Source: Polyangiaceae bacterium (GTDB lineage Bacteria > Myxococcota_A > Polyangia > Polyangiales > Polyangiaceae). Taken from it: DNA of 64,000 nt. Where the stretch lies: positions 248,001-312,000 of the forward strand of contig JAHBVX010000008.1 in NCBI GenBank assembly GCA_019637295.1. Reading direction: 5' to 3'. Numbering within the stretch: the stretch's first letter is position 1; every line of letters starts with the position of its first letter. Of this stretch, positions 1 to 64,000 are shown piece by piece. The position numbers were made by a program, and so were the translations under genes. Under the pieces are notes generated by a model. The model did not search any database, had not been told where the DNA came from, and worked only from the letters and a program-made list of their open reading frames with translations.

Positions 1-851
1 TTCACCGAGTAGGCCGCGGCGATCTGGCGTTGCTCGCGCAAGTAAGCCAGTGGGCTCGCCCCCAGCGCCCAGGACACGAGCGCCAACGCGGTGAGGCACG
101 CGGCTTGAGCCGCGACGTAGCGGCCCAGCCGCAGCCACGCCAGCCGGGGCTGGCGCCGCCGGTGCGCGCGCACCGCCAGCTCGACGCCAGCCATCACGAC
201 CGCCGCGACGCAAGCCAGCACGAGTCGATCGAACGAGAGTAGGAGGCCCAACGTCGCGAGCGAAGCCGCGACGAAAGCGTCGCGCCACGTCGGCTCTCGG
301 TCATCCCGCGCGCTCGGCAAGTAGGCGAGCACGTGGGCGAGTGAGAGCACCGGACGGACGGTGGCCGCGCCTGCGCCGTACGCGAGCAGCGCGAGCGTCG
401 AGGCCACCCACACACTGAGCAGGCGGCTCCGGATCGCGATCGACGCGATGACCAGCGCGGCGATGACGCCCAAGAGCTGGGTGAGGGCCTGCATGCCAGC
501 GATGGCTCGGCCGGCGTCCAGGGGACCGGGCAGCGCCCCGAGCCACGCGAGCCCCTGCCACAGCGGCCCCATCGGGAAGTGAAAATCCACCCCGCTGATC
601 TCCCCCTTCATCGCGCGCCAGGGCAGCTCGAGCTGCCAGGTGTAGTCCACGGGATTCCACTCGAACTCGCGAGCATCCCAGGTGACGCGTCGGACGTAGG
701 CGCCCACCCCGATGCTCGCGAGCAGGTAAGCGCCGAGCGCCACGAGCGCCCAGCGAGCGCCGGGCCCGGGCTCCACGCTTGTCGGCTTGCCGTCGTCGCG
801 GCTAGAACCGAGGCGGTGAGTGCTGCGCGGGCTCGCGATGCCATCCGTCAT
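1..851 (-). CDS. Polytopic membrane protein, glycosyltransferase-39-like (partial, runs off left edge)
   Basis: The reading frame opens at an ATG (complement of 849-851) and stays open to the window edge, so only about 283 N-terminal residues are seen. A short basic/polar N-terminus is followed by a hydrophobic helix (ARWALVALGAYLLASIGVGA, about residues 32-51), a soluble loop containing VDFHFPMGPLWQGL, and at least four more hydrophobic segments. A periplasmic loop with D/E and H residues after TM1 and the phrase 'DFHFPMGPL' are typical of mannosyltransferase/GT39-like membrane enzymes, but no decisive motif is visible, so this is an inference. Its start codon is separated by only three bases from the start of the divergent gene at 855, so promoters must lie inside the opposing coding regions or one start is mis-set. 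Confidence 0.6.
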   Translation of the reverse strand, partial: MTDGIASPRSTHRLGSSRDDGKPTSVEPGPGARWALVALGAYLLASIGVGAYVRRVTWDAREFEWNPVDYTWQLELPWRAMKGEISGVDFHFPMGPLWQGLAWLGALPGPLDAGRAIAGMQALTQLLGVIAALVIASIAIRSRLLSVWVASTLALLAYGAGAATVRPVLSLAHVLAYLPSARDDREPTWRDAFVAASLATLGLLLSFDRLVLACVAAVVMAGVELAVRAHRRRQPRLAWLRLGRYVAAQAACLTALALVSWALGASPLAYLREQRQIAAAYSV

Positions 852-854
852 GCC

Positions 855-1484
855 ATGTCGCTCCGCGTCGGCGACAAGCCGGCGATTGGCGCGTACGCGA
901 TCGACTTTTGGTCCATGGTGCGTCGCATTCGGGCGATCGAGCGCTGCGTGAGCCAGCGAGACCCCATCTTGTTCGTGGGTGACGACGATCTCGCGTCGCT
1001 CGCTCTTCACTTCTTAGGGTACAAGAATTTGACGGTGCTCGATCTGGATGTCGAGCTATTGGCGGTGATCGAGCGCGCCTCCGGCGGCCGAGTCCGGTCC
1101 CTGGAGCACGATCTGCGCTCGGTCTATCGGGGGCGCCTGCCCAAGGTCGCGCGCGACCACGCTCTGTTCGTCAGCGATCCCCCGTATGGACCGGATGGGC
1201 TCAGGGCCTTCTGTGGGGTCGGTATGGCCGCCCTCGGGGTCGGAGGGCACGGCTTGCTCGCCTGTCCGGTGGAGCGTGCTCCGGTGACTCGCGTCGGCGA
1301 TCCGGACGAGCTCGCCGCGCTGCTGCAGGCTTTCGTACTCGAGAGCGGGGGCGTGCTCCTGGGCGTGCACGAGCGCGCGGCTCGCTCCTACCACGGCACG
1401 GTCTCGAACTTCTGGGTCATCAAGAAGCTCACGCGACGGCGTCCGCGCTTCGACTTGCTGAAGGGCCCGCATGCGTTCTACTGA
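855..1484 (+). CDS. Branched-chain polyamine synthase (BpsA/DUF43)-like Rossmann enzyme
   Basis: 209 residues. A Rossmann-type nucleotide-binding core shows GDDD (42-45) after a hydrophobic strand, VLDLD (62-66), EHDLR (84-88) and SDPPYG (107-112). This order (GDDD, DxD, HDLR, DPPY/W) is that of the catalytic domain of N4-bis(aminopropyl)spermidine synthase (BpsA, Pfam DUF43), which transfers aminopropyl groups from decarboxylated SAM; the fold is shared with SAM methyltransferases. The N-terminal extra domain of archaeal BpsA is absent, so substrate may differ. I chose ATG 855 because an upstream extension would run into the opposite gene and adds no family-like sequence. It overlaps the next gene by 14 bases, implying translational coupling with a PaaK-type adenylating enzyme. 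Alternative: an N-methyltransferase. Confidence 0.6.
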   Translation: MSLRVGDKPAIGAYAIDFWSMVRRIRAIERCVSQRDPILFVGDDDLASLALHFLGYKNLTVLDLDVELLAVIERASGGRVRSLEHDLRSVYRGRLPKVARDHALFVSDPPYGPDGLRAFCGVGMAALGVGGHGLLACPVERAPVTRVGDPDELAALLQAFVLESGGVLLGVHERAARSYHGTVSNFWVIKKLTRRRPRFDLLKGPHAFY

Positions 1485-2886
1485 CGCGCGTCGCGGCGAG
1501 CTCTTGGGTCCGGATCCACACGCCGCGTCGGCAGCCGAGCTGCTTCGAGCGTACGGTGACGGCGCGCTCAGGGTCTTCCCGCAGCTCATGGCCGTTCCCT
1601 GGCTGCCCAAGCCTCTGCTCGACGCGCTGGTGAGGCGTCGCCGCGCGCGCCTCGTGCGCCGCGCCTTCGCCGACGTGCCCTACTATCGCGCGCTGTATCG
1701 CGGCGCCGGCTTCGACGAACGGCGCGTCGCGTCCGCCGAGTCCTTCGCCCAGCTTCCTCTGCTGACCAAGGGGGCGCTCAAGAGCGACGGCTCAGCCATG
1801 CTCAGTCGGCGGGCACCCTCGGCGAGTCGGCTGCTCGAGCGGCGCTCGAGCGGGTCGACGGGCTCGCCGGTTCGCGTGTTCTTCGATCCGCTGATGGAGC
1901 TCCCTCGCCGGGCTCAGGAGCTGCGAGTGCTCGCAGCCCACGGGGTGCGCCCCTGGCACACCCAGCTCGTGCTCGACGCGCCGGCACACATGGCGCCGAG
2001 GCCCTTCCTGATGCAGCGACTCGGCGTCTGGCGCCGCATCCCGTACCCCGTGTGGCTCTCACCCGAAGCTGCACTGGACGAAGTCGAGCGTCTCGCGCCG
2101 GACGTGGTGCACGGCGTGTTGGCCGGCGTGCGCATGTTGGCGCTGGCGGCCGAAGCGCGGGGCGGCTTTCGTTTCCGCCCGCACCGGATCCTCACCCGCG
2201 GTGAGCTGCTGGACAGCCAGACCCGCTGGTTCATCGAGAACGCACTCGGCGCGCCAGTGGTGGACTTCTACGCCACTGAAGAGACCGGCATGATCGCCTG
2301 GGAGTGTCCCTCGCGGAGCGGCTATCACATCGACACGGACCTGGTGTTCGTGGAGATCGTGCGGGAAGACGGCAGCCCCGCGCCAGCCGGGGAGGTCGGC
2401 GAAATCGTGCTGACCAACCTGTACCAGCACACCCAGCCCATCATTCGCTACCGCGTCGGCGACCTGGGCGCGATCGAGCGCTCGCCGTGCCCCTGCGGCC
2501 GCAGTCTGCCGCTGCTCACCCAGCTCCGAGGGCGCAAGCTAGACTTCCTGATCACCCCCGCGGGCGAACTTCGAGATCCGTTCCGCGTGATGGCGGTGTT
2601 CGAGCACGTCTCGGGCGTCCGTTGGTTTCGCGTCACCCAGCTCGAGCTCGATCGCGTGGACGTCGCGCTGGGCTACGAGAGCGGCCTGACGTCCGAAGAA
2701 AAGCGCGCGACGCATCGACACATCCTGCGGGAGCTCTCCGAGTTGCTGGGCGCGGACATGAAGTTCGAGGTTCGCGACGCCGGCGAGTTCAAGGTGGAGA
2801 TTGGCGAGAAGGCGCCGCTGGTCAAGGGGCTCGGCAGCCAGAGCCTCGAGGAGCTGGCGCGCCGGGGCTACACGCCGCGCGTCTGA
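1471..2886 (+). CDS. PaaK/CapK-family adenylate-forming enzyme (phenylacetate-CoA ligase-like)
   Basis: 471 residues, the usual length for the PaaK family. The phosphate-binding loop RSSGSTGSP (125-133), the adenine/substrate motif YATEETG (267-273), the RYRVGDLG motif and a C-terminal half with a CPCGR cluster followed by RGRKLDFL are all present in the expected order; the last of these is the hinge and start of the small C-terminal domain. The family adenylates carboxylates and usually forms CoA thioesters; members in polysaccharide or secondary-metabolite loci have diverse substrates, so I do not assign phenylacetate. ATG 1471 lies inside the end of the BpsA-like gene (14-base overlap), so the two are very probably co-translated and act in one pathway. 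Converges on the methyltransferase gene with 8 bases between stops. Confidence 0.8.
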   Translation: MRSTDARRGELLGPDPHAASAAELLRAYGDGALRVFPQLMAVPWLPKPLLDALVRRRRARLVRRAFADVPYYRALYRGAGFDERRVASAESFAQLPLLTKGALKSDGSAMLSRRAPSASRLLERRSSGSTGSPVRVFFDPLMELPRRAQELRVLAAHGVRPWHTQLVLDAPAHMAPRPFLMQRLGVWRRIPYPVWLSPEAALDEVERLAPDVVHGVLAGVRMLALAAEARGGFRFRPHRILTRGELLDSQTRWFIENALGAPVVDFYATEETGMIAWECPSRSGYHIDTDLVFVEIVREDGSPAPAGEVGEIVLTNLYQHTQPIIRYRVGDLGAIERSPCPCGRSLPLLTQLRGRKLDFLITPAGELRDPFRVMAVFEHVSGVRWFRVTQLELDRVDVALGYESGLTSEEKRATHRHILRELSELLGADMKFEVRDAGEFKVEIGEKAPLVKGLGSQSLEELARRGYTPRV

Positions 2887-2894
2887 GGGGACGT

Positions 2895-3632
2895 TCAGCC
2901 GTCGTCCCGCTCGGCCGCCGCGATCAAGAAGCTGCCAAGGGACGGCGCCCAGCGCGCCAGCGTCCGCGACGCCCAGGTCACCCGCTCGGGATCGCGTCGG
3001 TCCCGCCGGAACACCACTAGGGTGCTCTCCAGCCGGGTGAGGCGAAGCCGTGCGCCAGCGAGCGCGGCCCGCAGCGTGTCGGGGCCAAAGGGTCGGATGT
3101 GGAGCCGCAGGAACGGGTGCAGCGGCTGGACCTGCGTCGGGGCCTTGCCGACCAAGAAGCGGAGCCGGTCGGGCAGGTGCGCGAGGTTCGGGGTGGTGAG
3201 CAGCATGAGGCCTCCGGGCCGCAGCACGCGGCGAAGCTCGAGCAAGAACGCCGACGTGTCGAACAGGTGCTCGATGAGCTCACCGGCGTACACGACGTCG
3301 AAGCTAGCGGCCTCGAAGGGTAGCGGCCGGCTCGCGTCCGCCAGCACCGTCACGAGCCCGCGCTCGCGTGCGAGCGCCAAGGCCCGCTCGGAGCCGTCGA
3401 GCGCCGTCACCTGATAGCCGAGCGCCGCGAGCCGAGCGCCGATGCGGCCATCCCCCGCGCCCACGTCGAGTAGGCGCTCGCCGCGACGCGCGCGCTCCCG
3501 GGCCAGCGTGCGCTGAACGACCTCGAGTCGCACGACGTTGTCGCGATCCGTCTCCAAGAAGTCGAAGGCTCCCGCTCGGTCGAACCAGTTCGCGTTGTCG
3601 GCGCGCGCGCGCTCGGAAGGGTCGTCGCCCAT
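2895..3632 (-). CDS. Class I SAM-dependent methyltransferase
   Basis: 245 residues with the classical motif I LLDVGAGDGRIGARL (54-68), an acidic residue ending strand 2 (VTALDGS), motif II-like ASFDVVYAGELIEHL and the motif III region VLRPGGLMLLTTPN. These define a Methyltransf_11/25-type Rossmann methyltransferase; substrate cannot be read. The N-terminal NWFDRAGAFDFLETDR resembles methyltransferases acting in polysaccharide or lipid modification. It is the last gene of the reverse-strand run APS kinase, sulfotransferase, radical SAM, methyltransferase, starting 7 bases after the radical SAM stop, so co-transcription is very likely. Confidence 0.85.
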   Translation of the reverse strand: MGDDPSERARADNANWFDRAGAFDFLETDRDNVVRLEVVQRTLARERARRGERLLDVGAGDGRIGARLAALGYQVTALDGSERALALARERGLVTVLADASRPLPFEAASFDVVYAGELIEHLFDTSAFLLELRRVLRPGGLMLLTTPNLAHLPDRLRFLVGKAPTQVQPLHPFLRLHIRPFGPDTLRAALAGARLRLTRLESTLVVFRRDRRDPERVTWASRTLARWAPSLGSFLIAAAERDDG

Positions 3633-3639
3633 GGCGCGA

Positions 3640-4701
3640 TCAGAAGTAGAAGTCTTCCTTGGTGTTCGCCAAGATCTTGCACTGGGACGCGCACTCGTAG
3701 ACGTGGTCGCGCGCGCGAGCCGCCGCTCGGCCGGACCACAGGGCGTCGAGGTCGTCCTTCAGGACGTGACCGAAGCTCTCGCGCGTGTTGGGGCACATCT
3801 TCACGTGTCCGTCCTGCGTGACCAAGAGCGTCTGCAGCTCGCTCTCGCAGCTCTCTCCGTGGCCAAAGGCGATCGGATCCCGGAAGTATGCGCGGAACTT
3901 GCGGAAGTCGTTGTCGCTGTTCTCGATGCGGAAGCCAGCGGCCTTGCGGCGCTCCAGCTCCGCTACGAACTCGAGCGCCGTGGCTCGCGAGGGAAACAGC
4001 GGGCTGTGGGCGAACCAGCGGTCCCCCTGCGGCTTGCTGGCCATGAAGAAGTCCGTGGTCGCGACGGGCTGAAAGGTGTGCCCCTCGATGCCTTCGGCTC
4101 GACACCAGTCCGAGAGGGCCAGGAGCCCGGCCAGGTTGTCGCGCATCACGATGCTGTTGACGTACAGCCGCGGGGTCGCGCTTCCGAGTCGCTCGCGGGC
4201 CTCCCGAATGTGACGGATGGTGTTCATCGCGAGGGTCCAGGTGCCCGCCTTGCCCCGGCTCGCGTCGTGATACTCCGGGTCCAGGCTGTCTACCGAGACG
4301 GCGATGAAGCTCAGGCCCGAGGCAACCACGCGCTCGGCGCGCTCGCGTGTGGCGGTCAACGTGCCGTTCGTCGTGACGCTGGTGGTCGCGCGGTGTTCGG
4401 CGGCAAAGGCGATCACGTCGAGCAAGTCCCGGTGCAAGAAGGGCTCGCCGGCGATGAAGGAGAGGCTGAAGGGGCGCTCGAGCCAGCGGGCCAGCCGCCG
4501 AAGCACCTCACGCTTCTGCTCCAGCCCGAGCACGGGCTCGATGCGGAAGCTCTTGGTTCGGCGCCCGATGTCGCAGTGGTTGCAGCTCAGGTTACAGATC
4601 TGCTCCCACCACCAGAAGATGCGCTCTGGCTTGGGGTGCAGGGCCGGCGCAGGGGCGGCCGTGGGCCGCTTGAGCAGTCGGTCCACCAGTACCAAGCGCA
4701 T
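3640..4701 (-). CDS. Radical SAM/SPASM-type enzyme
   Basis: 353 residues. ICNLSCNHC gives the cluster cysteines C36, C40 and C43 in the CxxxCxxC spacing, followed by the glycine-rich SAM site FIAGEPFL and the TTNGTL motif. The C-terminal part carries further cysteines (CESELQTLLV, KMCPNTRESFG, YECASQC) around a 'GHVKMCPN' phrase, as in SPASM domains that bind auxiliary [4Fe-4S] clusters. Such enzymes modify peptides or small molecules by radical chemistry; the substrate is not readable and no RiPP precursor is obvious nearby. It lies 42 bases after the sulfotransferase stop and 7 bases before the methyltransferase start. Confidence 0.85.
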   Translation of the reverse strand: MRLVLVDRLLKRPTAAPAPALHPKPERIFWWWEQICNLSCNHCDIGRRTKSFRIEPVLGLEQKREVLRRLARWLERPFSLSFIAGEPFLHRDLLDVIAFAAEHRATTSVTTNGTLTATRERAERVVASGLSFIAVSVDSLDPEYHDASRGKAGTWTLAMNTIRHIREARERLGSATPRLYVNSIVMRDNLAGLLALSDWCRAEGIEGHTFQPVATTDFFMASKPQGDRWFAHSPLFPSRATALEFVAELERRKAAGFRIENSDNDFRKFRAYFRDPIAFGHGESCESELQTLLVTQDGHVKMCPNTRESFGHVLKDDLDALWSGRAAARARDHVYECASQCKILANTKEDFYF

Positions 4702-4743
4702 CCTCGAACGCTACGGCCCGGCCTCGAACGGGTCAACCGGCGC

Positions 4744-5985
4744 TCACGGCTCCAGCAACGAGATCCCTCGATCGCGCGCGAAATCCCGATACTCCTGGGT
4801 CGCTCGGCCAAGCGCGTCCGGCGTGATGCCGAAGCGCGCGCAGTCGTAGCGGTGCACCCCGTGGCGGTGTCGAGGGTGCGCCGCGGCGTGACGACCGACC
4901 GCCTCTCGCGAGCGATCGTCGAAGCGGTAGCCGAAGCGCGCCGCGACCCGCTCCGCCACCGCTACCGGACGAGTCACGATATCCTCGAACGCGACGTCCA
5001 CGAAGCGCTCCGCGGCGAGGCTTCGGCGATGCTCGAGTCCGCGGCTCATCAGGCGCCCCAAAGCGTCCGCGATCTCCGGACCGATGGCGTCGAGCCTGCG
5101 CTGATCGAAGAAGGCGCGTGCGCGCACGCTGGCGTAGCTCGCAGCGGAGGGGAACACCTGCTCCGGCGCGCGGTGCGTGAATACGAAGCAGGCGTCCGGG
5201 TACACCCGCACCAGCGCGTCGAGGTGCCACAGGTGAAAGGCACCCTTGAGCACCCAGTGATCGCCGGGCCAACGCCACTGCAATAGCGCGAGCAATCGCG
5301 CGTGGTAGCGGTACGCGGCGGTCAAGTCCTGCTTCTGCCACCAGCGGTCGTAGGCGCTCCCCGCGGGCAGCAGCGGGTTCATGAACGCCAGATCGAGCAA
5401 GAAGTGGCACTCCTCGGGCGCCGTCGCGCTCTGCGCGTGCAGGCGCGAGAGCTGGGGTGTCAAGCTGAGCCCCCGCGCGATGGCGCGCTCGGCCCGCCGG
5501 ATGCGCGGGTCGTGCGCCACGCGTCGATCCGGCGGTGGCGTGGGCGCACGCAGCTTCCAGAACGAAGGCACGCACACGCGATCGTCCGCACACAAGAGGT
5601 GATGCAGGTGCGTCGTCCCCGAACGTGGGTAGCCGACGATGAACAGCGGGCGCACGACGCGCGCTTCACCGATCTCCGGGCATCGCCGCAGCCAGTCCTC
5701 GACCCGCAGGCGGCCGGCGAGCGACCGCACGACGTGCGCGCCCATGATCGAGCGCCCGAAGCCGGACAGCCCCGCTTCCTCATCCAGCGCGCGCAGCAGA
5801 CGCCGGAGCGGCGTCCAGAACGCGTCGTCACCGAAGTCCTCGAGTCCGGTGATGCGCCGGGCGCGGGCGAGCAGCCGGGCCTCGTCGAAGTCGCGTCGAA
5901 ACGCCAGCCCGAGCAGGCCGCGGGCGACGTTGAAGGCTCGGATCGCCAGCGGCAGCGGCAGCTCGTCGATCGTGGCTCGGCTCAT
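4744..5985 (-). CDS. PAPS-dependent sulfotransferase family protein
   Basis: 413 residues from ATG 5985. The 5'-phosphosulfate loop PLFIVGYPRSGTTHLHHLL (PRSGTTH at 120-126) is diagnostic for Sulfotransfer_1/3 proteins. A second block, ACFVFTHRAPEQVFPS, matches the 3'-phosphate-binding region (R..P...SS type), and HWVLKGAFHLWHLDAL matches the preceding strand/helix of bacterial members. The protein should move sulfate from PAPS to a hydroxyl or amine acceptor, probably a lipid, glycan or small molecule in the cytoplasm. ATG overlaps the stop of the APS kinase gene by 4 bases (ATGA), so donor synthesis and use are translationally coupled. An upstream in-frame extension exists but lies wholly inside the APS kinase gene. 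Confidence 0.87.
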   Translation of the reverse strand: MSRATIDELPLPLAIRAFNVARGLLGLAFRRDFDEARLLARARRITGLEDFGDDAFWTPLRRLLRALDEEAGLSGFGRSIMGAHVVRSLAGRLRVEDWLRRCPEIGEARVVRPLFIVGYPRSGTTHLHHLLCADDRVCVPSFWKLRAPTPPPDRRVAHDPRIRRAERAIARGLSLTPQLSRLHAQSATAPEECHFLLDLAFMNPLLPAGSAYDRWWQKQDLTAAYRYHARLLALLQWRWPGDHWVLKGAFHLWHLDALVRVYPDACFVFTHRAPEQVFPSAASYASVRARAFFDQRRLDAIGPEIADALGRLMSRGLEHRRSLAAERFVDVAFEDIVTRPVAVAERVAARFGYRFDDRSREAVGRHAAAHPRHRHGVHRYDCARFGITPDALGRATQEYRDFARDRGISLLEP

Positions 5986-6530
5986 GCTTGCTCGCCCGGC
6001 GCGCTGCTCGCTTCGAGCTCGACCAGGGCGGCCATGAGGCGCTCCACGCACTCGGCGACGGTCCACTCCTCGGTGCGCAGCACCAGCTCCGGCGCGGTGG
6101 GCGCTTCGTAGGGATCGTCGATGCCCGTCATGCCTTGGATTTCCCCGGCGCGGGCACGGGCATAGAGACCCTTCACGTCTCGGGCTTCGCACACCGAGAG
6201 CGAGCACGACACGAACACTTCGAGGAAGCGAGCGGCCTGCCCCCGCGCGACGCTGCGTGCGCTCCGGTAGGGGCTCACCAGGGCGACGAGCACCACGAGG
6301 CCTTGCGCTGCCAGCAGGCCGGCCAGCGCTCCGGCTCGCCGTACGTTCTCGTCCCGGTGCGCCTTCGAGAAGCCGAGATCCGGCCACAGCGCCTGACGCA
6401 GCTCATCCCCGTCCAGTACGGCGACCGCCCGGCCCTGCTCCCGGGCCCGCGTCGCCGTGGCACGAGCGAGGGTGCTCTTGCCGGCGCTGGGCAAGCCCGT
6501 GAGCCAGACGACGGTGCCGACGGAGGTCAC
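5982..6530 (-). CDS. cysC: Adenylyl-sulfate (APS) kinase
   Basis: 182 residues. It starts VWLTGLPSAGKST (Walker A at 12-20) and has the APS kinase signatures VLDGDELRQAL, LGFSKAHRDENVRRAG, VALVSPYRSARS, FLEVFVSCSLSVCEARDVKGLYARARAGEIQGMTGIDDPYE, matching CysC over the whole length (family about 180-200 residues). It phosphorylates APS to PAPS. No ATP sulfurylase gene is in the window, so APS must come from elsewhere. The start is GTG, placed directly after the stop of the upstream lipoprotein gene with no spacer, and the stop overlaps the sulfotransferase ATG. The pairing strongly suggests dedicated PAPS supply for sulfation rather than assimilatory cysteine synthesis. Confidence 0.93.
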   Translation of the reverse strand: MTSVGTVVWLTGLPSAGKSTLARATATRAREQGRAVAVLDGDELRQALWPDLGFSKAHRDENVRRAGALAGLLAAQGLVVLVALVSPYRSARSVARGQAARFLEVFVSCSLSVCEARDVKGLYARARAGEIQGMTGIDDPYEAPTAPELVLRTEEWTVAECVERLMAALVELEASSAPGEQA

Positions 6531-6983
6531 TCAGATGTAGCTGCAGTCGGTCCCGCACGCGTTGGAGGCGCACAGGATGAGCGGGTTGAGCGCGGTCCCG
6601 CCGTTGTTGTTGGCCGCGGCGCAGTCCTGCACGCACTGGGTGCCTGTGTTGGCCGGCTCGGCGCACTCCCGAGCGCAGTCCACGAAACCTTTGCAGTCCG
6701 CGTTCGCCTCACAGGCCGCGGATTCGGCGCAGCACGCGCCCTGCAGGCAAGTCTTGCAGCCCGCCGTCTCGCCGAAGTAGTCGCAGCTCGGCGCGCCGGC
6801 GCCGCCGGCCGAGCCGCCGCCAGTGCCTCCCGACGCGATCGAGCCGCCGGTGCCGCCGCTCGAGGAGCCCCCGCTCGAGGCCCCGCCGCTGCCCACGGTG
6901 TTGGGCTTCACCTCGTCGTCGCCGCATCCAATGCACAGCGCGCCGGCGAGACAGAGCGAGAAGGTCAGGGCTTTCAAGGTCAT
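6531..6983 (-). CDS. Small Cys-rich lipoprotein with Gly/Ser linker
   Basis: 150 residues. Signal peptide MTLKALTFSLCLAGALCIGC ends in a lipobox (L-C-I-G-C, Cys20). A linker of about 45 residues rich in G, S and A follows, then a compact Cys-rich domain with about 12 cysteines (CDYFGETAGCKTCLQGACCAESAAC ... CVQDC ... CGTDCSYI). This layout is very common among myxobacterial secreted proteins; function unknown. It directly abuts cysC (its TGA ends where the GTG begins) so it may head the sulfation operon. The 172-base gap to the divergent pntA gene at 7156 must contain both promoters. Confidence 0.8.
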   Translation of the reverse strand: MTLKALTFSLCLAGALCIGCGDDEVKPNTVGSGGASSGGSSSGGTGGSIASGGTGGGSAGGAGAPSCDYFGETAGCKTCLQGACCAESAACEANADCKGFVDCARECAEPANTGTQCVQDCAAANNNGGTALNPLILCASNACGTDCSYI

Positions 6984-7155
6984 CGACGTTCCTCCGAGAC
7001 AACGATGCTAGAGGCGAAAGGGCCGACGCGCAATTCGGCGGCATGCGGGCGTTTTTTCGGCCGCGCGCCGAGCAGGCTTTGCTATGAGGTGCTCGCCTGA
7101 GCTCCGCCCCCACCGTGCTCGGTTCGGACGGCTCACGGAGCTTCGGCGCTCCGAC

Positions 7156-8748
7156 ATGAAAATTGCCATTCCCAAAGAGGTGCGCCCCGGCGAGCGACGG
7201 GTCGCGGCCACGCCGGAGACCGCGCAGCGGCTCCAGAAGCTTGGCTTCGAGGTCGTCGTGCAGAGTGGCGCCGGCGAAGGCGCCTCGTTCACGGATGAGC
7301 AGTACACGGCCGCGGGCTGCAGCGTCGAGCCGGACGTCGCCGCGCTGTGGGCAGGGGCGGACATCGTGCTCAAGGTCCAGCCGCCGGACGAGCTCCCCAG
7401 CAGCGATCCCTATCGCGGCACGGGCAAATCCCACGAGGTGGAGCTGCTGCGGGAGGGCGTCGTCCTCGTCTCCTTCCTGTGGCCCGCGAAGAACGAGGAG
7501 CTCGTCGAGCGGCTTCGCCAGAAGAAGGTCACCGCCATCGCCATGGACCAGGTGCCGCGCATCACGCGCGCGCAGAAGATGGACGCGCTCAGCTCCATGG
7601 CCAACATCGCCGGCTATCGCTCGGTGATCGAGGCCGCCAGCTTCTTTGGTCGCTTCTTCACCGGACAGATGACCGCCGCCGGCAAGGTGCCGCCCGCCAA
7701 GGTGATGGTGATCGGCGCCGGAGTCGCCGGGCTCGCGGCCGTCGGCGCGGCGCGCAGTCTCGGCGCCATCGTCCGCGCCTTCGACACGCGACCCGCCGTG
7801 CGCGAGCAGGTGCAGAGCATGGGAGCGGAGTTCCTCGAGGTCGAGATCGAGGAAGATGGCACCGGCGAGGGCGGCTACGCCAAGGTGATGAGCCCCGAGT
7901 TCATCAAGGCCGAGATGGAGCTCTTCGCTCGCCAAGCGCGCGACGTGGACATCATCATCACCACCGCGCTCGTCCCCGGACGCCCCGCGCCCACGCTCCT
8001 GACGCGGCAGACCGTGGAGCTGATGCGGCCCGGCAGCGTGATCGTCGATTTGGCCGCCGAATCCGGGGGCAACTGCGAGCTCACTCGCCCGGGCGAGGTG
8101 ACCACCCACAACGGCGTCACGCTCATTGGCTATGTGGACCTGCCGAGTCGCCTCGCGCCCACCGCCAGTCAGCTGTACGGCTCGAACCTCTACCACCTGC
8201 TCGCGGACATGGGCGGCGCCAAGACCTGGCACATCGATCTCGAGGACGAGGTCGTACGCGGCTCCATCGTGGTGAACGCTGGCGAGCTCTTGTGGCCCCC
8301 GCCCAAGAAGGAGGCCCCGCCCGAGCCGGCGATCAAGCTCAAGGCGCCCAGCGTCATGCCGCCGCCGGCGGAGATCGAGAAGGCCGCCCGCGCCGCCAAG
8401 AAGCCCGGCCGCGGCGCCTCGCTGGGCCTGCTCTTGGGCGCCGTCGCGCTCACGCTGCTCGGCGCCGTCGCGCCGGCGGGGTTCTTGGCGCACCTCACGG
8501 TCTTCGTGCTCGCGTGCTTCATCGGCTGGCAGGTGGTCTGGAACGTGACCCCGGCCCTGCACACGCCGCTCATGAGCGTCACCAACGCCATCAGCGGCAT
8601 CATCATCATCGGCGGGATGCTGCAGGTGTCCGGGCCGCCGAGCTCCCCGGTGACCATCCTCGGCGCCATCGCCGTGCTCATCGCCACCATCAACATCGCT
8701 GGAGGCTTCCTGGTGACGCAGCGCATGCTGCGCATGTTCCAGAGGTGA
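7156..8748 (+). CDS. pntA: Proton-translocating NAD(P) transhydrogenase, alpha subunit
   Basis: 530 residues from ATG 7156 ([21 protein letters not shown], the typical PntA N-terminus; an in-frame upstream start would add an untypical leader). Domain I is an alanine-dehydrogenase-like NAD(H)-binding unit: [37 protein letters not shown] is the dinucleotide loop. The C-terminal about 130 residues, after a Pro/Lys-rich linker, carry membrane helices ([65 protein letters not shown]), so this is the fused alpha form as in E. coli. With PntB it couples NADH to NADP+ hydride transfer to proton re-entry. PntB starts 5 bases downstream. Confidence 0.95.
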
Positions 8749-8753
8749 CCGTC

Positions 8754-10184
8754 ATGCCCCAGAGCCTCGTCACCACCGCTTACATCGCCGCTGGCGTGCT
8801 GTTCATCCTGAGCTTGGGCGGCCTGAGCAAGCAAGAGACCGCGCGTCGCGGCAACACCCTAGGCATTGTCGGCATGCTCATCGCGCTGGTCGCCACCGCC
8901 GCCGGCGGCCAGGTCTCCGGGGACGGCTACGCCATCTTGGCGGCCGCCATCGGCCTGGGCGCCATCATCGGTGCAGTGCTCGCGGCGCGCGTCGGCATGA
9001 CGAGCATGCCCGAGCTGGTCGCCATCCTGCACAGCTTCGTGGGCGCCGCCGCGGTGCTCGTCGGCTTCGCCAGCTACCTCGATCCGAACAGCCAGCTCTC
9101 GGGCGTGGACGCGCTGATCCACGACGTCGAGGTCTACCTGGGTGTGTTCATCGGGGCCATCACCTTCACGGGCAGCATCATCGCCTTCGGCAAGCTGCGC
9201 GGGATGATCGGCAGCAAGCCGCTCATGATCCCGGGCCGTCACTTCATCAACCTGGGCATGCTCGTCGGCTGCGTCGGCCTCGGGGTCCCGTTCTTGACGG
9301 CGTCGCACCAGGGCGGCGTCATGCCGCTCTTGATCATGGCGGCCATCGCCTGCGTGCTCGGCATCCACCTAGTGATGGCCATCGGTGGCGCGGACATGCC
9401 CGTGGTCGTCAGCATGCTCAACAGCTACTCGGGCTGGGCGGCGAGCGCGGCGGGGTTCATGCTATCCAACGACCTCTTGATCATCACCGGCGCGCTGGTG
9501 GGCTCGAGCGGCGCCATCCTGAGCTACATCATGTGTCGCGCGATGAACCGCTCTTTCATCAGCGTGATCCTCGGCGGTTTCGGCGCGGACGAAGGCGTAG
9601 CGCCCGCCAAGCGCAGCGACGAGCCGCAAGGGGAGGTCGTCAGCGTGACGGCGCAGGAGACCGCGGCATTGCTCGCGGACGCCAAGAGCGTGGTGGTGGT
9701 CCCGGGCTACGGCATGGCCGTCGCGCACGCCCAGTACCCGCTGTGGGAGGTCGCCATGCTCCTGCGCGAGCGCGGCACCACCGTTCGCTTCGCCATCCAC
9801 CCCGTCGCGGGCCGCCTGCCGGGCCACATGAACGTGCTCTTGGCGGAGGCCAAGGTTCCCTACGACATCGTGCTCGAGATGGACGACATCAACGAGGACT
9901 TCCCGCACACCGACTGCGTGCTGGTGATCGGCGCCAACGACATCGTCAACCCCTCCGCTCTCGACGATCCGTCGAGTCCCATCTACGGCATGCCCGTGCT
10001 GGAGGTGTGGAAGGCCAAGACCACGGTGGTCATGAAGCGAGGCATGGCGAGCGGCTACGCCGGCATCGAGAACCCGCTGTTCTTCCACGAGAACACCAAG
10101 ATGCTGTTCGGTGACGCCAAGAAGATGGTCGACGCCATCCTGACCGAGCTCCGGGGCGGCGGCGGCAAGGCCGAGGCGGCCTGA
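8754..10184 (+). CDS. pntB: Proton-translocating NAD(P) transhydrogenase, beta subunit
   Basis: 476 residues (E. coli PntB 462). The N-terminal half is a bundle of about nine membrane helices beginning [54 protein letters not shown] contains the conserved proton-pathway histidine region. After a short linker the cytosolic NADP(H)-binding domain III follows: [66 protein letters not shown] and [17 protein letters not shown], all canonical. ATG 8754 gives a 5-base gap to pntA, with a GAGGTGA stretch just upstream as possible ribosome site. The pair is complete with no sign of decay. Confidence 0.96.
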
Positions 10185-10257
10185 GCACTCGCGCCAGGGG
10201 ATGGGCCTGCCTGTCGGTTCGACGCGGATACGGCGGGTGCTAAGGTCCACGACGCCG

Positions 10258-11475
10258 ATGAAGACCCAAGCGCTGATCATGACAGTGGTGCTCGCCGCGG
10301 TCGGCTGCGGCGAGGGTGACGACGCGAACACGCCGGGCGGCGCGGGTGGCGCCAGCGGCGGCTCCGGGGGCAGCGGGGCCAGCGCGACTGGCGGGGCTGG
10401 CGGGGGCGCGACGGGCGGTACGGGCGGTGGCGGCACGGGCGGGACGGGCGGCGCCTGCGTAGACGCCTGCCCCACCTCGAGCGCCGGCGTGACCTGGGGC
10501 TGCAAGAAGCGCTTCATGGTCGGGACCAACTGGGCCTGGCGCGACTGGGGCGCCGATTTCGGCGGCATCGCGGCGTGGAACAAGAGCGGCGTGGCAGCGG
10601 ACAGCGCCGCCATCGCGAGCGACATGGCGACGTTGCAGAGCGACGGCGTGAACGTGATCCGCTGGTGGATGTTCCCGCGCTTCCTGAGCGACGGGATCGA
10701 GTGGGGTCAAGACGGAGCACCGAGCGGGATCGGCGGTTCCATGATCGCCGACATCCACAAGGCCCTGGAGCTCGCCGAGCAGCACGACGTGTTCATCATG
10801 CTGACCCCGTTCTCCTTCGACAATTTCCACCCTACCGCCACCGAGAGCGGCGTCTATTCGCGCAGCATCCGTCCGCTGCTCCAGAGCGCCGCGGCGCGCA
10901 AGAAGCTGCTCGACAACCTGGTCGTGCCGGTGGCCCAGGCCGTCGAGTCGAGCCCCTACAAGCAGCGAATGCTGGCCTGGGACCTGGTCAACGAGCCGGA
11001 GTGGGCCGTGAACGGCGCGAACAAGTATGGAGGCGCGGCGTTCGATGCGGACGCCGACCTCGAGCAGGTGAGCCACGCGGAGATGGAGACCTTCCTCCAA
11101 GAGATGGCCGCCGCGCTGCGCGCGAACTCGGGCGCGCTGCTGTCAGTTGGCGGCGCCGCCATCAAGTGGCACGACGCCTGGCTCGAGGTCGATCAAGACT
11201 TCTACAGCTTCCACTATTACGACTGGGTGTATCAGTACTACCCGTACACCAGCGTGACGCCACAGTCGCTCGGCCTGACCAAACCCGTGGTGATCGGCGA
11301 GTTTCCCAACTCGGGCTTGTCCGCGGTGGGCTCGGCCGGCCAGGTGCTGCAGGGTCTATGGGACCACGGCTTCGCCGGCGGCCTGACCTGGGCCTTCAAC
11401 GACGCCGCCTTCCCCTGGACCGGCGACGAGGTCGCGAGCTTCTCGCAAGCGCACGCGTGCGAGACGAAGTACTGA
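10258..11475 (+). CDS. Secreted GH5-type glycoside hydrolase lipoprotein
   Basis: 405 residues from ATG 10258. Signal peptide MKTQALIMTVVLAAVGC ends in a lipobox (A-V-G-C, Cys17), then a linker of about 45 residues of G/A/S/T, then CVDACP. The catalytic domain is a GH5/GH-A-like TIM barrel: NVIRWWMFPRF, the acid/base motif WDLVNEPEW (E246), SFHYYDW after strand 6, and PVVIGEFPNSG with the nucleophile E348 at strand 7, ending GGLTWAFNDA (strand 8 Trp). Clan GH-A enzymes of this type are mannanases or glucanases acting outside the cell; the exact substrate cannot be read. The gene stands alone, 73 bases after pntB. Confidence 0.8.
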   Translation: MKTQALIMTVVLAAVGCGEGDDANTPGGAGGASGGSGGSGASATGGAGGGATGGTGGGGTGGTGGACVDACPTSSAGVTWGCKKRFMVGTNWAWRDWGADFGGIAAWNKSGVAADSAAIASDMATLQSDGVNVIRWWMFPRFLSDGIEWGQDGAPSGIGGSMIADIHKALELAEQHDVFIMLTPFSFDNFHPTATESGVYSRSIRPLLQSAAARKKLLDNLVVPVAQAVESSPYKQRMLAWDLVNEPEWAVNGANKYGGAAFDADADLEQVSHAEMETFLQEMAAALRANSGALLSVGGAAIKWHDAWLEVDQDFYSFHYYDWVYQYYPYTSVTPQSLGLTKPVVIGEFPNSGLSAVGSAGQVLQGLWDHGFAGGLTWAFNDAAFPWTGDEVASFSQAHACETKY

Positions 11476-11616
11476 CCCTCGGGTTCGGGCTGGCGTGCAG
11501 CGGCGAGGACTCGCCGGCGGGAGCCAGCGGCGGCGCCGCGGGCGGGGGGCCGGGGGCGGCCCAGCTACTCGCCGGCAGTTGCGGAGCGGCGGCGGCCCGC
11601 TTACAGCGCCCCGGGC
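11476..11616 (+). pseudogene. Possible decayed lipoprotein leader between the GH5 gene and ettA
   Basis: The 141-base gap encodes, in one frame without its own start codon, [17 protein letters not shown] followed by a run of G and A, which is what a myxobacterial lipoprotein looks like around its lipobox (G-L-A-C) and linker. The frame runs out of the GH5 gene end in another phase and continues into ettA, so no independent gene exists here now. It may be a remnant of a duplicated lipoprotein start, or chance composition in GC-rich DNA; the latter is quite possible. Confidence 0.25.
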
Positions 11617-13287
<1,671 letters not shown>

Positions 13288-13331
13288 AGTCGACCTGGGC
13301 AGTCTTGGCACGATCAGATCACGATCGGGGT

Positions 13332-13349
13332 GTGGGGCGACAGCCCCAC
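13332..13349. terminator. GC-rich hairpin downstream of ettA
   Basis: GTGGGGC (13332-13338) and GCCCCAC (13343-13349) pair perfectly around a GACA tetraloop, 45 bases after the ettA stop and 108 bases before the YqeY gene. No T-run follows, so it may be a Rho-independent-like stem of a GC-rich organism, an mRNA-stabilising stem or a leader structure. More short complementary GC stretches follow up to about 13390. Confidence 0.35.
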
Positions 13350-13456
13350 CGGGAACTTCCGGCGGGGCCGGCGCCGGCTGCTCCCCGGTCGCGTCAGTCG
13401 CAGGGCACACACAGGTTACGACCCAATGAAAGCCGCTACAGAGGAAGGCGAAGACG

Positions 13457-13894
13457 ATGCTGGCCGAAGAGATCAAGAAGCGCATGTTCGCCGCCATGAA
13501 GGCGAAGCGGACCGTCGAGAAGGAGATCCTGCGGGTCGCCCTCGGTGAGATCCAGACCGAGGAGGCGCGCGGCGACGCCGGGCCCGAAGTGGCCGAGCGC
13601 GTGGTGAAGAAGTTGGTCAAGTCCAACCGAGAGACGCTGGAGAACACCGCCGACGCGGCGGCCCGCGCGACGCTCGAGGAGGAGCTCGAGATCCTCGAGT
13701 CGCTGCTCCCCAAGTCACTCGGTGTGGACGCGATCGTCGCGCTGCTCGAGCCGGTCGCCGCCGCCATTGCCGAGGCCAAGGCCGACGGACCGGCGACCGG
13801 CATCGCGATGAAGCACCTGCGAGCCGCCGGCGCCGCGGTCGAAGGTCGGGACGTGACCCTCGCCGTGCGCCGGCTGCGGGAGCCGGGGAGCTGA
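13457..13894 (+). CDS. GatB/YqeY domain protein
   Basis: 145 residues. The sequence MLAEEIKKRMFAAMKAKRTVEKEILRVALGEIQTEEA, the central VVKKLVKSNRETLENT and the tail DGPATGIAMKHLRAAGAAVEGRDVTLAVRRL match the YqeY/GatB C-terminal-like family over its full length (about 148). The domain resembles the tRNA-binding tail of the GatB amidotransferase subunit; the stand-alone protein's role is not established. A purine-rich AGAGGAAGG precedes the ATG as ribosome site. The gene converges on the lipoprotein gene at 13896 with only 1 base between stops. Confidence 0.9.
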   Translation: MLAEEIKKRMFAAMKAKRTVEKEILRVALGEIQTEEARGDAGPEVAERVVKKLVKSNRETLENTADAAARATLEEELEILESLLPKSLGVDAIVALLEPVAAAIAEAKADGPATGIAMKHLRAAGAAVEGRDVTLAVRRLREPGS

Positions 13895-13895
13895 C

Positions 13896-14828
13896 TCACA
13901 GCGGCGAGGGCAAGGACCGCAGCGGCCCCGACTCCCACGCCCGCTGCAGCGTGCGGTGAAGCTCCTGCTTCATGCGCTCGTCGGCCCAGCTCTCACCACG
14001 CTCCTGGGTCGGCAGCGTGACTTCGTAGATGGTGTAGACCAGCGGCACGATCTTGAGCGTCTGCCACGGACCGTGCGCCGTGTAGGAGTGCTGCGTGAGA
14101 TCGGACGGCATGTCGCAGTCCTCGCCGTACCAGTCGTACACGTCGATGACCTTGGCCACGAGGCGAGCTTCGATGCTGCCGGTGACCGTGTACTTGTAGG
14201 TGATCACCGTCTGGGTTCGAACCGCTGCCCAGGCGTCAGCCATCTGCTCCGCGACGGACTTCTCGACCTTGCCGCCAACCTGAACGTTGAAGGAACCCGG
14301 CAACATCCCCGTGTCCTTCTGGAAGCCCGCGAGCAGCTCGGCGCTCGCCGACTTGGTCAGACTCTCGATGATCTCCTTCCGGAAGCTCTCGACGGTCTCG
14401 AGCTTGGCATGCTCGGCGTCGAAGGACGTCGCGTCGAGACCGCCCAGCCGGATCTCGGGGTGGACCTCCGAGTAGCGGCTCACGCGTAGGTACTGGCAGT
14501 CCTTGCGGGTCTGGGAGTGCAGCTCGACCGGCGCGCCGGCGATCGCGACGGGGGCGTGGTGAGGCGCGGTCTCATCGGGCTCGGTCGGCTCGCCTGGGGT
14601 GTCGAGGTCCAGCGGCGCCGCCTCATCGGGCTCGCCCGCGCCGGCCGCGCCGCCGGCGCCCGTGGGGTCGACCGTTGCGGCGGGTTGTCCGCCGGCGCCC
14701 GAGCACGCGCAGGGATCCGGCTCGGCGGTGTCGTCATTCGTGGGGACCTGGCAGCCCCACAGGGAGAGCAGCGCGAGGCCCAGGCCAAGGTTTCGAAGAG
14801 GGCGGAGTGTGTGTACGGAGTGTTTCAT
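13896..14828 (-). CDS. Secreted lipoprotein of unknown function
   Basis: 310 residues from ATG 14828. Signal peptide MKHSVHTLRPLRNLGLGLALLSLWGC ends in a lipobox (L-W-G-C). Residues about 27-105 are a low-complexity A/G/D/E/P linker with CACSG, followed by a globular domain of about 200 residues (CQYLRVSRYSEVHPEIRLGGLDATSF ... WYGEDCDMPSDLTQHSYTAHGPWQTLKIVPLVYTIYEVTLPTQ) with no recognised motif. Divergent from the ribbon-helix-helix gene at 14909; the palindrome at 14848-14876 lies between them, so this lipoprotein is a likely target of that regulator. An upstream in-frame start would read through the palindrome and is unlikely. Confidence 0.75.
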   Translation of the reverse strand: MKHSVHTLRPLRNLGLGLALLSLWGCQVPTNDDTAEPDPCACSGAGGQPAATVDPTGAGGAAGAGEPDEAAPLDLDTPGEPTEPDETAPHHAPVAIAGAPVELHSQTRKDCQYLRVSRYSEVHPEIRLGGLDATSFDAEHAKLETVESFRKEIIESLTKSASAELLAGFQKDTGMLPGSFNVQVGGKVEKSVAEQMADAWAAVRTQTVITYKYTVTGSIEARLVAKVIDVYDWYGEDCDMPSDLTQHSYTAHGPWQTLKIVPLVYTIYEVTLPTQERGESWADERMKQELHRTLQRAWESGPLRSLPSPL

Positions 14829-14847
14829 GGTACGTTTGAGTCCGTGG

Positions 14848-14876
14848 GTGTGTATAAGTTCCAATTTAATACACAC
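14848..14876. promoter_or_regulatory. Palindromic operator candidate in a divergent, AT-rich promoter
   Basis: Perfect 8-base arms GTGTGTAT (14848-14855) and ATACACAC (14869-14876) flank a 13-base AT-rich spacer containing AATTTAA. The site lies between the start codons of the lipoprotein (14828, reverse) and the ribbon-helix-helix protein (14909, forward) in DNA far richer in A/T than its surroundings. GTGTGTA repeats again near 14891-14897. An RHH regulator commonly binds such repeats in its own promoter, so autoregulation and control of the lipoprotein is a reasonable inference. Confidence 0.55.
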
Positions 14877-14908
14877 TGCTCCGCCTTGATGTGTGTAGGT
14901 GTAGGACC

Positions 14909-15274
14909 ATGACCAGAGGCCGTCGTTTCACCCAAGCTCCCGCCAGCGTGGTGCCCCCGAGTCGTTCGGGTCAGAGCCCCGCCCGTCGGGTGAACATCAC
15001 CCTGCCGGAGCTGCAGCACGAGGCGCTGCAGCAGCAGGGCGCCAACGTCTCCGGCGTGATTCGCTCGCTGCTGGACGACTATCTGTCCGCGTCGACCATC
15101 ACGCTGCGAGTCGACCCGCCGACCAAGGACCTCTACGATCGAGTGATGGAGTCCACCGGGGCGAGTGAGCAGGACGTCGCCGAGGGGCTCGTCCGAACCC
15201 TCGAGGGCTTGCTCCAGCGGAAGCTCGAGCAGCTCGAGGAGCTGAAGGCCGCTGTGCTTCGAAAGCGAACGTAG
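14909..15274 (+). CDS. Ribbon-helix-helix (CopG-like) DNA-binding protein
   Basis: 121 residues from ATG 14909. After a basic Pro/Ser-rich N-terminus of about 28 residues comes RRVNITLPELQHEALQQQGANVSGVIRSLLDDYL: a beta strand with alternating polar residues (VNITLP) then two helices, the RHH pattern. The C-terminal half ends in a heptad-like helix (LVRTLEGLLQRKLEQLEELKAAVLRKR) suited to dimerisation. No toxin-like partner is seen, so this looks like a stand-alone regulator, not an antitoxin. It is followed 54 bases downstream by the beta-propeller lipoprotein (possible operon) and faces the lipoprotein gene across the palindrome at 14848-14876. Confidence 0.7.
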   Translation: MTRGRRFTQAPASVVPPSRSGQSPARRVNITLPELQHEALQQQGANVSGVIRSLLDDYLSASTITLRVDPPTKDLYDRVMESTGASEQDVAEGLVRTLEGLLQRKLEQLEELKAAVLRKRT

Positions 15275-15328
15275 ATGTCGTACCCGCCGCCAGCTGTAAG
15301 CGCCCGCGCGCGGGCTCGTTCTGCTCCC

Positions 15329-17281
15329 ATGCCGAAGTCCGTCAGCTGGCTGCGTCAGGCACTGGGCGCGCTAGGGCTCGTGGGGTTGTCGCTGGGGCTC
15401 GTCGGGGCGGCAGGCTGTCGCACGAGCGACGCTCTCAGCGTCGCGAACAAGTACCCCGCGCACGCGTCGCTGACGCCGTTCGCGTCCGACAGCCAGCTCA
15501 AGAGCTACCTCGAGACGCTGCGCGGCCGCCCACGTCCCCCTCATTCTGCGCAGCCCGGGGGCTCCGCCGACGAAGGGTACAGCTACGGCTTCGAGTCCGA
15601 GCCGTCGGCGGCGCCGGCGCCGGAAGCGTCAGCCGCGGCGCCGAGCAAGGACGGCGACGAGTCCGTCACGAACGTGCAGCACGCCGGAGTGGACGAGGGC
15701 GGCATCGTGAAGGTGCACGGGGACCACCTGGTCGTGCTCCGACGCGGGCGCCTGTTCACCGTCCGCATCGGGGGCGGTGACCTCACCCCGGTGTCCACCG
15801 TCGACGCCTTCGGCCCGGGGATCAATCCGTCCGGCGCCTGGTACGACGAGATGCTCCTCGCGAAGGACACCGTCGTGGTGATCGGTTACAGCTACGAGCG
15901 CGGCGGGACGGAGGTGGGCCTGTTCGACCTCGGCTCGTCGGGCAAGCTCGCCCACCGCGCGACCTACCACCTACGCTCGAACGACTACTACTCGTCTCGC
16001 AACTACGCGAGCCGCTTGATCGGCGACAAACTCATCTTCTACACGCCGCTGTACCTCGAGCTTCACTCCAAGGATTTGTTCGAGTCGTTCCCCGCGATGC
16101 GGCGCTTCGGCAGTGGCATGGGCCGGGATGGATTCCAGCGCATCGTCTCGGCCAGCGACGTGTTCCGGCCCGCGGTCCCCCTGAAGCCCGGCTCGAGCGC
16201 GGCGCTGCACACCGTCACCGTGTGCGACCTCGGCTCGCGAGACATGCCGTGCCGGGCGACGTCGGTGATCGGGCCGGCGGGGCGCGTGTTCTACGTGTCG
16301 CCGGGCTCGGTCTACGTCTGGGTGAGCGACCACGACGAACGCGGCCGCGAGAACTCCCTGGTGTACCGGATGCCGCTCGATGGCGGTCGGCCGTCGGCGC
16401 TGCGCGTCGGCGGAAGCCCCGTCGACCAGTTCTCCTTCCTCGAGAGCGGCGATGGGCATCTCAACGTGCTCGTCCGCTCCGAGGCGCACGGCGAGGGCAT
16501 GTGGGGCGCGGAGGTGGCGGAAGGGGACGTCGCGCTCATGCGGGTGCTGCTGCGCAGCTTCGGGACGGGCGCAGACCGCGCGCCAGCGAGCGCGTACCGC
16601 CGGCTGCCGAGGCCCCTGGGGCACACGTTCCAGAATCGCTTCGTCGCGTCACACCTCCTGTACGGCACCGGGAGCGGCTGGGGCGATCCGGAGCAGCACA
16701 AGTCCGGCACGCTGTTCGCGGTGCCCTACGCGGGGGGCGCCTTGTCTCAGCTCCGGCTGGCGCACGGCGTCGATCGCATCGAGGCGCTCGGCAGCGACGC
16801 CGTGGCGGTAGGCACCGACGGCAAGGATCTGCACTTCACTCCGGTGCGCTTGGGCTCGAGGCCCGCGCCGCTGCCAGCCTACACGCGGCGCGAGGCGTCC
16901 CAGGGCGAGCTGCGCAGTCACGGCTTCTTCTACAAAGCGCTCGCCCCGGACGAGGGGCTATTGGGGCTGCCGATCCGGGAGTCTGGCCGCCCTGGGCACG
17001 ACCACCTGCAGTTCGACTCGGCGTCCGTGCTCTACCTGCAGAACAAGTCCCTGCGCTTCTCCGAGCTGGGCACCCTCGGCGCGCGGCCCGAGGCGGGCCA
17101 GGACGACGACTGCAAGGCGTCGTGCGTGGACTGGTACGGCAACGCCCGCCCGCTCTTCCTCAAGAACCGCGTCTTCGCGCTGCTCGGCTACGAGCTGGTC
17201 GAAGGCCGGCTCGACGGCGGTCGCATCAGCGAAGTGCGCCGCAGTAGCTTCGCTCCGCGGCGCCCGACGATCGCGCGCTGA
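15329..17281 (+). CDS. Secreted lipoprotein with beta-propeller (Beta_propel/DUF-type) domain
   Basis: 650 residues from ATG 15329, chosen because it gives a clean lipoprotein signal (MPKSVSWLRQALGALGLVGL ... L-V-G-A-A-G-C); an ATG at 15275, abutting the previous stop, would add 18 Arg/Ala-rich residues. After an acidic, Ala/Pro-rich stretch, TNVQHAGVDEGGIVKVHGDHLVVL matches the start of the 'C-terminal beta-propeller distantly related to WD40' family (Pfam Beta_propel), whose members begin TNVQVxGVDEADIVK. Repeated strands with YDEM, GSGKL, VYVWVSD follow for about 500 residues. Such proteins are exported; function is unknown. It converges on the P-domain gene with 11 bases between. Confidence 0.8.
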   Translation: MPKSVSWLRQALGALGLVGLSLGLVGAAGCRTSDALSVANKYPAHASLTPFASDSQLKSYLETLRGRPRPPHSAQPGGSADEGYSYGFESEPSAAPAPEASAAAPSKDGDESVTNVQHAGVDEGGIVKVHGDHLVVLRRGRLFTVRIGGGDLTPVSTVDAFGPGINPSGAWYDEMLLAKDTVVVIGYSYERGGTEVGLFDLGSSGKLAHRATYHLRSNDYYSSRNYASRLIGDKLIFYTPLYLELHSKDLFESFPAMRRFGSGMGRDGFQRIVSASDVFRPAVPLKPGSSAALHTVTVCDLGSRDMPCRATSVIGPAGRVFYVSPGSVYVWVSDHDERGRENSLVYRMPLDGGRPSALRVGGSPVDQFSFLESGDGHLNVLVRSEAHGEGMWGAEVAEGDVALMRVLLRSFGTGADRAPASAYRRLPRPLGHTFQNRFVASHLLYGTGSGWGDPEQHKSGTLFAVPYAGGALSQLRLAHGVDRIEALGSDAVAVGTDGKDLHFTPVRLGSRPAPLPAYTRREASQGELRSHGFFYKALAPDEGLLGLPIRESGRPGHDHLQFDSASVLYLQNKSLRFSELGTLGARPEAGQDDDCKASCVDWYGNARPLFLKNRVFALLGYELVEGRLDGGRISEVRRSSFAPRRPTIAR

Positions 17282-17292
17282 CTCGCGCCGCT

Positions 17293-18033
17293 TCAATCCC
17301 AGCGGCTGGTCAGCTCCAGGGACCAGCCCTTCAGCGTGCCCGCCTCGCCGGTGACGGTGTCCACGACGTAGAGCGCCCAGGTGCCGTTGACCATCGCGTC
17401 GCGCTCGATTCCCCAGCCGACGATCACGGTGGACGGACCCGCCGAGCCCGGCTGCCACACGATGGCTTGGGCGCCGCTCGGCCAACCCGGCTGCTCGAGC
17501 ACGACGCGCAAGTCCGACGGGCGGGGGTGGTCGATGTCGAGGTGCAGGATGACGTCTTCCGGCACGCTCGCGAGGCCCGAGACCTGAAGCGTGCTCTTGA
17601 TGCCGGTCGCCGAGCCATCCGGGATGGCGGTGGACTTCTTGTTGTGGAAGGCGCCGGCCATCCACTCCGGGCGGCAGATGGCGAAGTCCAGCGTGTAGCC
17701 CGCGCAGATGAGGCCCTGGGCGCAATCCCACTTGGCGGAGCACTCTTGATCGAGCTGCTTGTCGCCATACACCGGCGCGCTCCAGCTCCCCGCCGCCGCG
17801 AAGTCGTACAAGCCCTGCATGGTGGCCGTGCCGACACCCGAGGTCGCCGCGACGGCAGCGAGATCCGCGTGCGGACGCGCCGCCACGATGGCCTGCGCAC
17901 CGGCGGTGTGGACGCTCGCGCCGGTCAGCACGTGCAGCGGCGCGAGGTTGGCGATCTCGAGGGCGACCGTCGCCGTCTCGTGGTCGAAGGCGACGCCGTC
18001 GTAGTCGACCGCGACGGAGCAGGACGCTGATCT
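17293..18033 (-). pseudogene. P-domain (proprotein convertase Homo B-like) secreted protein lacking its 5' end
   Basis: The frame is open from just after an in-frame TGA (complement of 18034-18036) and encodes about 247 residues but has no ATG; the first usable codon is GTG at 17931. The sequence starts abruptly SASCSVAVDYDGVAFDHETATVALEIANLAP, i.e. what normally follows a lipoprotein signal. Next come a helix-hairpin-helix-like unit (AGAQAIVAARPHADLAAVAATSGVG), a Cys-bearing stretch (CSAKWDCAQGLICAGY ... CRPEW) and a C-terminal P domain (PEDVILHLDIDHPRPSDLRVVLEQP ... GTWALYVVDTVTGEAGTLKGWSLELTSRW). The missing signal peptide suggests 5' truncation by a rearrangement at about 18034-18160, or a frameshift. 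Alternatively a cytoplasmic protein from GTG 17931. Confidence 0.6.
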
Positions 18034-18160
18034 TCACGAGTGTCCCCTAGAGCACGCGCCGTGCCCGCGTCGCTGGCTCGCTAACCCGCTGAAATCATGC
18101 CCCACCAACCGCGATGAGTTGCACAGATACAACAACCAGTAGATATTCCACAGCAAGAAG

Positions 18161-19657
18161 TTGAAGTCTAACAAACTGGAGGAGTCGCTCCACGCCGCCG
18201 ACGTGGAAGCCCTGGAACAGCGCGTGATGTCGGAGGCGCTCGAGCGCACCGGCGCGGACAGCGGCGCCCTGTTCCTCTGGGACGCGAAGCACTCGGCGTT
18301 GCGCCTGCACTTCCACGTCGTGGGCGGGCTGGTGGTGAACTTACCGGACGCCAAGCTGCGCCGCCGCACGGATGGGCGCCCCAACGGCATCGCGTTTCTC
18401 GTCTTCGACAGTGACGAGCCGTACCTGTCGAACGACACGACGGGCGATCCGCACTACGCGCGGTACTTCCTTCACGTCCTGTCGATCGCGGCGGTACCCA
18501 TTCGCTACGGCAGGAAGTGTATCGGCGTGCTGTCGGTCTCGGCGCGGGCCGCCAGCAGCTTCGCCCCCAGCGCTCTGGAAGAGCTCGACGCGCTCGCCTC
18601 GTCAGCGGCGAAGTTCCTGCGCCGGGCGCAGCTCTATCGCGCAGGCCGCGAGGCGGGCACGCGGCCGTTCCTGATCAAGGGCCTGTCGCCCGAGTGGCTG
18701 GAGGTCGAGAGGCGGCTCGAGCGGGTGGCGCCCACCAGCGCGCCCGTGCTGATCCAAGGCGAGAGCGGCACCGGAAAGGAGCTCGTGGCCAATGCCCTCT
18801 GCTTCAACAGTCCACGCGCCGAAAGGCCGCTAGTGACCGTGAACTGCGCGGCGATCCCCGACGCCTTGCTCGAGAGCGTGCTGTTCGGGCACGTCCGCGG
18901 CGCGTTCACCGGCGCGACCGGGAACAAGGTCGGTGAGTTCCAGAAGGCCCACGGCGGAACCCTGTTCCTGGATGAGCTCGGTGAGCTGCCCCTGGCGCTC
19001 CAAGCGAAGGTGCTCCGCGCGGTGGAGCTCGGCGAGGTGCAGCCGGTCGGCAGCAACGATGCGCCAAAGCGAGTGGACGTGCGCTTGATCGCGGCCACGC
19101 ACCGGGACCTCGCGAGCAGGGTGCGCGAGGGACGGTTCCGCGATGATCTCTACTACAGGCTCAGCGTCATGACCCTCGAGCTGCCGCCGCTGCGCAGCTA
19201 CAAGGGCAACCTCGAGGTGATGGCCCTCGTGTTCGTGCAGCAGGCCGCCGAGCGACACGGTCTGCCGGCACCGGTGCTGCGGCCGGACACCCTCGCGGTC
19301 CTGCACGCCTACGACTTCCCGGGAAACGTGCGCGAGCTGAAGAACGCGATGGAGCACGCGGTGATCATGGCAGCTGGCGAGGAGCTTGCGCCCGGGCACC
19401 TGCCGCGGTCCATGTCCTCGGTCGTCGCCCCCGCCGCGCCCGCGACGTCGCCTGTCCGCAAGACGCTGCGCGAGCTGCGGGAAGAGTGGCTCGCTCCCCT
19501 CGAGCATCGCTACCTTCGAGAGCTACTGGCCGAGTGCGGCGGGAACGTGCGCGCCGCCGCGCGCCTCGCGGACGTGGACGCCGTCACCCTCTACCGCTTG
19601 ATCGAGCGCCGCGGGCTCGGGCGCTCACGCCGTCGTGGGCCGCCGCCGCCGGCGTGA
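18161..19657 (+). CDS. GAF-type sigma-54-dependent transcriptional activator
   Basis: 498 residues from a TTG at 18161; the frame opens only at 18143 and has no ATG until well inside the domain, so the start is uncertain. Residues about 10-160 form a GAF-like sensor (GALFLWDAKHSALRLHFHVVGG ... IAAVPIRYGRKCIGVLSVSA). The AAA+ domain has Walker A GESGTGKE (200-207), the sigma-54 loop GAFTGA (247-252), Walker B GTLFLDELGEL, the R-fingers REGRFRDDLYYRLSVMTLELPPLR and FPGNVRELKNAMEHAV. A C-terminal Fis-type HTH (ECGGNVRAAARLADVDAVTLYRLIERRG) follows. There is no receiver or FHA domain. Upstream bases 18090-18170 are strikingly AT-rich, perhaps its promoter. Confidence 0.85.
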   Translation: MKSNKLEESLHAADVEALEQRVMSEALERTGADSGALFLWDAKHSALRLHFHVVGGLVVNLPDAKLRRRTDGRPNGIAFLVFDSDEPYLSNDTTGDPHYARYFLHVLSIAAVPIRYGRKCIGVLSVSARAASSFAPSALEELDALASSAAKFLRRAQLYRAGREAGTRPFLIKGLSPEWLEVERRLERVAPTSAPVLIQGESGTGKELVANALCFNSPRAERPLVTVNCAAIPDALLESVLFGHVRGAFTGATGNKVGEFQKAHGGTLFLDELGELPLALQAKVLRAVELGEVQPVGSNDAPKRVDVRLIAATHRDLASRVREGRFRDDLYYRLSVMTLELPPLRSYKGNLEVMALVFVQQAAERHGLPAPVLRPDTLAVLHAYDFPGNVRELKNAMEHAVIMAAGEELAPGHLPRSMSSVVAPAAPATSPVRKTLRELREEWLAPLEHRYLRELLAECGGNVRAAARLADVDAVTLYRLIERRGLGRSRRRGPPPPA

Positions 19658-19881
19658 AGCGAGCGCACGCGCGAAGGCCACGCCGGCCAGCGCCAGGAAT
19701 CCGAGCACCCGGCGGCCTCGGACACCATCCCGGGCCCTGCGATGAACCACAGGGTGGCGAGCGGGACACCGAAGCACACCGTCGCGGTCAGAGAGTGTTG
19801 CCAGCGAACAAGCATGGTTGCCAAGCAAGCAAACCAAGGGCCACACCCGCGTGGCACACCGTGGCGCATCTCATCGCGCAA
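19625..19881 (-). pseudogene. Possible frameshifted small two-helix membrane protein
   Basis: One reverse frame from about 19881 reads a hydrophobic helix (SLTATVCFGVPLATLWFIAG) then turns into Trp/Arg-rich nonsense; the neighbouring frame continues with VLGFLALAGVAFARALASRRRRR, a good second helix with a basic end, stopping at 19625. A single-base change near 19715 would join them into one short protein. It overlaps the 3' end of the sigma-54 activator gene by 33 bases. It may be a real decayed gene or coincidence. Confidence 0.25.
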
Positions 19882-19890
19882 GCCAACCCA

Positions 19891-20616
19891 TCAGTGCGGC
19901 CGCGGCGGCTCGGCGAAGATCAGGGTGAAGCGCGTGAGCTCGCGGGCGGAGATGACGAGATCGAGATCGTGATCCTGCCAGAACGCTCCGTAGATCCGGT
20001 CCAGCGGCAGGGTCTGCAGCGAATGCGTGGTAGCGAGCTCGGCTGAGCCGAAGCGGCGCAGGGGGAAGGCGACCCGGCTCGCCGAAGAGCTCACGCGCTC
20101 GACGATCTGCACGCGCCCTTCGCGACGCTGGGCAGCGTCGACGTAGATGTAGTGACAGGAGTTCGGGTCGAGGGTCACCACGGGGTAGCCGTACGAAGCT
20201 CCCGGCAGCGCTGAGCCGACGCCGAAGGGATGTGCGAGCTCCTCCGTCGCTGACTCCACCGGTCCGAGGGCAATGCGGAGGGGTGCCGGATCTCCAGCGA
20301 GGGTCAGTCGAGCCGCGTGGCGCCGCCCGCTCTCTTCGTCCAGGTCTTCGAGCTCGAACCTGAGCTCCATCGCATCCCGCGTGACCCTCACCTCGGCGCC
20401 GTCCGTCAACCCGATCACCCGGCCACCCTGGTGCAGCGCCAGCGGTACCTCCCCGCGAGCGGGGCCGTCCGGGACCTCGCGCGCGTCTCCGCTGGCGGGC
20501 TCGACGACGACCGACGGTGGGGGGCCGAGCGCCTGAGGCGAGCAGGCCGCCAGCGACGCCGCTACGACACGGGCCGCGCCGCGCAGCGCGGCGTTCCACC
20601 TCACCGCGTACCCCAT
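19891..20616 (-). CDS. Secreted lipoprotein of unknown function
   Basis: 241 residues from ATG 20616. Signal peptide with lipobox (V-V-A-A-S-L-A-A-C) then a Pro/Glu-rich spacer and a globular domain of about 200 residues (GEVPLALHQGGRVIGLTDGAEVRVTRDAMELRFELEDLDEESGRRHAARLTLAG ... YPVVTLDPNSCHYIYVDAAQRREGRVQIVERVSSSASRVAFPLRRFG). Beta-rich character; no known motif. An upstream in-frame extension is low-complexity and unlikely. It follows the proline-rich membrane protein gene at 20673 on the same strand (56-base gap), so the three reverse genes from 22435 down to 19891 may be one operon. Confidence 0.7.
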   Translation of the reverse strand: MGYAVRWNAALRGAARVVAASLAACSPQALGPPPSVVVEPASGDAREVPDGPARGEVPLALHQGGRVIGLTDGAEVRVTRDAMELRFELEDLDEESGRRHAARLTLAGDPAPLRIALGPVESATEELAHPFGVGSALPGASYGYPVVTLDPNSCHYIYVDAAQRREGRVQIVERVSSSASRVAFPLRRFGSAELATTHSLQTLPLDRIYGAFWQDHDLDLVISARELTRFTLIFAEPPRPH

Positions 20617-20672
20617 GGCTGCGCGATCCTCACCTCGCCGAGCATAAGCGCGCGGGACCTCCCCGTGCACGG

Positions 20673-21314
20673 CTACCGAAGTGGCCGGCTCTCCACGGCG
20701 GGAGCCGAGCGACCGAACATCACCCAGCCGATGGGGGTGAGCACGGCTCCGCCAATCATTCCGGTCAGCCCCAGGGTGATCAGCGTGCCACCTTCCCGGC
20801 CCTCGAGCTCTCTCTGGACTCCCGCGACCGCGAGCAGCGCTCCACCCGCCATGGCGACGATGCCGCCGATGCCGAGGCCGAGCCCGGTGTTCCGGGTGCT
20901 CTGAGACCGCGGCGTGACCCACAGCTCTGTCGGTCCACTCACGCTCACCTTGCGCCGGCCGCCTACGTGCTCGTTCGACCCCTCGACCGCCACGAAGTAC
21001 TCCCGTGGTGCAACGTAGGACAGGCACTGCCCGACACACCGGAACAGGGGAGCGCCCTTCTTCTCCAGGCTGAGGGAGAGCACGGCGTCCGACGAGGAGG
21101 CGTGTACGATCACGGGCACGAAGCCCGGCGGCGGCAGCGGCGGCGGAGCAGCGGCGGGTGGCGCGGGGGGCCCCGGCGGAGCAGGGGGCGGCGGAGCGGG
21201 CTCGGGCGTCTCCGCGGGCTCCGGCTCGCTGGTCTCCCACTCCTGGGCCACCGCCTGCGGGGCCAGCGCGAGTGCGACGGCCGAGCCCAGGAACGCGACG
21301 CCGCGTGCCCTCAT
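20673..21314 (-). CDS. Envelope protein with signal peptide, Pro-rich linker and two C-terminal helices
   Basis: 213 residues from ATG 21314, chosen because ATG overlaps the stop of the preceding gene (ATGA). Signal peptide MRARGVAFLGSAVALALAPQAVA with an A-x-A cleavage site, then about 45 residues of P/A/E (TonB-like periplasm-spanning linker), a small domain (FVPVIVHASSSDAVLSLSLEKKGAPLFRCVGQCLSYVAPREYFVAVEGS ... RKVSVSGPTELWVTPRS) resembling PEGA-type beta units, and two hydrophobic helices (LGLGIGGIVAMAGGALLAVAGV, TLITLGLTGMIGGAVLTPIGWVMFG). This architecture recurs in Polyangiales. Function unknown; probably an envelope protein. Confidence 0.75.
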   Translation of the reverse strand: MRARGVAFLGSAVALALAPQAVAQEWETSEPEPAETPEPAPPPPAPPGPPAPPAAAPPPLPPPGFVPVIVHASSSDAVLSLSLEKKGAPLFRCVGQCLSYVAPREYFVAVEGSNEHVGGRRKVSVSGPTELWVTPRSQSTRNTGLGLGIGGIVAMAGGALLAVAGVQRELEGREGGTLITLGLTGMIGGAVLTPIGWVMFGRSAPAVESRPLR

Positions 21315-22435
21315 GGTCGATCGATCCACAGCAGGTCCGCGACGAAGGCGCTGCCGCAGTCGCGCACGCGGGTGGGGCTGTCCTCCTCCGAGCCGTCCGC
21401 GGCGACGATCTCGATGTGGCTGCAGCTCTGCGTCTCGCCGTACAGGAACGCGACCTTCTGGCCGTCCGGCGAGAATCGCGCGTTGGTCCCCGAGCGATCC
21501 GCCACGCGCACCGCCTCGCTACCGTCGAGCTTGGAGACCCAGAGCTTGCTCTGGTCCGCCGAGTTCTGGAACACCATCCGCTGAAAGTCCGGTGAAATGT
21601 CCTGCAGTGTCGCGCTCGGCCTGACGTCGAGCTCCTCGTCGGTCGACAGCGAGCGGCGGACGATGGTTCGCTGCTGGCTACCGCCGGCGATGAGGATACG
21701 CGTGAAGTAGACCAGGGTCTCGTCAGCGCTCGGAACGGGGTGCAGCTCGAGTCGCCCGCTGACGACAGGAGTCAGCAGCTCGAACGCGCCGTCCGCGACC
21801 TGGAGCCGACCCAGCTGATAGCCCTTGTTCACCCACTGCTGCGCGGCGTTCTGCTCGAAGTCGTAGCGTCGGCAGACGTACAGGGCCGAGCTGGTCGCGT
21901 TGAAGCGGTGACACTCGTCGTTGAGGTTGCCCCAGGACAGCACGCTCGCGCTCTGGGTCGCCGTGTCGTAGAGCCAGGTGTGCTGAATGGCGTCCCCCAG
22001 GGCGATGCCATAGTTCTGCGCTTGCTGGGGGTCGCCGCAGGCGAAGGCCAGCCGACTGGCGTCGGCGTTGGCGCCCAGGCTCCAAATCCGGTAGGCGCGA
22101 AAAACGACGGCCTCGCCGCCGCCGTCGACGCCGATGCGCGACACGGTGTTTGGAGACGCGTTCCAGTCGCTGAACAGCAGCTGCTCGCCGCTGGGCAGCG
22201 CCGAGCCGGCGGAGAACGAGACGTCTGCGGGCTCGGGCTTGGGGTAGCTGGGCGCGCCCGCCGCGCCGCTGCTCCCCGCCGCGCCCGCGCTGCCCGCGCT
22301 GCCCCCGGAGGCGCCGCCACCCGCGCCCGCTGCGCCTGCCGCACCGCCGCTCCCGGCGCTCGAGCCGCCTCCGTCGCAACCGCAAAGCAGCGCCGCCCAG
22401 GCGAGCGACGCCAAGCCACGTAGGAGTGCGCCCAT
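21311..22435 (-). CDS. Lipoprotein with TolB/WD40-like beta-propeller repeats
   Basis: 374 residues from ATG 22435. Signal peptide MGALLRGLASLAWAALLCGC (lipobox L-L-C-G-C) and a linker of about 45 G/A/S residues precede a propeller-like domain: repeats end in phrases such as NADASRLAFACGDP, VPSADETLVYFTRI, ISPDFQRMVFQNSADQSKLWVSKLDGSEAVRVADRSGTNARFSPDGQKVAFLYG. The 'SPDGQKVAF' and 'LWVSKLDG' pattern is that of TolB/PD40 repeats. Exported and membrane-anchored; partner unknown. A TTG start 15 bases upstream is possible. Divergent from the Nramp-like gene across 81 bases. Confidence 0.75.
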   Translation of the reverse strand: MGALLRGLASLAWAALLCGCDGGGSSAGSGGAAGAAGAGGGASGGSAGSAGAAGSSGAAGAPSYPKPEPADVSFSAGSALPSGEQLLFSDWNASPNTVSRIGVDGGGEAVVFRAYRIWSLGANADASRLAFACGDPQQAQNYGIALGDAIQHTWLYDTATQSASVLSWGNLNDECHRFNATSSALYVCRRYDFEQNAAQQWVNKGYQLGRLQVADGAFELLTPVVSGRLELHPVPSADETLVYFTRILIAGGSQQRTIVRRSLSTDEELDVRPSATLQDISPDFQRMVFQNSADQSKLWVSKLDGSEAVRVADRSGTNARFSPDGQKVAFLYGETQSCSHIEIVAADGSEEDSPTRVRDCGSAFVADLLWIDRP

Positions 22436-22516
22436 CGAATCCGGAGCCAACCACGAGGTCCGCTCTCGCGCAACCCGAGGTCAAACGGCTATGCTGCTGC
22501 CGCCGAGCGAGGGACG

Positions 22517-23788
22517 ATGCCCAATACCCGCGGAGTGCTGCAGGCCCTGGGCCCGGGGCTATTGTTCGCCGCGGCGGCCGTCGGGGTCTCGCATCTGGTG
22601 CAGTCCACCCGCGCGGGCGCGGCGCTCGGGCTGACCCTCGTCACGACGGTGCTGCTGGCGAACGCCATGAAGTACCCGGCGTTTCGCTTCGGGCCGCACT
22701 ACGCCGCGGCGACCGGGACCTCGCTGCTCGAAGGCTACCGTCGCCAGGGGCGGTGGGCCCTCGTGCTGTACGCGGGGCTCACGGTAGCCACGATGTTCAC
22801 CGTGCTGGCCGCGGTGACGATCGTGACCGCGGGCCTGCTCATCGCGGTGCTCGGCCTGCGCGTCAGCCCGCTGTGGGTGTCCGTCGGCTTGGTGAGCACC
22901 TGCGCGCTGCTGCTGGGGGTCGGGCGCTACCACTGGCTCGATCGCGTCACGAAGGTGCTCGTGGCGGTGCTCACCGTCAGCACGCTGGTGGCCACGGCCC
23001 TCGCTCTGCCTCGCGTCGACTTCAGCACGTTCCGGTTGCTCCCTCCCGTCGGCGAGCTCGACCGTGCGAGCTTGTTCTTCATCGCCGCGCTCGTCGGCTG
23101 GATGCCCTCGGCCATCGACGTCGCCGTGTGGCAGAGCCTATGGACCCTCGCACGCGGGAAGGACAGCGGCCACGCGCCGACGCTGCGCGAGAGCAGCATC
23201 GACTTTCACATCGGCTACATCGGTACGGCCGTGCTCGCGCTGTGCTTCCTGCTCATGGGCGCGGGCGTGATGCACGGCACGGGCCGCGCCTTCCCGGATG
23301 GGCCAGGGGCCTTCGCGGCGACGGTGATCGATCTCTACGCGGCGAGCCTCGGCGAAGCGAGTCGGCCACTGATCGGCACCGCGGCCTTCGCGGTGATGTT
23401 CTCCACGGTGCTCACGGTGGTTGACGGTTTCCCGCGGGCCATCGCCGTGCTTGTGGCCAGGCTGCGCGGGCCGGAGACCGGCGCCCACTTCGAGCTCGAT
23501 GAGCCCGCTCAGAAGCGAACCTACTGGATCGCGCTGGCCGTGCTGTCCGTGGGCGCGCTCTTGGTCATCAGCGCCATGATGCAGTCCCTCAAGACGCTGG
23601 TCGACGTGGCCACGACGCTGTCCTTCCTCACCGCGCCCGTGCTCAGCGTGCTCAACCACCGCGCGGTGCTCGGCCCCGAAGTGCCCGCGGCTGCAAGACC
23701 CAAGCCGTGGTTGGTGCTGGCCAGCATCGCTGGCATCGCCTGTCAGGCAGCGTTCGCTGTGGCCTACCTGGCCATACGCTACGGCTGA
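22517..23788 (+). CDS. Nramp-superfamily transporter-like protein without the DPGN metal motif
   Basis: 423 residues with about 11 membrane helices. It begins LGPGLLFAAAAVGVSHLVQSTRAGA, which aligns without gaps to Nramp TM1 (GPGxxAAxAxIDPGNxxTxxQAGA) except that DPGN is GVSH. TM6 keeps a Met-Pro (VGWMPSAIDVAVWQS) where Nramp has MPH. The next-door phrases MKYPAFRFGPHYAAATGTSLLEGY and AFAVMFSTVLTVVDGFPRAIA are also Nramp-like. Loss of Asp and Asn ligands means divalent manganese/iron transport is not expected by the standard mechanism; substrate is unknown. The stop overlaps the convergent TPR gene by 10 bases. Confidence 0.75.
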   Translation: MPNTRGVLQALGPGLLFAAAAVGVSHLVQSTRAGAALGLTLVTTVLLANAMKYPAFRFGPHYAAATGTSLLEGYRRQGRWALVLYAGLTVATMFTVLAAVTIVTAGLLIAVLGLRVSPLWVSVGLVSTCALLLGVGRYHWLDRVTKVLVAVLTVSTLVATALALPRVDFSTFRLLPPVGELDRASLFFIAALVGWMPSAIDVAVWQSLWTLARGKDSGHAPTLRESSIDFHIGYIGTAVLALCFLLMGAGVMHGTGRAFPDGPGAFAATVIDLYAASLGEASRPLIGTAAFAVMFSTVLTVVDGFPRAIAVLVARLRGPETGAHFELDEPAQKRTYWIALAVLSVGALLVISAMMQSLKTLVDVATTLSFLTAPVLSVLNHRAVLGPEVPAAARPKPWLVLASIAGIACQAAFAVAYLAIRYG

Positions 23789-24618
23789 GGGCTCTCGACC
23801 ACGACCGGTGGCAGCTTGTTCTTCAGGTCCTTGGCCCGGGACGCCCACTGCTTGTCCCGCTTCTGAACGTGCTCCGGCGAGGACTGATACAGCTCGAGCG
23901 CGTGCTCCAGGACGTCGCGCGCGCGGTCGTAGCGGCCGTCCTCGACCAGGTAGTGGGCGAGCGCCATGTGGTGGTTCATGCGACGGCTCACGCTGGTGAG
24001 CCCCTCGAGCAGCTCGATGACATCCTGGTGTTGACCGTTGCCCCACAGCGCCTCGGCGTAGTCGAGCGCCGCCGAGTAGTCGCGGTAAGCATTGTCCATG
24101 CGCAGCAAGCGATCCAGCAGTTCGGTGGCCTCCGCGAAGTCTTGACGGCTCATGGCGCAGCGCGCCAGGCCGTGGAGCGCCTGCTTGTTGTCCGGGTCGT
24201 TGGCCAGCGCGTCGCGGTACAGCGGCGTGGCGTCGTCGCACTGGTCGTTCTCTTCCAAGGCGTCGGCGAGCGTGAGCTTGTTGGCCAGGCTGGGGGTCGT
24301 GTCGACCTGCGACTTGAGCTGCGCGAGCTGGCCTCGCCTTGGCGCCTTGGCCCCGCGCTTGCCGAGGCCGTAGTCCTTCACCTTGACCAGCGCGAAATAG
24401 ATCACGCCGCCGAAGGGCACGAGCAGGATGATGAAGAGCCAGTACAGCTCAGCGCGTCGACGCACGGCGTCGACGATCATCCAGAGGTTGAAGGCGATGG
24501 CGGCGTAGTAGAACAGCACCGGGTCCCGAAAGATTTCGGCGAAAGCGCGCAGTGTCAAGCGGCCGGGCGCGGGCCCGTGACCGCGCCGCGGGCGGTCCGC
24601 ACAGATAGCACCGGCCAC
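23779..24618 (-). CDS. Membrane-anchored TPR protein (PLD-N-like helices plus TPR repeats)
   Basis: 279 residues from a GTG at 24618, five bases after the EamA gene stop; a TTG about 60 bases downstream (LTLRAFAEIF) is an alternative start. Residues about 33-78 contain two membrane helices, FYYAAIAFNLWMIVDAVRRR and LYWLFIILLVPFGGVIYFALV, resembling PLD nuclease N-terminal (PLDc_N) modules. Residues about 100-265 form TPR-like helical repeats (LANKLTLADALEENDQCDDATPLYRDALANDPDNKQALHGLARC, DFAEATELLDRLLRMD, YDRARDVLEHALELYQ). Probably a scaffold for protein-protein contacts at the inner membrane. It is in an apparent operon with the EamA gene. Confidence 0.78.
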   Translation of the reverse strand: MAGAICADRPRRGHGPAPGRLTLRAFAEIFRDPVLFYYAAIAFNLWMIVDAVRRRAELYWLFIILLVPFGGVIYFALVKVKDYGLGKRGAKAPRRGQLAQLKSQVDTTPSLANKLTLADALEENDQCDDATPLYRDALANDPDNKQALHGLARCAMSRQDFAEATELLDRLLRMDNAYRDYSAALDYAEALWGNGQHQDVIELLEGLTSVSRRMNHHMALAHYLVEDGRYDRARDVLEHALELYQSSPEHVQKRDKQWASRAKDLKNKLPPVVVESPQP

Positions 24619-24623
24619 AGCGC

Positions 24624-25514
24624 TCAGGGACCGGAATTTTCGGGACTCGGAGCGGCGGGCCGCCGCACCAGCACCAGCACACCCGAGACGATGAGGAGGG
24701 CTCCGAGCGCGCTGGTGAGCCCGGGCCGCTCGCCGAACACCAGAAACCCCAAGCCAGCCGCGAACAGGATCTGCACGTACCCGATGGTGGTCGCCCGTCC
24801 CGCCGGCACCAGCGCCAGCCCCATGGTGAGCAGCACCTGCGACACCTGCGTGGCGACCCCGAGACCAAGGAGCAACAGCCAGCCCGTCGCCGACGGCGTG
24901 CGCCAGCTCGCGATGGCGAACGGCAGCGTGGCCGGCACCGCTACCAGCGGAAAGTAGAAGACGATCACGTGTGGGTCGTCCGTCAGGCGCAGCCGCCGCA
25001 CGGTGGTGTAGGCGAAGGCGCTGAAGGTCGCGCCCCCGAGCGCCGCCAGCACCCCCGACAGCGGCGCGACGTTGGCAGCGCCAAACAAGACGGCGGGTCG
25101 GGCGATCAAGACGGTACCCGCGAGGGCCAGCGCGATCGCGATCAGCACCGAGGGACGGATGGCTTCACGCAGGAAGAACGCGGCCACGAGCGCCGTCAGC
25201 AGCGGGTTGAGGTAGTGGATCACCGTGGCTTCGGCGAGCGGCAAGACCGTCAGCGCGTAGAAGAAGCAGCCCAGGCCTCCCACGCCCAGCACGGCGCGCA
25301 GCAGCAGGCGCTTCTTGTCGTTGCCCCAGGGCGAGATGCGCCGGTGAGCCAGCCACGTGGCAGACAGCACCAGCGTGACGACGCCGCGCGCCAGCACCAG
25401 GGTGGCGACCGGCAGCTCTTCGCCGGCCAGCTTCACCTGCACGCTCATCAGGCTGAACCCGAGCGCGCTGCCGATGAGCAAGGCCACGCCGCGCTGGTCG
25501 TCCGTGCGGGTCAC
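24624..25514 (-). CDS. EamA/DMT-superfamily transporter
   Basis: 296 residues, ten hydrophobic helices in two similar halves of about five, the pattern of two EamA domains. Typical phrases: GVALLIGSALGFSLMSVQVKLAG (helix 1), LPLAEATVIHYLNPLLTALVAAFFLREAIRP (end of first EamA unit) and LVPAGRATTIGYVQILFAAGLGFLVFGERPGLTSALGALLIVSGVLVLV (end of second). Members export metabolites such as amino acids or nucleotide sugars; substrate cannot be predicted. The start is GTG 25514. It is divergent from the Cys-rich lipoprotein at 25676 over a 161-base gap that must hold both promoters; I see no clear operator there. Confidence 0.88.
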   Translation of the reverse strand: MTRTDDQRGVALLIGSALGFSLMSVQVKLAGEELPVATLVLARGVVTLVLSATWLAHRRISPWGNDKKRLLLRAVLGVGGLGCFFYALTVLPLAEATVIHYLNPLLTALVAAFFLREAIRPSVLIAIALALAGTVLIARPAVLFGAANVAPLSGVLAALGGATFSAFAYTTVRRLRLTDDPHVIVFYFPLVAVPATLPFAIASWRTPSATGWLLLLGLGVATQVSQVLLTMGLALVPAGRATTIGYVQILFAAGLGFLVFGERPGLTSALGALLIVSGVLVLVRRPAAPSPENSGP

Positions 25515-25675
25515 GGCGCGTTATAGTGCAGACCCCCAGGGGCGCCGCCCGTGAAAGCGAGTTCGCAGGCCTGGGGTGAAGCGGCCGTCTCGCTGCTACC
25601 CCCCTGCGCAGGAATGGCGGGTGACCCGGGCGGCACGCGCCTTGCTATCGTGGCGGGCAGCATGGAGGTGTCGTC

Positions 25676-26773
25676 ATGAGTCGAGGACTGTGGACCGGGG
25701 CTTCGATCGTTGGATCCCTCTTGCTGATGGGCGCCTGCGGCTCCAGCAGCAGTGACGGCGGAGGTGCCAAGAACGTACCCCTCAGCGACGTCCCGCCGCT
25801 GTACGCCGACGCGCTGTGCTCCGCGCTCGAGGCGTGCCTCGGCGGCGTGATGGACTCCTTCCTGGGCGGCGCTGACTGCCGCGAAGTGACCACGGCGCGC
25901 ATCCAGGACGACTTCGCGTCGCTGTCCCAAGCAGTGCTCGACGGCCGCGCGAAGTACGACGGCACGAAGATCCAGGCGTGCGCGAGCGCCATCAAGGCGC
26001 TGGGGTGCGCCATCGATCAGGCGCCAGAGGCGTGCGTCAGCGCGCTCGATGGCACCGCGGCGGTGGGTGACGACTGCACGCGAGACTACGAGTGCAAGGG
26101 CAGTGATACCTATTGCAAGGTGGGGTCGAGCTGCCCCGGCACCTGCGCCCAGCGCGAGAGCGCGGGAGCGGACTGTTCAGACGACGACCACTGCGCAGTG
26201 GGGCTGAAGTGCACCCTGGGCAAGTGCGCCGTGCCGGGCAAGGCGGGACAGGCGTGTGGCGGCAGCGCGGCCACCGAGTGCGCCATGGGGCTGCTCTGCT
26301 CGGGCGGAGACGACGGCGAGGTCGGAACCTGTCTGGACGTGGCCACGGCCTTCTCCGCCAAGGAAGGCGAGGACTGCTTCACCAACGCCAAGTTCTGCGA
26401 GCTGGAGCTGCGCTGCACCATCGAAGGGTACGACCCGGTGGCGCAGGCCGTGATCGCGAAGTGTCGCAAGCCGGTGGCCGCCGGAGCGGCGTGCAACCCC
26501 GGTTTCCCGGACCCGTGCCCGACCGGGCAGTACTGCTCACGACCGAGCGCGACCTCCTTCGACGGCACCTGCTCCGCCTCACCCACCGCGGGACAGCCCT
26601 GCGCCTCGGATCTCTCGAACGAGCCCGCCATCTGCGCGCCGGGCCTCGCCTGCGACGGCGGTACCTGCCGTGCGCTGCAGAACCTCGGTGGTGCCTGCCA
26701 GAACCCTGCCGTCTGCTACAGCGAGAAGTGCGACGGCGGCAAGTGCGTCCCGGGCAACGGCTGCGAGCCGTAA
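25676..26773 (+). CDS. Cys-rich repeat lipoprotein
   Basis: 365 residues. Signal peptide MSRGLWTGASIVGSLLLMGAC has lipobox L-M-G-A-C. The mature part has over 35 cysteines in repeated blocks such as GDDCTRDYECKGSDTYC, GADCSDDDHCAVGLKCTLGKC, GQACGGSAATECAMGLLC, GAACNPGFPDPCPTGQYC and GGACQNPAVCYSEKCDGGKC, the 'G..C.....C..GL.C....C' pattern seen in many Myxococcota surface proteins (Dickkopf/EGF-like in spacing). This is a disulfide-rich exported protein; function unknown. A GGAGGTG ribosome site lies just upstream of the ATG. Confidence 0.8.
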   Translation: MSRGLWTGASIVGSLLLMGACGSSSSDGGGAKNVPLSDVPPLYADALCSALEACLGGVMDSFLGGADCREVTTARIQDDFASLSQAVLDGRAKYDGTKIQACASAIKALGCAIDQAPEACVSALDGTAAVGDDCTRDYECKGSDTYCKVGSSCPGTCAQRESAGADCSDDDHCAVGLKCTLGKCAVPGKAGQACGGSAATECAMGLLCSGGDDGEVGTCLDVATAFSAKEGEDCFTNAKFCELELRCTIEGYDPVAQAVIAKCRKPVAAGAACNPGFPDPCPTGQYCSRPSATSFDGTCSASPTAGQPCASDLSNEPAICAPGLACDGGTCRALQNLGGACQNPAVCYSEKCDGGKCVPGNGCEP

Positions 26774-27261
26774 CGCGCGCCTGCTCGTCGGCCAGACGCG
26801 GGCACGGCGGGTGACGCGACGTCTGCTACGATGACCTCCCGGCGGTCGCGGGTGAACGCCGTTCGTGAGCAGACCCCATGCGCTTGCCCCAAATCACGTC
26901 TGCATCCGAGGATGGGTTTCACGATCTCGTTTTCGCGCTCACGGATCAAAGGCGGGCCGAGCGGCTGCTCTGCCGCTACCTGGCGGATCTGGCCGAGCGG
27001 GTCCGGGGCCGCAGCGATCCGGCAAGCTCGCGGCCGAGCTGGACCTGCTGGATCTGATCGACGAGTACGAGTTCCTCGTCCACCCCAGGATCGCCGGTCA
27101 CGGCCCGACCCTTTACCAGAGCGGGCTACCCAGCACGCGACGGCTCGAGCTGCTCTGGGCGGCGCCGCTCCGCAACGGCGCGGTCGCCATGCACTACCAG
27201 CGCGTGCGCAGCTAACAGCGGGTTGCTCAGCCGGCGCCGCGGGCCGATCGCTGCCGCCAAA
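26774..27261. other. Gene-poor stretch between the Cys-rich lipoprotein and the HipBA operators
   Basis: Apart from a 59-codon ORF at 26878-27057 (MRLPQITSASEDGFHDLVF ..., no recognised family) and the reductase remnant at 27021-27215, nothing coding is supported. Composition is mixed, with a less GC-rich patch around 26880-26960, consistent with patched-together remnants next to a mobile-type toxin-antitoxin module. Confidence 0.5.
27021..27215 (+). pseudogene. 3' remnant of a dihydrofolate reductase/RibD-family gene
   Basis: About 64 residues, GKLAAELDLLDLIDEYEFL, then VHPRIAGHGPTLYQSG and LRNGAVAMHYQRVRS, match the C-terminal end of DHFR/RibD-like reductases ('GeLaraLl.aGLIDEy.l.vhPvvlGsGkplF ... 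fs.G.v.l.Y'). No start codon or N-terminal nucleotide-binding part is present upstream in this frame; instead another short frame (26878-27057) ends inside it. It is therefore a truncated fragment left by deletion or insertion next to the HipBA module. Confidence 0.65.
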
Positions 27262-27279
27262 TCCACGCGATCGTGTGGA
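27262..27279. promoter_or_regulatory. HipB-type operator 1
   Basis: TCCACGCGATCGTGTGGA is an 18-base near-perfect palindrome (one mismatched pair) centred on GATC, 46 bases upstream of the hipB ATG. The same core CCAYRCGATCGYRTGG recurs in operator 2 with centres exactly 50 bases apart. It starts and ends with TCC/GGA as do known HipB sites, though with a longer inner spacing than E. coli. Confidence 0.6.
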
Positions 27280-27311
27280 CTTGTTGCCCATGGGCCGGAC
27301 TGGAGGCAGAA

Positions 27312-27329
27312 TCCATGCGATCGCATGGC
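27312..27329. promoter_or_regulatory. HipB-type operator 2 overlapping the hipB start codon
   Basis: CCATGCGATCGCATGG (27313-27328) is a perfect 16-base palindrome; its right arm contains the ATG of hipB (27325-27327). It shares the CGATCG centre and flanking CCA/TGG with operator 1. Binding by HipB here would block transcription or initiation, the expected autoregulation of a HipBA toxin-antitoxin pair. Confidence 0.65.
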
Positions 27330-27591
27330 AAGTGCAACTACACCGGTCCTGCCTCTCGGCCGGGCCATCCGGGCTCGGCGCAAAGCCCTCGGGTTGACCC
27401 AGGCCGCGCTTGCCAGATACGCCGGGTGCGGTCTGGCGTTCCTCTATGAGCTCGAAGCCGGCAAGCCCACGGTGCGTCTGGACAAGGTGCTCGCCGTGCT
27501 CGAAGTGCTCGGCCTCACGCTGAAGCTCGAGCCGGGTCGTGTTCCTCTCACCGTCTCCGCCACCGCCAGCCCAGATGCGGAGAAGCCGTGA
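27325..27591 (+). CDS. hipB: HipB-like antitoxin, XRE-family HTH
   Basis: 88 residues from ATG 27325. One Cro/C1-type helix-turn-helix: LGRAIRARRKALGLTQAALARYAGCGLAFLYELEAGKPTVRLDKVLAVLEVLGLTLKLEPG (about residues 10-70), with the typical 'GLTQ..LA..AG.....L..E.GKPTV.LDK...VL..LGL.L' of HipB/Y4mF antitoxins. It neutralises HipA and represses its own promoter. The ATG sits in the right arm of operator 2; upstream in-frame codons would cross both operators. Its TGA overlaps the GTG start of hipA (GTGA), so the pair is translationally coupled. Confidence 0.9.
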   Translation: MASATTPVLPLGRAIRARRKALGLTQAALARYAGCGLAFLYELEAGKPTVRLDKVLAVLEVLGLTLKLEPGRVPLTVSATASPDAEKP

Positions 27592-28820
27592 CGCGCTTCG
27601 GCGCAGCGCAGAGCGCGCGCGTCCTCCGTGATGGAGAGCTCGCCGGCGCCCTGGAGCGCACCGAGCGCGGTGCCGCCTTTCGCTACGATGCGGCGTACCT
27701 CGAGCGGCATCGGAACGACACCGGCCCGCTTGCGGGGGCGATCGCCCTGCACCTGCCCCTGCAGTCGGAGCCCCACCTCGTCACAGGCACCAACCTGCAC
27801 CCGTTCTTCGCCGGGTTGCTGCCCGAGGGGGCTCGACTCGAAGCTCTATGGAGGGGCGTGAAGAGCTCCGCGGAAGACCTCCTCTCGCTGCTGGCGGCGG
27901 CCGGCGCGGATACCATCGGCGACGTGGGTGTCGTGGCCGAAGTGGGCACGTCAGAGGCGACGCCGATGTTGGACCCCGCTCGCGCGAAGGAGGCGTCCTT
28001 CCGAGAACTCCTGCAGAGAAGTCTGGACTACGGTCAGGGCGGTGACCGTGTCCTTGCGCCGGGAGCACAGGACAAGATCTCGGCGGCGATGATCTCGCTC
28101 CCGGTGAACGCGCGGTCGGAAGCGTACATTCTGAAGCTCGAGCCGCGAGGCTTTCCGCGCATCGTCGAGAACGAGGCCTTCATGATGGCCGTCGCGCGGA
28201 ATGCGGGTCTGCGCACGGCGGACTCGCGCGTCGTCCACGATCGGGATGGGGTCTCGGGGCTGCTCGTCCGCCGCTTCGATCGAATCGCTGCCCGCGAGGC
28301 TCCGAGCGCGCCCGGGCGGCTCCACGTCGAGGACGGCTGCCAGCTCCTCGACCGCTATCCCGCGGACAAGTACGCTGTCTCCACGACCGACCTGGTTCGC
28401 GCCATCGCCGAGCACAGCTCCACGCCCATCCTGGACGTCGCGACGCTGATCCGACTGGTTGCGTTCTCGTACGCGATCGCGAACGGCGATCTACACGCCA
28501 AGAACGTCAGCCTGCTCCTTTCGCCGGATCGCGCCAGCCTGACGATGTCGCCGGCCTACGATCTCCTGACCACGCTTCCCTATGGCGACACCAGCATGGC
28601 GCTCATGGTCGAGGGCCGCGACAAGAAGCTGCGTCGCGCCCACTTCGTCGCCCTCGGCGAGCGCCTGGGCGTCCGCCATGCTGCCACGCAGATGATCCTC
28701 GACGAGGTGGTGCGCGCTGTGGGCTCTTGCATCGAACACATCGGCGAGATCGGCTTCTCCTCTCGCCAGAACGCGCACCTCGCACGGACCCTTCGGCAGC
28801 GCTGTCGGGATCTGGATTGA
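27588..28820 (+). CDS. hipA: HipA-like serine/threonine kinase toxin
   Basis: 410 residues, close to E. coli HipA (440). N-terminal HipA_N: ARVLRDGELAGALERT ... GPLAGAIALHLPLQSEP ... FFAGLLPEGARL. Kinase core: GAQDKISAAM (159-168, the phosphate-binding GAQxK motif), RRFDRIA, EDGCQLLDRYPADKY, catalytic loop NGDLHAKNVSLL (299-310) and metal-binding SPAYDLL with D325. HipA kinases phosphorylate aminoacyl-tRNA synthetases (GltX in E. coli) and cause persistence; the target here is not readable. All catalytic residues look intact. GTG start overlaps hipB. It converges on the FHA gene with 43 bases between. Confidence 0.92.
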   Translation: MTRFGAAQSARVLRDGELAGALERTERGAAFRYDAAYLERHRNDTGPLAGAIALHLPLQSEPHLVTGTNLHPFFAGLLPEGARLEALWRGVKSSAEDLLSLLAAAGADTIGDVGVVAEVGTSEATPMLDPARAKEASFRELLQRSLDYGQGGDRVLAPGAQDKISAAMISLPVNARSEAYILKLEPRGFPRIVENEAFMMAVARNAGLRTADSRVVHDRDGVSGLLVRRFDRIAAREAPSAPGRLHVEDGCQLLDRYPADKYAVSTTDLVRAIAEHSSTPILDVATLIRLVAFSYAIANGDLHAKNVSLLLSPDRASLTMSPAYDLLTTLPYGDTSMALMVEGRDKKLRRAHFVALGERLGVRHAATQMILDEVVRAVGSCIEHIGEIGFSSRQNAHLARTLRQRCRDLD

Positions 28821-28863
28821 CTTGCCGGCGAACCTCCGCGCGCTGCTCCTTCGAGAACGCCCA

Positions 28864-30054
28864 CTAGGTCGCGTCTCGAGGCGTCCACCTCCACAGCGTG
28901 TGGCTCCGCTGCTGCGTCCACGCGGTGACGCACCCGTCTGCTCCGAGCTCGAGGCACACCCCGCCGTCACGGGCTCGGGCCACCGCGACGAGCCGCTCCC
29001 CTGCGGCGGCCATCGTGGAGGCCAGCACGCCGTGCGCGGTGAACGTCCCGCCGCCAGCCAGGCTCATCGGGAGAACTTCCCGAAGCCATGTCGGCGTGGC
29101 GCCGAGCCCCCAGCTCAACACTTGCCCCGCCTCGACATCGATCAGCCCGCGCCGCTCCTCCGCCTGCAGACCCAGCTGGCCGCGGTGGTCCAGCGTGGCG
29201 CCCTCCACCCAGACCCAACGACCATCTTCGCTGAAGCCCGCACGATGCACGACGTCGAAGTCTTGGGCCCGCACAACCGGCGCGCCGTTGGCATCGACGA
29301 GACAGAGCAGCGCACCGAAAGGGCACGCGCCCGACCGGCCCACCTCGCCGGACCACCTCGAGGGACGCCCCCGGTACCGCGGCCGGACGAGCATCATCGT
29401 GGCTTCCTGCCCATGCCGTCGGCGCAGATCCGTTCCACACAGCAGCAGGTGCCGGCCATCGCTGCTGACCTGCACGGTCGAGAGCGACGTATGGTCCAGT
29501 ACGATCGGCGCGATCGCTCGGTCAGCGGCGATCGACCAGCGACAACACGCGCCGAGGTCGTGGGTCGCGAGGACGATGTTCTCCTCGGCGTCGAAGGCCA
29601 CGCTGGTCGTCTTCGAGGGCAGCTCGTAGGTCGCCAGCAGAGCGCGATCAGCAACCTGCCGGAGCTCGACCCGGCCGGACTCCCAGCCAGCCAAGAACCG
29701 CTGACCGGAGGCGTCGAGCGCCAGCGAGACGACGCCATCCAGAGCCGCGTCGGCGACGGCGATGAAGTGGTCATCGACCTTCACGCCCCAGCCGACCTGA
29801 ACGCTCTGTCCGGGTCCGAGCGACATCCCGTCCACCTCGATGGCCTTGGAGGACGAGAGATTGGTCGCGATCGTGCCCTCGGCGCCAACGCAGAGCAGCG
29901 CCTGCTGGCGACTGATGTCGTCACCTTCGAGTCGAATGGCGCACGCCGATGACCTGCCGATGGTCACTCGTGCGCCGCGCGGTACGGGGAGGATGTCGAC
30001 GCCTGGCCTGCGAACGTGCCCGACGCGGATGCTCAGCTCCAACCCAAAGCCCAC
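28864..30054 (-). CDS. FHA domain protein with WD40-like propeller
   Basis: 396 residues. Residues about 25-95 form a forkhead-associated fold: ARVTIGRSSACAIRLEGDDISRQQALLCV (GR and S-R signature) and SSSKAIEVDGMSLGPGQSVQVGWGVKV; the canonical SxxH is SRQQ and the N of NG is replaced, so phosphothreonine binding is uncertain. The rest is repeated beta units (VSLALDASGQRFLAGWESGRVELRQ, TSVAFDAEENIVLATHDLGACCRWS, STVQVSSDGRHLLLCGTDL, RAGFSEDGRWVWVEGATLD) typical of a WD40 propeller. No signal peptide, so cytoplasmic. The combination suggests a signalling scaffold, probably linked with Ser/Thr kinases that are abundant in myxobacteria. Confidence 0.72.
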   Translation of the reverse strand: MGFGLELSIRVGHVRRPGVDILPVPRGARVTIGRSSACAIRLEGDDISRQQALLCVGAEGTIATNLSSSKAIEVDGMSLGPGQSVQVGWGVKVDDHFIAVADAALDGVVSLALDASGQRFLAGWESGRVELRQVADRALLATYELPSKTTSVAFDAEENIVLATHDLGACCRWSIAADRAIAPIVLDHTSLSTVQVSSDGRHLLLCGTDLRRRHGQEATMMLVRPRYRGRPSRWSGEVGRSGACPFGALLCLVDANGAPVVRAQDFDVVHRAGFSEDGRWVWVEGATLDHRGQLGLQAEERRGLIDVEAGQVLSWGLGATPTWLREVLPMSLAGGGTFTAHGVLASTMAAAGERLVAVARARDGGVCLELGADGCVTAWTQQRSHTLWRWTPRDAT

Positions 30055-30096
30055 CCGTGCGACGCTACGCGCCCCCGCGGCAGGCGTCGAGACCGC

Positions 30097-30624
30097 TCAG
30101 CGTGGCCCAAGCTTCATCGTGAGCGCGCAGGCGCCGGTGCTGCCAAAGCGCGCTTCGGACACGGCAGCCGCCACGCAGCTCGCCACCTCTGGGGTCGACG
30201 CGCCGCCGACGCGGACATCGTCCGTCTTCGCGCCCTCGAACGCCACGTGCACGCGCACCGCCTCGGGCGACTTGACGCAGCCGTGCAGCGCGTCCTTCTG
30301 CTTCGCCAGGGCTCCGAGCAGCGCCACGCCGGCGAAGAGTCCCGAGCCGCCCTTGCAGCTGATCTTTTCCATGTCCAGGCCATCGACGCTCGTGGTCGCC
30401 ATCGTGACGGTGGCGCCTGGCACGGCCTCCGGGACATCCTCGCGAACCGTTGGCTTGGCGGGCTCCGCCGCCACTGGCTCGGCGGAGGCGGGCGCCGGAG
30501 CAGGCGAAGACGACGGCGGAGGCGAGGCCGCGCTGCTCGCGCTGGTCGGCGCTTGCTCGTTGCGGCTGCAGGCGGCGAGCAGGACAGCGACGCACAACAG
30601 GGAGCGTGAACCGGGTAGAGGCAT
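30097..30624 (-). CDS. Small secreted lipoprotein
   Basis: 175 residues from ATG 30624. Signal peptide MPLPGSRSLLCVAVLLAAC (lipobox L-L-A-A-C), a Ser/Ala/Pro linker of about 45 residues, then a domain of about 100 residues (ATVTMATTSVDGLDMEKISCKGGSGLFAGVALLGALAKQKDALHGCVKSPEAVRVHVAFEGAKTDDVRVGGASTPEVASCVAAAVSEARFGSTGACALTMKLG). The last part, with 'V.V.G....PEV..CV...V...RF', is like the C-terminal AgmX/GltJ or TonB-C-like beta-alpha domain frequent in myxobacterial proteins. Function unknown. The upstream radical SAM gene stops 43 bases before the start. Confidence 0.72.
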   Translation of the reverse strand: MPLPGSRSLLCVAVLLAACSRNEQAPTSASSAASPPPSSSPAPAPASAEPVAAEPAKPTVREDVPEAVPGATVTMATTSVDGLDMEKISCKGGSGLFAGVALLGALAKQKDALHGCVKSPEAVRVHVAFEGAKTDDVRVGGASTPEVASCVAAAVSEARFGSTGACALTMKLGPR

Positions 30625-30667
30625 GGCCGGGATGGAGCGCCCGCTGCGGAGCCTCGTCAACACCGAG

Positions 30668-33499
30668 CTACTCGCTCGGCAGCGCCGCCGCCGGGGACTC
30701 GCCGCGAGCCACTCCGTCGACGCGGGCGCTCTGCGGCGCCGCTCGCCGATGCCGCTCGAGCTCCCCCGGGCCGTGCTCGCCTGCGAGCAACGCGGTTCGC
30801 ACCGCGACGTGGGGGAGGGCGTCCCCGAACAGCGCCTCTACGATTTCGGTGACCTTCGCGGCGCCGCTCGCGTCCATGGTGACGGTGACCTCGAGCGGCA
30901 CGACCCGGCCAACGATGCCCGCGCGCTCGAGCGCGGCCGTCGCCTGCTCGCCTCCAACGCACAGGGTCTGCACGTGGCGCCGCACGTTCACGTTCTTGCC
31001 GATGCCTTTGATGGTGCGTCGCACGATCGACTCTTGCTTGGACAGGAAGTGGTCGATGGCCTCGCCGAGCTCGACCGGCAGGGTACCCGGGGCGAACGCG
31101 ATCACGTAGCGAGCCCCCGTCAGGATGCGCGCCAGGCTGGGGTCGCTCGCCGTGAGCTTCTGAGCGGTGCGGAAGCGCAGGCCGCCGCTCTGTCCGCGCT
31201 GCAGTCGTTCCAAGAGCTCTTCGCTCGGAGGAGCGTCGATCAACTTGGCATCCAAGTACTCGTCGAGGCTCGCCACTCCGAGCGAGAGCGCGGGACCAAA
31301 GGTCATCTCGGCCTTGGGGTGGAACCCCTTGCTGTACGCGGTGCGCACGCCGGCGCGCCGGACCACCCGCGGTAGCTCGCGGATCAGGTCGAGGTGTCCA
31401 AGCAGCGCCGCTGGCCCGATCTTCTCGAAGCCGAGACGCCAGCGCTCGGGCTCGGGCCCGGAGCGAAGCGGCCGAAAGTCCTCGGGGCGGCGCGCTCGCG
31501 GCGCCTCGCCGGACGGGCCGCGCGCCGGCGCGGGCGAGGGCGAGGTGGCTCCCATGCGCCCGAGCTGCACGATGCGCTCTTCACGCATGGCGGTCAGATC
31601 GCAGGCGACGCCGCAGTCGTAACACACGAGCTTGCGCTCATCGGCCTGCGCGGCCTCCGCGCTCGTGTGATGGATGAACATGCCCCGGGCCTTGCCGCAG
31701 GGCGGCGAGAGGCGGCTCGCGAGCGCCTTGCGATACTCCTTCGCAAGGAAGCCGTCCTCGAGGCCCACGTCCACGTGATCCCAAGGCAGCCGCGCGCTCA
31801 CCGGCAGGGTGCCCAGGTACTTCGAGGTGTCGACCCCCGCGCGCTCGAAGGCCGCCTGCCACACGGGCATGTTCAGGTGCTCTTCCCAGGTGTCGAAGCG
31901 GGCCCCGGCGAGATACGCGAGCTCCACGGCCTCCGCGACGGAGCGATCGCCCCGCGCGAGGATGGCCTCGAGCACGCTCGAGCCACCGTGGTGCATGCGC
32001 AGCTTCATGCCCTTGACACCGCGCGCTCCGTCGCTGAGCAGGCGCTGCTTCTGCTCGATCAGCTCCGGTGGATCCATGGCGCACCACTGAAACGGCGTGT
32101 GGGGCTTGGGCACGTGAACGCTGACGCTGACGGTGACCGTCGGTCGCCGCCCGACGCGCTTGCCGACGGCCAAGGCGTTCTTCCCGACCTCGACGATGCC
32201 GAGCACGTCCTCTTCGGTCTCGGTGGGCAGCCCGCAGATGAAATACAGCTTCATCTTGTCGAAGCCGCGCGAGAACACGCGCTCCGCGGTCTCCATCAGC
32301 TGCGCCTCGGTGACGTTCTTGTTGATCACGTCTCGCATGCGCTGGGTGCCGGCCTCAGGTGCGAAGGTCAGCCCGCTGGCGCGCACCTTGCGCATCTCGT
32401 CCAGCAAATCCTCGCCCAGGCCGTAGGCGCGGAGCGACGCCACGCCGAGGCTGACGCGCTCCGGCGCGGTCTGCTCCACCAGCTTCTTGATCAGCGGCGA
32501 GATGCAGGACACGTCCGCCGTGCTCAGCGCCGTGAGGCTGACCTCGTCCTGCCCGCTCTTCTCGAGGGCGGACAACACCGTGGAGATCACCTCTTCCGGC
32601 GCGCGCTCGCGCACCGGCCGATAGATCATGCCCGCTTGACAGAAGCGGCAGCCCTCGGTGCAGCCGCGAGCCACCTCGATGCTCATGCGGTCGAAGATGG
32701 CCTCCGGTCCGCCCACGGGCCCGTCGTCCGGGAAGGGAAACTTGGACAGATCGTCGAGGAGACGGCGCTCCACGGGGAAGGGCACGCCCTCGAGCGGCGC
32801 GCCGGTGCTCGCATCGAGGATTGGCCCGACTACCACCTCGAGCCCCGTGTCGGGCTCGAGCGTGGTGCGATACAGCGAGGGCACGTACACCCCAGGGATC
32901 TGCGCGAGCCCTCGCAGCCGCTCGACGCGCGACAGCCCCGCGCGCTTGCCGCGCGTCCAGGCCAGCGCCACCTCGGTGGCGGCCTCTTCGCCGTCCCCGA
33001 TCAAGATCGCATCGAAGAAGGGCGCCACGGGCTCGGCGTGCGTGGCGACGGGTCCACCGGCGATCACGAGCGGATCGTCGTCACCGCGGCTGACCGACCT
33101 GAGGGGGATCCCACCGAGGTCCAGCATCGCGAGGATGGTCGTGTACGTCAGCTCGTACTGCAGGCTGAAGCCCACGACGTCGAAGTCGCACAGCGGGCGC
33201 CAGCTCTCGAGCGACAGCAGCAGCTTGCCGTGCTGCTTCAGCTCTGACTGCAGATCGACCCACGGCGCGTAGCAGCGCTCGGCGAGCGTGCGCGGATCGT
33301 CGTTGAGCACCTTGTACAGGATGCGATAGCCCAGGTGGCTCATCCCGATGTCGTAGATCTCCGGGAAGGCCAGGCACACCCGCGCCTCCACGGCAGCCCA
33401 GTCCTTGCGCCGTGTGCCGTGCTCGGCGCCCGTGTAGCGGTTTGGCTTGACGACGCGGGACAGGAACTTGGCGTACGGGTGTTCGAACAGCGACGTCAT
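30668..33499 (-). CDS. B12-binding/radical SAM protein fused to DUF2344 (TIGR03960-TIGR03936 type)
   Basis: 943 residues. An N-terminal region of cobalamin-binding-like fold (EARVCLAFPEIYDIGMSHLGYRIL ... DFDVVGFSLQYELTYTTILAMLDLGGIP ... VIAGGPVATHAEPVAPFFDAILIGDGEE) leads to a radical SAM core with EVARGCTEGCRFCQAGMIYRPVRER (C280, C284, C287) and SLTALSTADVSCISPLIKKL. From about residue 690 the DUF2344 domain starts (WRLGFEKIGPAALLGHLDLIRELPRVVRRAGVRTAYSKGFHPKAEMTFGPALSLGV). This two-part protein is widespread in Deltaproteobacteria and Firmicutes, often near rpsU/rplU or rne genes; its reaction is unknown, possibly an rRNA/tRNA or cofactor modification. Full length and intact. Confidence 0.9.
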   Translation of the reverse strand: MTSLFEHPYAKFLSRVVKPNRYTGAEHGTRRKDWAAVEARVCLAFPEIYDIGMSHLGYRILYKVLNDDPRTLAERCYAPWVDLQSELKQHGKLLLSLESWRPLCDFDVVGFSLQYELTYTTILAMLDLGGIPLRSVSRGDDDPLVIAGGPVATHAEPVAPFFDAILIGDGEEAATEVALAWTRGKRAGLSRVERLRGLAQIPGVYVPSLYRTTLEPDTGLEVVVGPILDASTGAPLEGVPFPVERRLLDDLSKFPFPDDGPVGGPEAIFDRMSIEVARGCTEGCRFCQAGMIYRPVRERAPEEVISTVLSALEKSGQDEVSLTALSTADVSCISPLIKKLVEQTAPERVSLGVASLRAYGLGEDLLDEMRKVRASGLTFAPEAGTQRMRDVINKNVTEAQLMETAERVFSRGFDKMKLYFICGLPTETEEDVLGIVEVGKNALAVGKRVGRRPTVTVSVSVHVPKPHTPFQWCAMDPPELIEQKQRLLSDGARGVKGMKLRMHHGGSSVLEAILARGDRSVAEAVELAYLAGARFDTWEEHLNMPVWQAAFERAGVDTSKYLGTLPVSARLPWDHVDVGLEDGFLAKEYRKALASRLSPPCGKARGMFIHHTSAEAAQADERKLVCYDCGVACDLTAMREERIVQLGRMGATSPSPAPARGPSGEAPRARRPEDFRPLRSGPEPERWRLGFEKIGPAALLGHLDLIRELPRVVRRAGVRTAYSKGFHPKAEMTFGPALSLGVASLDEYLDAKLIDAPPSEELLERLQRGQSGGLRFRTAQKLTASDPSLARILTGARYVIAFAPGTLPVELGEAIDHFLSKQESIVRRTIKGIGKNVNVRRHVQTLCVGGEQATAALERAGIVGRVVPLEVTVTMDASGAAKVTEIVEALFGDALPHVAVRTALLAGEHGPGELERHRRAAPQSARVDGVARGESPAAALPSE

Positions 33500-33729
33500 G
33501 GTGGCGGCCCCCGAGCGGACGAAGGGGCACTCATGACGCCGAATCGCCCCAGGCGCAACCGAGTTCGGCAGCGGGGCGGCCCCACGGGCGCGTCAGGCAC
33601 GCCGGAGAGCAGGAGCTCACCCCCGGCCCTCCACCGCGTCGGTCCGCGGCGGTCAGTGACCGAAGATGTCCGGCTCGACCCTGGCCCTGGTCGCGCGAGC
33701 GCGATCAGCGGGACGTGGCGTGATGCTGC
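33500..33729. other. Intergenic stretch upstream of the TIGR03960-type gene
   Basis: No supported gene. It should contain the promoter of the large radical SAM gene; I see no clear operator, riboswitch or terminator. Confidence 0.4.
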
Positions 33730-34812
33730 TCATCGGGAGCGCTGCTCCCGCCACGCGCGCACGGACACCACCAGGAGGGTCAGCGCAGTCAACGGCAGCA
33801 CGACCGCTTGCATGGCCAGGGCGAACGTCGCACGCGCCTCATGCTGCTGCGCCGTCATGACGAGGAAGGTCGCGTAGGCGACGTAGTAGCCGAGGAACAC
33901 CGCGCCTTCCCAGCGCGCGATCAGCGCACCGGTAAAGAACACCGGCAGGCAGGCAACTGCAGTCGCAAGCATCACCAGCAGGTCGAACTCGAGCAGGGAT
34001 TGCGGCACGAACAGCGGCAGCGGCGCCAGCAGGCCCGACAGCCCGACTGCGCCCAGGGTGTTGAACGTGCAGCTGCCGATCACGTTGCCGACGGCGATGT
34101 CACGCTGACCGCGAATCGCCGCCACGACCGATGCGGCGACCTCGGGCAGCGACGTGCCGGCCGCGACGATGGTCAGGCCGATCACGAGCTCGGGGACACC
34201 GAGGGACTGCGCGACCGTGACCGCGGCTGCGACCAACCAACGCGAGCCAAGCACGAGCAGCACGAGCCCGGCGACGATGAGCAGCAGCTGGATCGGCAAC
34301 CGGTCGTCCCAGTGGCGCTGCCCGCCGAGGTGGACTTCGCCGGCGTACTCGGCCTGGGTCGCCTGCGACTCGCGGCGGCTCTGGATGACCAGGAAGGTCG
34401 TGTAGACGAGCAGCACCGCGAACAGGAGTCCCGACTCCCAGCGCACGATGCTGCCGTTCAGCGCGAACGCGGCTAGCAGCAGCGACGCGCCGATCATGAT
34501 CGGCACCTCTTGGCGCACGATCTGCGCCGAGACGCTGAGGGGGGCGATCAGCGCCGAGAGACCCAGGATGAACAGCACGTTGAAGATGTTGCTGCCGACG
34601 ACGTTTTCGAGCGCGATGTCCACCTGGCCAGACAGGGCCGCCTGTAACGAGACCGCGAGCTCGGGCGCGCTCGTGCCGAAGGCAACGACCGTCAGGCCAA
34701 CGACGAGCGGCGAGATACCCAGCGAAGCGGCGAGCTTCGACGCGCCGCGCACCAGCAGCTCGCCACCCAAGATCAGCAGCCCAAGGCCCGCGAGCAGCAT
34801 CAGAGTGGTCAC
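33730..34812 (-). CDS. Calcium/sodium antiporter (CaCA family, YrbG-like)
   Basis: 360 residues with about ten helices in two inverted halves, each bearing the alpha-repeat of the Na+/Ca2+ exchanger family: VVAFGTSAPELAVSLQAAL followed by IALENVVGSNIFNVLFILG, and IVAAGTSLPEVAASVVAAI followed by IAVGNVIGSCTFNTLGAVG. The acidic and Ser/Asn ion-binding residues (E in APE and LPE, N in GSNIFN and GSCTFN) are conserved, except Cys for Asn in the second GSN. A His/acid-poor central loop (RRESQATQAEYAGEVHLGGQRHWDDRL) joins the halves. Start GTG 34812, or ATG 34800. Function: inner-membrane Ca2+/H+ or Ca2+/Na+ exchange. Confidence 0.9.
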   Translation of the reverse strand: MTTLMLLAGLGLLILGGELLVRGASKLAASLGISPLVVGLTVVAFGTSAPELAVSLQAALSGQVDIALENVVGSNIFNVLFILGLSALIAPLSVSAQIVRQEVPIMIGASLLLAAFALNGSIVRWESGLLFAVLLVYTTFLVIQSRRESQATQAEYAGEVHLGGQRHWDDRLPIQLLLIVAGLVLLVLGSRWLVAAAVTVAQSLGVPELVIGLTIVAAGTSLPEVAASVVAAIRGQRDIAVGNVIGSCTFNTLGAVGLSGLLAPLPLFVPQSLLEFDLLVMLATAVACLPVFFTGALIARWEGAVFLGYYVAYATFLVMTAQQHEARATFALAMQAVVLPLTALTLLVVSVRAWREQRSR

Positions 34813-35017
34813 CGGAGCGCCTCTCTGCGAACTTGGTTCAGTCCCATGGCGCGTATTCTAGCGCTGGCGTCCGTCGGTCAGGTGGATGCTGCGTCGACCA
34901 GCCGTCGTCGTGAGGACTCCGGTCGGGTAGCGGCTTGCGCGACCCCCCGCCGTTCGGCTCCGCGAGCACCTGCCCGGCGGTAGCCGATCCCGCGTCGAAC
35001 CCAAGAACGGCGCGCCC

Positions 35018-37480
35018 TCACATCTTCACGCGCGCCATGGTCGGATCGTACAGTGGTCGAAGCGACGTCGTGGCGGGGTAGCGGGCGGCGGCGATCTCGA
35101 CCTCCCACGTCCCGCTCCGGAGCCAGTCCGGCGTGATGGGTTCGTCGGACTCCACCATCGCCAGACCGACGGCGCCGCCGAGGGTGTGGCCGTAGGATGC
35201 CGCGCGCACGTAGCCGACGGGCCTGCCGTCGCGGTGAAGGATCTCGGCGTGGAACATGAGCGGCGCTGGGTCCTGCAGCAGCACCTGCACCAGCCGCTTC
35301 TTCAGCGGCCCCGCCGCCTTCTGCGCCAGTACGGCCTCGCGGCCGACGAAGCCTCCGGGCTTGTCGAGCGCGACGGCGAAGCCCAGCCCAGCCTCCAGCA
35401 CCGTGTCGGTGTTGTCGATGTCGTGACCGTAGTCCCGGTAGCCCTTCTCCATCCGCAGGCTAGCGAGGGCCTTCAGCCCGGCGTGAACCAAGCCCACCGC
35501 CTCGCCAGCCGCCACCAGGCGATCGTAGACCTGCAGCGCGTGCTCGGTCGGGATGTACAGCTCGTAGCCCAGCTCGCCCAGGTAGGTGATGCGCACGCAC
35601 AGCACGCGCGCGAAGCCGATGTCGACCTCGCGCGCCGCTCGAAACGGAAACGCCTCATTCGAGAAGTCACAGGACGAGACGCTCTGCATCAGCGCTCGCG
35701 AGCGCGGCCCTTGGATGTTCAGCTGCGTGTAGCCGCCGGTCACGTCGGTCACGAAGGCGTGCGCGTCGGGCGGGAGGTGGCGGCGTAGCCAGGTGAGGGC
35801 GTGACGATGGGCCGTGTCGGAGGCGACGACCCAGTAGCTCTCGCGGTCCAGCTTGGTGACGGTCAGATCCGCCTCGAGGGTGCCGCCCTCGTTCAGCCAC
35901 TGGGTGTAGGTGATGAGCCCCTCGTCGCCGTCCACGTCGTTCGCCGAGATGAAGTTCAGCAGGCGCCCTGCGTCGCGACCTTGCACCAAGAACTTCGCCA
36001 TGAACGACATGTCCATCAGGATCACGCCTTCGCGGGTGGCGCGGTGCTCGGCCTGCCACTGCCCAAACCACGACGGCCTGCCCCAGCTCAGCGGCCCGGG
36101 GTCGGGCGTGCTGCCCGGCGGCGCGTACCAGTCCGCCCCCTCCCAGCCGCTGACGTCGCGAAAGTACGCTCCTCGCGCCGCGAGGCGATCGTAGACCGCG
36201 GACTTCCTGACGCCGCGCGCGGTCTGCATCGAGCGCGTGGGGTAGTGGCACTGGTAGACCATGCCGAGGGACTCGACGGTGCGAGTGCGACGGTAGTCGG
36301 GGGTGGACTGATAGGCGTGCAGCCTGTCGATGTTCATGCCCGTGACGTCGACGTCGGCGCGGCCGTGCACGATCCAGTGCGCCAGGACGCGTCCGAGGCC
36401 GCCGCCGGTCAAGATGCCGATCGAGTTGAGCCCAGCGGCGACGAAGTAGCCGCGAAGCTCCGGCGCTTCACCGACGATGGGCGCCAAGTCGGGCGTGAAG
36501 CTCTCGGGTCCGCAGAAGAACTTGCGCACTCCGGTCTCCATCGAGATCGGCACGCGCTGCATGGCCCGCTCCACGTACGGACCCATGCGCTCCCAGTCCG
36601 GCGTGATCTCACCAAAGGAGAAGTCCTCCGGCACGCCGCCCACCTGCCACGGCGCGCACACCGGCTCGAACAGCCCGATCATCAGCCCGCCCACCTCCTC
36701 GCGGTAGTAGCCGTGGGACGCCGGGTCCTCGATCACCGGCAGGTCGCGGTGCAGGCCCGGGATCTTGTCCGTGATCAGGTAGTAGTGCTCCGCCGCCTGC
36801 AGCGGGATCTCGACGCCGCTCCTGGCGCCGAGCTGCCGCGCCCACATGCCGGCGCAGTTCACGACGACCTCGGCCTCGACGTCGCCGGCGTTGGTGCGCA
36901 CGCCAGTGACTCGCCCGCGGGAGCGGAGCACGCCGGTCACGGCCACGCCCTCGATGATCGTCGCGCCCTTGAGGCGCGCGCCCTTGGCCAGCGCCATCGT
37001 GCAGTCGACCGGGTTGACCCGACCATCCCCCGCCACGTGAAAGCCCGCGAGCACGTCATCCGTGCGCGCGAGGGGGAACAGCCCCTTGACCTCCGAGGCG
37101 GAGATCTCCTGCACGTCCACGCCGCAGTGGCGATTGAACGCGGCGACGCGCCGGTACTCCTCCAGTCGATCCGGCTCGGTCGCCAGCTCGATGAAGCCCA
37201 CCGGAAGAAACCCGGTGGCCTGCCCCGTCTCTGCTTCGAGCCGCGCGTACAGGTCGCGGGTGTACTTGCGCATCTCGGTCGAGGTCTCCGAGAGCGAGCC
37301 GAAGGTGACCATCAAGCCCGCGGCGTGCCACGTGGTCCCGGACGTGATTCGATCGCGCTCGAGCAGGAGCACGTCGCGCTCCCCCAGCTGCGCCAGGTGG
37401 TAAGCCACCGAGCAGCCGATGACGCCGCCGCCAACGACGACGACGCGGGCGCGCTCGGGGATCCGGGGGAAATCCGTCAT
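35018..37480 (-). CDS. FAD-dependent dimethylglycine/sarcosine dehydrogenase family protein
   Basis: 820 residues, the length of the DMGDH/SARDH family. N-terminal DAO fold: [22 protein letters not shown] (dinucleotide loop), [20 protein letters not shown], where the His of GTTWHAAG is the usual covalent FAD site. The FAO_M module follows (about 370-430), then a GcvT-like folate-binding half ([34 protein letters not shown] ... [19 protein letters not shown] ... [26 protein letters not shown] ... [15 protein letters not shown]) and GcvT_C (FVGREAVL ... [27 protein letters not shown]). It oxidatively demethylates N-methyl glycine compounds, passing formaldehyde to tetrahydrofolate. No partner genes nearby. 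Confidence 0.9.
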
Positions 37481-37629
37481 GCGGCGCGCAGCATACTCCG
37501 AGCGCCAGGGCGCCCGGGAGGCCCCCCGACTCCGCAGCGTTGCGAGAGCGTCATGCCCCTCATCCCCGAGGATACCTCACGACGAGGTCGTGCTATCTTC
37601 TGGGCTGGGACGGAGCGAAGGGATTGAGC

Positions 37630-38946
37630 ATGACACGTAGACTCCGCGGCTTGGCGACGTCAACCGCGATCGCCACTCTGCTCGCGTCGCTCACCGGTTC
37701 GGCGGCAGTACCGAACCGCTTCACCCAGCAGGGGCGGTTGTTCGACCTGGCGGGTAACGCGCTGACGGGCCCCGTCCAGCTCAAGTTCAGCGTGTATGCC
37801 GCTGGCGTGGGCGGCACCCCGTTATGGACCGAGACGCAGACAGTGACCCTCGACGAGGGGTTCTTCTCTGCGCGCCTCGCTGAGGTCACGCCGTTTCCCT
37901 CGACGCTCTTCGACGGCTCCACGCGCTATCTCGGAATGCAGGTAGGCACGGACTCCGAGATGACACCGCGGCAGGACTTGCTCAGCGTGCCTTACGCACT
38001 GATGGCCAACAACGCAGTGGGTGACATCACGCCGACCAGCATCACCGTCAATGGCACGACCGTGGTTGACTCCAGCGGCAACTGGGTGGGACCTGCGTTG
38101 GGGCTCGTCGGCCCGACCGGGCCGATGGGACCGCCTGGCGCCACGGGTCCCGCTGGCACCCCAGGGGCCCAGGGTCCGGCAGGCGCAACGGGCCCGGCTG
38201 GGGCGCAAGGTCCGTCAGGTCCCGCGGGTCCGGCAGGCGCAACGGGTCCGGTCGGTCCCACCGGCGCGATGGGTTCGACCGGAGCGAGCGGCGCGATCGG
38301 TCCCACGGGCCCGATGGGCCCTGCTGGCGCGCAAGGTCCGGCAGGGGTAACGGGCCCGGTCGGTCCCACCGGCGCGATGGGTTCGAGCGGAGCGACGGGA
38401 GCGACCGGCCCGATCGGGCCTACCGGCCCTCAGGGAGATCCGCGGGACACGTTCACGGTGTGGGGCACCACGACCTGTCCGAGCACGCAGCTCTACACCG
38501 GACACATGGCAGCGATCGTCGGCACCGGCGGAGCGAGCACCAGTATGTGTTTGGATTCGGCCGTGGCCAGTGGTTGGGTTACCTGGGACGGCGCCATGGT
38601 TTGGCGCGCGGTCTCGGCCGGCGGAGGGCTGCGCGGACAGTACGCGAACGGCGCCGTCAACTTCCAGTGCGCAGTGTGTCAAGGCACGGCCTTCACGCGG
38701 TGGGGCTCGACGACGTGCCCGAGCGGCTACACCAAGGCGTACGACGGTTACATTGGAGGGCTGCACGGCGGCTGGGCCAACGGCTGGGGCGCGGGCGGTC
38801 CGGTCTGCCTGCATCCTTCAGCGGGCGGCGCGGTCACCTGGACGAACTGGGACAGCGCGATGATCGTCCGAGGGATCGGCAGCTCCGGGAATAACCGAGT
38901 GAGCTTCCAGAACTCGGTCACCATGCAGTGCGCGGTCTGCTACTGA
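37630..38946 (+). CDS. Secreted collagen-like protein with duplicated short-chain-collagen-type C-terminal domain
   Basis: 438 residues from ATG 37630. Signal peptide about 1-26 ([17 protein letters not shown]). Residues 27-130 form a module also seen ahead of bacterial collagen/tail-fibre regions ([29 protein letters not shown] ... [14 protein letters not shown] ... [13 protein letters not shown]). Residues 161-271 are 37 uninterrupted Gly-X-Y triplets ([16 protein letters not shown] ...). The C-terminus holds two copies (272-350, 351-438) of a Cys-containing domain: WGTTTCP ... CL ... W-D-A-M ... CAVCQ and [10 protein letters not shown] ... Y-G-Y-I-G-G ... CLHP ... W-D-S-A-M ... CAVCY. The 'RWGxTTCPxG ... 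CAVC' pattern recalls the tail domain of sponge/cnidarian short-chain collagen C4. Probably a trimeric surface fibre. Confidence 0.8.
38110..38442 (+). repeat. Collagen Gly-X-Y coding repeat with a 108-base internal duplication
   Basis: 37 codon triplets of Gly-X-Y. Within it, the stretch beginning GGTCCGGCAGG at 38227 recurs almost unchanged at 38335 (108 bases = 12 triplets later), sharing GGTCCCACCGGCGCGATGGG and flanks. This is a recent in-frame duplication that lengthened the helix and a likely site of slippage or recombination. Confidence 0.85.
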
Positions 38947-38993
38947 CGACCCGCCCGTCCCGCATCGCGCCCCCCTCGTGATACCGTTGGCCA

Positions 38994-40913
38994 ATGGGCG
39001 TCGAGGCGGGTAGAGCGGGCTGTTCGTGGTCGAGTCGCGGTGTCGTTTGGATTGTCTTGGCCGGCGCGGTCACGGCTGCGGCGGCGCCGGTGGGGTGCAA
39101 CGGCGACGACGATGCTCGCAACGCTCCGGCCCCCTTCTGCGAGAAGCAGCCCGCGGGTAGCGTGCACAACGTGACCGTCGGGTGCGACCAGCGCTGCCCC
39201 GGCGATCCGGGCTGCCCCGCCGGCGGCGACCCGACGTTCTACGCGGGCGCGGCGGTGGAGGACGTGACCCCCGTCGTCGATCACATCGTGGTGTGGGCTC
39301 CGGGTAACGAGGACGGCTACCAGTTCAACCCCCTCGCCGGCGACAAGTGCGTCAAGAAGGGCAGCTGCGATCTCACCGACTACGCCAGCTGCGAGGCGGT
39401 GGACCCGATGAAGTGCACCTGGATCGCCGGCTTCGGCGCGGCCAGGCCCGCGGACGACGTCGCCGATCCGACCACGGTGCGTTGCGTCGTCATGAAGCAG
39501 GGGCACACCAAGGTGGGGCTGTGCGCGGTGGACAACGTGGGTTGGTTCTACAACGAGGTCGAGCAGACCCGTGAGCTGCTCGCGGCGGATCACCCCGAGG
39601 TGGACCTGGACTTCCTGATGGTGGCCTCCACCCACGTGCACGAGACTCAGGACACCCTCGGCATCTGGGGACCGAGCGACGCGCAGTCCGGCGTCAAGCC
39701 CGAGTACAACGCGCTGTTTCGCAAGAAGACCGCCGAGGCGCTCGCGCGCGCCAACGCGGAGCTCCGCCCCGTCCGCCTCGAGTTTGGACGGACGCTCGTG
39801 GATGGTCACATCGCGGGAACGGACCCCGGCGGCCACAAGACCGCCGCCTTCGTGAGCGACACCAGAGATCCCGTGGTGATCGACAGCGAGCTGCGCACCA
39901 TCCGCTTCGTGGCCCAGGCGGATGACGCGACCGTCGCGACGCTGATCAACTTCACGAGTCACCCAGAGTTTGCCGGCAGCCGCCAGCGGCTCACCAGCAG
40001 CGACTTCACCCACACCCTGCGCGAGGGGGTCGAGAAGGGGCTCTCGGTGAAGAGCTCCACGGGCGACACCTTGATGGAGCGCCCCGGCTTCGGTGGAGTG
40101 GCCATCTTCATCAACGGCGCCCTGGGCGGTCAGGTCGGACCTGGCGTCGTGCGTCACGTAGACTTCGAGGGCAACGAAGTGCCGCATGGCATCGAGCGCG
40201 GCTACAACAACGGGCGCTTGCTCGCGGTTTACGCCCACGAGGCCATGACCGTGGGGGTCGAGGTGGCGGAGACCGCGCCGCTGGGCTTCCGCGCGCGGGA
40301 GCTCTACGCGGACGTCCACAACACCGCCTATCACATCGCCATCGCCCAGCAGCTGTTCGAGCGCGCGGGCTACTTCTACGATCCGACGCGCCCGCTCGGT
40401 GACGACAACATCCCCGCCGTGCGCACTCAGATCGCGGTGATCGACGTCGGCCCCGCGGAGATGGTGTCACTGCCCGGGGAGCTGCACGCGGAGCTCTTGC
40501 TCGCCACGCCGGAGGGCGTCACCTCCCTCGACTCGCCCTTCCCCTTCACGCCCGCGCCCTTCGTCGTGCTCAACGATCCCGCGACCAACCCGAACTGCCA
40601 GACCGACGGCTACTCGCGCTGCAACGACGGCCCCCCGGACATCGCCGCCCTGGATCGTACGCGCGTGCTCGATCTCCATCGCGACCCCAAGGCTCGGTTT
40701 CGCTGGGTGCTCGGTCTGGGCCAAGATCAGATCGGGTACATCTTGCCCGCGTACGACTACAAGCTGCACCCGCAGAACCCGTACTTCTCCGAGTACACAC
40801 CCGGGGAACACTACGAAGAGACCAACTCCGTCGGCCCCAACGTCGAGAGCGCCGTGATCGATCCGTTGCTGCAGCTCCTCGGCTCACCCCCCGTGGTGCG
40901 GCGGAAGGACTAG
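38994..40913 (+). CDS. Neutral ceramidase-like secreted lipoprotein
   Basis: 639 residues. Signal with hydrophobic VVWIVLAGAVTAAAAPVGC (lipobox P-V-G-C). Then YAGAAVEDVTPVVDHI, resembling the start of neutral/alkaline non-lysosomal ceramidases ('aG.g..DITPp'), CVVMKQGHTKVGLCAVDNVGW, FLMVASTHVHETQDTLG (matching the zinc-binding 'v.asHtHs.pd' region), LINFTSHPEFAG, AIFINGALGGQVGP ('.N.a.GD.sP' equivalent) and VSLPGELHAELLL ('.t.PGE.t...g.'). The family hydrolyses ceramide or similar N-acyl sphingoids using Zn2+. Extra N-terminal Cys (CEKQPAG ... CDQRCPGDPGCPAGG, CVKKGSCDLTDYASC) is unusual. It follows the collagen-like gene by 47 bases on the same strand. Substrate is uncertain. Confidence 0.7.
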   Translation: MGVEAGRAGCSWSSRGVVWIVLAGAVTAAAAPVGCNGDDDARNAPAPFCEKQPAGSVHNVTVGCDQRCPGDPGCPAGGDPTFYAGAAVEDVTPVVDHIVVWAPGNEDGYQFNPLAGDKCVKKGSCDLTDYASCEAVDPMKCTWIAGFGAARPADDVADPTTVRCVVMKQGHTKVGLCAVDNVGWFYNEVEQTRELLAADHPEVDLDFLMVASTHVHETQDTLGIWGPSDAQSGVKPEYNALFRKKTAEALARANAELRPVRLEFGRTLVDGHIAGTDPGGHKTAAFVSDTRDPVVIDSELRTIRFVAQADDATVATLINFTSHPEFAGSRQRLTSSDFTHTLREGVEKGLSVKSSTGDTLMERPGFGGVAIFINGALGGQVGPGVVRHVDFEGNEVPHGIERGYNNGRLLAVYAHEAMTVGVEVAETAPLGFRARELYADVHNTAYHIAIAQQLFERAGYFYDPTRPLGDDNIPAVRTQIAVIDVGPAEMVSLPGELHAELLLATPEGVTSLDSPFPFTPAPFVVLNDPATNPNCQTDGYSRCNDGPPDIAALDRTRVLDLHRDPKARFRWVLGLGQDQIGYILPAYDYKLHPQNPYFSEYTPGEHYEETNSVGPNVESAVIDPLLQLLGSPPVVRRKD

Positions 40914-41191
40914 CCGAGCGCTTGACTGCTTGGTTCGGGACGCCCTCGGGTTGAGTCCCAGGCGCCTAGTCGAAGGCGACGCCGCACGCGCGTGCGCTGC
41001 CGGCGGTGCACGCCGCCTCTCCGACGTGCATGGCGCGCGCCAGGTACGGCCGGTAACCCGCTCCGGAAGATCTGCGGCCCCTGGGCGTAGGCAGCTTGCG
41101 AGGAGTGGGGAGGAGCGCCTCGTCGAGGAGTGACACGGGTCCCTGAGGTGAAGCCCTTGGCGGCAGCGCCGTGCTGGGCTCTAGTCGCGTC
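40914..41191. other. Intergenic stretch before the Clp/release-factor fusion gene
   Basis: 278 bases with no supported gene. A reverse frame ending near 40966 has a plausible protein-like tail (ARAMHVGEAACTAGSARACG) but no conserved start or motif. The promoter of the fusion gene must lie here. Confidence 0.4.
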
Positions 41192-43969
41192 ATGGCCAAG
41201 AAGCCCAAGGGCGTGCTCGACGTGTCGGATGTCTTGAACGCGTGGGTGGAGCGTGATCTGACCGCGGACGCCGAAGAGGGCAAGCTCCCGCCGGCGTTCG
41301 AGGTGGACGCGCTCGTCGCTCAGCTCAGCGAGGCCGTGGGTTCGGGCAGGCACCCGGTCGTTTCGGGCGACAGCGGTGTGGGCAAGTCCGCGCTGGTGTT
41401 CGAGCTGGTGCGACGCGTGGTCGCTGGCAGCGGCCCCCCGGCCCTCGCCGGCCGGCCGATCCTGCAGATCTCGTTTCGCAGTCGGCTGTCGGCGCTGCTC
41501 AAGCCCGAGCAGCTCCGCCCGGAGACGCAGAAGCTGGTGACCGCCCTACTCGCCGTGGGCGACCAGGTCGTGCCCTACTTCCGCGACTTCGAGCTGGTCT
41601 ACAGCCTGGACCTGGAGCCGCAGCTGCAGCTGCTCGCGCTCAGGTTTCCCGGCGTCATCCTGGCCGAAGGGGACGGACGAGGCGTGGACACGCTGCTGGA
41701 AGCGACGCCCGAGCTCGATCGACGATTCCTCGCGGTCAAGGTCCCCGAGCCGGATCTGGCGACGACCGCGCGCATGCTCGCCGCCTGGGCAAAGCATGGC
41801 GAAGCGAGCGATGTCCGCTTCGAGGCCGAGGCGCTCAGCACCGGGCTGGAGCTCGCTCACCGCTTCCTCTCCCGCACCAACCTGCCGCGCAAGGCCATCG
41901 ACTTCCTCGCCCAGGTCGGCAGCGTCGTGGGTACCGAGCGCAGCGTGCAGGCGACGGACGTCGTGGATCGATTCCACACGGCGTACAAGATCCCTCGGCT
42001 CCTGATCGACCCGCGCGTGCCCTTCGATCCGGTCGCCACCGAGCGCGAATACGAGAGTCGCGTGCTCGAACAATCCGAGGCCGTCAGCGCGGTGGTGCGC
42101 ATGATCAGCATGATCAAGGCGGGGCTGTCGGACAGTCGCCGACCGTTTGGCTCGTTCTTGTTCGTGGGGCCCACCGGCGTGGGCAAGACGCACATCGCTC
42201 AGCTCCTGGCAGAGCACCTGTTCGGCAGCCGTGAGCGGCTCGTCCGCGTGAACATGGCGGACTACCCGGGCAACGACGACGCCGTCAACGTGTTCGGCAA
42301 CCCCCACGCCTACACCGTGCCCGCGCGGCGCGGCGAGCTCACGCAGCGCCTGCTCGGGCACCCGTTCGCGGTGCTGCTCCTCGACGAGTTCGAGAAGGCC
42401 AACGAGAAGATCCACGATCGCTTCCTGCAGCTCGTGGACGAAGGCGTGTTCGTCAACGGCGCTGGGGAGACCGTCTCCTGTCGGTCCATGATCGTGGTCG
42501 CCACGTCGAACGCGGGCGCCGAGGTGTATCGCACGCCGGGCATCGGGTTCTCGCCCAGCGGAGACTTGGCGCTGCAGGATCGCGAGCTGGACCGGCGCCT
42601 GCTCTCGCACTTCCGCCTCGAGTTCCTCAATCGCTTCGACCAAGTGGTTCACTTCCACCCGCTGTCCCGCGGTGGGATCCGCAAGATCGCGCTGCGCGAG
42701 ATCCAGCAGCTCCGCGCCCGCAGCGGGCTCGTCTCCCAGGGGCTCGATCTCGAGGTGGATGACGCCGTGCTCGATTGGCTGGCGGTACACGGCTACGACC
42801 CGCACTATGGCGCGCGCTTCCTGCGTCGCGCGATCGAGCGTCACGTCACCACGGCGCTCGCGGACGTGATCGTCACCGAGAACCCCCGGCGCGGGGCGAA
42901 GCTCTCGCTCGGCGTGCGGGCGGGCCGGGTGTTCGCGCGCGTGCTCGGGTCTGCGTCCGACGAAGAGCGCGCAGCCAAGGTGCGCTTGCCCCTGGGCACG
43001 ACCGAGCGGGTCCGCTCCCTCGACCGCCCGGCGCTCATCGGCGAGGCGCAGCGGCTGCTCGAGCGCAGCCAGCCTCGCCGGGAGAAGCTCGAGGCCAGGC
43101 GCCACCGGCTCGCAGAGCTGCTGGAGACCATGAACACGTCCGGCTTCTGGGACGCTCCGGCGGAAGGGCGCCCGATCCTGGAGGAGTATCGCGAGCTCGA
43201 CGTGGCGATCCAGACCGAGACCCGGCTCGCCGGTCCCATCGAGCGGCTCGGCCAGGCGGTCAGCGATGCGAAGGTCTCGTCGCCAGTGCTCGGCTCGATG
43301 CTGGAGCAGGCCGCGCGCTCGCTGGCCGACTGGGAGCGCCGCGCGGCCGAGCAAGGCGTGAGTGCAGTGTGGCTCGTGCTCAAGGACGCGGATCCGATGA
43401 GCGTCAAGAGCGAGGCCCTCGAGCAGCTCGTGCAGATGGAGCGTGCCTGGTGCCGTCGCCTGCACCTGGCCGCGGAGTTGGTCGCGTTCGGCGAGGGCGA
43501 CGCGGGTCCGAACCGCGCTGTGCTCGAAGTGGAGGGCCCTGGTGCGCTCACCTATTTGGAGATGGAGCGAGGTCAGCACCGCCTACACCACAGCGACGGG
43601 CCGGATGGTCGCGTGTTCGTGGACCTGGTGCCGCAGCGACGAAGCGGCTCGCACGCCTCGTCCGTGCACGGCACGAGCCGCCGCCAAGCCCTCGGCCTGG
43701 ACGCCTCGTTCTTCGGCCGGGTTCAGCGTGGCGAGCTGGCGTTGGAGCTGTTCGGCAGCGACCGGGACACCCTGGGACGGCTGCTCGCGGACCTGGAAGG
43801 AGCCGCGCCGGCCGAGTCCAACGAGCTCGCCCGGGTCTACCGTGCGGACGGCGCGGGTGCGCGGGATCCGCGCACCCACGCGTCGGTGGCGCGCTTCAAG
43901 GACGTGATGGCCGGTCGGCTCGATGCGCTGCTCGACGCCTGGCAAGCGCACAGCGCGAGAGAGCTCTGA
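41192..43969 (+). CDS. ClpB-like AAA+ unfoldase fused to a class I release-factor-like domain (GGQ absent)
   Basis: 925 residues from ATG 41192. AAA-1: Walker A GDSGVGKS (59-66); its Walker B (GVILAEGDG, 154-162) is degenerate. AAA-2: GPTGVGKT (326-333), LLLDEFEKA (395-403), sensor ATSNAG (437-442), arginine-finger LNRFDQVV (479-486), then ClpB-type D2-small GYDPHYGARFLRRAIER (534-550). No ClpP loop is seen. Residues about 614-920 read as a peptide chain release factor: EARRHRLAELLETMNTSGFWDAP (RF2 N-helices, usually ..P.vWdd..), MERAWCRRLHLAAEL and ALTYLEMERGQHRLHHSDGPDGR (RF 'aYG.l..E.GvHRLvR.sPfds.gR'), and RVYRADGAGARDPRTHASVARFKDVMAGRLDALLDA (RF 'iRsY.f....v.DhRt......vl.G.LD.fi.a'). The GGQ segment is replaced by a Ser/Arg-rich stretch, so it cannot release peptides. 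Probably a ribosome-targeted unfoldase. Confidence 0.82.
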   Translation: MAKKPKGVLDVSDVLNAWVERDLTADAEEGKLPPAFEVDALVAQLSEAVGSGRHPVVSGDSGVGKSALVFELVRRVVAGSGPPALAGRPILQISFRSRLSALLKPEQLRPETQKLVTALLAVGDQVVPYFRDFELVYSLDLEPQLQLLALRFPGVILAEGDGRGVDTLLEATPELDRRFLAVKVPEPDLATTARMLAAWAKHGEASDVRFEAEALSTGLELAHRFLSRTNLPRKAIDFLAQVGSVVGTERSVQATDVVDRFHTAYKIPRLLIDPRVPFDPVATEREYESRVLEQSEAVSAVVRMISMIKAGLSDSRRPFGSFLFVGPTGVGKTHIAQLLAEHLFGSRERLVRVNMADYPGNDDAVNVFGNPHAYTVPARRGELTQRLLGHPFAVLLLDEFEKANEKIHDRFLQLVDEGVFVNGAGETVSCRSMIVVATSNAGAEVYRTPGIGFSPSGDLALQDRELDRRLLSHFRLEFLNRFDQVVHFHPLSRGGIRKIALREIQQLRARSGLVSQGLDLEVDDAVLDWLAVHGYDPHYGARFLRRAIERHVTTALADVIVTENPRRGAKLSLGVRAGRVFARVLGSASDEERAAKVRLPLGTTERVRSLDRPALIGEAQRLLERSQPRREKLEARRHRLAELLETMNTSGFWDAPAEGRPILEEYRELDVAIQTETRLAGPIERLGQAVSDAKVSSPVLGSMLEQAARSLADWERRAAEQGVSAVWLVLKDADPMSVKSEALEQLVQMERAWCRRLHLAAELVAFGEGDAGPNRAVLEVEGPGALTYLEMERGQHRLHHSDGPDGRVFVDLVPQRRSGSHASSVHGTSRRQALGLDASFFGRVQRGELALELFGSDRDTLGRLLADLEGAAPAESNELARVYRADGAGARDPRTHASVARFKDVMAGRLDALLDAWQAHSAREL

Positions 43970-43973
43970 GGCT

Positions 43974-44909
43974 TCAGTAGCGCGGCACGCTCGGGTCGAT
44001 GCGCTGCGACCACACGTCGATGCCGCCGGCGAGGTTGTACACGGTCTTGAAGCCAACCGAGAGCAGGTGTTCGGCCGCGCTGCGACTGCGCATGCCATGG
44101 TGACAGTACAAGGCGATGGGCGTGTCTCGCGCCACGCCGTCGAGCTCCTCGAGCACATCACGGTCGAGCAGGCGCGAGCCCTCGATAGCGGCTATCTCGC
44201 GCTCTGCTGGCGTGCGGACGTCGAGCAGGATCGGTATCTCTTTGGCCTTCAGCTTGTCGCGAAGAGTCTCCGGGTCGATCTCCTTGACGCGCGGCGGAGC
44301 GTTCGGGTTCTCGATCTTGAACGCGTTGCCCTGCGGCGTCGCGATGAAGTCGATGGAGGTGCCCGCAGCGCGACGCGCGCTCGTCGCGTCGAGCATGATC
44401 ACGAGCTCGGCGTCCTCGACCTCAGCCTGAACGTCGCGCGGCTGGCGTGGGCCCACCATGAGCGCCGGCTCGTAGCTCGCGTCGAACTCCAAGCGTACGA
44501 CCTCGCCCGTGCCGGCGGTGACTTCCCGTAGCGCCGTTGCCGCCGCCGGGCTGACCACGAGCTTGGGCGCCGGCACGGCGCGCTGCTCGACGCCGAGCAT
44601 GGAGTGGAGCGAGCCGTCAGCGTGGGCGTCCGTCACGATGTCGCAGCCGCCGACCAGCTTGCCGCGCACGAACAGCTGCGGGATCGTCGGCCACGAAGAG
44701 TACTCCTTGATGCCCTCCCGGAGCGACCCGTCCGCCAGCACGTCAACGGTGAGGTAGTCGTCCACGAGGTCATCGAGCATCTGCACGACCCGAGCGGAGA
44801 AGCCGCATTGGGGAGCCCCGCGGGTGCCCTTCATGAACAGCACGATGCTGTGGGAGTCGAGGGTCTGCTGGATGCGCGCGCGCAAGGTCTCGTCCATGGT
44901 CGGTTTCAT
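43974..44909 (-). CDS. Monothiol glutaredoxin (CGFS) - A-type carrier-like - rhodanese fusion
   Basis: 311 residues from ATG 44909 (ATG 44897 is an equally plausible start). Residues about 5-105 are a Grx4-type monothiol glutaredoxin: IVLFMKGTRGAPQCGFSARVVQML (CGFS 35-38), YSSWPTIPQLFVRGKLVGGCDIV. Residues about 118-208 resemble the A-type Fe-S carrier fold (LVVSPAAATALREV ... DAELVIMLDATSARRAAGTSIDFIATPQGNAFKIENPNAP) but all ligand cysteines are gone, as in the N-domain of NfuA. A C-terminal rhodanese domain carries LLDVRTPAEREIAAIEGSRL and the active-site loop ALYCHHGMRS. Likely handles Fe-S clusters or sulfur. The preceding gene on this strand encodes a DnaJ-zinc-finger protein, 50 bases away. 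Confidence 0.88.
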   Translation of the reverse strand: MKPTMDETLRARIQQTLDSHSIVLFMKGTRGAPQCGFSARVVQMLDDLVDDYLTVDVLADGSLREGIKEYSSWPTIPQLFVRGKLVGGCDIVTDAHADGSLHSMLGVEQRAVPAPKLVVSPAAATALREVTAGTGEVVRLEFDASYEPALMVGPRQPRDVQAEVEDAELVIMLDATSARRAAGTSIDFIATPQGNAFKIENPNAPPRVKEIDPETLRDKLKAKEIPILLDVRTPAEREIAAIEGSRLLDRDVLEELDGVARDTPIALYCHHGMRSRSAAEHLLSVGFKTVYNLAGGIDVWSQRIDPSVPRY

Positions 44910-44959
44910 GCGGCCGAGGGACGGCGGAGTCAACGGCGGGCGACGCAGCGCCGCCGGGC

Positions 44960-45331
44960 TCAGGCGCTCGGTGGTCGCAGCTGCTTTCGGATCTTCTTGC
45001 TGAAGGTCTGCGTGCACTTGCCGTGCGAGCCCTCGTACTCCACGATCTCACGGATGAGGCGCTCCTTGGTCTGCTCCGAGAGGCTGGCGGAAGCTTTGAT
45101 CTCGTTGGCCAGGCCGATCCCGTCGAAGGTCGACGGCCAGCCAGACTTCTCCGCGGCCGCGGGCTTCGCGGCCTGCCGGTGGTGGGAGGGCTTGGTCTTC
45201 GTCACGTCCCGGAACACGCTCTCCGAGTCCGAGCGCCGCCCGGTGCCATGACACCCCGGGCAGGTCGTGGAGCTGCCTCCGAAGGCGTTTCCGATCCGAC
45301 CATCACCCCCGCAGATCCGGCAAGACTCCAT
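44960..45331 (-). CDS. Small DnaJ-type zinc-finger protein
   Basis: 123 residues. Two CXXCXGXG modules at the N-terminus, CRICGGDG (4-11) and CPGCHGTG (24-31), would bind one Zn2+ like half of the DnaJ cysteine-rich domain. A linker follows, then a helical segment EIKASASLSEQTKERLIREIVEYEGSHGKCTQTFSKKIRKQL. There is no J domain, so it is not a co-chaperone by itself. It probably forms an operon with the glutaredoxin fusion gene downstream (gap 50 bases). Function unknown; zinc-finger assignment is firm. Confidence 0.75.
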   Translation of the reverse strand: MESCRICGGDGRIGNAFGGSSTTCPGCHGTGRRSDSESVFRDVTKTKPSHHRQAAKPAAAEKSGWPSTFDGIGLANEIKASASLSEQTKERLIREIVEYEGSHGKCTQTFSKKIRKQLRPPSA

Positions 45332-45401
45332 GGGCCTCGATACCCCTTTGTCACCGGCGCCGCCAGTGCGGCGCGGCCACGGCCGGCGTTCGCAGAGAAT
45401 C

Positions 45402-45417
45402 CTCAGGCCTGCCTGAG
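45402..45417. promoter_or_regulatory. Short palindrome upstream of the small lipoprotein/two-component genes
   Basis: CTCAGGC (45402-45408) and GCCTGAG (45411-45417) are perfect arms around CT, about 110 bases upstream of the ATG at 45527 and in the gap to the divergent DnaJ-zinc-finger gene. An operator for either direction is possible; nothing else supports it. Confidence 0.3.
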
Positions 45418-45526
45418 AGTATTGTGAAGCGGCGGAGCGCCGCGACCGCCGCCCGGCGCTCTTCTACACGCCTGGAGAGCGGCAAGCTTCTTGCGTTTCG
45501 TGATAGACCGCTCGAGGGAGCAAGCG

Positions 45527-45778
45527 ATGAACAAGACCCTGACCTACGAAGCGATCGCGACCCTGCTCGGCGGCCTCGCCACCTTGGGCTGCAGCAAGAC
45601 CGAGACGCCGAAGCCCGAGCCGGCGGCGTCGGCGGCGCAGGTGCCCGAACCGGCGGCGTCCGCGCCGGTCGCCGCCCAGGAGGTCGCGCCGGCGGCCAGC
45701 GCCCCGGCGGCCGACGGCTCCGCGGGACCGCAGAAGAAGTGCGCGCCGGGAGGTTGTTCCGCCGGCAAGTGTGGCTGA
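45527..45778 (+). CDS. Small lipoprotein with C-terminal CxxxxC...KCG motif (HvfA/BufA-like?)
   Basis: 83 residues. Start ATG 45527. A short hydrophobic leader EAIATLLGGLATLGC with lipobox-like L-G-C, then a spacer of E/P/A (KPEPAASAAQVPEPAAS ...) and an end KKCAPGGCSAGKCG. The terminal CxxxxC and GKCG recall the small Cys-repeat proteins (HvfA with EGKCG repeats, Bufferins) that are modified to copper-binding RiPPs, but the usual partner genes DUF692/DUF2063 are not next to it, so this is only a similarity in motif. It is followed three bases later by the response regulator gene, suggesting an operon, and copper handling is hinted by the P1B ATPase nearby. Confidence 0.65.
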   Translation: MNKTLTYEAIATLLGGLATLGCSKTETPKPEPAASAAQVPEPAASAPVAAQEVAPAASAPAADGSAGPQKKCAPGGCSAGKCG

Positions 45779-45781
45779 ACC

Positions 45782-47140
45782 ATGGCCGAGCGCGCGATCC
45801 TGCTGGTCGAAGACGACGTCGCGGGACGCGAGCTCGGCGCCTACAACCTGCGCCACGCAGGCTACGTCGTGGACGCGGTGGCGTCCGGGGAAGAGGCGCT
45901 CGCGAGCTTCTCGCCGGAGCGCCACGTGCTCGTCATCACGGATCTGCGCATGGGGCGGGTCAGCGGCCTCGACGTCTTGCGTGAGGTGAAGGCCAAGAGC
46001 CCCGACACGCCGGTGCTCGTGGTCACCGCGTACGGTAGCGTCGAGACGGCCGTGGGTGCGATGAAAGAGGGTGCGGCCGACTTCGTCGGCAAGCCGTTCA
46101 ATCGCGATCACCTGTTGCTCGCAGTGCGTCGCGCGCTCGAAGCACGGGAACTGCGGGCCGAGGTGCGCGAGCTCCGTCGCCGCACGGCGGGTATCGAGCG
46201 CCCGCTCGTCTTCGAGTCGGAGCCCATGCGTCGGTTGATCGAGATGGCAGACCGCGTGGCGGACTCGGCGGCGACCGTGCTGCTGACCGGGGAGACCGGC
46301 ACCGGCAAGGAGCTGGTGGCACGGCGCATCCACGCTCGAAGCGCGCGAGCGGACGGCCCTTTCGTCGCTCTCAACTGCGCCGCTGTCCCCGCGGAGCTCC
46401 TGGAGAGCGAGCTGTTCGGTCACGAACGCGGCGCCTTCACCGGCGCTCTGCGCAGCCGGCTCGGGCGCTTCCGTCAGGCGGACGGCGGCACGCTGTTCCT
46501 CGACGAGATCGCCGACCTGCCCCTGGGCCTGCAGGCCAAGCTCCTGCGCGTACTGCAGGAGCGCGTCATCGACGTGGTGGGCGCGGATCGTCCCGCAGCC
46601 GTGGACGTTCGCATCGTCGCCGCGACCAACCGTGAGCTGCCGGCTCGGGTGCGGGAGGGCACGTTTCGCGAGGACCTGCTGTACCGGCTCGACGTCGTGC
46701 AGCTCCGGCTTCCGCCCCTGCGGGACCGCCTCGAAGACCTCGAGCCACTCACGCGGCACTTCGTGGCGCGCTACGCGCAGGGACGAGAGCTCGCGCTCCC
46801 CGAGCCACTGCTCGCGGAAATGCTGAGGCGTCCCTGGCCAGGGAACGTGAGGCAGCTCGAGAACGCCTGCGAGCGGCTGGTCATCCTCTGCCCCGATGAC
46901 GAGCTGCGGCTCGAGGATCTGCCCCTCGTCGCCGAGCGAACCCCGGATGCCGCCGACGGATTTGCAGACTGGCCCGAGCTGCCCGCGGAAGGGCTCAGCT
47001 TGGTGGACCTCGAGCGGCGCGTGATTGAGCGAGTGCTCGCGCTCAAGGGGGGCAACGTGACGCAGGCCGCGACGTACCTCGGCGTGCCGCGGCACGTGCT
47101 CGCCTATCGGATGGTCAAGTATGAGATTCGACGCGAGTGA
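45782..47140 (+). CDS. NtrC-family sigma-54-dependent response regulator
   Basis: 452 residues. Receiver domain 1-120: acidic pocket EDD (10-12), phosphoacceptor D54 in VITDLRMG, conserved VTAYGS and FVGKPF with Lys104. The AAA+ domain has Walker A GETGTGKE (170-177), GAFTGA (217-222), Walker B GGTLFLDEIADLPL and WPGNVRQLENACERLVIL. C-terminal Fis-type HTH: LKGGNVTQAATYLGVPRHVLAYRMVKY. It activates sigma-54 promoters on phosphorylation. Its stop lies inside the start of the histidine kinase gene (ATG 47121, 20-base overlap), so the two are partners. Three bases separate it from the small lipoprotein gene upstream. Confidence 0.95.
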   Translation: MAERAILLVEDDVAGRELGAYNLRHAGYVVDAVASGEEALASFSPERHVLVITDLRMGRVSGLDVLREVKAKSPDTPVLVVTAYGSVETAVGAMKEGAADFVGKPFNRDHLLLAVRRALEARELRAEVRELRRRTAGIERPLVFESEPMRRLIEMADRVADSAATVLLTGETGTGKELVARRIHARSARADGPFVALNCAAVPAELLESELFGHERGAFTGALRSRLGRFRQADGGTLFLDEIADLPLGLQAKLLRVLQERVIDVVGADRPAAVDVRIVAATNRELPARVREGTFREDLLYRLDVVQLRLPPLRDRLEDLEPLTRHFVARYAQGRELALPEPLLAEMLRRPWPGNVRQLENACERLVILCPDDELRLEDLPLVAERTPDAADGFADWPELPAEGLSLVDLERRVIERVLALKGGNVTQAATYLGVPRHVLAYRMVKYEIRRE

Positions 47141-48287
47141 GTCCGCGAGCGAGCCTCCAGCGAGGTCGAAGCGCGCCCCCGGCAGCCGACCGGCCATCTT
47201 CGGGCGCTCGATGCTGCTCGGCGTGTGGCTTCCCACGTTGACCATCGGACTCTTTCACTACGCCACCAGCTCCGAGCTGCACTGGATGCACGACGTCTTG
47301 AGGCGTCTGTACTACCTGCCCATCATCGCAGCCGCGTTCATCGCCGGCACCCGCGGTGGCCTCGCGGCGTCGGTCGTCGTATCGCTCACGTACCTGCCTC
47401 ACGCCTTCGTGCACCTTGGTCACCTTGCGCACATGGACCCGGGGGACACGGTCCACAAGGCTCTCGAGGTGGTGCTCTACAACGTGATTGGCGCCGTCGC
47501 CGGCGTGCTGGCGGACCGCGAGCGTCGCCGGCGCGAGCAGCTCGCCATCGCGCTCGACACGCAGCGGCGCTTGCAACGGGAGCTGGTGCGGGCGGGGCGC
47601 CTGAGCGCGCTGGGCGAGGTGGTCGCTGGCGTCGCACACGAGATCAAGAACCCGATCCACTCGCTGAAGGGCACGGCGGAGGTGATCGAGCCGCTGGTCC
47701 CGCGTGACTGCGCCGAACGCCGCTTGTGGGAGCTTCACGTCGCGGAGCTGGGTCGACTCGAGAAGATCGCGGATCGCTTCGTCTCCTTCGCCAAGCCGGC
47801 GGCGCTCACCATCGACGAGCTGGACCTGAGAGAGGTGGTGCAGCGGCTGTGCGAGCTGATGGAGGCGGACGTGAAGAAGCGCGGTCTGGTGCTCGAGCGC
47901 GACGTGCCTGCGCGCGCGGTGCCCTTGCGCGGGGATCGGGATCAGCTGGCGCAGATCGGGATCAATCTGGTGCTCAACGCGGTTCGCGCGCTCGAGGCCA
48001 AGGACGGTGATCGCATTCGCGTGCGTGCCCAGCTGGCCCCGGCGGGGGAGCGGATGCATCGCTTCGTGGTCGAGAACGACGGACCGCCCATCGCGCGCGA
48101 CGAGATCGAACACGTCTTCGATCCGTTCCACGCCGGGGAGACGGGGGGCACGGGGCTCGGGCTGAGCATCTCCGAGCGCATCGCGGAGCAGCATGGAGGC
48201 TACATTCAAGCCGAGAACGCCGGTCTCGGCGTGCGCTTTACCGTGCATCTGCCGGCCGTCGAGCCCCAGCCCGGGCGCACGGATTGA
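47121..48287 (+). CDS. Sensor histidine kinase (NtrB/ZraS-like)
   Basis: 388 residues. N-terminal membrane portion of about four helices (MLLGVWLPTLTIGLFHY, LYYLPIIAAAFIAG, GGLAASVVVSLTYLPHAFVH, VLYNVIGAVAGVLA) without a periplasmic sensor domain. A signalling helix DRERRRREQLAIALDTQRRLQRELVRAGRL leads to the H box GEVVAGVAHEIKNPIHSL (H173). ATPase part: N box QIGINLVLNAVRALEAK, G1 ENDGPPIARDEIEHVFDPF, G2 GGTGLGLSISERI. The N-terminal four-helix unit could sense a membrane or small hydrophobic signal. It starts inside the response regulator gene, giving a cognate pair. Target promoters are unknown. Confidence 0.93.
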   Translation: MRFDASESASEPPARSKRAPGSRPAIFGRSMLLGVWLPTLTIGLFHYATSSELHWMHDVLRRLYYLPIIAAAFIAGTRGGLAASVVVSLTYLPHAFVHLGHLAHMDPGDTVHKALEVVLYNVIGAVAGVLADRERRRREQLAIALDTQRRLQRELVRAGRLSALGEVVAGVAHEIKNPIHSLKGTAEVIEPLVPRDCAERRLWELHVAELGRLEKIADRFVSFAKPAALTIDELDLREVVQRLCELMEADVKKRGLVLERDVPARAVPLRGDRDQLAQIGINLVLNAVRALEAKDGDRIRVRAQLAPAGERMHRFVVENDGPPIARDEIEHVFDPFHAGETGGTGLGLSISERIAEQHGGYIQAENAGLGVRFTVHLPAVEPQPGRTD

Positions 48288-48324
48288 CGAGCGCGGGCGG
48301 CCCGGGTCGGGGTAGGCTCGCCTC

Positions 48325-49377
48325 GTGGTGTCCGCTCGACGCGGGACGCCGGGCCAGAGCCGGCGTGTGTACGGTGGTCGGCTGCTCGCGGGCAACCACG
48401 AGATAGTGCTGCGCGAAGGTGCGACTCTGATCGGTCGCGGCCTGGGCGCCGACATCGCCATTCAGAGCACGCTCGTATCCCGGCAGCACGCGCGGATCGT
48501 GCAGCAGGGGGCCTCGGTCACCATCGAAGACCTGGGCAGCACGAACGGCGTGTTCGTCAACGGGCTGCCCATCGCGAGCCCTACGCTGCTGGTGGACGGT
48601 GACACCATCTTGATTGGAACGCTGCAGCTGTCGTTCTTCCACGTGGAGGACGAGCCAGAGCCCCCGAGCGGGCGCGTGCTCTTGGACGAGACCGGTCGGA
48701 TGACCAGCGTGAACGACTTCGACGAGAGCTGCCCGACCCTCGTTCACTCCGAGCTGGATGTGGAGCAGCCGGACGACATCACGATTCAGAGCGACAAGCC
48801 GCCGGTTCCGCGAAGCTCCGGCATGCATCCCGTCACGATGCCCAGCATGCAGGCGGTCTCCTCGCGCCCCCCAGGGTCACCCCGCGCGTCATCGCCGGTG
48901 GAGCCCCCCGAGCCGCGTCGCAGCGTACCCCTCGCCAAGGTCACGCTGACCATGCGCCGAGACGAGATCGTGGAGGATCCCGTCGTCGGGGTCGTCCGGC
49001 GCATGCTCGAGCGCGGCGACATCGACGCCGCGGATCGCACCCTGTCGGGCCAGGTCCGGCGCTGGCTGGAGCTGTCGGCTCGCGGCACGCCGCCGTCGCG
49101 CGCCGTGGCCGAGGCGGCTGCTGGCTGCGCGCTCGAGCTAGCGGAGGTCAGCAACCGCGCGCTGTGGGTCGACATGATGCTCGAGCTCTGTACGGCGGCA
49201 CGGCTGCCCCTGACCGACCCGCTGCTGACCAAGTTGGAGCGCGTCATGGCGGCGCTGGCGAGCCGGCCGGGCGCGTTGGCCACGTACCAGACAGCGTTGC
49301 GTTCGATGCTGGGGGAGCTCTCCGCGGAGCAGCTCGTGCTCGCCGAGCGCGTGCTCTACCTCGAGCTCGACGTCTGA
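48325..49377 (+). CDS. FHA domain protein with long C-terminal region
   Basis: 350 residues from GTG 48325. Canonical FHA domain at 14-110: [29 protein letters not shown] (GR 37-38, SRQHA 52-56) and [11 protein letters not shown] (70-80), so phosphothreonine binding is likely. A low-complexity acidic/Pro/Ser stretch (150-210) precedes a helical region of about 130 residues ([31 protein letters not shown] ... [20 protein letters not shown]) of unknown type. No signal peptide. It lies 37 bases after the histidine kinase gene and may be part of that operon. Its 3' end overlaps the convergent copper ATPase gene by 22 bases. Confidence 0.83.
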
Positions 49378-51854
49378 TCCTCGAGCTGCATGCGACCCAG
49401 GCGCAGCGCGTTTGCGATCACGCTGACCGAGCTCAGGCTCATGGCCGCGGCGGCGAGCATCGGCGAGAGGAGCGCTCCGAACACCGGGTAGAGCACGCCA
49501 GCCGCGACCGGGATGCCGAGCGCGTTGTACGCGAAGGCGAACCACAGGTTCTGGCGGATGTTGCGCATGGTGGCTCGCGACAAAGTACGGGCCCGAGCGA
49601 TCCCCGACAGGTCTCCGTGGACCAACGCGACCGAGGCGCTCTCGATCGCCACGTCGGTCCCCGTCCCCATCGCCAGTCCGACGTCCGCTTTGGCAAGCGC
49701 GGGAGCGTCGTTGATGCCATCGCCGGCCATCAGCACCACGTGGCCTTTCGCCTGCAGCTCCGCGACGACCTCACTCTTTCGCTCGGGTAGCACCTCCGCG
49801 TGTACGACGTTGATGCCGAGCTGCTCGGCGACCGCCCGGGCAGTTCCCTCGCTGTCGCCGGTCACCATCACCACGGCCACACCCTCCGCCGTCAGGCGAC
49901 GAATCGCCGCCGGCGTGGAGACCTTGATCGGATCGGCCACGACTAGGAGTCCCCACAGCTCGTCGTCCACGGCGATCCAGACCGTGATCTGGCCCGCTGA
50001 CCGCAGCTCCTGGGCTCGCTCCAGCCAGATGTCGAGGGCGATGTCCCGTGAACCGAGCAGCGCGTCGTTGCCCACCAGCACGCGTCGACCGCCCACGCTT
50101 GCGCCGATGCCGAGGCCCGGGTGGACCACGAAGTCCTCCGCGTCTGCCAGCGTCAGGTGCCGCTCACTGGCGTGCGCCAGCACGGCGGCAGCCAGCGGGT
50201 GCTCGCTGCCGCGCTCCACGCTGGCCGCGAGGCGCAGCACTTCGGTCGGGTCGCGACCATCGACCGCGACGATGTCGATCACGGCGGGGCGCCCTTCGGT
50301 GAGTGTGCCCGTCTTGTCGACCAGCACGGTGTCTACCTGCTCGAGGCGCTCCAGGGCCTCGGCGTTCTTGAACAGAACTCCGGCGCGCGCGCCCCGACCC
50401 GTGGCGACCATGATCGACATCGGGGTTGCCAACCCGAGGGCGCAGGGGCACGCGATGATGAGTACACTCACCGCTGCGACCAGCGCGTAGGCCAGGCGCG
50501 GCTCGGGCCCAACGGTCATCCAGATGCCGAACGCCACGAGCGCTGTGAGGGTGACGGCCGGCACGAACCAGCCCGCGACTCGGTCGGCGACGCGTTGGAT
50601 CGGAGCGCGGCTGCGCTGCGCCTCGGCCACCAACGCCACGATCCGCGCGAGCAGCGTGTCGCGACCGACGCGCTCGGCGCGCATCACGAAGCCGCCCGCG
50701 CCGTTCAGCGTACCGCCCGTCACCTGATCGCCGGGGCGCTTGGCGACGGCCATGGGCTCGCCGGTGAGCATCGACTCGTCGACCCGGCTCTCGCCGCTCA
50801 GGATCACCCCGTCGACGGGGATGGACTCGCCCGGGCGCACCCGCAAGCGGTCCCCCACGGCGATGACCTCGAGCGAGACATCGTCGTCCCGGTCGTCGCT
50901 CGACACGCGGCGGGCGGTCTTCGGAGCGAGGCCCAAGAGGGCGCGCAAGGCCTCAGAGGTTCCGCTTCGAGCCTTCAGCTCGAGCACCTGGCCCAGCAGC
51001 ACCAGCGTGGTGATGACCGCGGCGGCCTCGAAGTAGCGACCGACCTCCCCGCGATGAGTGCGCACCTCCGCCGGGAACAGCTCCGGCGCGAGCACCGCCA
51101 GCACGCTGTAGCCGTAGGCCACGCTCGTCCCCAGACCGATGAGCGTGAACATGTTCAGGTTCCAGGTGCGGACTGAGCGCACCGCGCGCTCGAGCAACGG
51201 CCAGCCGCACCACAGCACCACCGGAGTGGACAGCACTAGCTCGGCGGCTGCACCCAGCGAGATGCCGGGGAGAACCGCGCGGGAGAGCCAGGGCCCGAGC
51301 GGATCTCCGGGGAGCATCTCGCCCATCGCCATCACGAACACCAGCGGGGAGAACGCCAAGCTGACGGTGAGCCGCCGTCGCATGTCATCGAGCTCGTGAT
51401 TCTCCGTCGGCTCGGCGGTCACCTCGGCCGGCTCGAGCGCCATGCCGCAGCTGGGGCAAGGTCCCGGCGCCGGCTCCGAGACCTCCGGGCACATGGGGCA
51501 CACCCAACGGCTCCCCGGTCGTGCCTCGGGGGCGGGCCGGGGTGCGGGTGCGGCCGACTCGACGTACGCGGCGGGGTCCTGCTCGAACTTCTCCGCGCAG
51601 CGCTGGCAGCAGAAGAAGTAGGGCTGCGACTCGTGCCGGCGAGCAGCCTTGGCGTGCGGCCGCGCGACGTGCATGCCGCACACGGGGTCGGTAGCAGCGC
51701 GATACTTCTCGGGCTCGGCCTCGAACCGCTCACCGCAGCGTTGGCTACAAAACACCACGGGCCGGCCCTCGTGCTCGAGCTTCGCCTTGGGATTGCCCGG
51801 GTCGACGCGCATCCCGCACACGGGGTCGAAGGCAACGCTGGCGGGCTCGGTCAT
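49356..51854 (-). CDS. Copper-type P1B ATPase with two YHS domains and a metal-binding zinc ribbon
   Basis: 832 residues. N-terminus: two YHS/TRASH units (DPVCGM at 10-15 with FCSQRC; DPVCGM near 56 with FFCCQRC), then a zinc-ribbon type heavy-metal-binding segment (WVCPMCPEV ... [10 protein letters not shown]). There is no HMA domain. The catalytic core has eight helices, [11 protein letters not shown] (CPC in TM6), DKTGTLTEG (phosphorylated Asp), [26 protein letters not shown] (HP motif) and [26 protein letters not shown]. The CPC motif and YHS units fit Cu+ (possibly Ag+) export. YHS/ribbon modules are probably donors or sensors. It is likely co-expressed with the genes that follow at 52808. 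Confidence 0.93.
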
Positions 51855-51860
51855 GTGCCG

Positions 51861-52808
51861 TCACTCCCGGGCGGCGAGCATGGCGCGCGCGCGCCGCATG
51901 AACCAGGGAGAAATTCCCACCTGCACCAGGGTGAGCGCCCCGGCCCAGGTGAGCGTCGCCGCAGCGAGGGTCGCGGCTCGCTGGCTGTCGTCTCCGACGG
52001 CGTAGCGGGACAACAGCTCGAGCGCCACGACGTCTCGGGTGCCGATGCCCTGCGGTGTGATGGGCAGCGCGGCCACCAGCATCACGACCGGGATGTACGC
52101 GAGGGCGTCCGTGAGCGGGATCTCGACGCCGAAGAACCAGAACGGCGCCAGCGTGCCCACGAACAGCACCGCGACGTGCGGGACGCGGTACACGAGCGCC
52201 AACAGGTGGCCGCGGACGCCTGCCTCCATCAGCGGCGCGCTGGCCTGGGAGTTTCTCAGCAGCGCGGGTCGAGCCGCGACCACCGCCATGTACACGACGC
52301 CGGCGACGCCGATGCCCAGGATGGTGGGGCCGAGCCAGGTGACTCTGCCGTGGTTGAAGGGTACCGCGGCGAGCCCGAGGAGGTACACGCAGCCGAACGT
52401 GGTGGCGTACACGAGCAACGTCGCGCCGGTGACGCGCCAGAGCGGCGCCTTGTACGTCTTGGCCATGAAGAACGTGAGCCAGCCCTGCCCCACGTGGTGG
52501 TTCAAGAGGCTCGGCAAGTACGAGGCGCCGCGCAGCACCAGGATCTCTCTGAACCGAACCGGACAGATCCGCGTGCGATACACGTGCGCCGTCGCGAAGG
52601 AATCGGCCGTCAAGAGGACCCCGCTGAACAGCAGCGTGAACCCGAAGAACGCGACGTAGTCGATGGACCCGAGGGCGCGCAGGAAGTCACTCCAGTTCAG
52701 ACGCCAGAGCACGAACGCGAGCAGCGCCGCCCCGAGCGCGAAGGGCCAGAGCCGGCGCCACAGGGGCGACGACGGGGCCGGTGGCTCGAGCGCCGGGGCG
52801 TCGGTCAA
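51861..52808 (-). CDS. Lysylphosphatidylglycerol synthase/flippase-like membrane protein (UPF0104)
   Basis: 315 residues from TTG 52808, chosen because TTGA overlaps the epimerase stop; GTG at 52856 would overlap more. About eight helices (WPFALGAALLAFVLWRLNW, YVAFFGFTLLFSGVLLTAD, ATLLVYATTFGCVYLLGLA, GIGVAGVVYMAVVA, VAVLFVGTLAPFWFFGVEI, AYIPVVMLVAALPITPQGIGTRDVVALELL). The phrase 'ALPITPQGIGTRD' is the hallmark of the AglD/MprF N-terminal (LPG_synthase_TM) family. Members act in lipid flipping or lipid-linked saccharide processing. It follows the epimerase and copper ATPase gene is 6 bases after its stop. Confidence 0.83.
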   Translation of the reverse strand: MTDAPALEPPAPSSPLWRRLWPFALGAALLAFVLWRLNWSDFLRALGSIDYVAFFGFTLLFSGVLLTADSFATAHVYRTRICPVRFREILVLRGASYLPSLLNHHVGQGWLTFFMAKTYKAPLWRVTGATLLVYATTFGCVYLLGLAAVPFNHGRVTWLGPTILGIGVAGVVYMAVVAARPALLRNSQASAPLMEAGVRGHLLALVYRVPHVAVLFVGTLAPFWFFGVEIPLTDALAYIPVVMLVAALPITPQGIGTRDVVALELLSRYAVGDDSQRAATLAAATLTWAGALTLVQVGISPWFMRRARAMLAARE

Positions 52809-53794
52809 AGCGGCCCTCGCAGCTCGGCGGCGGCCTCGTCGCTCTGCCGACACCACTCGACCCAGCGCGCGATACCCTCCTCCAAGCTCACCCGAGGCTC
52901 GTAGCCGAACGCCGAGCGCGCCGCGCTCACGTCCGCGGCGGTGACGGGGCTCTCGCTCGCTCCAAGCGCCCCGAGCTCCACGTGCGCGGGGACCCCGAGC
53001 GCTTCGGCCAACAGCTCGATCAGCCGGCGGACGCGGACGGGCTCGCTCCGGCCGAGATTGAAGGTACCGAGGCGCGGCGCGGCGCAGACCCAGGTGATCG
53101 CGCCGAGCACGCCCTCGACGATGTCGTCCACGTAGGTGAAATCGCGCTGGGTGTCCTCGCCGTGCAGCAGGATCGGCTCACGCGCCAGCAGCTTGCGCGT
53201 GAAGGAGTGCACCGCCATGTCCGGTCGGCCACGAGGGCCATACACGGTGAAGAAGCGCACCAGGCAGATCGGCTGCCGATGCAGGTGATGCAGTGCGTGC
53301 GCCATCAGCTCCGCGCCGCGCTTGGTCGCGGCGTAAGGGGACAAGGGGCCGACGGCGGGGTCGTCCTCGCGGAAGGGGACGCGATCGGTAGCCCCGTAGA
53401 CGGACGACGTGGACGCGAAGACGACGGGGACGTTACCGGCCGCGCGTGCCGCGTCCAGGATCGCGAGCCCCCCGAGCTCGTTCACCTCCACGTAGCTGAC
53501 CGGATCCTCCACGCTGGCCCGCACCCCCGCGCGTGCCGCCAGGTGGACGACCGCATCCGGACGAACCCGCTCGAACAACGCGCCGACGGACTCACGGCTG
53601 CGCACGTCGCCGCGGACGAGCTCGTAGCCGCGCTGCCCCAGCGCCCAGGTCACGTTGCGCTCCTTCTGCGCCGGGTCGTAGTACGGATCGAAGCTGTCGA
53701 GCGCGATCACCCGCTGCCCCTGCTCCAGCAAGCGATCGGCGACCTTGGATCCGATGAATCCGGCGCCCCCCGTGACGAGTACCGTGCGTGCCAT
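52805..53794 (-). CDS. NAD-dependent sugar-nucleotide epimerase (UDP-glucuronate 4-epimerase-like)
   Basis: 329 residues from ATG 53794. An extended SDR fold: ARTVLVTGGAGFIGSKVADRLL (NAD loop GxxGxxG), LDSFDPYYDPAQKERN (4-epimerase-type loop), VVHLAARAGVRASVEDP, catalytic VFASTSSVYG and YAATKRGAE (Y..TK), FFTVYGPRGRPDMAVHSF, DTQRDFTYVDDIVEGVL. It most resembles UDP-GlcA/UDP-Gal C4 epimerases of capsule or LPS pathways. The stop overlaps the TTG of the flippase-like gene. Upstream 97 bases to the divergent outer membrane protein gene contain the likely promoters. Specific substrate uncertain. Confidence 0.9.
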   Translation of the reverse strand: MARTVLVTGGAGFIGSKVADRLLEQGQRVIALDSFDPYYDPAQKERNVTWALGQRGYELVRGDVRSRESVGALFERVRPDAVVHLAARAGVRASVEDPVSYVEVNELGGLAILDAARAAGNVPVVFASTSSVYGATDRVPFREDDPAVGPLSPYAATKRGAELMAHALHHLHRQPICLVRFFTVYGPRGRPDMAVHSFTRKLLAREPILLHGEDTQRDFTYVDDIVEGVLGAITWVCAAPRLGTFNLGRSEPVRVRRLIELLAEALGVPAHVELGALGASESPVTAADVSAARSAFGYEPRVSLEEGIARWVEWCRQSDEAAAELRGPL

Positions 53795-53851
53795 GTCGAA
53801 GGCCGCGCATCGTAGCCCGACCGGGTGACCCGGGGGCACAGGAACAATCGA

Positions 53852-53880
53852 GCTTTGTAACTTAGCGCGCCTAAAGTAAC
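53852..53880. promoter_or_regulatory. Divergent intergenic region with AT-rich near-palindrome
   Basis: Around 53857-53880, GTAAC repeats flank a near-palindromic TTAGCGCGCCTAA, 12 bases upstream of the outer-membrane gene start (53892) and 60 from the epimerase start. It could be an operator or the end of a promoter; support is weak. Confidence 0.25.
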
Positions 53881-53891
53881 GTCGGGCCACG

Positions 53892-55529
53892 ATGAGGCGG
53901 TGTTTGGCTGCTGCAGTGGCGCTGCTCCTGGCACCCCCAGCCTGGGCGGAAGGGGCGCCCTGGGTGGACTACGACGGGCTTGGCACACCGGAGCGCCACC
54001 AGTTCGGCGAGACCGGCGTCCAGCTGGGCGCGGAGTACCGAGCGAACTGGATGTACGTCAACCCCATCGACATCAACGGCGTCAAGCATCGCCGCGCGAG
54101 CTGGATCGAGCACAGGCTGCGTCTCGACTCGACCATCGACTACGAAGAGAAGGTTCGCCTCGTCACCAGCTTCGAGATCCTCGATGGGACGCTGTGGGGC
54201 GACAACGGCAGCTTCGGCGCCTCACCGAGCACGAACAGCGGCACCCGCGCCGCCGCGAAGAGCCCGAACAACACGCGCCCCGTCGTCGGCTACATCGGCG
54301 GGGACGAGCTGGACTCGGACAGCTACGGCTATGTCCTTGCGCCCGCGGATCCCGTCAAGGTTCGCCACCTCTATGGCGAGGTGGTGACGCCGGTGGGCAT
54401 GCTGCGCATTGGGCGCCAGCCCTCGGCGGACGGCACCACCATCCTGGTGTCCGACGGCGAAGGTCGCGGCAACCGCTTTGGCTTCTCCGGCTCCGGGGAC
54501 ACCTCTGATCGCATCCTGTTCGCCACCAAGCCCCTCGAGGGCTTCAAGCCCGAGGCCGAGCGCGACACCTCGCGGGAGCGCGGCGTGTTCCTGATCGGCT
54601 TCTACGATCGCGCCGCCTCCGAGCGCGTCGGGCTGTTCGGGGACGATCTCAACGCGGCGGGCGCCGTCGTTCGTTACCTGGCGCCGGAGCCCCGACAGCG
54701 CACCTATCTGGAGTTGCAGGGCATCTACGCGCACCGCTGGGAGACGGAGTTCGACACGAACATCCACATCAACCAGCTGCGCGCCATCCTGCGCGCGGAC
54801 AAGCTGACCGTGGGAGCCGAGGGCGTGTACATCTCTGGACGTACGCGAGAGGTGAGCGCAGCCTTGAGCCTCATCAACGCCGATCCGGTGGTGCGGCAGC
54901 GCGTGGCCCAGTGGGGCGCGCGCGCCGTGGCGCGCTGGGACGAACCGGCGTGGACCGCCTATCTCGAGCTCGACTTCGCGTCGGGGGATCGCAATCCGAA
55001 CCCGGGCACCCAGCTCACCCAGCTCTACTTCGCGCAGGACGCCAACGTGGGTCTGCTCATGTTCGAGCGCATCTTGGCCTTCGAGTCCGCCCGCTCGTCG
55101 GCGGTGGGTGTGGAGCTGCTCCGCCGCGTGGGCGCCACCACCTTCCCCGCCGAGCGCGTGGACAGCCGCGGCTCCTTCACCAACGCCATCGCCGTCTTCC
55201 CTCAGGCGGACGTGAGGCCCACGGACAACCTGCTCTTGCGCGGCGGCGTACTGGCCGCGTGGACGCCGACGGGCCTGGTGGACTCGATTCAGACCTTGGC
55301 CAACCGGGACGGCGTGAACGTGGAGGACGACCTGGTCAATTACCACGGCGGCAAGCCCGGGAAGTTCTACGGGGTGGAGCTCGACGGGCGCGTGCGCTGG
55401 TCATTTCTCGATCGGTTCTTGTTCGATCTCGAGGGCGCGATACTCTTTCCGGGCGACGCGTTCCACGACGAGAACCAGCAGGCCGTACGCAGCGTGCTGG
55501 TCCAGGGCCGTACCACCTTCGTGTTCTGA
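53892..55529 (+). CDS. Outer membrane beta-barrel protein (TIGR04551/alginate-export-like)
   Basis: 545 residues. Signal peptide MRRCLAAAVALLLAPPAWA. The mature protein is beta-rich with alternating strands (GVQLGAEYRANWMYVNP, RRASWIEHRLRLDSTIDYEEKVRLVTSFEIL, HLYGEVVTPVGMLRIGRQP, SGDTSDRILFATKP, TYLELQGIYAHRWETEFDTNIHINQLRAILR) and ends VQGRTTFVF, a C-terminal aromatic beta-signal for BAM. The GMLRIGRQP phrase is typical of a family of deltaproteobacterial proteins (TIGR04551) related to alginate export barrels. Probably a porin or exporter. The downstream lipoprotein starts 2 bases after its stop, so they are co-translated. Confidence 0.82.
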   Translation: MRRCLAAAVALLLAPPAWAEGAPWVDYDGLGTPERHQFGETGVQLGAEYRANWMYVNPIDINGVKHRRASWIEHRLRLDSTIDYEEKVRLVTSFEILDGTLWGDNGSFGASPSTNSGTRAAAKSPNNTRPVVGYIGGDELDSDSYGYVLAPADPVKVRHLYGEVVTPVGMLRIGRQPSADGTTILVSDGEGRGNRFGFSGSGDTSDRILFATKPLEGFKPEAERDTSRERGVFLIGFYDRAASERVGLFGDDLNAAGAVVRYLAPEPRQRTYLELQGIYAHRWETEFDTNIHINQLRAILRADKLTVGAEGVYISGRTREVSAALSLINADPVVRQRVAQWGARAVARWDEPAWTAYLELDFASGDRNPNPGTQLTQLYFAQDANVGLLMFERILAFESARSSAVGVELLRRVGATTFPAERVDSRGSFTNAIAVFPQADVRPTDNLLLRGGVLAAWTPTGLVDSIQTLANRDGVNVEDDLVNYHGGKPGKFYGVELDGRVRWSFLDRFLFDLEGAILFPGDAFHDENQQAVRSVLVQGRTTFVF

Positions 55530-55531
55530 CC

Positions 55532-56656
55532 ATGGCCTCCCTTCGCAACCTCCTGTCCCGCTTGGTCCTACTCGGCGCGTTCGTGTCCCCCTCGATGGCG
55601 TGCGAGACCTTCGATCCGCCGCCCGAGGGCTCGCTGGTGGGGGTGACCAACGGCATCATGGCGCGAGAGCCGGACGCCCCCATCGTGCTCGCGCTGAGCG
55701 AGACCTTCGAGCGGGGCAGCCTGAGGTTCAAGCTGGTCCGCGCGGTCATGGACGCGGACCGGAACCTGCTCGACGAGCAGTCGCCGCCGCTGCCCGACGA
55801 GTTCCGGGACACCATCGTCGTCGCCTACGACGACAAGCGCCCGGGCGATCCCGAAGCGAGCTTCGGTGGCACGGTGGACGTGAAGGGTCGCTTCGTCACC
55901 ATCACGCCCGACAAGGCGCTCGGCTACGCGGTTCCTTACCTGCTCTTGATCGAGCCAGGGCTGAAAGACCTCGCCGGAAATGTGACCATCCCGCGCCAAC
56001 GCTTGCCCTTCAGCTATGCGCTGCCGGCGGGCGGGAGCACCGTCTTTCCCACGGGCTACTACTACTTCTTGATCAACGTGGAGCTGCTCTCGACGCAGAT
56101 CCAGGCGTACGTGTACATGGAGGTGGACCCGGACACCGGGATTTGGCGCGCCAACTTCACCAATGGCAATCGCCTGCCCGCGCTCAACTCCCGCCCCGGT
56201 TGCCCGAGCTGTTCGGGCAGCGCGCCCATCTGCGCGTTGATCCCGACGCCGCGCTGCGTGGCGCCGAGCCTCAAGCAAGAAGCGCTCGAGGAGTTCTGGG
56301 ACTTCCTGCCCGAGCGTGAGCCGCCGGATGGCTACTACTTCATCGCCAATGGCTTCGCGAAGGATCAGGCGGATGGCAACATCGCGGTCGGCACGGTACC
56401 GTTCTTGATCGACATCACCATCGGTACGGGCGCGGTCCGCATCACCGCGGAGAACACGACCATGGCGGCCATCTTCGAGCCCAAGAACGGCCGCTGGGTG
56501 GGCAGCGGCAGCATCAACTCCGAGGTGGTCAAGATCAATGGCTTCGGCGAGGACCCGACCAAGGGCACCGTCGCCGCCTGGTCCTTGACCCAGGACGAAG
56601 TGAATCAGATCGAGGCCTTCGGCTACCCGATCCCCACGGATCTGGAGTGGCCGTAG
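55532..56656 (+). CDS. Secreted lipoprotein paired with the outer membrane barrel
   Basis: 374 residues. Signal peptide MASLRNLLSRLVLLGAFVSPSMAC with lipobox S-M-A-C. The mature part starts ETFDPPPEGSLVGVTNGIMAREPDAPIVLALSETFERGSLRFKLVRAVMDADRNLL and has Ig-like features (GTVDVKGRFVTITPDKALGYAVPYLLLIEPGLKDLAGNVTIPRQ, the Big_5 'L...Y.v.i..glkD.aGN' pattern). A CPSCSGSAPIC stretch lies in the middle. It follows the barrel gene by 2 bases, likely a periplasmic/outer membrane accessory of it. Function unknown. Confidence 0.75.
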   Translation: MASLRNLLSRLVLLGAFVSPSMACETFDPPPEGSLVGVTNGIMAREPDAPIVLALSETFERGSLRFKLVRAVMDADRNLLDEQSPPLPDEFRDTIVVAYDDKRPGDPEASFGGTVDVKGRFVTITPDKALGYAVPYLLLIEPGLKDLAGNVTIPRQRLPFSYALPAGGSTVFPTGYYYFLINVELLSTQIQAYVYMEVDPDTGIWRANFTNGNRLPALNSRPGCPSCSGSAPICALIPTPRCVAPSLKQEALEEFWDFLPEREPPDGYYFIANGFAKDQADGNIAVGTVPFLIDITIGTGAVRITAENTTMAAIFEPKNGRWVGSGSINSEVVKINGFGEDPTKGTVAAWSLTQDEVNQIEAFGYPIPTDLEWP

Positions 56657-56682
56657 CCCTACGCACAGGGACGGCCGGTCTC

Positions 56683-57696
56683 TCAGAAGCTACCGCTGAC
56701 GCCTGCCGAGCCCAGGCCGATCCAGGGCGTGACTCGGGCGCTCTTCTGCTCCCGCCCCGCGTCGAGCAACAGCAGGGTGACCCCGGCGGCGATGCCCACG
56801 CCGCCCACGATGAAGCCCGCAGTCGCGATGCGCTTCATGCTCCGCGCGTCGTTGTCGAGCTCGACGACCTGGTTCTTCTGCGCTGCACTGCAGTTCGGGT
56901 CGCAGCTCGAGAACAGGTCGTCCGAGTCGGACTGCTTGGCGCCGCCCTGGACCAGGAACACCGTGCCGACACCTAGCCCCACCACGCCGACGCCGAGAGA
57001 CACGAAGCCGCCGAGCTTCATCGGGCTCATGCCCTCGGTCGTCGCGCTCAGGCCCGGAGAGTCGGGGCCAGGCCCGGGCTCGTTCGGCAGCGTTGCGCCG
57101 GCGCTTGGCGACAGCTTCAACGTCACGGTCTCGCTGCCACCCTCGCTCAGCGTGACCTCCACGGGCGCCGCGGCGACACCCTCGCCGATCGCTTCGATGG
57201 TGTGCTTGCCCGGATCGACCGGGTAGGCGACGCCGAGCAGCGCGGCAGGTACGGTGACACCGCCCACCGTGACGCGCACCTCCTTGCCGTCGGCGCCCTC
57301 GAGGTGGATGGTGATGCGCGCCAGCCGGGCTTCGATCGCCGGCAGCTCGGTGTTGGCGGCCTCCTTCGCAGCCTTGAAAGCTGCGGGGGCGTTGGGCGCC
57401 AGCTCCTCGCGCTGCACCTTCAAGTACGCTTCGCGCGCACGCACCAGCCGACCGAGCTTCTCGTTCGAGCGGGCGATGTAGATGAGGTGCGGGATCGCGT
57501 GTACGAGCGACTCGGCACGCGAAAACAGGTTGACGGCCTCTTCGTAGCGCCCGGCGTCGAACGCCCGCTGGCCCTCCTCCGCAGCCGCGCGCGCGCCCGC
57601 ACGCTCCTCGTCGGTGACGGCTCCAGCGGCGCCTGCTAGCGCGAGCAGCCCAAGGGTAACGACCACGGAACCAATGAAACGCCTCGCCATGTTCAT
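56683..57696 (-). CDS. TPR/PEGA-type secreted envelope protein
   Basis: 337 residues. Signal peptide MARRFIGSVVVTLGLLALAGAAGA. Residues about 30-105 are TPR-like (ARAAAEEGQRAFDAGRYEEAVNLFSRAESLVHAIPHLIYIARSNEKLGRLVRAREAYLKVQ). Residues about 125-195 are a PEGA-like beta unit (RITIHLEGADGKEVRVTVGGVTVPAALLGVAYPVDPGKHTIEAIG ... VEVTLSEGGSETVTLKL), then helices (LGGFVSLGVGVVGLGVGTVFLVQG, RIATAGFIVGGVGIAAGVTLLLL) with CDPNC between. It is typical of Polyangiales, function unknown. Divergent from the kinase at 57795 over 98 bases. Confidence 0.8.
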   Translation of the reverse strand: MNMARRFIGSVVVTLGLLALAGAAGAVTDEERAGARAAAEEGQRAFDAGRYEEAVNLFSRAESLVHAIPHLIYIARSNEKLGRLVRAREAYLKVQREELAPNAPAAFKAAKEAANTELPAIEARLARITIHLEGADGKEVRVTVGGVTVPAALLGVAYPVDPGKHTIEAIGEGVAAAPVEVTLSEGGSETVTLKLSPSAGATLPNEPGPGPDSPGLSATTEGMSPMKLGGFVSLGVGVVGLGVGTVFLVQGGAKQSDSDDLFSSCDPNCSAAQKNQVVELDNDARSMKRIATAGFIVGGVGIAAGVTLLLLDAGREQKSARVTPWIGLGSAGVSGSF

Positions 57697-57794
57697 CCCG
57701 GGCGGATGCTAGCCAAGTGCGCGACGATCCGCAAAGGTGAGGTTCCTGGGGGGATGCCAACGGGCTCGGGACGCGCTACAGTTCGCCCTCGCCC

Positions 57795-59165
57795 ATGCTG
57801 TCGCCCGGGGACACCGTCGATGGAAAGTACAAGGTCGTCCGCCTGATCGGCGAGGGCGGCATGGGGGCAGTGTTCGAGGGCGAGAACACCGCCATCTCGC
57901 GCAGAGTGGCGATCAAGGTGCTCCACCCCCACGCCGCCCTCAGCGAGGACGCGGTCATGCGCTTCAAGCGCGAAGCCCGCGCCGCCGGGAAGATTGGCAA
58001 CGATCACATCCTGGAGATCCTGGATCTGGGCGCGCTGGCGGACGGCGCCCACTACATGGTCATGGAGTTCCTCGATGGGGAGCCGCTCGCGGCTCGCATC
58101 GAGCGCGGCCCGCTGCCGCCCGCGGAGGTCGTGAGCATCGCCCTGCAGTTGCTGGCCGGCCTCGGCGCCGCGCACTCCGCGGGCATCATCCATCGCGATC
58201 TCAAGCCCGATAACATCTTCCTCGTGCGCGAGAAGGCCGGCCGGCGTGACTTCGTCAAGCTGATCGATTTCGGTATCTCGAAATTCCAGCGCCTCGGAGA
58301 AGAGGGCGGCGAGATGCACATGACCCAGACGGGTACCCTGATGGGCACGCCCTACTACATGTCCCCGGAGCAGGCGAAGGGGACGCCCCCTCCGGATCTG
58401 CGCTCGGACATCTACTCCATCGGCGTCATCCTGTACGAGGCGCTGTCTGGCCGGGTGCCCTTCGACGCCAAGAACTTCAACGAGCTGATGTTCAAGATCG
58501 CGCTCGAGGAGGCGCCGGCCCTCGCCAGCGTCGCCCCGAGCATCGATCCGCGCCTGGCGGACATCGTTCAGCGCGCGATGGCCAAGAACCCCGACCATCG
58601 CCCGCCGACGTGTGAGGCGCTCTCCCAAGAGCTGTCGGCGTGGCTCGCGACCGCTGGCGACGCGCTGCATGCGCCAGCGCCCGCGATGCGGCTCTCCTCC
58701 CACGAGCTGCCGCAGGGCAGCGCCACCGCCAGCAACTGGAGTCAGTCCGGAGCCCATGTGGCGCCACCTGCTCCGAGCAAGTCCCCGGTCCTGCTGCTCG
58801 CGGGGCTCGGAGCCTTCGGACTGCTGTTGGTGTTGGGCGGCTCGGTGCTCGCGTACACCTGGGCCAGCTCCTCGAAGGCGGCGGGTCCGCCGCCCGTCGC
58901 TTCGGAGGCCGTCGAGACGACCACCGAAGGGGAACCGACCCCAAGCTCGAGCCTTACCGCGCCACCGCCGGATCCGGTCGAGACTGACGCGGACGCCGCC
59001 GCGTCTACCCCCGACGCTCCCCCCCCCGAATCGGACAAACCCGTGGCCAAGACCACCAAGTTGCCCACGGGTGCGAAGCCGCCACCCACCGGCACCGCGC
59101 CCACGTCGAAGCCACCTCCCAAGGCCACGGGCACCGGGCTCGGCAAAGCCGGCGAGTGGTACTGA
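57795..59165 (+). CDS. Hanks-type serine/threonine protein kinase
   Basis: 456 residues. Kinase domain 10-270: G-loop IGEGGMGAVFEG (18-29), Lys41 in VAIKVL, catalytic HRDLKPDN (133-140), DFG at 158-160, activation segment TQTGTLMGTPYYMSPEQAKG, DIYSIGVILYEALSGRVPF. A Pro/Ser linker and one transmembrane helix (LLLAGLGAFGLLLVLGGSVLAYTWA) follow, then an extracytoplasmic low-complexity tail (about 95 residues of P/T/A/E/D/K). No PASTA or sensor domain is visible. It phosphorylates proteins that FHA proteins can bind. It lies between a TPR/PEGA-like protein (divergent) and a GspC-like protein (convergent). Confidence 0.95.
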   Translation: MLSPGDTVDGKYKVVRLIGEGGMGAVFEGENTAISRRVAIKVLHPHAALSEDAVMRFKREARAAGKIGNDHILEILDLGALADGAHYMVMEFLDGEPLAARIERGPLPPAEVVSIALQLLAGLGAAHSAGIIHRDLKPDNIFLVREKAGRRDFVKLIDFGISKFQRLGEEGGEMHMTQTGTLMGTPYYMSPEQAKGTPPPDLRSDIYSIGVILYEALSGRVPFDAKNFNELMFKIALEEAPALASVAPSIDPRLADIVQRAMAKNPDHRPPTCEALSQELSAWLATAGDALHAPAPAMRLSSHELPQGSATASNWSQSGAHVAPPAPSKSPVLLLAGLGAFGLLLVLGGSVLAYTWASSSKAAGPPPVASEAVETTTEGEPTPSSSLTAPPPDPVETDADAAASTPDAPPPESDKPVAKTTKLPTGAKPPPTGTAPTSKPPPKATGTGLGKAGEWY

Positions 59166-59168
59166 CGC

Positions 59169-60152
59169 TCACGCGAGCGTCACGCTCACGGTCAGCCAGC
59201 GGCCCGCCTTGCGGCAGCGCAAGCTGAGGGCGCCGCGCTCGCGCGCTGCGCCGAGGGCGCGGCCCAAATCCCCGAGCTCGGTCAGCGTCGTGTCGTCCAC
59301 GCTCCCCAGCACGTCTCCGTCGCGGAAGCCCAGGTAGTGCAGGAGCGAGCCTTCGGGGACCACGCCGAGGGTCACGCCGACTACCGTCTCTCCCTCACGA
59401 ACGGGCGTCAGGCTCACTCCGGCGAGCAGCTCCTGTCCCCGCGCGAACAGCGCGTCGACGACCCCGCGCTCGATCGTGACTCGCGACGAAGTCACCTCGA
59501 TGGCGTTCGCGATCTCGCGCGACAGCTGCCAGACGGGCTCACGCTCGGCCGCGTCGGGCGTGTACGGGAGCCCCCGCGCCTCCGCCGCCTCGCGGACGCC
59601 GCGCGACAATCGCACTGCGCAGCGTCCACCGCTGCCCGCCAGGTGAACCCGATCCCACTCGATTTGCTGGATGCGATAGGCGCCCACGCGATCGCCGACG
59701 CGCCGAACGTCCGCCCGCTCCGTGTCGCTGCCGGCGACGAGGGCGAAGGCCCAGTCGGCGTCCTCACTGTGCGTGATGCCGCGGACCTCGATGCTCTCGC
59801 ACTCGCCGGCCGCGCGGGGGGCGCGAGTGGACGGGAGGGCCGGAGCGCCCTCGGCGAGCGGCAGATCCCGAGCCGCGAGGTTCGGCTTTGCGGCGCGCGG
59901 TCGCGGCGGCGCCGTCACCACGGCCAGCTTCGCCGACGACTCCGCCGTGCTCGGCTCTCGGCGCTCGCCTACGCGCCCCGTCGGCGGCGGGACTGAAGGT
60001 GGGAGCAAGTCGGGGGACACGGTGGTCGCCGGCGTGGGGTCCTCGTCTGGCTGCTGCTCGGGGGGAGAGCGGACGCCGAGCCACACGACGCAGACGCCGG
60101 TGAGCAGCATCACCGCGAGGGCCGCCAGCCGAACGCGCCGCTCCGTGGGCAT
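59169..60152 (-). CDS. GspC-like PDZ-domain inner membrane protein
   Basis: 327 residues from ATG 60152. An N-terminal helix [20 protein letters not shown] anchors it, then a Pro-rich linker and an HR-like domain ([65 protein letters not shown]: 'vvGi....p..s.Ai........g......vg..i.g..v..I..d.V.l' as in GspC/HR). The C-terminal PDZ-like part ([66 protein letters not shown]) matches GspC. No other type II secretion genes are in view, so it is an orphan copy. Confidence 0.75.
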
Positions 60153-60344
60153 GGTGCGGCCCAGGTGTGCCAAGATCGTGCCACCTCGGATCGCCGAAGG
60201 AAGGCGAACGAGGGCTCAGCCGCCCTCCGCCAACCTGGCATTCTCAGCTGGAGCGCCGACGGTAATGCGACAATCTGTCACTGTTGTCGGCTGCCCCTTG
60301 CGTCGCTCTGGCCTGCGTGGGCAGAACTCCCGCCGGAGGTGCCC

Positions 60345-60752
60345 ATGAGCATCGTCAAAGAGTTCAAAGAGTTTGCGGTCAAGGGCAACGTCATCGACCT
60401 CGCCGTCGGCGTGATCATCGGCGCGGCCTTCGGCAAGATCGTGTCGTCCTTCGTGGCGGACATCGTCACGCCGCCCCTCGGGGCGCTGACCGGCGGAGTC
60501 GACTTCCGCGACTTGGAGCTGGTGATCCAGCAGGCAGAGGGCGAGAAGGCGGCCGTCGCGCTGAAGTACGGCACCTTCCTTCAGGCGACCTTCGACTTCC
60601 TGATCGTGGCCGTCGCCATCTTCTTCATGGTGAAGATGATCAACCGCCTCAAGCGCAAGGAAGAAGCAGCGCCCGCTGCGCCGCCCGAGCCGACGGAGCA
60701 GGAGAAGCTCCTAGCGGAGATCCGAGACCTGCTCAAGGAGCGTCAGAGCTGA
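60345..60752 (+). CDS. mscL: Large-conductance mechanosensitive channel
   Basis: 135 residues (E. coli 136). [48 protein letters not shown] is the conserved N-helix and TM1; [33 protein letters not shown] is TM2 and the cytoplasmic basic end, then a C-terminal helix [25 protein letters not shown] ribosome site at 60335-60340 lies 4 bases before the ATG. It releases solutes on osmotic downshock. The 3' end overlaps the convergent LysR gene by 20 bases. Confidence 0.97.
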
Positions 60753-61635
60753 GGGTCGCTGCCTCGTCGATCAAGATCTCCCCCAAGAAGTCGAGCACGG
60801 CGCGGATCCGCACGGACCGCGCCAGCTCGCGGTGTACGGCTTGCCAGATGCGTCGCGGCTCCGGCTCGCTGCGGGTCTCGAGCCGCAGGAGCCGCGGCTC
60901 GGGACCGGCGACGCTGCGAGGTAGGAGCGCGACGCCGAGGCCTCCGAGCGCAGCCGAGAAGATGGCGCTGACGCTGTCCGAGCGCAGCACGACTCGCGCG
61001 CTGCCGAGCCGAGCCTCGAACCAGTCGTTCTCGATCGAGAACGCGGGTTTGCTCGCGAACAGCAGCACATCGTGACCGGACAGGTCGGTCTCCGGGTCGG
61101 GCGGAACCCCTCGTCGCTGCAGGTACTCCTCGGTCGCGTACAAGGACAGGTGCACGCTCGAGAGCTGGCGCACCACCAGGTCGGGCTCGCGGGGGCGCGC
61201 CAACCGCAGCGCGATGTCTGCCTCTCGTCGCGCGAGATTCACGATCCGAGGCGTGCAGCTCAACTCCAACGTCAACGCCGGGTAGCGGGCGGCGAGCCGA
61301 GGCAAGTGCGGCGCGATGAAGCGCGTGCCGATCATCTCCGTCACGCTGATCACCACCGAGCCGGCGACGCGCTCGTCTGCGCCCACGACGCTGCGCTCGA
61401 GCGCGAACGCCTCCTCCTCCATGCGCTCGGCGAAGGGCAATAGATCGCGTCCCGCCTGCGTGAGCAGGTATCCATCGGGAGTGCGGTCGAACAACCGCGC
61501 TCCTAGCCGCTCCTCGAGCGAACCGAGCCGTCTACCCACGGTGGTGGCGTTGATGCGTAGCTCGCGGCTCGCCCGCGCCAAGGTCCCGCGCCGGCTGAGC
61601 GCGAGAAAGTATCGCAGGTCGTCCCAGTCGAGCAT
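60733..61635 (-). CDS. LysR-family transcriptional regulator
   Basis: 300 residues. N-terminal winged [65 protein letters not shown], followed by a linker helix and LysR_substrate domain ([69 protein letters not shown]). Related to the AsnC/LTTR subgroup with '[10 protein letters not shown]'. Effector and targets unknown; the divergently transcribed alpha/beta hydrolase at 61810 (174 bases apart) is a candidate target, as is usual for LysR genes. Confidence 0.94.
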
Positions 61636-61809
61636 CGCGCGCCCTCAGGGAGCGTAGCAAAGCCGCGGCCAGGCCGCTGCCTGCGCGAACGCAGCCGACC
61701 CATGCGTCCTTGCAGGCGCAGCCTTGCATGTTTGCCTGGCGATCTTGCAGCGCGACACGCCCGCCTCGGGGCCCCAGCTTTTCCTTGTACCCGAACCCAG
61801 GAGCTCAGC

Positions 61810-62769
61810 ATGACCCGACCCGAACCCCAGGCGCTCGAGGCCTCCATCCGGACCGACGATGGCTTTGCCGTGGCCGCGCGGATCTACGAGCCGGCCGGCG
61901 CGCCACGCGCCAGCGTGGTCATCCACGGCGCCACCGCCGTGCCCCAGCGCTACTACCGCAGGTTTGCCGAGTACCTCGCCTCGCGCGGGGCACGGGTGAG
62001 CACCTACGACTATCGCGGCGTGGGCGAGTCCAGGCCCATGTCGCTCGTCGACTTCCCCGCCAGCATGCGGGACTGGGCCGAGCTCGATGCCCGGGCGGTG
62101 ATTCGCTTCGCGGACCAGTCTTCGCCCGGATTGCCTCGCCTGTCCGTGGGCCACAGCTTCGGGGGGCAGCTCGTGGGTCTGATCGACGAAGCTCGCGCGG
62201 TGGACTCCGCGCTGATGGTTGGGGCCCAACTCGGCTATGTTGCACACTGGCCGGTGCTCGAGCGAGCTCGACTTCACGCCGTGTGGAACCTGGCGATCCC
62301 CACGCTGAGCGCGCTGTACGGCTACGTCCCCGGACGCTTCGGGCTCAGCCAAGACCTACCTTCGGGGGTGGCGCGCGAGTGGTCGCGTTGGTGTCGCTCA
62401 CCGAACTACTTGATGGACCACGTGGAGGGTGCGCGCGAGCGCTTCGCGCGCTTCGATCGGCCGGTGCTGTTCTACAGCTTCACGGACGACAGTTTTGCTC
62501 CCGAGGCGGCGGTCGACGCCCTGCTCGGCGCGCTCGACACGGCTCGGGTCAGCCATCGTCGCTACGCCCCCTCGGAGCTGGGGCGCAAGGAAGTCGGCCA
62601 CTTTGGCTTCTTCCGCGCGCAGGCCCAGAGTCGCTTGTGGAACGAGGCTGGCGAGTGGCTGGACGCCGCCGTCGAGCGACGACCAGTGCGGTTCGCCTCA
62701 CACCGGCCTTCGGAGATCGAGATCAGCGCCAGCGACATTCACCTGGACCTACAGTTCGGGCGAGCTTGA
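61810..62769 (+). CDS. Alpha/beta hydrolase (serine aminopeptidase/lipase-like)
   Basis: 319 residues. Hydrolase fold with SVVIHGATAVPQRYYRRFAEYLASRGARVSTYDYRGVGES (oxyanion region and strand 4), nucleophile elbow LSVGHSFGGQLVGL (GHSFGG), and FDRPVLFYSFTDDSFAPEAAVDALL (acid D on strand 7). The catalytic His lies in the KEVGHFGFFRAQ region. The pattern matches the uncharacterised 'serine-lipase UCP037442' type. Cytoplasmic, since no signal peptide. Divergent from the LysR gene; its 3' end overlaps the following convergent gene by 21 bases. Confidence 0.85.
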   Translation: MTRPEPQALEASIRTDDGFAVAARIYEPAGAPRASVVIHGATAVPQRYYRRFAEYLASRGARVSTYDYRGVGESRPMSLVDFPASMRDWAELDARAVIRFADQSSPGLPRLSVGHSFGGQLVGLIDEARAVDSALMVGAQLGYVAHWPVLERARLHAVWNLAIPTLSALYGYVPGRFGLSQDLPSGVAREWSRWCRSPNYLMDHVEGARERFARFDRPVLFYSFTDDSFAPEAAVDALLGALDTARVSHRRYAPSELGRKEVGHFGFFRAQAQSRLWNEAGEWLDAAVERRPVRFASHRPSEIEISASDIHLDLQFGRA

Positions 62770-63645
62770 GTCCCAGGTCGCGTCCGCGCAGCAGCGAAAC
62801 CCGGTCGAGTAGTCGTGGTAGTCGAACGGGTGGAAGATGGTGCGATAGTCGCAGCCTTCACCGTTTTGATAGGTGTCCATCAGGTACCCGCCGAAGAACA
62901 CCCCGTCTGGATCGGCGACCCACTCGTGCAGGTTGCCGACCATGTCGAAGACCCCGTAGGCGTTGGTGCACTGCGCGAACGCGCCAGTGGGAAACACGCT
63001 GTGCGTCATCTCGTGCAGCCGAGGGTCGTTCATCCAGCGCGGATGCCACATCTCGAGCGGATCCTCGTCCGGTGGCGCGTGCTTCTTGAACAGCCGAACC
63101 ACCGGGTGATTGTCCAGCGTTCGAAAGCGATCGTTGCACACGTTGGGGCGACGCCGATCGCCGTAGGGGTAGATGGTGCGAGCGGGGCCGCGACAGGCCG
63201 TGACCCACTCATCGATCTCGCACAGCCGCTTTCCCGCCCGCTGGCAGGCGACCTGCGCTTGCGCGCCGCTGATGTACCCCTGCGGCTTCCTGCTCGCCAC
63301 GCTGACCGCCACCACGCGGGACTCGAGCCCCGCTACCCGTTGGTTGCCCGGGTGCCGCCGGGGCGCCTCACCCGGCGTGACGAGCTCGATTGACGCTTCC
63401 CAGCGATCGATGCAGTACGCGCCGTGAGCTCGCCACACCAGGCTCATCGAGGGCCCGCAGCGCGGGGTGAGGCCCGGCTCCAACGACCGAGGCGCCGGCG
63501 CGGAGACGGCCGCTCCCGCGTCGGGCGCCGAAGCAGCGGGCGCGGGACTCTGGGGCTCTGCCCGGGCCGGAGTGTCGAGCGGGGCTGGTGCCGCACCGCA
63601 AGCGGTCAGCGCCGTCAGCAGCCCGAGCGCGGCTCCTCGCGTCAT
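62749..63645 (-). CDS. Formylglycine-generating-enzyme (SUMF1)-fold lipoprotein
   Basis: 298 residues from ATG 63645. Signal MTRGAALGLLTALTAC (lipobox A-L-T-A-C), a Pro/Ala linker, then a SUMF1/FGE-sulfatase fold: MSLVWRAHGAYCIDRWEASIEL, VSVASRKPQGYISGAQAQVACQRAGKRLCEIDEWVTACRG (A..AC...GKRLP-like), YPYGDRRRPNVCND, YGVFDMVGNLHEWVADPDGVFFGG and TGFRCCAD. The hallmark 'D..GNV.EWV' is D-M-V-G-N-L-H-E-W-V. The active-site Cys pair of true FGE is not clearly placed, so it may be a binding protein rather than an oxidase. Its ATG overlaps the TGA of the saccharopine-dehydrogenase-like gene (ATGA), so they are co-translated. Confidence 0.85.
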   Translation of the reverse strand: MTRGAALGLLTALTACGAAPAPLDTPARAEPQSPAPAASAPDAGAAVSAPAPRSLEPGLTPRCGPSMSLVWRAHGAYCIDRWEASIELVTPGEAPRRHPGNQRVAGLESRVVAVSVASRKPQGYISGAQAQVACQRAGKRLCEIDEWVTACRGPARTIYPYGDRRRPNVCNDRFRTLDNHPVVRLFKKHAPPDEDPLEMWHPRWMNDPRLHEMTHSVFPTGAFAQCTNAYGVFDMVGNLHEWVADPDGVFFGGYLMDTYQNGEGCDYRTIFHPFDYHDYSTGFRCCADATWDSSSPEL

Positions 63646-64000
63646 TCCCAACGCTCGGTCACGTCGATGCCGCGCGCGCGCACGGCCTGAACGAACGCGC
63701 CGAGCGGCACGGCCAACTCGCCCGGCAGCACGCCCTTGCGCTCGATCGCGCCGGCGCCCAGCATGTAGGCAATCGCCGCCGTAGGGTAGGCGGTCGTGCG
63801 CGCCATCGCCGAGTGACCCGTGCGCGCATCGTGGCGATCGACGAGCTCGAACACGAGACGCGTCTTCTTGCCGTTCTTCTTGCCGTCGAGCAGGATTCGC
63901 GCGAGCACCACGTCCGTGTCGTCGTCGGTCAGCGCGCGCTCCAGCAGCGCCTCGATCAGTTGCCGCGGCACCACCCCGCCGAGCGAGGTCTCACTGAGCA
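63642..64000 (-). CDS. Saccharopine dehydrogenase-like protein, C-terminal part (runs off right edge)
   Basis: The frame is open to the window edge; 119 C-terminal codons are seen. LSETSLGGVVPRQLIEALLERALTDDDTDVVLARILLDGKKNGKKTRLVFELVDRHDARTGHSAMARTTAYPTAAIAYMLGAGAIERKGVLPGELAVPLGAFVQAVRARGIDVTERWE matches the end of LYS9-like saccharopine dehydrogenases ('D.v.lr....G..G......f.l.D..D..TG.sAM.RTTafPasi.a.ml..G.i...GV..PE..vp...f...l..RGI.v'). Likely NAD(P)-dependent oxidoreductase of carboxylated amines such as lysine or carboxyspermidine type. Coupled by ATGA to the SUMF1-fold lipoprotein. Confidence 0.82.
   Translation of the reverse strand, partial: LSETSLGGVVPRQLIEALLERALTDDDTDVVLARILLDGKKNGKKTRLVFELVDRHDARTGHSAMARTTAYPTAAIAYMLGAGAIERKGVLPGELAVPLGAFVQAVRARGIDVTERWE

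Follow-up and report, generated by a model that had tools for sequence, protein, structure and literature searches.

Both release factors and Clp ATPases are ancient and have been studied intensively. GGQ, SPF and GGx[DE]A are release-factor motifs with known roles: GGQ lies in the peptidyl-hydrolase domain, SPF serves RF2 in recognising stop codons, and GGx[DE]A forms a helix tip. ClpC and ClpA are Hsp100 ATPases working with ClpP.

Some described systems come close to one half or the other of the protein described here. ClpC has an LGF loop, a ClpP-docking element that ClpB does without (PMC10149685). The same paper describes ClpI of Actinomycetota which, like our protein, is an extra Clp ATPase class found by bioinformatics beside ClpB and ClpC; ClpI differs in having an N-domain and an M-domain, and the main text of that paper contains no instance of 'release factor'. 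Conversely, domains of release-factor type outside normal termination are found in PrfH, ArfB, Dom34 and Vms1, as seen in excerpts of a survey of release factors (PMC6514570), and Vms1 pairs such a domain in trans with the AAA+ ATPase Cdc48. Unlike our protein, PrfH and ArfB both keep the catalytic Gln; Dom34 and Vms1 belong to the archaeo-eukaryotic release-factor type, which is structurally unrelated (same excerpts). Rescue systems have also been tabulated by phylum (PMC11633108).

Here we describe a gene whose product joins a Clp-type ATPase to a release-factor-like tail, found in a 64,000-nucleotide stretch of Polyangiaceae DNA (hereafter the window, meaning the whole stretch analysed). 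We found no description of a release factor-Clp fusion in the full-text literature searched (subscription papers and preprints lie outside that coverage), and 'Clp' is absent from the excerpts of the release-factor survey (PMC6514570). The statement of the first-pass annotation that no system with this architecture had been described therefore stands for the literature searched. A protein that unites the two hints that protein-remodelling machines and the ribosome are connected in a way not yet described.

An RF2-like tail behind a Clp-type ATPase

The ATG at 41192 agrees with the starts of the orthologues (MAKK or MGKK). The coordinates and layout given in the first pass, two AAA+ modules followed by a release-factor-like tail, hold (Table 1), and the layout is common to 31 fusion proteins. 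Pfam matches are AAA_16 (residues 37-118), AAA_lid_9 (192-257), AAA_2 (317-484), ClpB_D2-small (491-569) and PCRF (744-798), the last at 27.6 bits against a cut-off of 24. An AlphaFold2 model of the whole protein, made with 20 orthologues, has a mean pLDDT of 86, with values below 50 confined to residues 1-6 and to 588-604, where motor and tail are joined. Modelled alone, the tail has a pLDDT of 91.

Table 1. Features of the fusion gene, in window coordinates
Feature	Position	Strand	Basis
Whole gene, 925 aa, Clp-type ATPase and RF2-like tail	41192..43969	+	ORF, orthologues
AAA+ module D1 (residues ~12-270), Walker A GDSGVGKS, D132 kept, catalytic Glu lost	41225..42001	+	Pfam, alignment, fold
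D1 Walker A (residues 59-66)	41366..41389	+	alignment
AAA+ module D2 (residues ~281-484), Walker A, Walker B DE, sensor 1, arginine-finger regions	42032..42643	+	
D2 Walker A GPTGVGKT (residues 326-333)	42167..42190	+	
D2 pore-loop-1 region (residues 366-381), GYVG replaced by FGNPHAYTVPARRG; Y374 present, not conserved	42287..42334	+	
D2 Walker B (residues 394-399)	42371..42388	+	
GIGF loop (residues 450-453), position of the ClpP-docking loop of ClpC	42539..42550	+	
ClpB_D2-small domain (residues 491-569), sensor 2 GAR	42662..42898	+	
RF2-like tail (residues 606-925, 320 aa)	43007..43966	+	profile, fold, alignment
Equivalent of release-factor helical domain 1 (residues 612-721), FW motif	43025..43354	+	
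PCRF-matching part (residues 744-798), ends E-x-G-x-H-R, without GGx[DE]A tip and SPF	43421..43585	+	
Putative reduced GGQ-domain remnant (residues 825-870), GGQ loop gone	43664..43801	+	inferred from alignment and model
C-terminal release-factor block R-x-Y...D-x-RT...G-x-L (residues 879-924)	43826..43963	+	

The tail is homologous to RF2 across its full length. When the window tail alone is compared with the PDB, ten sequences match at E <= 1, nine of them RF2 (best 0.0018) and one unrelated (0.73). A profile of 20 tails matches 40 PDB sequences at E <= 10, all of them RF2 or RF1, mitochondrial RF1 included; the best is RF2 chain 9fy1_8 (E 8.6e-20, positions 11-317 of 322) and RF1 is reached at E ~7e-13. 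Aligned by hhalign with 11 release factors taken from the loci, the tails give a probability of 99.5 and an E value of 3.8e-23 over 310 columns. The predicted fold is likewise that of RF2: the closest structure to the tail model is E. coli RF2 1gqe (VIA Z 21.8, rmsd 5.0, 303 residues). Foldseek gives E 2.0e-13 for the same pair with a moderate TM-score of 0.59, perhaps because release-factor domains swing relative to each other. A fold search with the whole-protein model is uninformative on the tail because Clp chains fill its list.

Accordingly, the resemblance proposed in the first pass from short signatures is confirmed by significant profile matches and by structure, and the signatures themselves (GFWDAP, ERGQHRL and RVY...RDPRT...GRLDALLDA) align with the corresponding RF2 segments in the profile and hhalign alignment. 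The NCBIfam prfB model scores 32 bits at 632-798 (E 6.5e-8), where its equivalog-type cut-off is 370. Pfam, at E <= 0.01, finds PCRF and no further family in each of the 20 tails; RF-1 (PF00472), the model of the GGQ domain, is found in none of them.

We then compared the motifs of the 31 fusion tails with those of the 11 control release factors. At the homologous place, GGQ is present in all controls and in no fusion tail; the GGQ strings of two tails (L065 and L101) sit elsewhere, as read by eye. SPF is likewise missing from all 31 tails and present in 10 of the 11 controls, the exception (L125) being an RF1 by reading. The GGx[DE]A tip follows the same pattern (0/31 versus 11/11 at the homologous place), with one GGTDA string, in the L070 tail, lying elsewhere by eye. 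A simple string search finds the other motifs largely kept: FW in 26, G-x-H-R in 30, R-x-Y in 31 and D-x-R-T in 30 of the 31 tails.

The loss of GGQ reported in the first pass is thus upheld, both at the GGQ loop and by PF00472. Its further claim, that the protein recognises ribosomes like a release factor, lacks support in the form given: SPF and the GGx[DE]A tip have also been lost, and therefore recognition in the manner of a release factor cannot be assumed. The charge of the tail, tried as a sign of rRNA binding, was uninformative. Overall, the tail shares with RF2 and RF1 the FW helical domain, the PCRF region with E-x-G-x-H-R, the R-x-Y...D-x-RT...G block and the 1gqe fold, but differs from them in lacking GGQ, SPF and GGx[DE]A at the homologous places, in its reduced GGQ domain and in its position behind an ATPase.

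The AAA+ motor

The motor is an AAA+ ATPase of the ClpA/ClpC class, with two modules and with neither an N- nor an M-domain. The Clp N-domain is absent among the 25 of 32 matched Pfam families listed, and D1 starts at about residue 12. No M-domain was seen; the short D1 lacks a long coiled coil in the model. The D2 module is equally near to ClpB (phmmer E 4.7e-58) and ClpC (E 5.6e-58), and the fold of the motor matches Hsp104, ClpB, ClpC and ClpA at Z 26-30. The ClpB equivalog model of NCBIfam has a cut-off of 1232 bits; the score here is 280.

To describe the motor across the family, motifs were counted in 34 sequences, the 31 fusions and three tail-less relatives. One diverged protein, L082, in which neither the D2 Walker B nor the GF loop survives, was excluded from these counts. 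Walker B, the arginine-finger region and sensor 2 of D2 are kept in all 34 members, and the D2 Walker A in 20 of 20. A hydrophobic-G-F loop, M and F variants included, is found in 34/34, aligned to VGF of B. subtilis ClpC, and also in three of four outgroup Clp rows (four rows out of eight loci, the other four having no ORF that passed the filter). By contrast, the GYVG pore loop of D2 is present in 4/4 outgroup rows and in none of the 34 members; by hand count, the residue at the pore position is Tyr in seven (Y374 of the window protein included) and His in ten. In D1, the catalytic Glu is absent from all 32 members having that stretch.

These counts bear on several points of the first-pass annotation. 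The 'degenerate Walker B' of D1 was read correctly and can now be made precise as a kept Asp (D132) and a lost Glu, and Pfam and alignment agree that D2 is complete, arginine-finger region included, and followed by ClpB_D2-small. The label 'ClpB-like' has to be dropped: there is no N- or M-domain, and the GF loop that separates ClpC from ClpB is present. The proposed ATP-driven unfolding lacks support as it was put. The D2 ATPase motifs are intact, and therefore the ring should hydrolyse ATP in D2; the GYVG gripping loop is missing in every member, which makes classical threading uncertain.

The motor thus resembles ClpC and ClpA in its two AAA+ modules, D2-small domain, GF docking-type loop and D2 ATPase motifs, and is unlike them in lacking the N-domain, the Walker B Glu of D1 and GYVG and in carrying the extra tail. 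With ClpB and Hsp104 it shares the D2 sequence and the fold (Z ~29), but not the M-domain, the N-domain or the absence of a GF loop.

Distribution and genomic setting

The fusion family is conserved but sporadic: its members come from Myxococcota and from MAGs that are labelled Planctomycetota, Binatia and Acidobacteria. Genome searches for the same fusion, as suggested in the first pass, yielded 31 distinct fusion proteins across many assemblies, 29 long and two N-terminally short (L096 and L110). In the phylum search (377 genomes), 20 places match at E <= 4.5e-13; every one is a fusion, among them that of the window and a broken one (L050/L081); weaker matches, down to 0.001, are mostly ORFs of release-factor size, plus a few diverged fusions (L082 and L084). 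Within the family of the window (108 genomes), the canonical fusion is found in G000 and G023 only. Three g265 genomes have weaker matches in ORFs of 912-921 aa, the remaining matches are mostly in release-factor-sized ORFs, and nine genomes have no match. A profile search of genome contigs returned 36 loci with titles of Deltaproteobacteria/Myxococcota, Planctomycetota, Binatia and Acidobacteria MAGs, many of them on contigs already collected, one broken (L118) and one cut by the contig end (L115); with the single window tail as query, the genome-contig search gave no match. Looking for a mobile or defence gene, we found no match in plasmids or phages and none that could be confirmed in viral contigs, and PADLOC matches cover the generic AAA part only.

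In a tree of the AAA part with midpoint rooting, which includes L082 and leaves out L115 and L119 (a duplicate of L111), a single group of 35 with 100/100 support unites the fusions with three tail-less proteins of Gimesia type and with L082. L082 sits inside the clade on a very long branch, and the G023 fusion is the sister of the window fusion. The inner order of the group is poorly resolved and phyla are mixed, suggesting horizontal transfer or patchy loss. The AAA part also occurs without a tail, GF loop included, in L121-L123.

Within the window the gene stands alone, with an upstream protein without Pfam match and a convergent downstream gene. Elsewhere, rpsA lies downstream on the same strand in nine loci that belong to one family and, by handle, to two genera; four of these loci have cmk upstream (L072, L073, L074 and L081); in L072, ~270 nt separate the fusion gene from rpsA. 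An S1-like protein is found ~5.5 kb from the fusion in L070. Two other loci have a translation gene directly upstream on the same strand: metG, ending ~10 nt before the fusion in L097, and cysS, ending ~14 nt before it (script-called start) in L098. Other neighbours, within the subset scanned, are mixed, unrelated or without known function. With ~20 lineages and 40 neighbours (hand count), and taking 3-4% of genes as translational, the P for three translation neighbours is 0.12-0.21. The translation-gene neighbourhood is thus suggestive but not significant over ~20 lineages, and this weakens the operon argument.

GGQ-bearing ORFs resembling RF1 and RF2 (names by reading) are present in the window's genome, together with a third PF00472 match and a tmRNA at 129 bits. 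Therefore the tail is not needed for termination, and replacement of RF2 or of tmRNA by the fusion is ruled out in this genome. Above-cut-off tmRNA is found in 12 of 18 fusion genomes; the sub-cut-off matches in the other six (G023, G220, G300, G225, G233 and G157, 75-94% complete) are meaningless because such matches are also seen in archaeal controls. ClpP is convincing in 16 of the 18 genomes, the window's own included; G023 and G225, drafts of 92% and 88% completeness, have no convincing ClpP and show weak matches in ORFs of other sizes.

Possible roles and diverged relatives

We propose, at a probability of about 40%, that a ClpA/ClpC-class ATPase is brought to ribosomes by a dead RF2-fold tail and that D2 remodels or extracts a bound component. 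The tail would stand in for the usual Clp substrate-recognition domains and bring the ring, presumably hexameric, to ribosomes or ribosome-bound translation complexes, at the A site or the factor-binding region. It would neither read a stop codon nor hydrolyse peptidyl-tRNA. The D2 motor, with ATP, would remodel or extract a bound component such as a stalled nascent chain or a rescue or termination factor. Nucleotide is probably bound by D1 but little hydrolysed there, and the conserved GF loop may permit hand-over to ClpP. The fusion would act beside the cell's RF1, RF2, tmRNA and ClpP, not in their place.

The homology to RF2 over the full tail, the kept D2 ATPase motifs, the GF loop in 34/34, the presence of ClpP in 16/18 genomes, the GGQ-bearing RF1 and RF2 and the tmRNA kept by the window's genome, the three lineages adjoining translation genes and the single multi-phylum clade all argue for such a ribosome-linked remodeller. 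Against it weigh the loss of GGQ, SPF and GGx[DE]A from 31/31 tails and of GYVG from 34/34 motors, and a weak neighbour signal in which the rpsA loci are one family and the window's own neighbours are uninformative. Neither ClpP nor tmRNA is convincing in G023, and the tail-less AAA relatives (L121-L123) point the same way.

The main rival is that the release-factor fold is now a plain interaction module: recruited for protein-protein contacts or oligomerisation in general, it would have lost its tie to the ribosome, and the ATPase would remodel another client. This is a possible, if tentative, account of the lost decoding and catalytic motifs, of conserved tail residues that by eye resemble fold-core positions, of scanned neighbours that are mostly not translational and of a tail that diverges faster than the motor (27-45% versus 44-60% identity to the window). 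It fits less well with a release-factor architecture, helical domain included, maintained across several phyla, or with the three lineages that adjoin translation genes. The dead tail might instead plug the A site as a ribosome-occluding or hibernation/protection factor, with the ATPase ring timing its release and no threading. A release-factor fold stripped of hydrolytic and decoding motifs, the loss of GYVG and the rpsA neighbourhood of one family are in line with this, and Dom34, a catalytically inactive release-factor paralogue, offers a precedent for an inactive release-factor-like ribosome factor (excerpts of PMC6514570). Nonetheless we regard it as unlikely, as no hibernation gene occurs among the neighbours scanned (a subset of all) and the conserved GF loop would be left without a role.

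That the protein is a regulated ClpP partner, with the tail as a degron or as a receptor for adaptors, appears quite improbable; proteolysis would then be of the ordinary regulated kind and only the recognition domain unusual. The hydrophobic-G-F loop in all 34 members and ClpP in 16 of the 18 genomes speak for it, the LGF loop being used as a marker in PMC10149685. However, ClpP is not convincing in G023 and G225, GYVG is absent with only seven Tyr and ten His among 34 pore positions, and the tail is C-terminal whereas the usual recognition site is N-terminal. As for an artefact, the L081 locus (same contig as L118) does lie in pieces in different frames. A frame or assembly accident is nevertheless ruled out by 31 different fusions from many assemblies, and chance similarity to release-factor motifs by profile and fold matches far beyond chance, which leaves this explanation a negligible probability.

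A class I release-factor fold without its motifs, tied to an ATPase motor in several phyla, would show that this fold is usable as a targeting module, and the fusion offers a direct way to test whether there is a ribosome-linked quality-control pathway that is so far undescribed. Should the tail turn out not to bind ribosomes, the family would still be a rare recruitment of a core translation factor to a new job.

A wider reading, which we consider rather doubtful, would make the fusion a one-polypeptide bacterial counterpart of Vms1-Cdc48, in which a dead release factor aims a Clp-class motor at stalled or terminating ribosomes and nascent chains or factors are extracted and passed to ClpP. 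A larger, diverged group would then include the arrayed ClpA-like genes of Myxococcota, and the fusion would be its compact form. Release-factor-like tails are found on related ClpA-like proteins, namely L082 (tail profile E 3e-35), L084 (E 3e-5) and L062 (by eye). The tails of the first genes in the arrays are probably related to release factors, as judged by profile comparison: searched against the PDB, their profile reaches RF2 through the helical part (E 0.00037), and their hhalign probability against release factors is 95.5. Over the G-x-H-R part, RF2 and RF1 match at 0.05-0.3, with some coiled-coil proteins from 0.09 up. Tails of the second genes have no clear release-factor match (probability 11.7 against release factors and 66.5 against fusion tails). 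The window's own genome has no tail of the first-gene type at E <= 1e-8; among the relatives, this type is found in 15 of 59.

RF2-like sequences in gene arrays and in genus g15

ClpA-like genes occur in Myxococcota as arrays of two to three adjacent copies (L128:10550-19691, L130, L134, L135, L136, L139 and other loci). In a profile search against the PDB, the tails of the first genes of these arrays matched RF2 (E = 0.00037), and we regard them as probable diverged homologues of RF2. The tails of the second genes showed no clear resemblance to RF. The third genes carry no tail. Overall, the first-gene tail type is present in 15 of the 59 relatives.

In genus g15, a weaker second RF2-like match is found besides the usual prfB-like match (G365:C1:13067070-13067558). 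Like second matches are found in four further genomes (G392, G394, G439 and G440), and the ORFs holding them are 346-361 aa long.

Tailless motors and altered fusions

The stand-alone AAA proteins of Gimesia-type Planctomycetota measure 624-650 aa and share around 48% identity with the window motor (D1 and D2 of the window fusion). No RF tail was found among the ORFs of these three stretches.

Coordinates of tailless, altered and neighbouring genes
Feature	Location	Strand
AAA part alone, Gimesia-type Planctomycetota	L121:3856-5805	
AAA part alone, Gimesia-type Planctomycetota	L122:57-1928	
AAA part alone, Gimesia-type Planctomycetota	L123:4483-6354	
Fusion with RF-like tail, altered second AAA module	L082:1265-3901	
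639-aa protein directly upstream of fusion	window 38994-40910	+

Because its second AAA module has lost both Walker B and the ClpP-docking-type GF loop, the L082 fusion is perhaps a dead ATPase. At L081:9502-11227 (genome G212), the fusion adjoining rpsA is split into pieces in differing frames, reflecting either a pseudogene or an assembly fault.

Record titles and window neighbours

Two fusion records are titled Klebsiella pneumoniae (L094) and Rhodobacterales (L093). These titles look mislabelled, since contigs of equal length with the same gene (L072 and L066, respectively) belong to genomes of the window's phylum.

For the 639-aa protein, a Pfam search gave zero matches at E <= 0.001. Another ORF (window 37540-38946, + strand) contains a long stretch of collagen-like GPx repeats.
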